A DNA stretch of 33,495 nucleotides from Bdellovibrionota bacterium. GTDB taxonomy: Bacteria > Bdellovibrionota_G > JALEGL01 > DATDPG01. Below the pieces are notes generated by a model. That model had not been told where the DNA came from, ran no database searches, and was given only the letters and a program-made list of their open reading frames with translations. The stretch is taken from NCBI GenBank assembly GCA_035292885.1, contig DATDPG010000079.1, forward strand, positions 1 through 33,495. Direction: 5' to 3'. Shown in pieces: positions 1 through 33,495 of this stretch (its first letter is position 1; each line of letters opens with the position of its first letter). The translations under genes were made by a program, and so were the position numbers.

Positions 1-1059
1 ACGACTGCCGAACGCGAACGCGGACAAAACCGTGGAGTACTCTTGGTCCGCAGCGCCGATGGTGAGACCGGCCCGCCGGTCGCCGATGTCGCCGGAGCAG
101 CCGTACAGTTCCGGTTTCACTTGGCCATGACAATTGCACCGCCTCGACCCGTCCGCGCACAATACCGGGCCGTTGCTCCCTGTATCTCCATCCGGACATC
201 CTTCCCAAGTGTTCCAATCGGAATCATACGTCGGCACGTCAAAACTCGCATTGGATTGGTCGACGAAACGGTAATTCGCTCCACCCAACACAAATAGGTC
301 GCATAGCGGCTGATAGCCGATGGGAGCCGGCATCGTTCTTTCCTGCAAACGAATCGTGAGCGATACACCGGTCTGGTCCGAATACGGGAAGCCACAACCG
401 TAAATATAGAGCGGGTGAATTCCGTTCACCGAACAGTCCGGGATGAGCTGTTCGAACTCATACTCGATGTTCCCCAGCGCCGAACCTGAGAAAGCCACGG
501 TGGATTCCGCCACGGTCAAAGTGGTCTCATGCGTAATCGAAGAGGTCGTCGAGGCCAGGATCGTGTACGGGCCGGCGCCGTTCGAACCCGCTCCTCGAAC
601 GTCGTTGATCTTGTATTTCGGTTGAATGCCGCCGATCTCGTCTCGAAACGTGAACTTCCCTTTGACGCCGTTGGCGCCGTTTCCGCTCGCTGTGACCGAG
701 ACGACCTCTTGATTCGCCGTGAATACGGCTGTGGGCGCAACAGCGCACTCGGCCGGCTTCCAAAAACACGTAGCAGGATTGTCTACGCAGTCGGATGGGT
801 AAAAGGGTTGGAACGTCGCTGCCGGGAACTTTCCGTAATAGCCGTAACCGCCACTGCTGCTGCTGCCCCCTCCATCGCCGCCTCTTCGCTCGGCACTAAA
901 GACACTCAAGTCGGATGCCGGAGCAGATACTCCGCCGGACTTGTCCACGAAACCTGAACTCGAGCTTACGGATTCGTCACTCTGGTTTGAGCAGCCGGCG
1001 ACGCCAAGAGAGAGCGCCAGAAGTGCCGTTAGACAAACGCCGATATTGCGAACCAACAT
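1..1059 (-). CDS. Secreted Cys-rich lipoprotein of unknown function, 3' end off the window
   Basis: An open frame of 353 codons runs from an ATG at 1059 to the left edge without a stop, so the C-terminus is missing. The first 23 residues are a lipoprotein signal: basic start, hydrophobic core and lipobox Val-Ala-Gly-Cys with Cys23. A Ser/Gly-rich linker follows (about residues 60-75, including runs of Ser and Gly). The rest is a globular region with many Cys, including a cluster near the end (motifs such as CADGSRRCNC and YGCSGD). It is therefore predicted to be anchored in the outer membrane or exposed at the surface. The start is supported by a purine-rich GAAAGGGG seven bases upstream of the ATG. 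I recognise no family. It lies divergent to the large prepilin-type gene and may belong to the same secreted set, which is inference only. Confidence 0.8.
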   Translation of the reverse strand, partial: MLVRNIGVCLTALLALSLGVAGCSNQSDESVSSSSGFVDKSGGVSAPASDLSVFSAERRGGDGGGSSSSGGYGYYGKFPAATFQPFYPSDCVDNPATCFWKPAECAVAPTAVFTANQEVVSVTASGNGANGVKGKFTFRDEIGGIQPKYKINDVRGAGSNGAGPYTILASTTSSITHETTLTVAESTVAFSGSALGNIEYEFEQLIPDCSVNGIHPLYIYGCGFPYSDQTGVSLTIRLQERTMPAPIGYQPLCDLFVLGGANYRFVDQSNASFDVPTYDSDWNTWEGCPDGDTGSNGPVLCADGSRRCNCHGQVKPELYGCSGDIGDRRAGLTIGAADQEYSTVLSAFAFGSR

Positions 1060-1121
1060 GAAAAACCCCTTTCGCTATATTGACATCGCGAACCGCCATG
1101 ACAGGCCCCTTTCGGTTCGCG
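1048..1121 (-). repeat. Near-duplicate leader unit with a 9-bp-arm hairpin at a lipoprotein start
   Basis: Positions 1048-1074 and 1088-1114 are two copies of a 27-base unit at a 40-base offset, 22 of 27 positions identical. Each copy, read on the minus strand, contains a purine-rich ribosome-binding-like segment (GAAAGGGG), then an ATG, then GGTTCGC. The copy nearer the gene carries the real start at 1059. The distal copy is flanked by perfect 9-bp inverted arms, 1087-1095 (CGCGAACCG) and 1113-1121 (CGGTTCGCG), with a 17-base loop holding the second ribosome-binding-like site and ATG. That distal ATG opens a different, short frame. This could be a duplicated leader or a translation-control structure. 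Confidence 0.55.
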
Positions 1122-1544
1122 CAACTCCCTCCGCAACGATCCATGGGAGCAACCGCCATACCAACTTTTTTCTTCAATGGTTTCGCGAGCTAAGACGAAT
1201 GACTTGCCGCTCTTCCAGTTCTGCGGTCGCGCTGAATTTCGGCAACCGTCTGGAGCACCATAAGTCAAAACACCTATTTATGGCTTTGCTTTCAACCGAC
1301 TAGACGGCACGCAAGTTTTACAGCCACGATGGAAACTTAAGTTTACTTACGGTCAGCTAAAAAGTGGCCTCCGCGACACCTTAGGTGGAAACAGAAGTGA
1401 ACTATTTTCGGGGCTTTACGACAGCGAAATGGGAATCGGCTGTGCGGGATATTTCTTTGAAATAATTACACTTTTCTTCAGTTTGTCATTGATTCGCTCG
1501 GCCATCTTTTGCGACAATTATGGGGAGTTCTTCTCTTCCTAACT
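1122..1544. other. Divergent intergenic region without a clear gene
   Basis: This stretch separates the minus-strand lipoprotein (start 1059) from the plus-strand prepilin-type gene (start 1545). Short open frames cross it but none has a credible start or protein-like composition. It becomes AT-richer from about 1270 to 1500, as expected for promoters in both directions. I could not assign a convincing -35/-10 pair. Confidence 0.4.
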
Positions 1545-4244
1545 ATGAACAAGCGTTCGCTCTCGAAGCCGGCGAAATGCGGTTTTTCGCTCGTTGAATT
1601 AATGGTCGGGATGGTCATTGCGGCCCTGGTGGGCGGATTCGCCTATCGCGTCGTCACCAGCCAGGTGGGGCAGCAACACGGCCAGGCTTTGGTCCAAAGG
1701 CAGGATCGCGAGATCATGCAAGGGATCGAACAACTCCGCCGGGACCTGTCCGCGATGGATTACACCTGGACCGTTCGAAACGTCTCGCCGCTTTCGTATC
1801 AAGGCGAAGCCGCGCACAGCCCCCCCTCGGCGGGGGATTGGCTGACGTTCCCGGTGAGCGACGCCTCCTTCCTCCCACTGATGCAATTTCAAAACGATGT
1901 CGTTCTTGGGGCGGGTGGGGGTCAGCTCTTTGATCCGAACACGTTCCATACGCTTAAGTCGCCCGTCGCGAACTCCACGTCCTTGGCGGTGAACGATTGG
2001 GTGATCATCTATAAGACGAATCAATATCAGCTCGCCAAGATCATGGCGAAGAACCCCAACGACGATACCAGCCCGATCACGGCGCTTAAATTTGAACCTG
2101 TGAGCTCGGCGGACACGGCGGCGGCCGATCATCCCGGTGTTGTACTCAACCGCCTGGCGTCGCCGCCGGAATCGACCATCTTTCTCTCCGACGACACGAT
2201 CATTCAGAAAGTGGGCGTCGCGTCGTATCAGCTGATCGACGGGCCAGGGGGCGACAAGCCGGCTCGATACCTGGCCCGCACGTTCAACGGCGTTCGGTCG
2301 AATCTCGCGAAAGTGGAAAGTTTGTCGTTCTCGTTCGACGAGAAAACGGCCACCGGAATGACCACGGACATTTCAACCCCCGCGAACTGGAGCCGCGTGC
2401 GGGCGGTGAACACCCGAATCGCGACGAGCGGTTCTTCCGGAAAACAACGTCTGTGGAACTTTAAGTTGGCCTTCACCGGCTCGGGAACGAATATGGAGAT
2501 TTCATCGGGGGAAGTGAGCGTCACGCCGACGCGGACGTTGACGGACGTGTCGGTCGGTTCGCCGTCGTTCGAGCGGTACACGGACGGTACTTCTCGGGTC
2601 TTTGTGCCGGGGATCTCGTTTGGAAACAGCGCCGCGGCTTCGGCCGGCCGGCTGATCATCGTGGACGGCGCCACGGGCAATGAGCTGGGGAATGTAATGC
2701 TTTCCAGCGCGGGAAATCCGTTTCTGCCTTCAAGCACGGCCCTGATGCGATCGGGAAGCGGGTCGGTCGGTCTCATCCTGGGCGGGTACATGGAGGCAGG
2801 AGGTGTACGGAAGCCGGCGTTGGCGTGCTACCCCCGCAACAGCACGACCCAAAAGATCGACACGGGCGCCGCGGCGACGGTCACGGAACTTTCGGCGGCC
2901 ATGGGATTGAATGACACGATTTCCGTCGCGGCCGTTGGAAACAATATTTATGTCGCGCCGTATACGAAGGGAGCGGCGGGGGATCCTCTCTACATCTACA
3001 AGGTGCCGTATCAGGGGAACTGCACGTTCGGCGCGCCCGCGCTGTTTTATGAGGACAGTACGAGCGTGAACGACATCCTGACGACCTCGGTGGGCCTGGG
3101 GCCGAAAATCAGCGGAAATCCGCACCTCATTTTTGGTGAGTCGAACAGCGCGATCGGGGTCGCCGACGGTTCGGTCGAACTGGCGCAAATGGACGCAAGC
3201 GGGGACTTGGTGGTCGGCTGGCCGAAGAAAATCGCTGAGACAAACTGGGACACACGAGGAACGATGTGCGACGTTCCCGGACACTGCTATGTGGGAGAGC
3301 GCTTGTTGGTGGAAGCGATTCGCCAGACGGAGATCCAGGAAATTCTCGCGGGTTCTCCGGTGAAGCAGATGGATTTGGCGAACAAAGACACGGTCAACGG
3401 CCTCTATTACGCCTCGTATATCGTCGATCCGGCTTACATCCCGCCCACGGCGCCCGTTTCGGCGCAGACGATCACGTATCTGGGAGGAATGTCGACGTTC
3501 CTGGAGTCGCCGGTGCTGACGTTTCTCGCGATCACGAACGACAGCGTCTCCAACGACGCCTCGGTCTCGTCTGTTTTGATGGTGGGTGGCCCCCCCATTG
3601 TCCAGGCCGAGGTTTGGCCGGTGGTGCCCAACCTGAACGCCTCCCTCGTGGCCTTCGCACACACACAGAGTTTCCAGAAACTTCCCACGGATCGGCTTCC
3701 GCCCGGATACTTTCCTCCCAGCGGTACACTCGGGACTCCTGGCGCCCGCTGCGCGCGCCCGCTCGACGGTTCCACCGCGGGTTGGTTCGTATGCTTCTGC
3801 AACAAGTTTGCCGATTGCGCGATCGGTGCGGTGACGCCCACGCCCACGCCGACACCCACTCCCACGCCCACGCCGACCCCGACTCCATCAACACCGACAC
3901 CAACCCCGACACCTATGGACGGGCCTCCCCGTTACGACTGCGTCGATCACACGATTTGTATGTGCTGTAGCCAGGCGCAATGCTGCGCGGGTGGAGCCTA
4001 CACCGAATGTCTGGGCCACCTCCCCGATGGAACGCTCTATCTTCACTGTATGTTCCTCTGTGGTACCACCGCCCCCCAAGGCTCGTGCGGCGAAGGTGGA
4101 AGCTGCGCGAGCTCTGCTTGTGGCTGGACTCCCACTCCTACTTCGACTCCCACTCCCACCCCCACTCCAACTCCTTGCGCCAGCCCCAACCCTTGCGGGG
4201 AGCCTCCGTTTTGCGAACCCAAGGTTGGAGGAATCTGTCCGTAA
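1545..4244 (+). CDS. Giant prepilin-type protein: PilW-like N-terminus, PilY1-like middle, Thr-Pro/Cys-rich tail
   Basis: The 899-residue protein starts with a class III (type IV prepilin) signal. A 13-residue basic leader ends in Gly13; mature Phe14 is followed by SLVELMVGMVIAALVGG, with the conserved Glu at mature position 5. It should be cut and N-methylated by PilD and assembled with type IV pilus or pseudopilus parts. Ordinary minor pilins are roughly 150-350 residues. Here a large beta-rich region follows, containing a PQQ/propeller-like segment (IIVDGATGNELG), reminiscent of the PilY1 tip adhesin. The C-terminus has two Thr-Pro runs separated by a Cys-rich module (motifs CMCCSQAQCC and CGEGGSC), ending in a third Cys-rich stretch. 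I chose ATG 1545 over TTG 1509 because it gives a standard short leader. The last 107 bases overlap the convergent protease gene. The pilin signal is seen directly; the propeller assignment is inference. Confidence 0.8.
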   Translation: MNKRSLSKPAKCGFSLVELMVGMVIAALVGGFAYRVVTSQVGQQHGQALVQRQDREIMQGIEQLRRDLSAMDYTWTVRNVSPLSYQGEAAHSPPSAGDWLTFPVSDASFLPLMQFQNDVVLGAGGGQLFDPNTFHTLKSPVANSTSLAVNDWVIIYKTNQYQLAKIMAKNPNDDTSPITALKFEPVSSADTAAADHPGVVLNRLASPPESTIFLSDDTIIQKVGVASYQLIDGPGGDKPARYLARTFNGVRSNLAKVESLSFSFDEKTATGMTTDISTPANWSRVRAVNTRIATSGSSGKQRLWNFKLAFTGSGTNMEISSGEVSVTPTRTLTDVSVGSPSFERYTDGTSRVFVPGISFGNSAAASAGRLIIVDGATGNELGNVMLSSAGNPFLPSSTALMRSGSGSVGLILGGYMEAGGVRKPALACYPRNSTTQKIDTGAAATVTELSAAMGLNDTISVAAVGNNIYVAPYTKGAAGDPLYIYKVPYQGNCTFGAPALFYEDSTSVNDILTTSVGLGPKISGNPHLIFGESNSAIGVADGSVELAQMDASGDLVVGWPKKIAETNWDTRGTMCDVPGHCYVGERLLVEAIRQTEIQEILAGSPVKQMDLANKDTVNGLYYASYIVDPAYIPPTAPVSAQTITYLGGMSTFLESPVLTFLAITNDSVSNDASVSSVLMVGGPPIVQAEVWPVVPNLNASLVAFAHTQSFQKLPTDRLPPGYFPPSGTLGTPGARCARPLDGSTAGWFVCFCNKFADCAIGAVTPTPTPTPTPTPTPTPTPSTPTPTPTPMDGPPRYDCVDHTICMCCSQAQCCAGGAYTECLGHLPDGTLYLHCMFLCGTTAPQGSCGEGGSCASSACGWTPTPTSTPTPTPTPTPCASPNPCGEPPFCEPKVGGICP
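3834..3914 (+). repeat. Thr-Pro dipeptide-coding low-complexity tract
   Basis: This is a run of ACN-CCN codons within the prepilin-type gene, giving about 13 Thr-Pro dipeptides with one Ser-Thr interruption. It acts as an extended linker between the propeller-like region and the first Cys-rich module. The repeat is prone to slippage, so length variation between strains would be expected. Confidence 0.85.
4128..4174 (+). repeat. Second Thr-Pro-coding tract, overlapped by the convergent gene end
   Basis: A second run of Thr-Pro codons links the two C-terminal Cys-rich modules of the prepilin-type protein. Its complement encodes the Trp/Gly/Glu-rich last residues of the convergent protease frame (ending WGWEWESK), whose stop codon lies at 4138-4140. 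Confidence 0.8.
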
Positions 4245-6537
4245 GTTCATACGGCGAAGCCGGAAGCCGTGGTTCCTCAGCTTGCGGCGGCACTCCTACG
4301 CCTGGCGCCGGCTCTGAATGGACGATGGATAAGAACTCCTTCTCTGCAGACTCCGTGCGTCGCCTGTAGATCCAAACCCAGATCGGCGCCAGAAGAGCGA
4401 AGAAGAATTCCGGTCCCAACGGAACCTGGCATCCGCCGCCGCTGTCCACCGTGGTTCCCGTGTCCGGTGTCGGAGTATCCGTGGGAGTCGGTTCCGGTGT
4501 TGGCGTGTCCGTCGGCGTAGATGTGGGCGCAGGTGTGGGCGTCGGCGCGGGACAGACGGGCGCGGCGCCACATGCACCCGACACGGTCACGGTTCGCGTG
4601 GCGGGGGATGAATCCAAAGCAGCAAAGGCGTCGGTGCACACAAGCGAAACGGTGAACGCCCCGTCACTGGCGAATGTCTCAAATCCGGGATTTTTCGCCG
4701 TGCTGTCTGAAATTCCAGATCCGAGGCCGAAGTTCCATAAAAACGTCGCCCCCGTGGAGCTGTTCGGATCGCTGCAGGTCGAGGTAAAATTCACCATGCC
4801 CCCCGTCGTCACGCAGACATCGGCGGCCGGACAATCGATCACCGCATTCGGCGGCTCGTTGAGAAGTTCGGCGGCGGCCAAGACATCGGCCCGTCCCGCG
4901 CCGTACGTGTCATCGAATCCGCCCGGTCCCAAATCGACGGCCGAGTCGTTAAGTGCTTGTCGAATATCGGCCGCCGTCGCCGAACCGGTTTTCAGGAGAG
5001 CGCCCAAACCGGCAATATGCGGCGCCGCCGCCGACGTTCCAAAGAACGTCGAAGGAAATCCGCCGGCTCCGGTCACGGCCACGCCGTCGATCCCGCAAAT
5101 GTCCGGTTTGGGACGAGAAACCGAGGAAGGGAACGTGATATCCGCCGGGCCGAGGGAACTGTACGACTCGATATCGTCATTGCCCGGATCCGAGGCGTCG
5201 ATAGCACCCACGGCGACGGCACCGTCGACGGCGGCATGGCCGAAAATACTTCCGGCCCTTACGCCATATTCCTGGATCGGGCCATCGCCGAGAACGAAGA
5301 ATTCGAGCGTCTTATTCTCTAACGCCAAATATTTCGCCACGACGATCTTAACCGTTTGCGTCGACCCGGAACTGTTGGTGTAGATCAGCGCTTCAAGGGG
5401 ATCATCGTTCCCATCTTGCGTCGCTTCACTGCTGGTCAGAGCCGCCGACTCCGCGTTGTTCAACAGGAAAAGATCGTAATCATTCGCTGACGCGCCGAAG
5501 GCGTCGTTCCATTCGAGGACGACCAAGATCGTTCCATTATTCGGAAGTTGAACGTTCATCGTCGGGTCGCTGGTTCCGCCCGCCGCCGTTCCGAAATCGT
5601 GTGCGGTACCTCCAAACGCCGACACGTCGACAAGATCCGCCTGGTAATGCGTGTCCGCGTCGTTTCCCGCCGCCGAAGCGTAAAGGACGCCATCCGCCAC
5701 AACGCCGGCCACGGCTTGAGCCACCGGACCATTTTCGAAATACGGCTCGCCGAAAAATCCAACATCATCGACGATGATGTCCGCTCCGAATGTGTTTTCG
5801 AGATCGCTCAGGCGCGCGATGAAGTCCAACGATGTGTTCACCTCGCCCACCGCAAGTTGCGCCGACGGGGCGAGATCATGAACGATCTCCAGCATGGCGG
5901 TTCCTTCGTTACAACCACCGCTCATACAATTTCCAAAAACGGTGATGCCACTCGGCAAGTCACCTGTTGCGACCGCGCTGCTCATATTGTCGGCGCCGTC
6001 CGAAAGGACACCCACGCGCACGCCCGCGCCCGAATACCCGAGGGCGCGAAGCTCATCCGCCTTGAGGATCGCGTCTCCCTCCGTCGTCACGCTTCCCGCC
6101 CGAACATAAGCGTATGCGGGAGGCTTAATGGAACGAACAAAGGGAAGCTGCGAGACAGCGTCCAGACCACCGAGAGGAATTTTCACCTGTACCTGTTTGA
6201 GATTCAGATTTTCGATCTCGACCTGCGCCCCGATCGACTTGAAGTGCGCCTTTTCCAAAGCTCCGAACCGGTCGACACCCACGTACGTCTGCAGGAAGCC
6301 CGCGTCGTCCACGCGCACCAGGCGGTTTGAATATTGCGAGGCTCTCCGTTCGCCGGCGTTCGATCGCTGGATTCCAAGACGCTCAAGTTTTCGTTCAAAG
6401 TTTCTCAACAAAGAATGAACCTTTTCGGCCTTGGGCTTTGGTGGGAGATGAAATGTGGAAATTTTCTGAGCCAAAGCGGGGGTTCCGATAAAACCGACCG
6501 AAAGAGCGAAGACAAGAATCCAGCGAACGATATTCAT
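4138..6537 (-). CDS. Secreted S53-like subtilase-fold protease with propeptide, PKD domain and C-terminal sorting-type signal
   Basis: This 799-residue precursor has a signal peptide (residues 1-23, ending PALA), an N-terminal propeptide-like region (about 65-148) and a subtilase-fold domain (about 170-560). Asp180 lies in VGVLSDGAD. The segment matching the usual HGTHVAG of subtilisins reads NEGTAMLEIVHDLAP, with Glu211 at the His position, as in S53-like members. Next come IVDDVGFFGEP, an AAGN oxyanion motif near 292, and the nucleophile Ser502 in FFGTSAAAPHIAG. A PKD-like domain (about 563-652), a Thr-Pro linker and a GGGC-TM-RRR segment follow. The final 72 residues after RRR are unusual and overlap the prepilin-type gene. 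Start 6537 gives a proper signal peptide and a 4-base overlap with the upstream gene. It should be exported and self-processed; substrate unknown. Confidence 0.85.
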   Translation of the reverse strand: MNIVRWILVFALSVGFIGTPALAQKISTFHLPPKPKAEKVHSLLRNFERKLERLGIQRSNAGERRASQYSNRLVRVDDAGFLQTYVGVDRFGALEKAHFKSIGAQVEIENLNLKQVQVKIPLGGLDAVSQLPFVRSIKPPAYAYVRAGSVTTEGDAILKADELRALGYSGAGVRVGVLSDGADNMSSAVATGDLPSGITVFGNCMSGGCNEGTAMLEIVHDLAPSAQLAVGEVNTSLDFIARLSDLENTFGADIIVDDVGFFGEPYFENGPVAQAVAGVVADGVLYASAAGNDADTHYQADLVDVSAFGGTAHDFGTAAGGTSDPTMNVQLPNNGTILVVLEWNDAFGASANDYDLFLLNNAESAALTSSEATQDGNDDPLEALIYTNSSGSTQTVKIVVAKYLALENKTLEFFVLGDGPIQEYGVRAGSIFGHAAVDGAVAVGAIDASDPGNDDIESYSSLGPADITFPSSVSRPKPDICGIDGVAVTGAGGFPSTFFGTSAAAPHIAGLGALLKTGSATAADIRQALNDSAVDLGPGGFDDTYGAGRADVLAAAELLNEPPNAVIDCPAADVCVTTGGMVNFTSTCSDPNSSTGATFLWNFGLGSGISDSTAKNPGFETFASDGAFTVSLVCTDAFAALDSSPATRTVTVSGACGAAPVCPAPTPTPAPTSTPTDTPTPEPTPTDTPTPDTGTTVDSGGGCQVPLGPEFFFALLAPIWVWIYRRRTESAEKEFLSIVHSEPAPGVGVPPQAEEPRLPASPYELTDRFLQPWVRKTEAPRKGWGWRKELEWGWEWESK
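4357..4440 (-). other. Gly-Gly-Gly-Cys / transmembrane / Arg-cluster C-terminal sorting-type signal
   Basis: Residues 700-727 of the protease read as GGGC, a short spacer, a hydrophobic helix (FFFALLAPIWVWIY) and RRR. This is the architecture of Cys-containing CTERM signals such as MYXO-CTERM, Synergist-CTERM and JDVT-CTERM. These normally form the last residues of surface-anchored or secreted proteins. Here 72 more codons follow before the stop. Which named CTERM class it belongs to cannot be decided by eye. Confidence 0.6.
4459..4551 (-). repeat. Thr-Pro-rich linker tract in the protease gene
   Basis: This low-complexity coding repeat (Thr, Pro, Asp, Glu, Ala) lies between the PKD domain and the GGGC sorting-type segment. 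The convergent prepilin-type protein carries the same style of linker, which suggests that both proteins are exposed in the same compartment. Confidence 0.75.
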
Positions 6538-6992
6538 CTTTTCACTCCATAACTGGGCGGGACGATGCGCAGGACAAACGGTAACTCGGCCACTTTTCGG
6601 ACCTGGTCGTACGGAAGCCACGCCTGCACGAGGCGGAGAGGGGCATTGGCGATCTCGATTCGCGCGCCCAGTTGCCGCAACGATTCCGAAAAAGAATCCT
6701 CCCAACTCTTCACCCCCAGATACACTTGAATTTCGCCGTCGTCATTTACGTGAATGAGCGGCGTCGAGAAACGCGAAAGATCTTTGCGGCCGGTTCGCTC
6801 GTTCTGTCCCAGCTTTGCGACGATTTCTCGGACGCGGGGATCGATCTTTTCCGCCGGAGCCGTTTGCACCGCGGAAGCGTCCGGCGAGGGGGCCGGGTTC
6901 GCCGATTTCGCCGAACAACTTGTCGAAACCAGGGCGCCGTAAAGCGCGACAAAAAGGGAAAGGAGCGGAAAAATTTGGAGAGGAGCGTACAT
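6534..6992 (-). CDS. Free-standing protease-propeptide-like protein, possible lipoprotein inhibitor or chaperone
   Basis: The 152-residue protein has a hydrophobic signal sequence with Cys26 in a weak lipobox context (STSC) and a short Ala/Pro/Ser-rich linker. Its C-terminal half is clearly homologous to the propeptide region of the downstream protease. Both share the order S..L..V.DDG..Q.Y.GV, then LGA..EI.N or IGA..EIEN, then a strongly similar ending: ELPFVLRIVPPSYGV here versus QLPFVRSIKPPAYAYV in the protease. It carries no catalytic domain. Its stop overlaps the protease start by ATGA, so the two are probably translationally coupled. Subtilase propeptides act as foldases and tight inhibitors (the I9-like principle), so this protein may control the protease in trans. 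The homology is seen directly; the role is inference. Start 6992 gives the best signal sequence; no strong ribosome-binding site is visible. Confidence 0.75.
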   Translation of the reverse strand: MYAPLQIFPLLSLFVALYGALVSTSCSAKSANPAPSPDASAVQTAPAEKIDPRVREIVAKLGQNERTGRKDLSRFSTPLIHVNDDGEIQVYLGVKSWEDSFSESLRQLGARIEIANAPLRLVQAWLPYDQVRKVAELPFVLRIVPPSYGVKR

Positions 6993-7106
6993 CTAGCCGG
7001 AAAAGCCGGTGTCCAGAGTACATCTCGAAGTGAGGGCTTGGCAAACGGACGGGCGAGCCGAATCTTTTCCCTTGCAACCTCCATCGCCTCGCTCATATTC
7101 GAAGCG

Positions 7107-7877
7107 ATGTTTACGAGCCGTTTGTTACTCTTTTGGCCGATTTCCATCTTGGCGTTACAAGGATGCTCGACAGGAAACGGCGCTTCCACGGCTCAGACGA
7201 TTTTCACAGGCCAGACCCGGGAAATTCGCTACGAAGTCGACTATATGACCGGCGCGGAACCGTTCGTGGGAGATGCGCCCAACGGCGCCCCGATTTGGTA
7301 TTTTCTTCGTACGAACATTTCCGCGCTCTTCGACTCCACAAAGACAGTTACGGTGCCCACAACGCTCGACGACATGCAGGCGATCCCCGCGGGAGGAACC
7401 GATTATTCTCAGTCCGACATTCTAGCGTTGGCGGACACGTATCGCGATCATCCGGCCTTCGAAAACGGTGTGACGACGATTTATGTTCTTTTTCTCGACG
7501 GCTATTTCGTCTCGGACGAAAAGACGGATTCCTCCGTTCTCGGGGTATCCATCGGGGATACAAGTGTGATTGCCATATTCAAGCCGGCGATCACAGCGGG
7601 CACTTTTGCGACACTGTTCGTCGGAAAGTTTGTCGAACAGAGTGTCCTCATTCACGAGTCGGGTCATGCGCTGGGACTTGTCAACAACGGCCTGGCGCTT
7701 ACCTCCGCTCATCAAGACGCCGAGCATGGAGCCCATTGCACGAATGACCGCTGTGTCATGTATTACTTGAATGAAGGAATCGCCGACCTCGTGGAGTTTC
7801 TTCAACAGGTGAAATTGGACGGCGACACCGTGATCTTTGGAGACGAATGCTTAAACGACGCCCACGCGGCACTCTAA
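7107..7877 (+). CDS. Lipoprotein zinc metallopeptidase, metzincin/archaemetzincin-like
   Basis: The 256-residue protein begins with a lipoprotein signal ending Leu-Gln-Gly-Cys (Cys20). Near the C-terminus is the zinc motif HESGHALGLVNNG (His183, Glu184, His187). It is followed by a His/Cys-rich stretch AEHGAHCTNDRCVMYY, which supplies a likely third ligand (His207 or His210) and a Cys-x4-Cys-Val-Met turn. This resembles small metzincin-type peptidases, in which a Met-turn underlies the zinc site, and recalls archaemetzincin Cys spacing. It should sit on the periplasmic or outer face of the envelope. The gene is divergent from the propeptide/protease pair with about 114 bases between starts, so the two units may share a control region. 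The start was chosen because it gives the lipoprotein signal; the frame is open well upstream. Confidence 0.8.
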   Translation: MFTSRLLLFWPISILALQGCSTGNGASTAQTIFTGQTREIRYEVDYMTGAEPFVGDAPNGAPIWYFLRTNISALFDSTKTVTVPTTLDDMQAIPAGGTDYSQSDILALADTYRDHPAFENGVTTIYVLFLDGYFVSDEKTDSSVLGVSIGDTSVIAIFKPAITAGTFATLFVGKFVEQSVLIHESGHALGLVNNGLALTSAHQDAEHGAHCTNDRCVMYYLNEGIADLVEFLQQVKLDGDTVIFGDECLNDAHAAL

Positions 7878-7978
7878 TGACGATGAACAGCGCGCTTTAA
7901 TCAGTTGAAATCATTCGGTCATTCCTTCTTACCGCGTGCTTGTGCCAGGGAGAAACTTGAGCTATAACGCGATGCTTA

Positions 7979-9361
7979 ATGGCCACGGTTCCTTATTTCG
8001 TCCTGAGTCCAAATACAATTTTGAGTGCACTCGGCCTGGTACACGGACCGGACCGGAGAATTCCCACCCCGCGGGGCAACTGGCGCCAAGCGGTTGTGGA
8101 CGTGATTATTCCGGCGCACAACGAAGAGCACAATATCGCTCTTAGTCTCACGTCGATTCAAAGCCAGACGTTTCGTCCCCGAAAAATCATTCTCGTGGAC
8201 GACGCGAGTCAGGACCGAACGGTCGAAATCGCAACCAAATTTTGTGAAGTGACCGGAATGGAAATCACCGTGATCCGCCGGAAAGCGTCCATCGGAAAAA
8301 CCCCGACGCTAAAGCGCCAATCGCGGGAATTCGATTCGGACGTGCAATTCGTCCTCGACGCGGACACGGTTCTCGAATCGCCCAACTACATCGCGCGCGC
8401 GGTCGAGGAACTTTACAAGGGCGTCGGAATCGCCAGCGTTTGCGGCACGCTCCTTCCGCTCCGCCATCGGGACCGGCTGAGCATGGCCCGGCTCGGCCGC
8501 CTTCGGAAGTTTCTCGACCGGGTCCCCAATACGCCGATCACCGTCGAATACGGATGGCTGACTCGAATTCAAAAATTGGCGACGAATCTCTACCGCGACG
8601 TCCTTTACTTGTTTCTCCAGAAGTTTGTTTATCGGGGTCAAATGGTCTTCTTCGGAACGATATCCAACCCCGTCGGCTGCGCCGTGGCGTACCGGCGAAA
8701 ATACGTAAAAGAACTCTTCGACAAATACGAACCCCTTTTCGGCGACAACCTCACCAACTCGGAAGACATTTTTATCGGCTTCGCGCTGGCGCACGCCGGT
8801 TATCGGAATATCCAGCTCACCGATGTGGTGGCTCGTTCGGAAGAGCCCAAATTCTCGGAGCTGCCGCGTCAGATCTATATGTGGACCTCTTCCTTTCTTC
8901 AGAGCTGCTTCTACTTCGACCCGCTGGTGCGCAGTCCCCTCCGAGCCTTTAAGCGCTACCGGTACGAACGCAAGGTCAAGAAAAACAAAGAGATCCAAGA
9001 GAAACGAAAAATCATCGAGCAATATCGAACGCCGTTCGGCGAGGAGCGCACGCACGAATATGGCCGGGCGATGGGATGGTTGCTCCTCACTTCCGCGATG
9101 GAAAAGGTGTTCTTCCCCGTCATACTCTTTTTGATGATCGCCTTGCGATTGTGGAAACCTTTGATGTGGACGTTCGTCTTCGAAAGCGCCGTCGCTATCA
9201 CGATTTTGACGATCGTGGCGAAGGGGCGCAGGATGGAATATCTGTTGAAAGGCGTGGTCGTCACGCCGATTCGGTATACCTCCCTTCTTTATGACCTGGT
9301 GACGCTGACGCGCTTTTCGGCGGACCTCTGGATCTTCCGGAACAGGAAATGGCGGAAATGA
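7979..9361 (+). CDS. Membrane family-2 glycosyltransferase (YaiP/PgaC-like)
   Basis: The 460-residue protein has a GT-A domain of family 2. It shows VVDVIIPAHNEE at the start of the fold, LVDDASQDRT for the first nucleotide-sugar Asp pair, and VLDADT for the DxD metal site. NSEDIFIGFALAHAGYRN supplies the acceptor/base region, and the Q..RW region appears as RQIYMW. Two hydrophobic helices (around residues 378-420) anchor the C-terminus to the inner membrane. There is no N-terminal membrane segment. The stop overlaps the start of the next gene by ATGA, and that gene encodes a TPR/outer-membrane barrel protein. Together they suggest synthesis and export of an exopolysaccharide. The sugar cannot be deduced. 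The ribosome-binding site is weak, so the start is only moderately certain. Confidence 0.85.
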   Translation: MATVPYFVLSPNTILSALGLVHGPDRRIPTPRGNWRQAVVDVIIPAHNEEHNIALSLTSIQSQTFRPRKIILVDDASQDRTVEIATKFCEVTGMEITVIRRKASIGKTPTLKRQSREFDSDVQFVLDADTVLESPNYIARAVEELYKGVGIASVCGTLLPLRHRDRLSMARLGRLRKFLDRVPNTPITVEYGWLTRIQKLATNLYRDVLYLFLQKFVYRGQMVFFGTISNPVGCAVAYRRKYVKELFDKYEPLFGDNLTNSEDIFIGFALAHAGYRNIQLTDVVARSEEPKFSELPRQIYMWTSSFLQSCFYFDPLVRSPLRAFKRYRYERKVKKNKEIQEKRKIIEQYRTPFGEERTHEYGRAMGWLLLTSAMEKVFFPVILFLMIALRLWKPLMWTFVFESAVAITILTIVAKGRRMEYLLKGVVVTPIRYTSLLYDLVTLTRFSADLWIFRNRKWRK

Positions 9362-11085
9362 ATCGACTTCGTACAATTTGGACCGTTTGCCTTTTTATGC
9401 TCATCCTGCTCGGTTCGGCACGAGCGGCGGAGCAGTCGTCGGCCAAGAAACCGGCGCCAAAGTTAACGGGCGGCGCGACACTTCCGTTGGAAGCGGTGGA
9501 AGCCGAAAAACATGGGAACACCGTTTCCGCGGCTCGGCTGTACGCAAAGGCTGCGCACACCTATTCCAAAGACAATCAGCCGATCGAAGCGCTTCGAATG
9601 ATCGAGCGCGCCGTGCGGTTGCAGCCCAACAACCTCAAGTACCTGAACGACCGGGCGCAGCTCGCGAATTGGAACAAAAAGACCGCGTTGGCCGTCGACA
9701 GCTACCGCCGGATGCTCGCACTTTCGGACAACCGCCCCGACATTCTTCTGAACTTAGCTCGAACCCAGTCATGGATGGGGGACCTGGACGAGTCGGTCAA
9801 CGATTACAATCGCTACTTGGAAACTCCCGCCGGCGAGAACGGCGATGTGTTGCTCGAGGTCGCCCAGGTCGAGGCGTGGCGGGGGAATTACACGAAATCG
9901 CTCGACCTCATGGAAGAGTACCGCGGCAAACTTGGCAACACGTTGGAATATCGGAAACTCAAGGCGCGGGTATTTGCTTGGGCCGATCGCCCCGCCACCG
10001 CCACCGATATCTTGCAACCCATGCTGCAAGGTTCGCCGAATGATTACGACCTGAACTATACGAACACCCTCGTCCTATATAACGGAAACCGGCCGCGTGA
10101 AGCCCGCGCCAGCCTCGACCGCCTTCATGAAATCAATCCCGCTTCGAAAGACACCGAGGCTCTGGACGTTGCGCTGGGAGATATCCACGGCGCAAAGATC
10201 GGAAGTGGAGCGAATTTTTATTTCGACTCCGACGATATAACCGTCCTGCATGTGCCTGTGAGGGGGAGCGTGGCCATACAACCGGAAACGCAGCTCGAGA
10301 TCGTCGGCGCTTGGCACCGGTTGACGGCCAGTGCCGGAAGCGGCTTTGAACGAACGGATGGTGCGGAGAGCGCCGTTCATTTCGACGGCCGTCTGGGCGT
10401 CCGGCATCGATTCAGCCCTTGGCTCGGTAGCCGGGTTCACGCCGGTGGCGCGCTTTCCGACGAGGAGCACAAATTCCCGACGTACGATGCCGGCCTTGAA
10501 TTTCGACCGGTCGACAACCTTCGGTTCGATCTCTCGCGGGATTACGGTTACATCGTCGTTTCGCCCCGTGCTTCTTCGCTCGGAATTCGTCGCGGGACGA
10601 ATCAGCTGAATCTAAATTGGGAACCTTCGCTGCAATGGACGATCCCGGTGCAGAGCAGCTTGAACGATTCTTCCGACGACAATTGGAATTGGCAGGCCAT
10701 GATCGGTCCTCGCCGGAGCATTCTTCGCACCGAGCACGTGAATCTCGATCTGGGCGCGCGGGGCAGTTGGTTTGGATATCAGGACCGTTTGACCAACGGC
10801 TACTACGCCCCGGAGCTCTATCAAAGTTATATGGCGACGGCTCTCTTCTACTTCAAGATCGACCCTCGAAACGGCGTCGGCTTGAACGGCGGATTGGGAG
10901 TCGTCAAAGACGACACGATCGAGAACTTTAAAATCGGCGGGGAAGCGAGCGCCGCCGGATACTTCGCCTTGGGCCGGGGCTGGCTCTTCCAGCCGCGCGT
11001 AGGCTTCATGGAAAACATGCGCCAAGCCACCGGCGCTTTCCGGGCGATCTCGCTGGAAGGCTTTCTTACATACAGCTTTGATTAG
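9358..11085 (+). CDS. TPR plus outer-membrane beta-barrel protein (YaiO/PgaA-like exporter)
   Basis: The 575-residue protein has a signal peptide (MNRLRTIW to about SARA) and TPR-like helical repeats from about residue 40 to 270. The remaining half is rich in alternating aromatic/hydrophobic beta strands and ends in TYSFD, as expected of an outer-membrane barrel. This domain order matches YaiO-type proteins and, in principle, PgaA and BcsC. Those couple periplasmic TPRs to a pore for polysaccharide made by an inner-membrane GT2 enzyme. The ATG at 9358 overlaps the glycosyltransferase stop by four bases; an in-frame ATG at 9349 is an alternative. No deacetylase or c-di-GMP partner gene lies beside the pair, so a complete Pga-type system is not shown here. 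Confidence 0.75.
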   Translation: MNRLRTIWTVCLFMLILLGSARAAEQSSAKKPAPKLTGGATLPLEAVEAEKHGNTVSAARLYAKAAHTYSKDNQPIEALRMIERAVRLQPNNLKYLNDRAQLANWNKKTALAVDSYRRMLALSDNRPDILLNLARTQSWMGDLDESVNDYNRYLETPAGENGDVLLEVAQVEAWRGNYTKSLDLMEEYRGKLGNTLEYRKLKARVFAWADRPATATDILQPMLQGSPNDYDLNYTNTLVLYNGNRPREARASLDRLHEINPASKDTEALDVALGDIHGAKIGSGANFYFDSDDITVLHVPVRGSVAIQPETQLEIVGAWHRLTASAGSGFERTDGAESAVHFDGRLGVRHRFSPWLGSRVHAGGALSDEEHKFPTYDAGLEFRPVDNLRFDLSRDYGYIVVSPRASSLGIRRGTNQLNLNWEPSLQWTIPVQSSLNDSSDDNWNWQAMIGPRRSILRTEHVNLDLGARGSWFGYQDRLTNGYYAPELYQSYMATALFYFKIDPRNGVGLNGGLGVVKDDTIENFKIGGEASAAGYFALGRGWLFQPRVGFMENMRQATGAFRAISLEGFLTYSFD

Positions 11086-11088
11086 AAC

Positions 11089-11119
11089 CGGTCTCATAAA
11101 CGGATTCGTCGCGAGACCG
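11089..11119. repeat. Inverted repeat after the barrel gene
   Basis: Perfect 7-bp arms (CGGTCTC and GAGACCG) enclose a 17-base loop just downstream of the stop at 11085. No T-run follows, so this is a poor intrinsic terminator. It may be a processing hairpin or chance. Confidence 0.3.
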
Positions 11120-11205
11120 ATTCTGGATATTCCGTTGTTTGGGACTTGGGTCCCCGCAATTTCAGGATTGTCTACCGGCGATTCGTGGTCTAGTCTTCGG
11201 TCCTG

Positions 11206-11706
11206 ATGGCCGTCCGTCAAATCCAATTCTCTCTTTTCCTTTTGGGTGCCTGGGTGTTCGCCGCCCCGGCCTGGGCCCAAAAGGCGATGTACGTGAAAGC
11301 CCCCTCGGCGGAGCTCAAGTCGTCCACGGCCGCTTCCGCCCAGGTCCTCGCTACGCTCTCCCGGGGCGCCAAAGTCGACGTCCAGTCGACGCAGGGCAGT
11401 TGGGTGAAAGCTTCCGCAGCCGGGAAACAGGGCTGGATTTATAAATTCAAGCTCTCGACCACAAAACCCTCCGGCGAGAATGCCTTGGCCGGGTTGGGAG
11501 GAGGAGGCGCCTCGGCGCGTGAAGGTTCGACCGCCGCGAGCATTCGCGGCCTCAGCCCGACATCGGAAAAATACGCCGGGCGGGCCAACATCGGCCCCGC
11601 ACAGGTCCAAATGGTCAAACGAATGGAGTCCATTCATGTCGGCCCGCAAGAAGTCGAGGCGTTTTTGCGCGCCGGCAAACTCGGAGAATTTTCCGGATCA
11701 CCATGA
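11206..11706 (+). CDS. Periplasmic SH3-like (SH3b) domain protein
   Basis: The 166-residue protein has a signal peptide ending PAWA at about residue 24. A bacterial SH3-type domain (about 25-82) follows, with the usual pattern of Val/Ala strands, the segment LATLSRGAKVDVQSTQGSW and the closing GWIYKFKL. Such domains often bind cell-wall or protein ligands. A Gly/Ala/Ser-rich linker and a charged C-terminal segment (about 117-160) have no recognised family. Its stop overlaps the start of the M48 protease gene by ATGA, and SH3b/M48 pairing suggests an envelope-maintenance role. It is the first gene of a seven-gene run reaching 20910. The role is inferred from context. Confidence 0.75.
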   Translation: MAVRQIQFSLFLLGAWVFAAPAWAQKAMYVKAPSAELKSSTAASAQVLATLSRGAKVDVQSTQGSWVKASAAGKQGWIYKFKLSTTKPSGENALAGLGGGGASAREGSTAASIRGLSPTSEKYAGRANIGPAQVQMVKRMESIHVGPQEVEAFLRAGKLGEFSGSP

Positions 11707-12599
11707 AGAAATTACCTTTGTATATCCTCCTCTTGATCTTCCCCACCTTGCCCGTTCAGGCGCAATTCAAAGATTTTTTAAAAAAAGTGGCTCCGAAACC
11801 GCAAGAGGGACAACAGAAACCGCAGCAGAATAAAACCGAACAGCTGATTTTCGGCGGACTTAAGACGCTTCAAGCGATGATGCCGATCGGTTACAGGGAA
11901 GAGTTGGCGATCGGCGGCGCCGTGGCGTTGGAAGCGGTCGCCCGATTCGGCGGCGTCGTCGAAAACCCGCCGCTTGAGAAATACGTGGCGACCGTGGGAA
12001 GCGCCGTTGCGCTGACGAGCGACCGCCCCGAGATCCCGTACTACTTCGGGATTCTCAATACGGACGAACCGAACGCGTTTGCCGCGCCGGGCGGCTATGT
12101 CTTTATCAGCAAAGGCCTGCTCAAAATGCTCAAGAGCGAATCCGAGCTGGCCGGTGCGCTGGGGCACGAGGTCGCCCATGTGAGCAAGAAACATGCGTTG
12201 GACGCCATCCGCCGTTCTAAAATGCTCTCGGGGGTATCCGAGGTGACGCTCTCGGCGCTCGATAAGGATCCGGCGATGTTCGATTCCCTCATTAAGGAAT
12301 CGGTGAATTTGATACTGGAGCGCGGCTTGGGACGGGAAAAGGAAATTGAAGCGGATCGCGTCGGAACCGATTTCGCGTTTCGCGTCGGTTACAATCCGGC
12401 CGGACTCAAATCGTGTCTGATGTCCTTGAAAGCGGTTACCGCCGGCGGGAAACGGGGGCTTTTCAAAACACATCCGGATCCCGGCGACCGGGCCATTCAA
12501 TTGACGAAAGTCCTGTCGAGCCCGATATACTCCGGCGCCGATTCGCTTCCGGTTGTCGCCGATCGATTTTCCTCCTCTTTAACGGCGTCCAAACTCTGA
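11703..12599 (+). CDS. Secreted M48-family zinc metalloprotease (BepA/LoiP-like)
   Basis: The 298-residue protein has a signal peptide ending VQAQ at about residue 20 and a peptidase M48 domain. The zinc motif is HEVAHVSKKH with His154, Glu155 and His158. The third ligand is probably Glu213 in EKEIEADRVG. The stretch FAAPGGYVFISKGLL, typical of M48C proteins, precedes the motif, and the C-terminal FKTHPDPGDRAIQL matches the family's THP..R element. There are no transmembrane helices, so it is periplasmic. BepA and LoiP relatives degrade misfolded outer-membrane proteins or assist their assembly. It begins inside the last codons of the SH3-domain gene, which implies coupled translation. Confidence 0.88.
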   Translation: MKKLPLYILLLIFPTLPVQAQFKDFLKKVAPKPQEGQQKPQQNKTEQLIFGGLKTLQAMMPIGYREELAIGGAVALEAVARFGGVVENPPLEKYVATVGSAVALTSDRPEIPYYFGILNTDEPNAFAAPGGYVFISKGLLKMLKSESELAGALGHEVAHVSKKHALDAIRRSKMLSGVSEVTLSALDKDPAMFDSLIKESVNLILERGLGREKEIEADRVGTDFAFRVGYNPAGLKSCLMSLKAVTAGGKRGLFKTHPDPGDRAIQLTKVLSSPIYSGADSLPVVADRFSSSLTASKL

Positions 12600-12618
12600 T
12601 CATTTCGAGGTGGATCTG

Positions 12619-13149
12619 ATGCCGCGCTTTCGCGATCCGTTTGACGAGCCTCCTCCGCGACGGGACGAGGACGAAGAAAGGGAAAAGCCGAGTTGGCGTG
12701 AACTGGACGCCCGCCGCGATCGCAGCTACCACGTCCAGGACAAGCCGAAGATCGAGCGACAACCGGCGATCGCAAAACGGGGACAGGCATTGGCGAAGGA
12801 AGCTTTGGATGAACTCTTTACCGAGAAAAAGGACAAAGACCGGAAGGCCGCGTGGAAGAAGGTGCACGAGGCGAGCGGGAAACTGTTCGCCGGCCGGGCG
12901 AGGGCCTACGTTGAAAAATACGGCATGCCGAAAACCTGGGATGACCTTCTCCGCCTTCTGGATCACCCCGATTCCCAATTTTTTGAGTCGATTCTCGACC
13001 GTGTAATGGAGCTGGCGGTGCATGAAAGCCCGGTCCGAATCGACCTTCTGGTCGGAAAATTGCGCGTCCTAAAGATGACGCACGAAGAGCCGGAGCTTTT
13101 GGCGAAGATGGAAGGTTGCCTGGCAAAACTCTCGGAGGGACGGAAATGA
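12619..13149 (+). CDS. Uncharacterised charged helical protein
   Basis: The 176-residue protein is soluble and very charged. Residues 1-60 are rich in Arg, Asp, Glu and Pro and probably disordered; the rest is predicted helical (for example KDRKAAWKKVHEASGKLF and FFESILDRVMELAVHE). I recognise no family, and no catalytic motif or membrane segment is visible. ATG 12619 is preceded by GAGGTGG at a suitable distance, so I prefer it to an in-frame GTG at 12610. Its stop overlaps the DoxX start by ATGA. Its place between an M48 protease and DoxX suggests co-transcription but does not reveal a role. Confidence 0.7.
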   Translation: MPRFRDPFDEPPPRRDEDEEREKPSWRELDARRDRSYHVQDKPKIERQPAIAKRGQALAKEALDELFTEKKDKDRKAAWKKVHEASGKLFAGRARAYVEKYGMPKTWDDLLRLLDHPDSQFFESILDRVMELAVHESPVRIDLLVGKLRVLKMTHEEPELLAKMEGCLAKLSEGRK

Positions 13150-13523
13150 TTCAAGCGTTGATGGGATTGATCGCCCGTATTTGCATCTCGGCCGTTTTTC
13201 TTTTCTCCGGGTGGGGAAAGCTTTTGAATCCTCACCAGACGATCGAGCATTTTCACAAGGTCGGAATTCCGCTGGCGAAAGCGGCGTACGGCGCCGCCGT
13301 GGGGATCGAGATTCTCTGCGGCGTGCTTCTGCTCCTGGGTGCCCGAACCCGCGTCGCCTCGCTGCTTTTGGCGATTCTTGTCATCATTTCGACCTATTAT
13401 TTTTATTTCGATTTCAGCGATCGCATGCAGATCGTTGCCATGCTTAAGAACCTTGCCATTGTCGGAGGACTGCTCCATCTTTCCGCGTATGGCTCCGGCG
13501 GCTTCAGCCTCGACCGCAAATAA
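13146..13523 (+). CDS. DoxX-family membrane protein
   Basis: The 125-residue protein has four hydrophobic helices (about residues 5-25, 45-65, 70-90 and 95-115) and the DoxX hallmark ISAVFLFSGWGKLLNP in helix 1. The family comprises small inner-membrane proteins linked to redox or thiosulfate metabolism or to the oxidative stress response; the substrate here is unknown. The ATG lies four bases inside the preceding gene and has GGAGGGACGG upstream. The 3' end overlaps the AddB-like gene by 35 bases in another frame. Confidence 0.85.
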   Translation: MIQALMGLIARICISAVFLFSGWGKLLNPHQTIEHFHKVGIPLAKAAYGAAVGIEILCGVLLLLGARTRVASLLLAILVIISTYYFYFDFSDRMQIVAMLKNLAIVGGLLHLSAYGSGGFSLDRK

Positions 13524-16500
13524 TCGGAGCGCCGGCAACCTCTGGATCGGGCCCTTTTCCTCCTCGTTCGAGGACTCTTTTCTCAAAACGATTCAAACCG
13601 CCCGCGCGGCGGATCCTCTTTCTCCCATCGTTATCTTGGTCGGTTCGAATCTTCTGGCCGCCCACCTTCGGCATGCTCTCGCACGAACCGGTGCCGGGCA
13701 CGCAAATGTTCGGTTTCTCACGTTTGTCGATCTCGCCGGGGATCTTCTCTTTTCCGCCGAACTCTCCTCCGGGCGACGTTCGTTCCCATCGCGTGGCGAA
13801 GAACTTCTTCTTGCGGATCTTGCCTGCAACATCCCGACCGGCCACCGATTCGGAGATGTCGCCACCCAAACCGGATTTCACAAAGCTCTTCGAACGACGT
13901 TCCACGATCTCATCGACGGCGGAGTCACCCGTTTACCGGGGGAGCGTGGAAAAATTGCGGACGTGGCTGAGCTCTTCGAGTCGCATCGCCGCCGGTACCT
14001 CCCCTCTTTTCTGACCACGGCCGATCGAATTTTCGAAGCTTCCGATCATGCGAAGGCTTTCCCCCAGATTTTCGGAACCGACACGCTTTTTCTTTACGGC
14101 ATTTACGACCTGACGCACGTCCAGAGAAATCTCCTGCAAGCTTGCGGCGCCGTTTGCCGGTTGAACGTCTGGATGCCGGTGACGGAAGCTCCGCCCCTGT
14201 TCGTGGAAGAAACACGTCTCTTTTTCGAAGGTCTGGGACTTTCCGTCCGCGCGGTTGCCGGGAAATCGTCCGCCGAGATTCATTTTCTTTCGGCGCCGGG
14301 AAACCAGGCGGAAGCGGAGGAAACGGTGCGGTGGATCCTTAAAACGGTGGAAGAGGAAAAAATCGCTCTGCATCGTGTGGGAATCCTCTTGCGTGACGTC
14401 GAAACGTATCGGGCCCTTTTTGCGGACGTGCTCGACCGGGCCTCCGTCCCCTTTTATCTGGAAGGAGGAGTTCCCCTCTCCTCGAAGCCGCTCGGCAAGG
14501 CGTTTCTGATTCTTTTGGACACCCTCGAAGGGGGTTGGGATCGGGACCTTTGGATTCATTTCTTTTCTCTTTTTCCCTGGAAAAAAGAGCTTCTTCACGA
14601 TGCCGGCGAGCCGGCCGACTGGGACTCCTGGTCGCGGGAAGCGCGGGCGGCCAAAGGGATCGAGAGCACGCTGATCCGGTTCTCCCGCTATCTCGCCTCG
14701 CTGGAATCCAAACAACACTCTCACGCGCCGCTCTTGCGGCGCTTTTTAACCTTTCTTCGAGCCTGGTTTTCCGACGTCACTCGTCTCACGGCCGGTGTCC
14801 GATACTTTCTAGACGCCGCGAATGTTCTGTCGGAATTCGTCCGCCGTTACGCCGAGGATTCGCCCGAACAGGAAAAGCTCCTCGACATTTGTGAATCGCT
14901 GAAAGATCTCGACGATGTCGGCGTCACCCTGACATTTCCCCGTCTCTTTCAGATTCTTCGCGATCGGACCCATTCGGCCGGAATTCAAGGCGAGATTTTT
15001 GAGAAAGACGGACTCTTCGTTGGATCCATGGTGTCGGCGCGGGGAATCTCCTTCGACCTGGTCTGCATTCCGGGTCTCGTCGAACGGGCGTTCCCGGCGC
15101 CCGCCCGGCCCGACCCGCTCCTTCTGGACCACGAACGAAAACGAATCAATGAGCTGACCGGTGCCCGGTTGGGCTTGAAAGAGAATCGCTTGGACGAAGA
15201 GCGCGCCTATTTCGAGTTCGCCCTCCTTCAAGCCGACCGAAAGGTTTTCGTGTCCTATCCGCGCCTCGATCCGGCGCGCGGAAGCGAGCTTCTCCCGTCG
15301 TCGTTCTATCTGGAAACCCGGAACCGGCTACGGTCTCAGGCCGACGAGCGGATTCTCCGTTCCCCGCTCCTCCGATGGAATGCAGCCGCACCGGAACCGT
15401 TTTTGGACGAAATCGACTGGCTCTCCTCGGAGGCGGCGCAGAAAATTCTCGCCGACCCCGCGAGGATGAACGGCGCGCTGGCGGATTGGAGCCCCTTTGC
15501 CCCTTCCGTTCAGCGATGGGTGGCGAACCGCCTGGGTTCGAAACAGTGGAGTGAACATGACGGAATCGTCGGGCCGACCCGAACCGTGCCTTCCCAAACC
15601 AAAGCTTTTTCCCCTTCCGAAATCTCAACGTACGCGATCTGTCCTTACCGCTACTTTCTTCGGTACGTTCTCCGCCTTCGCCGGTTGGAGCGGCCGGAAG
15701 ACGTGGACCGAATCCGACCGCTCGACCGAGGCGATCTCATTCATCGGATCCTCTATCTGCTCTTTTCCGAGCTTCGACGCGAAGGTCGCCTGCCTTTGCG
15801 CGCAACGGACCGCCCGGCCGTCGAGGCTCGGCTCCAAGAGATCGCCGAGGGCGTCCTCGACGACGCGGAGATCCGGCTTCCGGTCGGCTATGCCTCTCTT
15901 TGGGCGATGGAACGAAAGACGCTCCTTTCGGATCTTCAAGCGCTTGTCGCCGAAGAGTTTCGCGAGGACGCTTTCACACCCGAAGACTTCGAGATTCGTT
16001 TCGGCATGCCCGCGCGTTCGGATGACGAGGGACTCCTCTCCACCGACCGGCCGCTGCATCTCCGCTTCGGCCGAGACGAAATCGATCTTTGCGGACGGAT
16101 CGACCGGCTCGACCTTTCCCCCGACCGCAAACGCGCGCGAATCATCGACTACAAAACCGGGCAACTGGACGCCGGCGACGATCAATTCGGGGGCGGCGAA
16201 TCGATTCAACTCCCCGTTTATCTTTCGGCCTTGGCGTTGCTCACCCCCGACGTATCGATCGATGCGAGCGAAGCGCTTCTTCTTTCCACGCTGTACGGTT
16301 CGGGATTTGAACGGGTGCATTTCTCGGGTGCCGCTCTTCAAGCGCGCCAAGAAGAGTTCCATCAGATCCTGGCCACATTTCGGCGAAATGTTTCGCAAGG
16401 GATTTTTCCCCCCAAGCCCGGGGCGCAAAACCAAAACTGCAAGCGATGCGATTATTCTTCCATTTGCGGGCGGGGAATCGGCCGCGTTTACGAGCGAAAG

Positions 16501-16551
16501 GCCGACGATCCGCTCGGTTCCAATCTGAGAGCCATGGAAGAGATCCCGTAG
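13489..16551 (+). CDS. addB: AddB-like helicase-relic/nuclease subunit with Fe-S-type Cys cluster
   Basis: This 1020-residue protein is the partner of the AddA-like gene two genes downstream. The N-terminal half has the AddB arrangement of an inactivated helicase fold: there is no Walker A GxGKT near the start (LWIGPFSSSFED), although SMVSARGISFDLVCIPGLVE resembles helicase motif V. The C-terminal PD-(D/E)xK nuclease domain begins near residue 710. It has Cys in YAICPYRYFLRY (about 717), LIHRILYLLF (about 750), Asp in LCGRIDRLD and the catalytic IIDYKTG (about 885). CKRCDYSSIC (about 983) supplies three more Cys, completing a four-Cys iron-sulfur pin as in AddB. It should act in double-strand break end processing. 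The start overlaps DoxX by 35 bases and has no close ribosome-binding site, so it is uncertain. Confidence 0.8.
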   Translation: MAPAASASTANNRSAGNLWIGPFSSSFEDSFLKTIQTARAADPLSPIVILVGSNLLAAHLRHALARTGAGHANVRFLTFVDLAGDLLFSAELSSGRRSFPSRGEELLLADLACNIPTGHRFGDVATQTGFHKALRTTFHDLIDGGVTRLPGERGKIADVAELFESHRRRYLPSFLTTADRIFEASDHAKAFPQIFGTDTLFLYGIYDLTHVQRNLLQACGAVCRLNVWMPVTEAPPLFVEETRLFFEGLGLSVRAVAGKSSAEIHFLSAPGNQAEAEETVRWILKTVEEEKIALHRVGILLRDVETYRALFADVLDRASVPFYLEGGVPLSSKPLGKAFLILLDTLEGGWDRDLWIHFFSLFPWKKELLHDAGEPADWDSWSREARAAKGIESTLIRFSRYLASLESKQHSHAPLLRRFLTFLRAWFSDVTRLTAGVRYFLDAANVLSEFVRRYAEDSPEQEKLLDICESLKDLDDVGVTLTFPRLFQILRDRTHSAGIQGEIFEKDGLFVGSMVSARGISFDLVCIPGLVERAFPAPARPDPLLLDHERKRINELTGARLGLKENRLDEERAYFEFALLQADRKVFVSYPRLDPARGSELLPSSFYLETRNRLRSQADERILRSPLLRWNAAAPEPFLDEIDWLSSEAAQKILADPARMNGALADWSPFAPSVQRWVANRLGSKQWSEHDGIVGPTRTVPSQTKAFSPSEISTYAICPYRYFLRYVLRLRRLERPEDVDRIRPLDRGDLIHRILYLLFSELRREGRLPLRATDRPAVEARLQEIAEGVLDDAEIRLPVGYASLWAMERKTLLSDLQALVAEEFREDAFTPEDFEIRFGMPARSDDEGLLSTDRPLHLRFGRDEIDLCGRIDRLDLSPDRKRARIIDYKTGQLDAGDDQFGGGESIQLPVYLSALALLTPDVSIDASEALLLSTLYGSGFERVHFSGAALQARQEEFHQILATFRRNVSQGIFPPKPGAQNQNCKRCDYSSICGRGIGRVYERKADDPLGSNLRAMEEIP

Positions 16552-16564
16552 AAAGGACTGCGCG

Positions 16565-17719
16565 ATGCGATTTTTTATCTTTTTCTTTACTTTGCTGGTT
16601 GCGACTTCCGCGCTGGCCGCGAAGAACATCATTCTTTTTATCGGTGACGGCCTCGGAACGACCACGATCACGGCCACGCGCGTTTATTTTCGGTCGGCTC
16701 GTGGGAACCTGGCGATTGACCGTTTGCCGTACACCGCCATGCTAAAGACGTATGCCAGCGACAAGGTTGTCACCGACTCCGCGGCTGCGGCCACGGCATT
16801 GGCGTCCGGGGTGAAAACCAAGAACGACGTTTTAGGGGAAGACGAGTCCGCCGTTCCCGGTACGAAGGACGGAAAATCGACGATCACCGTAGCCGAACTG
16901 GCCAAGAAGGCCGGAAAAGCCGTGGGGCTGGTGACGACCACGCGGATTACACACGCCACGCCGGCGGCCTTTTATGCCCATATTCACCATCGGGATCTTG
17001 AAAAGCAGATCGCCGAGGAACTCTTGCATAGCTCCTTCGATCTTTTTCTGGGAGGCGGTCGGAAATATTTTGACGTCGGTCGGCTTCGAAAAGAAGGAGA
17101 AATCGAAGTCATTTCAACAGCGGAGGAGCTCGCGACGGTTGGGAAAAAATACGGAAATCTTCCCCCACCGCATCCTATCCTCGGCCTCTTCCATGAGGAT
17201 CACATGAGCTACGAAAGTGATCGGAAGGCGAAAGGAGTGACGGAACCCTCCCTCCCCGAAATGACGGAAGCGGCCATTGCCATCTTGAGCCGAAACCCTC
17301 GCGGCTTTTTCCTGATGGTCGAGGGGGGACGGATCGATCACGCCGCCCACACAAACCGCATACAGGACCTATTGATGGAGACATTCATCTTCGACCGCGC
17401 GATCGAACAGGCGCTCGCGCTGACGTCCACGAAGGACACTCTGGTTCTTGTGACGGCCGATCACGAAACCGCCGGCGTTTCGCTGAACGGCTACCCGGAC
17501 CATGGCCAAGATATTTCCGCTTATCCCTTTCTCACATTTGTTTCGCGGCCTGGGCAGAAGGCCAATCCCACCCTTGCCCTTCCTTACGGAGAGGACGCCT
17601 TGCACACCGGGACCGACGTGCCTCTCTACGCGAGCGGCCCCGGCGCGCGTGAAGTGCATGGGACACTCGACAATACCGATCTCTTTCCCATCATGAAAAA
17701 GGCGCTCAACTTCAGATGA
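16565..17719 (+). CDS. Periplasmic alkaline phosphatase (PhoA superfamily)
   Basis: The 384-residue protein starts with a signal peptide (MRFFIFFFTLLVATSALA). The metal and nucleophile motifs of alkaline phosphatase are all visible: IILFIGDGLG (metal Asp), VTDSAAAATAL with nucleophile Ser72, TTTRITHATPAAFYAH, MVEGGRIDHAAH and VTADHETAG, and the late His in HTGTDVPLYASGP. It should hydrolyse phosphomonoesters in the periplasm. A clear AAAGGA lies just upstream of the ATG. It sits between the two subunits of an AddAB-type nuclease, 13 bases after addB and overlapping addA by ATGA, a placement unrelated to its obvious function. No Pho-box-like site was recognised. Confidence 0.9.
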   Translation: MRFFIFFFTLLVATSALAAKNIILFIGDGLGTTTITATRVYFRSARGNLAIDRLPYTAMLKTYASDKVVTDSAAAATALASGVKTKNDVLGEDESAVPGTKDGKSTITVAELAKKAGKAVGLVTTTRITHATPAAFYAHIHHRDLEKQIAEELLHSSFDLFLGGGRKYFDVGRLRKEGEIEVISTAEELATVGKKYGNLPPPHPILGLFHEDHMSYESDRKAKGVTEPSLPEMTEAAIAILSRNPRGFFLMVEGGRIDHAAHTNRIQDLLMETFIFDRAIEQALALTSTKDTLVLVTADHETAGVSLNGYPDHGQDISAYPFLTFVSRPGQKANPTLALPYGEDALHTGTDVPLYASGPGAREVHGTLDNTDLFPIMKKALNFR

Positions 17720-20700
17720 CGGCACCCCATGCACCGTTTCTGCCCGCCGACCAGGCCACGCGTGACCGGGCGATCACGGATCACGCGACCGTTTTTTCCG
17801 TCGAGGCGGGGGCGGGGACCGGCAAAACGTCTCTTCTCGCCGCTCGATATGTAGCCCTTGTCGAACAGCAGCGGGCAAGTTCGACACAAATCGTGGCGAT
17901 TACGTTCACCGAGAAAGCGGCGTGGGAATTAAAAGAGAGGATCCGTTCCTTCCTCGCCGAAAAGAAACTCGCGTCGGCGCTTCACGAATTGGACCGCGCG
18001 CCGATCTCCACGATTCATGCGTTCGCCGCCTCGCTTCTTCGCGAGCGGCCGATCGACGCGGGAATCGATCCCAACTTCGAGCAGTTGGACGGCATCGCCG
18101 CCGATCTGTTCCGACGGAAATGTTACGACCGCTGGCTTCCACAAGCTCTTGAGAAGAATCCAGGACCCTTCAGCCGCGCGATCGCCGCCGGTCTGTCGTT
18201 CTCCCATATCCAGGAGACCGCATTTGCTCTGTACGACCATCGCGACGTTATCGCCCAAATTCCGCCGTTCCCCCCTTCCCCCGACATGGAAAATCTCTTT
18301 CGCGAGTTGGCGGCCGAATCGGAAAGACTCTGGGGCTTGGCAACGCGCGAATGCGTCGATACGGAGGATGAAGGTTACCGGCAGATCGAACGGTTTTATC
18401 GCGAAGTCCGGGCCGCGCGAGCCGCATCGGTTGAGGGAAAAGAACGGGCCCTCCTTCTTCGAATCGATCCGAAACCGAAGGGGAACCAAAAACGCTGGGC
18501 GCGCGCCGATGCGTGTCGTGAACAACGCGCGGCGATGACGGCGCTCGCCGGCCGGCTTGAAAAGACGAAAGAGACGCTGCGCGAATCGATCGCCGGGGAA
18601 TTGATCGGTTGGCTTTCGGATTTCGTCCTCTTTGTGGAGGCGGAGAAGCGCCGGTCGGGAAAACTCGATTTCGATGATCTTCTGTTTCTCGCGCGCGACC
18701 TTCTGAAACGGATTCCGGATGTTCGCAGCTACTTTCAGCGGCGCTACCGGTACTTCCTCGTGGACGAGTTCCAGGACACCGATCCGGTTCAAGCCGAGAT
18801 TCTTTGGCTTCTCGCTTCCGACGCTCCGGGCGCCGCACACTGGTCCGCGTGGCCGATCAAGCCGGGCGTGCTTTTTCTGGTGGGGGATGGAAAGCAGTCG
18901 ATCTACCGCTTTCGACGGGCGGATATCGACACGTATACCTCGGCGACCACCTCCGTGGCCGGTCAGGGAGAACGCCTCACGATTCACCAGAGCTTTCGTT
19001 CGGGCAAGTCGGTGATCGAATGGGTGAATCTGACCTTCGGCCCGATTTTGAAAGAGATGTATTCGCCGCTCATCGCCGATCCGCGCCATGTTTCGGCCGC
19101 CCATCGCAAAGCGGTGGTGCTTCTTGAACCGCCCGAGCTTCCGGCGGAGGGGTCCACGACGGAGACCCGCCGGTTGGAGGCGGAAGCCGTCGCGGCGTTT
19201 CTTCGGAAAATCCTCGATTCCGGCGAGCCTTTGGTATTCGACAAAACGAAAAACGGTTTGCGTCCGGTAGAGGCCGGGGATATCGCGCTTCTCTTTCCCA
19301 CCACCACCGACATCGATCTTTTTGAGGAAACGCTTCGCCGCTACGATCTCCCTTTTTCTCTGGAAGGAGGACATCTTTTTTACGCGAGGGCCGAGATACA
19401 TGCCGCTTTGATGACCTTGGAGGCGATTGAACACCCCACTGACCCGGTCGCCGTCGCCGCATCTCTCCGGTCCGTTCTTTTCGGTCTCTCGGACACGGAG
19501 CTCTTTGATCTGGCGTCACTTCATCCCACGCTGGATTATCGAAACGCCGATCTTGTGCGACTGAAAGATCCCGCCAAGAGCGCATTCGAGGTTTTGCGGC
19601 AGCTTCACGTTCGACGGAATCTCCTGAGGCCCTCTCAACTCCTGATGGAACTCTACCGATTGACGTCCGCCATCCCCCTGTCGCTCACCCGCCGGCATGG
19701 GGAACAGGCGGCGGCCAATTTAAATACCCTCGCTATGTTGGCGCGCAGTTTGGAGCGCGATCCGGCCTTGACGCTCGATCGATTTTTCCGATGGGCGGTG
19801 GAACGGACGGAGGAAAGGGATCAGCAGGCGGAATCCGCCCTCTCCGATGAAGGGAGTGACCGCCTCCGACTTTTGACGGTTCACAAAGCCAAGGGATTGG
19901 AGTTTCCGGTCGTCGTTCTAGCGAATTTGGCCGCTCGAAAGGACCATGGAGACAACGTGGTCGCCGATCGCCTTCATCCCATGCTGGCGATCCGGTCCGG
20001 GTCCAAAAAAATGGGACGATTCCAAACCGCCAATTTCAAAGAAGCGGAAAAAAGGGAGAAGACTCGAAGGGAAGAGGAAAACCGGCGCCTGCTTTACGTC
20101 GCCGCCACTCGCACCCGGGATTTATTGGTGATTCCGAAATTTTTGACCGAAAGGACCTCCCCTCTCTGGACCCTCTTGGAAGAAGGGTGGGCGGCGGGAG
20201 AGAGTCTCGTCGAACGGGTGCCGTTTTCTTCGTTGCCCGTTCGGATAGAGGAAGGAAATCAACCGCCCGAAGATCAAAAAGGAAGCCGGACGTTCTCGTC
20301 ACGCCTGGTTCAGCGCCGTGCGGAAGTTTTGCGCGGGATCGAGATGCGGAAACAAGGCTGGGTCCCTGGGCTTCTCCTTCAGACGGCAACACGCCTCGTC
20401 GAACCCTTCGGGCAGCCGGCCTTGAAGAAGAGCGCCGGGCCGGCGTTCGGCCGCCGATTCGGCTCGGCATTGCATCGCATCCTCGAAAAAGCGGATTTCA
20501 ACGACCGATCCCTGCTGCCGGCCCTTTGCGCTCGAATGGCGAGAGAGGAGTCGATTCCGAATGCCTCCGGCGAACTTGAAACCGTCGCGCGGACAGCTCT
20601 CGATTCCCCGATTCTTGGCCGGATCCGCCGTGCGGAGAAAATTTACCGGGAGTGTCCGTTTTCACTCAACAAAGCGGGGGTCCTCTATGAGGGCGTGATC

Positions 20701-20910
20701 GATCTCGTCTTTGAGGAAAAGAGCGCTCTCGTTCTGGTCGATTACAAAACCGACGCCATATCCAAAGACCAGATCCCCGAACGGGCGAGGCACTACGAGC
20801 CGCAACTTCGGATTTATCGAGAGGCTCTTGAAACGATTTCCGGCAAGAAGGTCGCCGAGTCTCTTCTCTTCTTCGTCCGATTGGGCCGGACGGCCGCCGT
20901 CGTAATTTAG
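17716..20910 (+). CDS. addA: AddA-like UvrD/Rep superfamily helicase-nuclease
   Basis: The 1064-residue protein is a superfamily 1A helicase with a C-terminal RecB-type nuclease. Walker A is AGAGTGKT (residues 31-38). Motif Ia is AITFTEKAA; motif II is LVDEFQDTDP (about 349); motif III is VGDGKQSIYRFRRAD (about 388). Motif V is LTVHKAKGLEFPVVVL (about 720) and motif VI is LLYVAATRTRDLL (about 792). The nuclease region has GSALHRILE (about 918) and LVDYKTDA (about 1008). With the AddB-like protein it would form a complex that resects double-strand breaks for RecA loading. The start overlaps the phosphatase stop by ATGA. The stop lies only five bases from the end of the convergent nucleotidyltransferase gene, so no separate terminator fits there. 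Confidence 0.9.
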   Translation: MTAPHAPFLPADQATRDRAITDHATVFSVEAGAGTGKTSLLAARYVALVEQQRASSTQIVAITFTEKAAWELKERIRSFLAEKKLASALHELDRAPISTIHAFAASLLRERPIDAGIDPNFEQLDGIAADLFRRKCYDRWLPQALEKNPGPFSRAIAAGLSFSHIQETAFALYDHRDVIAQIPPFPPSPDMENLFRELAAESERLWGLATRECVDTEDEGYRQIERFYREVRAARAASVEGKERALLLRIDPKPKGNQKRWARADACREQRAAMTALAGRLEKTKETLRESIAGELIGWLSDFVLFVEAEKRRSGKLDFDDLLFLARDLLKRIPDVRSYFQRRYRYFLVDEFQDTDPVQAEILWLLASDAPGAAHWSAWPIKPGVLFLVGDGKQSIYRFRRADIDTYTSATTSVAGQGERLTIHQSFRSGKSVIEWVNLTFGPILKEMYSPLIADPRHVSAAHRKAVVLLEPPELPAEGSTTETRRLEAEAVAAFLRKILDSGEPLVFDKTKNGLRPVEAGDIALLFPTTTDIDLFEETLRRYDLPFSLEGGHLFYARAEIHAALMTLEAIEHPTDPVAVAASLRSVLFGLSDTELFDLASLHPTLDYRNADLVRLKDPAKSAFEVLRQLHVRRNLLRPSQLLMELYRLTSAIPLSLTRRHGEQAAANLNTLAMLARSLERDPALTLDRFFRWAVERTEERDQQAESALSDEGSDRLRLLTVHKAKGLEFPVVVLANLAARKDHGDNVVADRLHPMLAIRSGSKKMGRFQTANFKEAEKREKTRREEENRRLLYVAATRTRDLLVIPKFLTERTSPLWTLLEEGWAAGESLVERVPFSSLPVRIEEGNQPPEDQKGSRTFSSRLVQRRAEVLRGIEMRKQGWVPGLLLQTATRLVEPFGQPALKKSAGPAFGRRFGSALHRILEKADFNDRSLLPALCARMAREESIPNASGELETVARTALDSPILGRIRRAEKIYRECPFSLNKAGVLYEGVIDLVFEEKSALVLVDYKTDAISKDQIPERARHYEPQLRIYREALETISGKKVAESLLFFVRLGRTAAVVI

Positions 20911-20915
20911 GGACA

Positions 20916-21683
20916 CTAAATCAGTCGTTTAACTTGCTTCAATAGGTCCTTCAGTGGCGGTGCCGGCTGATTCTTCAAATACAAGCTAAGCCCTTTAAGA
21001 AATGATTTTTGAAAGCTGATCAACTGCGCGTGCACGTTCTTCGGGGTTACTTGGGGATCGAGCGAAAAATCGCATGCCTCTTCTCGAAGAATTGTATTCG
21101 AAACACTCATGAGAAGAGTTTCACCCGTCAGACCACCGTCGATTTCGTGTCCAACCTGGATAAGTCTTTCGTATGTGAGTCCGTCCATGTGTTCAAATAG
21201 CCACAGGAGATCGAAGAGATCTTTTTCACTGCAGCGACTTACGAGCGTGGACGATTTCATCATCAGTAGTGTGTGTAGATCCGCTACAACGAGTCCGTCA
21301 TTGAGCGAATGGAACCGGCCCACGCGGAAGAGATTTTGATCTAGGACGATATCTACTGTGAACCTTTTTTGATCTAAAAGGCACGTCGCTTTGTAAAACT
21401 GCGCCGCATGAAACTCCCTCTCAAACACCGTACCGATCCCTTGTAGAGATTGAACCGCCGCATGGGTCGCCTTTTGGCTGGTTTCATCAGCCGTGAAAAG
21501 ATCGAGATCGTCCGACCGGCGGTGTCCTGCGTAAAAACCAGCTAGAGCCGTGCCTCCGACAAGGGCGCAACCGGAAAGTTTCTGGAGAAAAATGTGTTTG
21601 AGCGCTTTGTAAAGCGGTGGCGGCAGAATTCGTTCCGCTAAATCAGACCGAGATTTTTCTGAAGCTTCCAAACTCTCTCCCAT
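20916..21683 (-). CDS. AbiEii-type nucleotidyltransferase, toxin-like
   Basis: The 255-residue protein has the nucleotidyltransferase signature of the AbiEii/MenT family: LVGGTALAGFYAGHRRSDDLDLF (Gly43-Gly44-Thr45, Asp59, Asp61) and a third carboxylate in FTVDIVLD (Asp111). The family's ADLHTLLMMKSSTLVSRCSEKDLFDL segment follows. Characterised relatives transfer nucleotides to RNA (for example tRNA by MenT) and act as type IV or other toxins or in phage abortive infection. The chosen start at 21683 overlaps the upstream XRE gene by 46 bases and is preceded by GAGGCGG; earlier in-frame ATGs at 21737 and 21866 are less likely. The coding sequence looks less GC-rich than addA beside it, consistent with a mobile module. 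The target is unknown. Confidence 0.8.
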   Translation of the reverse strand: MGESLEASEKSRSDLAERILPPPLYKALKHIFLQKLSGCALVGGTALAGFYAGHRRSDDLDLFTADETSQKATHAAVQSLQGIGTVFEREFHAAQFYKATCLLDQKRFTVDIVLDQNLFRVGRFHSLNDGLVVADLHTLLMMKSSTLVSRCSEKDLFDLLWLFEHMDGLTYERLIQVGHEIDGGLTGETLLMSVSNTILREEACDFSLDPQVTPKNVHAQLISFQKSFLKGLSLYLKNQPAPPLKDLLKQVKRLI

Positions 21684-22123
21684 TCTTTGCGTTGAACCGC
21701 CTCGATGAATCGTTTGTAAACAGGAAACTTGGTCCATACTCGGTTCCCTGCTATGGCCGCGGCTTGGAAAAGACCGTACACTTGGACAAGCCGCGCGATC
21801 GCAGGCGATTCGCAGCGCAACAGCGCGACGGAAAACCGTGCGAGCGACGGATAGAGGCGGTCCCAAAGAAGTGACGTTTCCAGGGACGCGACTTCCTTGG
21901 GTTCCGAGAGCATCGGAAGCGGTTCACGTAGTACTTCCAAGCTGACCCCGAGCGTCTTGGCCAGGCGATACAGATGTTGCGCTTTCAAATGAATATCGCC
22001 CCCGGGTTCCGTGCCTTTAAACCAAAGAGAGACGGCCTGCCGGCGAACACCAGCCATCTTTGCCAAATCCGACTGATTGAGTCCCCGGAGTTCGGCCAGG
22101 GTCTTGAGCGTCTGTAAATTCAC
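21638..22123 (-). CDS. XRE-type helix-turn-helix regulator, likely antitoxin
   Basis: The 161-residue protein has an N-terminal helix-turn-helix of the XRE/Cro type (about residues 4-50), with the recognition segment LNQSDLAKMAGVRRQAVSLW. The C-terminal two thirds are helical, ending KEWERVWKLQKNLGLI. It lies immediately upstream of, and overlaps, the AbiEii-type gene. A 22-bp perfect-arm palindrome sits 29 bases upstream of its start, as expected for autorepression by a dimeric regulator. In classic AbiE the antitoxin AbiEi is also an N-terminal DNA-binding protein, but this C-terminal part is not one I can place as AbiEi. The antitoxin role is inference from gene order. Confidence 0.75.
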   Translation of the reverse strand: MNLQTLKTLAELRGLNQSDLAKMAGVRRQAVSLWFKGTEPGGDIHLKAQHLYRLAKTLGVSLEVLREPLPMLSEPKEVASLETSLLWDRLYPSLARFSVALLRCESPAIARLVQVYGLFQAAAIAGNRVWTKFPVYKRFIEAVQRKEWERVWKLQKNLGLI

Positions 22124-22151
22124 TTAGTTACGATGAACCGGAGTTAGGACG

Positions 22152-22173
22152 TTTGTCAAGTGTACTTGACAAA
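22152..22173. promoter_or_regulatory. 22-bp palindromic operator upstream of the XRE gene
   Basis: Ten-base perfect inverted arms (TTTGTCAAGT and ACTTGACAAA) flank a 2-base centre. The minus-strand arm contains TTGACA, a consensus -35 hexamer facing the XRE gene (start 22123). This suggests that a dimeric regulator would block its own promoter. No strong -10 could be fixed. An AT-rich TATAAG-like stretch lies further upstream, near 22185-22195. Confidence 0.65.
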
Positions 22174-22204
22174 ATAAAAACGAAAATCCTTATATTACAA
22201 ACAC

Positions 22205-24286
22205 TTACTTCTTTGTAAGACGATCGATTTCTTTTTGGGCTGTCTTGGCTTCCGGGCCTTTCGGGTAGTGTTTGAGATACGCCCTATATTGGAAAATCGC
22301 TTCCTTCTTTTTCCTTTGTTTCGCGTAGGCCTGGCCTAAACCAAAAAGCGCGTCGGCGTCTTTCGGGCGCTTCTTAAGAACCGATTGGTATTCCTTGATC
22401 GCTTCGTCGACTTGGCCTTCTTGAAGAAGAAGTTTTCCTCGATCGATGTTCCTTGAGGCTTTGGTGACCTCCGCGCCGGAATCGAGCTGAATGGATTTTC
22501 CATAGGCTTCGATGGCTTTGTCTGATTTACCGACTTTGGAGTACGCCTGGCCGAGGTAGTTTTGAGCGTCGGTGTTCTTCGGATCGAGAGAGACGGCCTT
22601 TTCTAATTCTCCAATCGCGTTCGGATATTCCTCCCGCTGGAAATAGACCATGCCGAGGTTGAAGCGAGCGGATGAATCTTTCGGATTCAGATCCAGCGCT
22701 CTTTGCAATTCGATCGCCGCGCCGGCGAACTGTTTTTTCTGGAGGTAGGCGATGCCGAGATTGGTATGCGCCTGTTGATAATCGGGTTTGATCGACGTGG
22801 CGCGCTCAAATTTGACCATCGCTCGGTCGACGTCGTCCGCTCTTGCGTACGCCATGCCGGCGTTGTAGTAAAGCGTCGCGTCCTTCTGCGCCAGTTCCGC
22901 CGCGCGCTCGTACGCCGAACCCGATTCGTTAAATTTCCCGAGTTCAAATAGGGCGGCGCCATAGTTCTTCCACGCTTCCAAATCGTTGGGCCGTTTTTGA
23001 GTGACCTTTTCCAGATTGCCCGCCGCCTCGTTCCACTTCTTTTGCTGAATTCGGACGGCCGCGAGATTGTACCCAGCGTCCATATTTTCGCCGTCGAGAT
23101 CGAGCGCCTTTTGAAAGGCGTTTTCTCCCAACGCCGGTTCCTTCTTTTGGACATAGGCGACGCCCAAATCAAAATAGGCGGCACTTAATTTCGGATCGAT
23201 CCGCGTCGCGGTTTCGAGCGATCGAATCGCATTTGCGAGATCGCCATTCTTGAGTTGAAGCGCCCCCAATTGGCGATGCGCCTGGGCGCTCTTCGGATCC
23301 AGTTTCACCGCGTTCAAGAGAAAAGGCGCCGCTTCTTTATTCTTTCCTTTTTGCAACAAGATCGAGCCGACGGCGAGCTGGGCTGTCCCATCGGCCGGTT
23401 TCCGTTTCACCACCTCCCGATAGGCCTTTTCGGCCTCGTCATTCTTGCCGCTCTCCAACTGAATCGCGCCGATAAGCCGCCAGGCTTCGGTCATATGGGG
23501 ATCGAGCGAAATCGCGTTTTCTACCTCCGGAAGGGCCTCCGCCTTAAGGCCTTGGTGATAGAGCGCCGCGCCCAGACCATAATGGCTCTCCGCATGCTTC
23601 GGCTTTTTTCCCAACACCGCGCGGAATTCCTGTTCGGCCCGCCGGTACTGGCCGTCGGCGAGATAGGCCTTTCCCAAGTATTCGTGCGGCGCTACGAGAG
23701 CGGGATTGAGTTCCTCGGCCCGGCGGAAGCTGTCGACCGCATCTTTTGTCTTGTTTTGCCGCCATTGGATTTGACCTAAGCCCATCCAGATCTCGAAGCG
23801 CTTGGGCATCAGCTGCGCGGCCCTTTGAATCATCTCCTCCGCGCGTTCCATTTTGTTCTGGCGGATATAGATGGCCCCCATGTTGAAATAGGCTTCGCCG
23901 AAATCGGCTTTGAGCTCCGCCGCCCGTTGATACGAGATCAGCGCGGCGTCATATTTTTTCTGCGCGGAGTAGACGCTTCCCAAGCCATAATGCGAATCGG
24001 CGTAGTTGGGATTGATTTTGAGCGCATTTTTGAATGCGGCTTCGGCTTCCACTTGGTTTTCCGTTCCCAAGTAAGCCATGCCGAGGTTGTGAAGAAACTC
24101 CACCCGCTTTGGTTCCAGAACGATCGCGCGCTTAAATTCGGAGATCGCCTGCGGATATTGTTTGGTCTTTAGGTATTCGGTTCCGAGGTGGAAATAGCGA
24201 ACGGCCGCGGCGTCCTGTCCGACGGCGTTGTGCGTCGCCGCAAAAAGGGTCATGAAAAACAACAAAAGAACGCGAAGGCGGCTCAT
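22205..24286 (-). CDS. Large periplasmic TPR-repeat protein
   Basis: The 693-residue protein has a signal peptide ([23 protein letters not shown]) followed by about 19 tandem tetratricopeptide repeats filling residues 26 to about 685. They have the regular 34-residue spacing and the A..Y..LG.AY, YP.AI..F.KA..L.P consensus. There is no catalytic domain. Such arrays scaffold protein complexes. Its start lies inside the dnaJ stop (ATGA), so it is probably co-translated with the chaperone and with the atp genes further upstream. The last residues are basic (EIDRLTKK). The binding partner is unknown. Confidence 0.9.
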
Positions 24287-25395
24287 TTCTTTTTTTTCAA
24301 TCTGCCCAAAAGGCTCTCTCTCGGGCCTGTGATATTTTCGCCTGCCTCCTCCGCAAATGCACGAAGAAGTTCTTCCTGCTTTTTGGTCAGCCGCTGGGGG
24401 ATCGTGACCTTAATCTCCATATAATGGTTGCCCCGCCCCTGCCTTCTCAGGCGCGGCACCCCCTTTTCTTTCAGTGTGACGACATCTCCGGATTGTGTTC
24501 CCCGGGCGATTTGAACTCGCTCGGGCCCGTCGATCGTTTCCACCTCGACTTCGGTGCCCAGCGCCGCCTGTGACATGCCGATTTCGACCTGCGTGTAAAG
24601 ATGCTCTCCTTCCCGCCGAAAGCGGGGATCCGGTTGGACCCGAAGGGCCACGTATAGATCCCCGGCCGGTCCGCCGCGGGATCCGCCCTCCCCTTCTCCG
24701 GCCAGTCGCACCTGAATCCCGTTGTCCACGCCGGGAGGGATCATGACCTGAACTTTTTTCTTTTCCGATGTTCGCCCTTCACCATCACAGATTTTGCACG
24801 GGTGCGTCACCATCCGCCCGGTGCCCCGGCAACGCGGGCAGGTGGTCTGGACGGAGAAAAACCCTTGGACGTGGCGAACCTGGCCGTGGCCGCCGCAGGT
24901 TCCGCACACGATGGGGGCGTGGCCGGACTCCGCGCCTATTTCATTGCAGGATTTGCAGGCGATCGATCGTTCGACGTCGATCTCGCGGACGCAACCGAAG
25001 ATCGCGTCGCGAAAGGAGATTTCGAGGCCGGTTTGGAGATCCCCACCGGACATCGGTCCGTGCCTCCGGCGATGCCCCCCGCCCGAACCAAATCCGAAAA
25101 AGGAATCGAAGAGATCGGAGAAACTCGAGAAAACGTCCTCGACGCCCGAAAAACCTTGAAAGCCCCGGCCGCGCAGCCCCTCGTGCCCGAACTGGTCGTA
25201 GATTCGGCGCTTCTCGGCGTCGTGGAGGACCTCGTAGGCCTCCGAGGCCTCCTTGAATTTCTCTTCCGCCTCGGCGTTTCCGGGATTTAGGTCCGGATGG
25301 TATTGCTTGGCAAGCTGGCGGTAGGACTTCTTGATCTCCGCCTCGGACGCTGTGCGCGGGACGGATAAAATCTCGTAGTAATCCCGTTTGGTCAC
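24283..25395 (-). CDS. dnaJ: Chaperone DnaJ (Hsp40)
   Basis: The 370-residue type I J-protein has a J domain (residues 4-70) with the essential HPD in [11 protein letters not shown] and a Gly/Phe-rich region (about 73-115). The zinc-finger domain has four Cys motifs: [24 protein letters not shown] and CKICDGEG. The two C-terminal client-binding domains follow. The first Cys motif deviates from CxxCxGxG, with Glu in place of Gly, but all eight Cys are present. It stimulates DnaK ATPase activity in the cytoplasm. No dnaK or grpE is adjacent. Instead the gene follows atpE after 52 bases and overlaps a TPR-protein gene. The C-terminus is lysine-rich. Confidence 0.95.
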
Positions 25396-25447
25396 AGATG
25401 CACTACAAGATAAGTACGCCCCGCCGTTTCACAAGGCGTTGGTTCTC

Positions 25448-25831
25448 TTAAAACTTCAGCGCAAGCACGAACGCGATGACCCAAGCGTAGATGACCAGTG
25501 ACTCAATAAACACAAGGCCGAGCATCCATGGGAGAAACATCTTTTCCGCCGCGCCGGGGTTTCGCGAAATGCCAGTTACCGCAGCAGCCAGCACTCTACT
25601 CTGGCCCAAGGCCCCTCCAAAAGCAGCAACAGCAATGGCAATGCCGGCTGTAAAGCCCAACCACTTTTGCACATCGCTGCTTAAACGCGATTTTCCGGCG
25701 TCCTGTTCCGCCCCCGTTGCCGTTGGCGCCGCGGCCCCTTCTTGCTCCGCAAAAGCAACTACCGGCAATGCTACCCACAGCGCCAAGAAAGAGCCGACGA
25801 TCACCTTTTTCCAAATAATCCACTTACACAT
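25448..25831 (-). CDS. atpE: ATP synthase Fo subunit c with N-terminal signal peptide
   Basis: The 127-residue protein is longer than the usual 75-90. Residues 1-28 look like a signal peptide (IVGSFLALWVALPVVAFA), followed by an Ala/Gly/Thr-rich spacer. The c-subunit hairpin then runs from about 56 to 127. The ion-binding carboxylate is Glu110 in LGLVFIESLVIYAW. Gln77 lies 33 residues before it, Ser111 follows it, and Tyr115 is also present. This Gln/Glu-Ser/Tyr set is the ligand pattern known from Na+-binding c rings, though some H+-type enzymes of related lineages may share it. A strong AAAGGAG precedes ATG 25831, which decides the start. It is the last gene of the Fo cluster here; b, delta and F1 genes are not in the window. 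Confidence 0.92.
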   Translation of the reverse strand: MCKWIIWKKVIVGSFLALWVALPVVAFAEQEGAAAPTATGAEQDAGKSRLSSDVQKWLGFTAGIAIAVAAFGGALGQSRVLAAAVTGISRNPGAAEKMFLPWMLGLVFIESLVIYAWVIAFVLALKF

Positions 25832-25850
25832 GTCCAACCATTCTCCTTTC

Positions 25851-26600
25851 TTAATGTTTATGGGCAACGGCGCCCGAAATGTAAACCGTCGTTAACAAGG
25901 TAAAAATAAACGCCTGCATGAATGAGACGAACACCCCCAAAAGCATGAAAGGAATCGGGACCACATACGGCACCAGTCCCGAAAAGATTCCTACGACCAG
26001 ATGGTCGGCAAAGATGTTGGCGTACAACCGGACTGAGAGTGTAACCGGACGTATGACAATCGCCAAAAGTTCAATTGGCACGTACAGGGCATTCAGCAGG
26101 AGAACGGACAACACGATTCCCACCCATTTGATGGGGCTTTTCGATCGGCCGAGCGAGATGGGTGCAACGAAGTGTGTGAAATAGGCTATTCCGTGTTCTC
26201 GAAAGCCGAAGTAATTAAATGCGAGAAATGAAATCGTGGCTAATGCAGCGCCCGTAACCCAGTTTTCCGTCGGCGGAAGAAAGCCAGGGATCAAGCCGAT
26301 TAAATTGCAGACAAATAGGAAGAAAAAAATCGAGCCGACAAATGGAAGATATTTTCTCCCACCATGGCCAATGATTTCCTCGCATAGCGCCGTCCACATA
26401 TTTAGAAATACTTCAAAAATCGACTTGAGACTGAATCTCCCATCGGGAACGACATTTCGCTTTGCGTCTCGGAGACCAGGATAGAGAAATATCGTTCCCC
26501 CTGCCAGAAGGACCATACCGAATCCTGCGGTTACTACATGGAGATTTCGGTGGTCGACGCCGGGGAAGTACGCCTGAAAAAATGTAAAAGGATGCTCCAT
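25851..26600 (-). CDS. atpB: ATP synthase Fo subunit a
   Basis: The 249-residue inner-membrane protein has the subunit a hallmarks: LFVCNLIGLIPGF in an early helix and the essential Arg191 in RPVTLSVRLYANIFADH, which faces the c-ring carboxylate. The C-terminal helix is SFMQAFIFTLLTTVYISGA. It conducts ions through the Fo half-channels. GAGGA precedes ATG 26600 at a short distance. The gene lies seven bases after atpI and 19 bases before atpE, so the order I-a-c is standard, but the F1 genes are elsewhere in the genome. Confidence 0.95.
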   Translation of the reverse strand: MEHPFTFFQAYFPGVDHRNLHVVTAGFGMVLLAGGTIFLYPGLRDAKRNVVPDGRFSLKSIFEVFLNMWTALCEEIIGHGGRKYLPFVGSIFFFLFVCNLIGLIPGFLPPTENWVTGAALATISFLAFNYFGFREHGIAYFTHFVAPISLGRSKSPIKWVGIVLSVLLLNALYVPIELLAIVIRPVTLSVRLYANIFADHLVVGIFSGLVPYVVPIPFMLLGVFVSFMQAFIFTLLTTVYISGAVAHKH

Positions 26601-26607
26601 TGCGTCC

Positions 26608-26973
26608 TCAAGCCGAGAGCTGATGCGCTACCCGTCCCGTGGCGACCAAGGTGGTGAGAACCACCGCCGAAGCACCCAGGCCGAAAGCCACAATGTTCAC
26701 GGGCAAATATTTCAAAAGGAGAAATCCTGCGCCAAGAAATAGAGCCAGTTTCACCCCAAGCAATACTGTGGCGATCATCACTTTGATACCGCCTCCCCCA
26801 AAAATCAAAAGCGCCAACCTCCTCAATACGTAAAAGTTCAGCGCCATGAGGCCCGCGCCAGCAGCTACACCAAACGTCACGTGACTCGACAACCAGAATA
26901 TGCTCACGAGGGACGCTATCGCGGCCATGGAAAGATTGGCCCGATCTACCTTTTGGAATGCGATTTCCTTCAT
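26608..26973 (-). CDS. atpI: AtpI-like ATP synthase assembly protein
   Basis: The 121-residue membrane protein has four hydrophobic helices (about residues 14-32, 35-55, 60-85 and 92-115). Small, poorly conserved AtpI proteins of this type precede atpB and help c-ring assembly. There is no catalytic motif, so position between atpZ and atpB is the main argument. Its ATG overlaps the atpZ stop by four bases. Confidence 0.75.
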   Translation of the reverse strand: MKEIAFQKVDRANLSMAAIASLVSIFWLSSHVTFGVAAGAGLMALNFYVLRRLALLIFGGGGIKVMIATVLLGVKLALFLGAGFLLLKYLPVNIVAFGLGASAVVLTTLVATGRVAHQLSA

Positions 26974-27182
26974 GGTTGGTTCAACTTCCGAATAATCTCC
27001 CTTATCAATGTCCAGGCTACAACACCCCCTAACATTAAGCCCCCAATTGCAGCCCAAGGTGTAATGCCGTAGCGCTGGTCGATCCAGAGGCCACCGGCGG
27101 CGCCCACTCCCGGAGCCAACACCGCTTCCGTCGCGCGTGCGCCTAACTGTAACCAGAGACCTGTCGGTCGGTGGATTTGCAT
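26970..27182 (-). CDS. atpZ: AtpZ-like small membrane protein (ATPase gene 1 type)
   Basis: The 70-residue protein has two membrane helices around the family pattern GLWLQLGARATEAVLAPGVG and GGLWIDQRYGITPWAAIGG. It matches the two-helix AtpZ proteins that lead atp clusters, which have been proposed to work with AtpI in Mg2+ or Ca2+ uptake or assembly. The GGGAGG ribosome-binding site lies only two bases before the ATG, which is unusually close. A promoter candidate is present upstream. Confidence 0.75.
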   Translation of the reverse strand: MQIHRPTGLWLQLGARATEAVLAPGVGAAGGLWIDQRYGITPWAAIGGLMLGGVVAWTLIREIIRKLNQP

Positions 27183-27207
27183 ATCCTCCCATACCGCGAA
27201 GGTGGCG

Positions 27208-27235
27208 TTTTTACAGCAAAAAATCGCTAAGTCAA
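27208..27235 (-). promoter_or_regulatory. Candidate promoter for the atpZ-atpI-atpB-atpE cluster
   Basis: On the minus strand TTGACT (27235-27230) is followed after 16 bases by TAAAAA (27213-27208), giving a start about 20 bases before the atpZ ATG at 27182. The -35 element overlaps the stop codon of the peroxiredoxin gene. Confidence 0.4.
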
Positions 27236-27897
27236 GCGGGCAGCGACTTTCGGCTCAAATAGAAGTCAAGTCGTTCCACATCTTTGGCTGCCATGCGATC
27301 CGCCACGTCCTTTTCCGTCTTGGGCGGAGGAACGATGACCTTGTCTCCCGGTTTCCAGTTCACCGGGCAAGCCACGGAATGTTCGTCCGCTGTCTGGAGA
27401 GCGTCGATCAAGCGTACGATTTCGTCGATGTTCCTCCCCACATTGAGGGGGTAGTAAACCATCGCCCGAATGGTCCGTTTCGGGTCAATCACAAAAACCG
27501 CCCGCACGGTGACCGTGGAGCTTTCACCGGGATGAATCATCCCGTATTTTTGCGCGACCGCCATATTGGAATCCGCAATCATGGGGTAATTGATTTGCGC
27601 ATCCAGAATCTTGTGCAAATTCTCCCGCCAGGCCAGATGGGCGTGCACGCTATCGATCGACAATCCGATGAGCTTGACGTTCCGTTTGGCGAATTCCGAT
27701 TCCCGGCGCGCAAATTCCGTCAGTTCGGTCGAACAGACCGGCGTAAAATCGGCCGGATGGGAGAATAGAACCACCCACTTCCCTTGGCTCCATTTGCTGA
27801 ATGTAATCTCTCCCTGCGTTGTATTGGCTGTAAAATCCGGCGCGCTATCTCCGATTCGGGGAATTCCCGCGCGCGGTTCCGTATTTGTTGGCTCCAT
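27232..27897 (-). CDS. Peroxiredoxin, Prx6 type
   Basis: The 221-residue cytoplasmic protein has the peroxidatic motif FSHPADFTPVCSTEL with Cys55, and the Prx6-type C-terminal extension with SVACPVNWKPGDKVIVPPP. Cys177 in that extension could act as a resolving Cys, as proposed for several prokaryotic Prx6-like enzymes. It reduces hydrogen peroxide and organic hydroperoxides. A consensus AAGGAG lies seven bases before the ATG. The upstream spacer contains a short inverted repeat that could be a regulatory site. Confidence 0.92.
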   Translation of the reverse strand: MEPTNTEPRAGIPRIGDSAPDFTANTTQGEITFSKWSQGKWVVLFSHPADFTPVCSTELTEFARRESEFAKRNVKLIGLSIDSVHAHLAWRENLHKILDAQINYPMIADSNMAVAQKYGMIHPGESSTVTVRAVFVIDPKRTIRAMVYYPLNVGRNIDEIVRLIDALQTADEHSVACPVNWKPGDKVIVPPPKTEKDVADRMAAKDVERLDFYLSRKSLPA

Positions 27898-27930
27898 CGT
27901 GTTCTCCTTCAGTTTGATTTGAAGCGGATC

Positions 27931-27949
27931 CTAGCCCAGATCCGGCTAG
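27931..27949. promoter_or_regulatory. Inverted repeat upstream of the peroxiredoxin gene
   Basis: Six-base arms (CTAGCC and GGCTAG) enclose a 7-base centre, about 34 bases before the peroxiredoxin start and just after the nucleotidyltransferase stop. No T-run follows it on the minus strand. It could be an operator or a weak hairpin between transcription units. Confidence 0.35.
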
Positions 27950-27961
27950 AGGGAAAATTGC

Positions 27962-28591
27962 TTACGCCGGGGAGGCCCCGGAAAGTCCTGCTTCGGCCAA
28001 TGCTTTCCGCAGGAGGTCGGAAATAGCCAGGTTCGTGGCCCAATTTCCTAAGTAGCTGAATTCGAGGCGATCTGATTGTACCTTAAGAACACCAATGACA
28101 TCGCGCCACTGGCGATCGGAGACTTCGCCGCCCTTTCGGTACCAGCAAAGTTTGTTCAAAACGACGTCTTCTGGAGTCGACATGACAAGGCTTGTTGCCG
28201 CATCCTTCACGACAGGAACCAGCCGCCGCCGGGACAGCTGCTCTCCTTCATAGGCCGAATCCCCGGCACAATAAATATCGATCTTGAGTGCTGTTGAAAA
28301 ATGGACAAGATTGAAAGCTCGGTGTCGTCGGATGGCCTCGATTACGGCCGTTTCACTCACGTAAAAATCTTTCTCTGCCCATACAATCCACTCTTTCGCT
28401 CGCACTTCGGAAAGCTGAGCCACGATATCAACGTCGTTTGTCGAGCGAGGCTCCCCGAGGATTGAACTCGCGACGGAACCGACAACAAAGTACGGAATCT
28501 TAAATTGTTCAAAGCTTTGTGCAACTTGAAGAGCGACCTGAATGACCTCAGGGAGCAACCTAATATCCCTTAACCGCCGGATCCCAGCCAA
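27962..28591 (-). CDS. Nucleotidyltransferase-fold protein of a two-gene module
   Basis: The 209-residue protein has the minimal nucleotidyltransferase signature YFVVGSVASSILGEPRSTND, continuing VDIV, with Gly38-Ser39, Asp53 and Asp55. A third carboxylate is Asp105 in LKIDIYC. A helical region follows, containing MSTPEDVVLNKLCWYRKGG and DRQWRDVIGVLKVQ, typical of proteins that tend to be annotated as nucleotidyltransferase or AbiEii-related. It overlaps the upstream 90-residue gene by 32 bases. The coding sequence is visibly less GC-rich than hemL. Relatives occur next to the same small protein in many bacteria, which suggests a toxin-antitoxin-like or defence module. Activity and target are unknown, and it is not closely similar to the protein at 20916-21683. 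Confidence 0.75.
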   Translation of the reverse strand: MAGIRRLRDIRLLPEVIQVALQVAQSFEQFKIPYFVVGSVASSILGEPRSTNDVDIVAQLSEVRAKEWIVWAEKDFYVSETAVIEAIRRHRAFNLVHFSTALKIDIYCAGDSAYEGEQLSRRRLVPVVKDAATSLVMSTPEDVVLNKLCWYRKGGEVSDRQWRDVIGVLKVQSDRLEFSYLGNWATNLAISDLLRKALAEAGLSGASPA

Positions 28592-28832
28592 AGACCTCCA
28601 CCATCGTGGCTCGATTCAGACGAAGCGCCGCCTCACGAAGGAACATTTCGCGTTCTGTCGCTTCCGGATGACGTTCAAGGATTCCGATGTTCGCAAGATG
28701 CCTGACCGCTGCATTCAACTCGCCCATTCTCTCCAGTTTCTTCCACGGGGGCATTTCTCGATACAATTCAAACATCTTTCGATCGATCTCCACCGACGTA
28801 TCCTCGGACTGCGGGCGGTATCCGACACTCAT
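28560..28832 (-). CDS. Small conserved protein paired with the nucleotidyltransferase
   Basis: The 90-residue soluble, helical protein contains FELYREMPPWKKLERMGELN, followed by a region with GILERHPEATEREMFLREAA. From memory this pattern (MPPW.K....LN....LA..G...RHP.A...) recurs in small proteins encoded just before nucleotidyltransferase genes in diverse bacteria. It has no known activity. Its start overlaps the hemL stop by ATGA and its end overlaps the nucleotidyltransferase start, so all three may be co-translated. It could be the neutralising partner of the nucleotidyltransferase; that is inference. Confidence 0.7.
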   Translation of the reverse strand: MSVGYRPQSEDTSVEIDRKMFELYREMPPWKKLERMGELNAAVRHLANIGILERHPEATEREMFLREAALRLNRATMVEVFGWDPAVKGY

Positions 28833-30115
28833 AGTCTTCTCAACACTCGTTCGTGGGCGTCGATCGTCTTTTCGATGTCGTCGTCGGTATGCGCGGTCGA
28901 GAGGAACCACGCTTCGAATGGAGACGGCGGGATGTAGATCCCCTCTTCCTGCATCCCGTGAAAATATTTGGAAAAGAGCCGTTTGTTGGCGGTCTGGGCC
29001 TCGGCGAAATTCCGAACCGGCCCCTTGCAGAAAAAGATCGTGAACATGGAACCGGCGCGATTCACCGTCACCGGCACATCCATTCTTTCGGACCGGCGCT
29101 TGAGCTCATCCGCCAAATATCGCGTACGGTAATCCAGCGTTTGAAACGTCTCGGGCTCCCGAAGAAGTTTGAGCGTCTTGATTCCCCCGGCCATGGCGAT
29201 CGGGTTGCCCGAAAGCGTGCCGGCTTGATAAACCGACCCGCTGGGAGCGACTTGCTCCATTAAGTCCTTTCGGCCGCCGTAGGCTCCGACCGGCAAACCT
29301 CCTCCGATGACTTTCCCGAGGCAGGTCAGGTCGGCGCGGATATGAAAGAGTTCCTGCGCTCCTCCCATCGCCAGGCGAAAGCCGGTCATCACCTCGTCGA
29401 AGATCAGCAAGGCTCCACAGGCGGTCGCCGTCTCCCGTAGACCTTCTAAGAAACCCGATTCGGGATTCACCACCCCCATGTTGCCGGCCACCGGTTCGAC
29501 AATGATGGCCGCATATCCCCGAGGGTCCTGTTCAAACGCCCGACGGACCGCATCCAGGTCGTTGAAGGGAACGCTTACGGTAAAACCGGTGGCCTCCGGC
29601 GGTATGCCGGGCGAGTTCGGCAAGCCGAGTGTCGCCACACCGGAACCGGCTTGAACGAGTAAGGCATCCACGTGGCCGTGATAACAGCCGTCAAACTTGA
29701 GAATCTTTTTTCGATCGGTGGCCGCGCGCGCGAGCCGTACGGCCGACATCGTGGCCTCTGTCCCGGAGTTCACGAACCTGATCATATCCATCGACGGAAA
29801 TGCGTCGGTGGTTAATTTCGCAAGCTCGAGTTCAAATCCGGTAGGAGCGCCGAAGGATGTTCCCCTTTCCAGCGCCTTTCGGATTTTTTCTAAAACCTCC
29901 GGATGAGCGTGGCCGACGATCAACGGCCCCCAGCTCATGACGTAATCGATAAATTCCCGGCCGTCGGCGTCGTAGATCTTCGAACCCTTTGCCCGCTCGA
30001 TGAATAGCGGCTCGCCTTCGACCGATTGATACGACCGTACGGGGGAGTTAACGCCTCCGGGCATCAATTTCACCGAAGCGTTCATCAATTCTTTGGAGAG
30101 GGGACCTGCACCCAT
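28829..30115 (-). CDS. hemL: Glutamate-1-semialdehyde 2,1-aminomutase
   Basis: The 428-residue class III aminotransferase-fold enzyme converts glutamate-1-semialdehyde to 5-aminolevulinate in the C5 haem pathway. Visible marks are LMPGGVNSPVRSY at the N-terminus, FVNSGTEATMSAVRLAR, KFDGCYHGHVDALLVQAGSG, LLIFDEVMTGFR with the PLP-contact Asp240, and CLGKVIGGGLPVGAYGG with the Schiff-base Lys268. A TATACT sequence at 30127-30122 lies only seven bases before ATG 30115. Transcription may therefore start at or near the ATG, or translation may begin at the in-frame ATG 30085. The stop overlaps the small-protein gene by ATGA. Confidence 0.95.
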   Translation of the reverse strand: MGAGPLSKELMNASVKLMPGGVNSPVRSYQSVEGEPLFIERAKGSKIYDADGREFIDYVMSWGPLIVGHAHPEVLEKIRKALERGTSFGAPTGFELELAKLTTDAFPSMDMIRFVNSGTEATMSAVRLARAATDRKKILKFDGCYHGHVDALLVQAGSGVATLGLPNSPGIPPEATGFTVSVPFNDLDAVRRAFEQDPRGYAAIIVEPVAGNMGVVNPESGFLEGLRETATACGALLIFDEVMTGFRLAMGGAQELFHIRADLTCLGKVIGGGLPVGAYGGRKDLMEQVAPSGSVYQAGTLSGNPIAMAGGIKTLKLLREPETFQTLDYRTRYLADELKRRSERMDVPVTVNRAGSMFTIFFCKGPVRNFAEAQTANKRLFSKYFHGMQEEGIYIPPSPFEAWFLSTAHTDDDIEKTIDAHERVLRRL

Positions 30116-30154
30116 ACTCTTAGTATAGGTCAGAAACCGGTCAAAAAAGAAGCC

Positions 30155-30943
30155 TCACCTCAAGTGGCTTCCCGGGGCCAAGGTCATCTTCTTCTTTTCC
30201 CGCTGCGCCAGGGCCTGAAGGCGGATCTCCACGACCTTCGGGGAGGGATAGTCCTTTTGCACCGACTCGTACCGAAGGCGGGCGTTCTCAAAATCGTTCA
30301 TCTCTTCGTAGGCATTCCCCATGCCGAACACAGCCTGCGTTCGAAACGACGATTTGGGATAGCGGCCGACCATCTCACGGTACGCCTGAATGGCGTCCTC
30401 GTATTTGCCGTTGATGTAGGCGTTGTTTCCCATCTGAAAGTAAACCTCGTCAAGATTTTCCTTGGGATACTTGCTCACGAGAGCTTGATACTCGATCGCC
30501 GCTTGATCGTAATTGTGCAGCAATGTGTAACATTGGGCGATTTCGAATTGGTACATCGCCGCTTCCGCCGGTGGAGCATTGGCGCGGATGAGCTTTTCAT
30601 ATTCGATGATCGCCTGGCGGTAATTGGCGAAGTGGTTTTTCTGGATCTCCGCCACCCGCCTCTGGGCCTTCATCGTGTATTCGCTGACGGGATAATTCGA
30701 AACCAGCATCTGGAACGTGGCGATTGCTTTCGCAGGTTCATTTAAAATCATCTGTTGAATGTTGCCGGCCTCGAACAGCGCCTCCGGCGCCCGGCGATGT
30801 TCGGGATGGCTTCGGACGAACGAAAGATAGAATTCAATCGCGTTGTAAAATTTCTGATGGCGGACCATCTCCTTCGCCGCGCGAAAATCTCCGGTCGAAC
30901 AGCTCCAAAGCGAGAGCAACATGAGCATGACCGAGAACCGCAT
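30155..30943 (-). CDS. TPR lipoprotein, BamD/YbgF-like
   Basis: The 262-residue protein has a lipoprotein signal ending LWSC (Cys15). TPR-like repeats fill the rest, of the type found in BamD and CpoB/YbgF proteins (for example FYLSFVRSHPEHRRAPEALF, AIQAYREMVGRYPKSSFRTQ and ALFEAGNIQQ). It should be lipid-anchored in the periplasm and serve in protein or envelope assembly. Whether it is the true BamD cannot be told here because other Bam genes are absent. ATG 30943 was chosen because it begins the signal peptide; the frame is open upstream into msrQ. Confidence 0.8.
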   Translation of the reverse strand: MRFSVMLMLLSLWSCSTGDFRAAKEMVRHQKFYNAIEFYLSFVRSHPEHRRAPEALFEAGNIQQMILNEPAKAIATFQMLVSNYPVSEYTMKAQRRVAEIQKNHFANYRQAIIEYEKLIRANAPPAEAAMYQFEIAQCYTLLHNYDQAAIEYQALVSKYPKENLDEVYFQMGNNAYINGKYEDAIQAYREMVGRYPKSSFRTQAVFGMGNAYEEMNDFENARLRYESVQKDYPSPKVVEIRLQALAQREKKKMTLAPGSHLR

Positions 30944-30969
30944 TCGTTGTTGCACGCTGGGATGCTGCC

Positions 30970-31572
30970 TCAGGCGACTGCGCGCTGCAAGGGAAGTTTC
31001 TTTCGCGCAAATTCGAAAAGCCGGTAACCGAGAAGAAGCGCGACGATTCCGCCGTAAATGAGCGGTCGCCGGATGTCCGCCTTCACCAGCCAAAGGTAAT
31101 GAATCACGCCGCCGATCGCCGTCAGGTAGATCAGCCGGTGGATCCGTTGCCATCTCTTGCCACCCAAACGCTGGACCCAACGGTTCGTCGACGTGATCGC
31201 GAGCGGGATCATGATAACAAAGGCCGTAAATCCCACGGTGATAAACGGGCGTTTGGCCACATCCGATAGGATTTCGGCGATGTTAAAGAAATGATCGAAC
31301 ACGACGAACGTCAGGAAATGTAAGCTGCCGTAGAAAAATGCATAGAGGCCGATCATCCGGCGATATCGAACGAGGGCGTTCCAATGGAAGAGTTTCCGAA
31401 TCGGCGTGATCGCCAGCGTCAAAACCACGAACCGGAGCGTCCAATCCCCGGTTGTGTCTGTGATGTCATCCAACGGATTCGCGCTTAATCTGCCCATGAA
31501 TCCTTTCATGACCAGAATGAGCAGCGGGATTAGACATGTAATAAAAATAATTGGTTTTGAGAGGCGCTTCAC
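30970..31572 (-). CDS. msrQ: MsrQ, haem membrane subunit of the periplasmic methionine sulfoxide reductase
   Basis: The 200-residue protein of the ferric-reductase-like family has about six hydrophobic helices. It has His in YGSLHFLTFVVFDHF and a second His pair in WQRIHRLIYLTAIGGVIHYLW, matching haem-binding YedZ/MsrQ. It passes electrons from the quinone pool or flavin to MsrP. GTG 31572 is the likely start; a nearby upstream ATG is in another frame. The gene lies 147 bases after msrP, an unusually long gap filled by a large palindrome. Confidence 0.9.
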   Translation of the reverse strand: MKRLSKPIIFITCLIPLLILVMKGFMGRLSANPLDDITDTTGDWTLRFVVLTLAITPIRKLFHWNALVRYRRMIGLYAFFYGSLHFLTFVVFDHFFNIAEILSDVAKRPFITVGFTAFVIMIPLAITSTNRWVQRLGGKRWQRIHRLIYLTAIGGVIHYLWLVKADIRRPLIYGGIVALLLGYRLFEFARKKLPLQRAVA

Positions 31573-31614
31573 GATGTAACCCCATATGAGAGTTCAAGCA
31601 ATGCAGGCGGCTGG

Positions 31615-31676
31615 CTCGTCGGGGATACCCCAGTCCACGCGCAGGAACGCGCATGGACTTGGGGGGTCCCGACGAG
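31615..31676. repeat. Large imperfect palindrome (28-6-28) between msrP and msrQ
   Basis: Arms 31615-31642 and 31649-31676 are complementary at 22 of 28 positions around a 6-base loop. Weaker complementarity continues outward to about 31604 and 31690. The outer 9 bp (CTCGTCGGG with CCCGACGAG) and the inner GTCCA and GCGC pairs are perfect. It could be a transcript-processing or attenuation hairpin or a dispersed palindromic repeat. No coding frame explains it. Confidence 0.65.
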
Positions 31677-31719
31677 ACCGGAGCCCGCCGTCATTTCTAG
31701 AACAATCCGCACCGGTTCA

Positions 31720-32664
31720 TCAAAAAAATTTCTTTAGGTCCATCCCCGTGTACAGGCTCGCCACTTGATCGCCGTAGCCGTTGAAAATCAGCGTGTCGCG
31801 CTTGAAAAATTCACCGAGCCGCCGTTCTTTTCTCTGGCTCCACCGGGGATGATCCACATTCGGATTTACGTTCGAATAAAACCCATACTCGGTCGGCGCG
31901 CTTTTGGCCCAGGTCGTGAGCGGCTGTTTTTCGACGAATTTAATTTTTACGATCGACTTGATGCTCTTAAAACCATATTTCCAGGGAACGACCAGGCGGA
32001 TCGGCGCGCCGTCCTGGTTCGGAAGTGGCTTGCCATAAAGTCCGGTGACCATAAGCGTAAGGGAATTCGTCGCTTCGTCCATCCGGAGCCCCTCCACATA
32101 GGGCCAGTCCAAAACATCCCTTTTTTGACCCGGCATCTGTTGGGGATCCAAGAGCGTCGTGAATTCCACGAACTTCGCGTTGGACGTCGGATCCAGACGC
32201 TTGATCAGATCCGCAAGGGGAAATCCCAGCCAGGGAACCACCATTGACCACCCTTCCACGCATCGGTGACGGTAAATCCGTTCTTCCAGAGCAAACGGCC
32301 GGAACAGTTCGTCCAAATCATAGACCCGCGGCTTCTTGACGAACCCTTCGACCGACATTTTCCACGGTTTGGTTTTGAAATTCTTTGCGAACTTTGAAGG
32401 GTCGTCTTTGTCGGTACCGAACTCGTAGAAGTTGTTGTACGTCGTAACCTGCTCGATCGGTGTCAGCTTGTCGTTTTTGTCCGGCTCCGAAAACAGGCTC
32501 TTGGCTAAGACCGATTGAATACCACGAGGCCACGCGAGATCCAGAGACCACGCGGCGGCTGCCCCGGAAATCGCTGTTAAGAACCTCCGTCGGTTACGGT
32601 AAAGCGTTTCGTCGGTAATTTCGGATGATCTCGGTTCCGATAATTGCACGGAAATGTTAGGCAT
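31720..32664 (-). CDS. msrP: MsrP, molybdenum-cofactor periplasmic methionine sulfoxide reductase
   Basis: The 314-residue YedY/MsrP-type enzyme repairs oxidised Met residues in envelope proteins. It has a Tat signal ([14 protein letters not shown], residues 24-37) and the molybdopterin-binding fold. The Mo-ligand Cys135 lies in [15 protein letters not shown]. Family segments such as [20 protein letters not shown] and the ending [11 protein letters not shown] are also present. The ATG lies eight bases inside the end of gyrA, so it could be read through from gyrA. The partner msrQ follows on the same strand. Export as a folded, cofactor-loaded protein fits the Tat signal. Confidence 0.95.
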
Positions 32665-33495
32665 TCCCCGGCGGAAGCTCTTCGTCTTCGTCCTCTGGGA
32701 CGATCTTCGCCAGCGCGACCAGGCGCTCTTTTTCTTGAAGGTGGATAAGGCGGACGCCCTGTGTGGCGCGGCCGATGACGGAGATCTCTTTGGCCTTCGT
32801 TCGAATCAGCTGCCCCTGATCCGAGATCAGCATGACGTCGTCGTCGTCGGTGACCTGGGCTACGCCGACAACCGGGCCGTTTTTGTCCGTGACGCGCATC
32901 GTCATGATCCCTTTGCCGCCGCGCGACTGGACGCGGTATTCTTTCGTCTCCGTCCGTTTTCCGTAGCCGTATTCCGTCGCCGTCAGAACCGTCCCTTCGG
33001 ACGTAAAAACCTCCATTCCGACCACGACGTCCTCTTTATCGAGGTCGATTCCCCAGACGCCGACCGCCTGCCTCCCGGTGGGACGAACCTCGCCTTCTTT
33101 GAATCGAATCGCCTGCCCCTGTTTGGTCGCCAGAAAAATGTCCGACTTGCCGTCGGTCAGTGTGGCGGCGATCATCCGGTCCCCTTCTTCAATGCCGCAC
33201 GCGATGATTCCGCTGGCGCGCGGGTTCGAATAGGCCATGAGATCGGTCTTCTTGATGATTCCGTTCTTCGTCGCCATGACGACGTATTGCCCTTCCACAA
33301 ATTCTTTCACCGGCAGAATCGCCGCCGCCTTTTCCTCCTGGGCCATCTGCACCAAATTCACGATCGGCTTTCCTTTGGCCGCACGCCCCGCTTGCGGGAT
33401 CTCGTGCACTTTGACCCAGTAAAGTTTTCCCCGGTCGGAGAAAATGAGAACGTACGTGTGCGTGGAGGCGACAAAGAGCGATGTGACGAAGTCCT
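32657..33495 (-). CDS. gyrA: DNA gyrase subunit A, C-terminal part only
   Basis: The frame is open from the right edge to the stop at 32657-32659. The first visible residues ([20 protein letters not shown]) and [22 protein letters not shown] match the junction of the GyrA C-terminal beta-pinwheel. The GyrA box appears as QSRGGKG, the element that separates GyrA from ParC and is needed for DNA wrapping. Several pinwheel blades with acidic turns follow, ending in an acidic tail ([13 protein letters not shown]). The catalytic Tyr and the N-terminal domain lie outside the window. Confidence 0.95.

Follow-up and report, generated by a model that had tools for sequence, protein, structure and literature searches.

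A stand-alone, probably membrane-tethered subtilisin-type propeptide encoded next to an exported subtilase recurs in three deep groups of bacteria

We identified a two-gene unit in a 33,495-nucleotide stretch of bacterial DNA (hereafter the window, meaning the whole stretch that was analysed), in which a small exported protein related to a subtilisin propeptide is encoded directly ahead of an exported protease. We favour, with somewhat better than even confidence, the view that this small protein (hereafter the partner) is a stand-alone, membrane-tethered propeptide of the subtilisin type that is dedicated to the neighbouring protease and holds the enzyme inactive near the producer's envelope. 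More tentatively, we suggest that this may be a general bacterial means of self-protection, in which a propeptide duplicate, repeatedly freed and fixed to the membrane, would keep an exported, often surface-anchored subtilase with an unusual active site silent at home and active only where the partner is absent.

The partner gene (P0002; 6534–6992, minus strand) runs from an ATG at 6992–6990 to a TGA at 6536–6534 and encodes 152 residues, in agreement with the coordinates at which a small exported protein had been predicted. Its stop codon overlaps the start codon of the protease gene in an ATGA (6534–6537, minus strand), suggesting translational coupling, and the partner-then-protease order is that of the original prediction. 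BLASTP aligned partner residues 47–152 with protease residues 37–146 (37/110 identities, 34%; 63 bits; E = 2e-16), and the alignment ends in a common LPFV..I.PP.Y motif and tail (LPFVLRIVPPSYGVKR in the partner, LPFVRSIKPPAYAYVR in the protease). Thus, the predicted homology and its shared ending were recovered, but over about 105–110 residues rather than 80. A clear signal peptide (6915–6992, minus strand) ends in a lipobox-like sequence, VSTS-C26, with presumed lipidation at Cys26; it is imperfect, because Ser occupies position -3, and a lipobox is found at the equivalent position in most other partners. It is followed by a linker rich in Pro, Ser and Ala (residues 27–48; 6849–6914, minus strand), for which model confidence is mostly low, and by a propeptide-like domain delimited by the model and Foldseek (residues 49–152; 6537–6848, minus strand). 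This domain closes with the tail PPSYGVKR (6537–6560, minus strand), which aligns with the terminus of the propeptide that the protease itself carries (the cis-propeptide), the putative active-site tail. As anticipated, we detected no catalytic domain and no Pfam or NCBIfam family match in the partner, which is the sole free-standing copy in the 3.1-Mb source genome.

An AlphaFold2 model of the partner, built on 12 sequences, has a mean pLDDT of 81, with core blocks at 88–98 and mostly above 90. The predicted elements (strands at residues 87–94, 111–116, 121–127 and 140–144; helices at 99–107 and 128–135) follow the order beta-alpha-beta-beta-alpha-beta, as in subtilisin propeptides. The top Foldseek matches in the PDB were a chain of the CspB protease and the propeptides of Tk-subtilisin, subtilisin E and BPN' (E = 0.02–0.06, probability about 1.00), with TM scores of 0.73–0.80 to isolated propeptides. 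Such weak E-values are usual for folds of 65 residues, and the matches agree with one another to a telling degree; the C-terminal domain of T4 MotA, a small domain that is unrelated, also appeared, with an rmsd of 9–10. Curated Pfam propeptide and inhibitor models matched none of the 12 members searched, and sequence-profile searches of Pfam and the PDB with the propeptide family returned nothing meaningful. We conclude, with high confidence in the modelled core, that the partner is predicted to adopt a subtilisin-propeptide (I9-type) fold as a separate gene product that has no catalytic domain.

The protease gene (P0001; 4138–6537, minus strand) encodes 799 residues, in which a signal peptide is followed by a propeptide, a catalytic domain of the subtilase type, a PKD domain and a tail of Gly-Cys, hydrophobic and Arg segments. 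The cis-propeptide spans about residues 25–146 (6100–6465, minus strand) according to BLASTP and the model; its junction with the mature enzyme was placed by subtilisin homology, with PDB matches beginning at query residues 153–156 against chain positions 6–7. The catalytic domain (residues 147–565; 4843–6099, minus strand) scored 44.9 bits against Pfam Peptidase_S8 (PF00082; cut-off 21.8 bits) and is interrupted in the model by a beta-rich insert at about residues 297–430; the protease model has a moderate mean pLDDT of 71, and its best matches are pro-subtilisins and Csp germination proteases. Pfam also assigns the PKD domain (residues 568–651; 4585–4836, minus strand). In sequence alignments, Glu211 falls where subtilisin has its catalytic His (His64) and is invariant in the family, and Ser179 stands at the Asp-motif position, so that the Asp-His-Ser triad appears to be absent; Asn292, which aligns with the oxyanion residue of S8 enzymes, and the serine of GTSAA are retained. 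This would be an unusual active site, with Glu for the catalytic His and Ser for Asp. The enzyme had been called S53-like. That label is only partly apt, because the domain matches Pfam S8 and the propeptide resembles the subtilisin type rather than that of S53; S53 propeptide and catalytic Pfam models had no match in the protease, and the Glu is the sole sedolisin-like trait seen. In short, the enzyme combines an S8 subtilase fold with a Glu where subtilisins have the catalytic His. We also noted an invariant Asp-Asp at residues 257–258, within residues 175–300 (about 5638–6015, minus strand).

The proposal of a dedicated two-gene unit called for a co-occurrence check, and profile searches revealed adjacent partner-then-protease genes on the same strand in 12 genomes from three deep groups, the 11 others being one genome of another phylum and ten gammaproteobacteria. 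This recurrence runs counter to one of the outcomes named beforehand as refuting the proposal, a lack of conserved co-occurrence. A search of 385 genomes with the protease as query identified the second pair in G366, of a phylum unrelated by kinship, where a 148-residue lipobox-like protein precedes the protease by 14 bases. This protease is frameshifted within its catalytic domain (about 7270–7450 of locus L054), through either a fault of the assembly or genuine decay. Among the five genomes in that phylum, G385 also encodes a stand-alone protein and a matching protease, but on different contigs. A profile search across the class that holds locus L040 (titled Gammaproteobacteria; 321 genomes) then added pairs in G551, G663, G522 and G637. 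The order of G551 has the pair in both of its two genomes, and the order of G522 in eight of nine (G522, G730, G637, G727, G726, G728, G725 and G724); the protease of G724 begins just before a contig end, and in the ninth genome, G729, the contig terminates after the partner. G522 and G730 have a second partner in common, which lies about 5.5 kb away from another protease. In these second sets (L127 and L165) the conserved Tyr of the partner is lost; in G522, the intervening genes resemble, by eye, phosphotransferases and nucleotidyltransferases, and an LptD-like gene follows. The majority of other protease-family members have no partner. A further 399 Pseudomonadota genomes contained no new stand-alone frame, which marks the pair as rare beyond certain lineages. 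A tblastn search of plasmids gave no match, nor did a pattern scan of genome contigs with the partner alone, whereas a query with the protease succeeded. We rejected a 270-residue match in G343, which is a truncated ordinary S8 protease, and left a divergent small protein of G386, broken by a contig end, out of the counts.

The partners are under purifying selection, with dN/dS values of 0.20–0.34 in five comparisons, similar to the 0.19–0.24 of the proteases. In a tree of 35 propeptide domains, constraining all stand-alone domains to one group was rejected with a p-AU of 1e-5, for groups chosen post hoc and a short domain. A single origin of all stand-alone partners is thereby rejected, and the stand-alone form probably arose two or more times. 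The lipoprotein-type partners constrained as one group were borderline or weakly rejected (p = 0.04). Partners of the C-terminally anchored type group as sister to the propeptide of the protease with which they are paired.

Every partner bears an anchor-type signal, either lipobox-like or a C-terminal hydrophobic segment. Lipobox-like signals occur in the partners of twelve genomes and the majority are canonical; those of the source genome (VSTS-C, at -3), of G366 and of the second partners of G522 and G730 are imperfect. The other partners of G522 and G730, and that of G729, have a C-terminal hydrophobic segment followed by basic residues. To judge from these sequences, the suggestion that the partner might be lipid-anchored appears sound, and the lipid is probably carried by Cys26. 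Under the +2 rule of E. coli, lipoproteins that lack Asp after the Cys go to the outer membrane; none of the lipobox-like partners has Asp there, which points to an outer-membrane location. Proteases often have tails of their own. In the window, a GGGC-hydrophobic segment-RRR sequence (residues 700–727; 4357–4440, minus strand) resembles a C-terminal sorting or anchor signal; this GlyGly-CTERM-like tail is visible by eye, is followed by a 72-residue extension and scored over the cut-off of no model. Gly-rich, hydrophobic and basic tails were scored in 12/12 proteases with a partner and 3/22 without (Fisher p = 8e-7, a value inflated by related genomes, with tail classes assigned by eye). Rhombosortase exceeded its family cut-off in ten of the 11 gammaproteobacterial genomes that carry a partner, the exception being the 1.2-Mb assembly of G729; in the source genome only rhomboids below threshold were found (45 bits against a cut-off of 84).

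In the mechanism that we infer, from docking and inhibition to where the partner is anchored and what it is for, the partner would be exported and anchored, probably via lipidated Cys26. The propeptide fold of the partner would dock onto the face of the protease that normally lies under the cis-propeptide, and its tail, PPSYGVKR-COOH, would occupy the substrate groove in the manner of a cleaved product. When the protease removed its cis-propeptide, the tethered partner would take over and keep the enzyme inactive near the producer's envelope; silencing at that site would confine activity to the right place or time. Nine of the 11 lipoprotein-type partners that keep the conserved Tyr end 4–5 residues past it, and the ends of lipoprotein-type partners align with the cis-propeptide end, which by homology would be the cleavage end lying in the active site. 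A stop at the equivalent of the cut end is what one would expect of a tail that sits in the active site like a product, and this stop position, together with anchoring and coupling, leads us to favour a cognate tethered inhibitor. Characterised eukaryotic stand-alone propeptide-like proteins are inhibitors (PMC6993865), which supports such a role. Moreover, every partner-associated protease has its own propeptide, so a chaperone acting in trans is not strictly needed. Against the inhibitor reading, the partner is non-adjacent in G385 and in the second copies of G522 and G730, and a free C-terminus is not universal, since C-terminally anchored partners extend past the tail.

This anatomy would also suit a foldase or stabiliser tethered to the membrane, because propeptides are folding catalysts for their enzymes besides being inhibitors. 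The partner could then aid folding or survival of the protease after export, as lipase foldases do for lipases, and might also hold the protease at the membrane; that its gene comes first and is coupled would suit this role. We regard this reading as rather unlikely, yet as a serious rival, because the dentilisin subtilase requires the lipoprotein PrcB: a non-polar deletion of prcB in Treponema denticola leaves prtP transcribed and the PrtP protein absent (PMC8167434). It is weakened by the complete cis-propeptide of each protease, by the many family members that do without a partner and by the conservation, in most partners, of a tail that would reach the active site. That tail would also be superfluous if the partner were mainly a tether or receptor whose propeptide surface keeps the protease, secreted and still active, on the membrane of the producer. 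Self-anchored proteases, too, require no second tether, and we consider this role improbable, even though all partners have anchor-type signals and the excess of anchor-like tails among partnered proteases, uncorrected for kinship, is in line with it.

A different target is conceivable, since some propeptides also inhibit other subtilisins (PMC6993865), and the unlinked partner of G385 would be compatible with action on proteases of a host or competitor instead of the neighbour. However, linkage to one protease family is tight in 12 genomes and G385 still encodes a matching protease, making this very improbable. Least credible of all, and already largely refuted, is that the partner is a functionless, decaying propeptide duplicate. 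Propeptides diverge fast, and the rejection of a single-clade origin implies that duplications recur, but more than a dozen genomes have intact frames, dN/dS is low, and new signal sequences and a conserved gene order accompany the freed domain.

Tethered inhibition of a subtilase by a propeptide relative would have partial precedents. Fungi, plants and apicomplexans have stand-alone inhibitors of subtilases that resemble propeptides, including, in MEROPS family I9, P. ostreatus peptidase A inhibitor 1, the yeast peptidase B inhibitor and Arabidopsis SPI-1, and further Plasmodium SUB1-ProM and Toxoplasma MIC5 (PMC6993865). I9-type inhibitors resemble the partner as small, separate products with a subtilisin-propeptide fold, and SUB1-ProM also adjoins its own protease gene in the same orientation; unlike the partner, the known cases are eukaryotic, and none is described in that source as lipid-anchored or overlap-coupled (PMC6993865). 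In bacteria, the Spi-SpeB, staphostatin and Bacteroides Bfi/Bti systems have small inhibitor genes co-transcribed with a protease; some of the Bacteroides inhibitors are predicted lipoproteins, and self-protection is the role proposed (PMC3462683). Their targets, however, are cysteine proteases; staphostatins differ in fold from the partner, and Spi is thought to be cytoplasmic. In the dentilisin operon of T. denticola (PrcB-PrcA-PrtP), which likewise encodes a subtilase, the product of the first gene, PrcB, is a lipoprotein whose interaction with the protease takes place at the outer membrane (PMC8167434). Compared by description, PrcB differs in being larger (23 kDa) and required for PrtP, and it was reported to have no relatives outside oral treponemes (PMC8167434). 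PopC of Myxococcus xanthus is a bacterial subtilisin-like protease restrained by a small partner, PopD, until needed, but PopD blocks secretion of PopC, which has no recognised signal peptide, and is degraded on starvation (PMC6434023). VesB, a GlyGly-CTERM/rhombosortase substrate, resembles the protease in export, a propeptide and, by eye, a Gly/Ser-rich, hydrophobic and basic C-terminal tail; it is a different serine protease, and no trans-propeptide is described for it in that source (PMC6219818). The literature searched, mainly open-licence, described no case in bacteria of a membrane-tethered propeptide that is paired with a subtilase, consistent with the pair having been called undescribed. 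The stand-alone inhibitors of subtilases on record come from a handful of eukaryotes, and protein peptidase inhibitors have been noted as sparse in prokaryotes (PMC6993865). If our reading is correct, the recurrent membrane-tethered form beside its enzyme would show spatial control of an exported subtilase by bacteria, and would provide, for enzymes whose active site contains Glu, a cognate inhibitor that is genetically encoded. Since a second copy is supplied in trans, the pair would also allow what propeptides do in folding to be cleanly separated from what they do in inhibition.

Upstream of the pair lies a divergent intergenic region (6993–7106), in which no sigma-70-type promoter match was found. 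The divergent gene (7107–7877, plus strand) starts 115 bases from the partner; its product is a predicted lipoprotein (LQGC) that matches no Pfam model over the cut-off and has a zinc-metalloprotease-like motif, HESGHALGL. At the other end, the protease frame runs 72 residues past its hydrophobic/Arg tail (4138–4356, minus strand) into an odd end rich in Trp, Glu and Lys, which overlaps a convergent frame (1509–4244, plus strand) and may reflect a frame error or a late stop. At its N-terminus the convergent frame has a motif resembling that of type IV pilins (GFSLVELMVGMV), and it also contains long Pro-Thr repeats.
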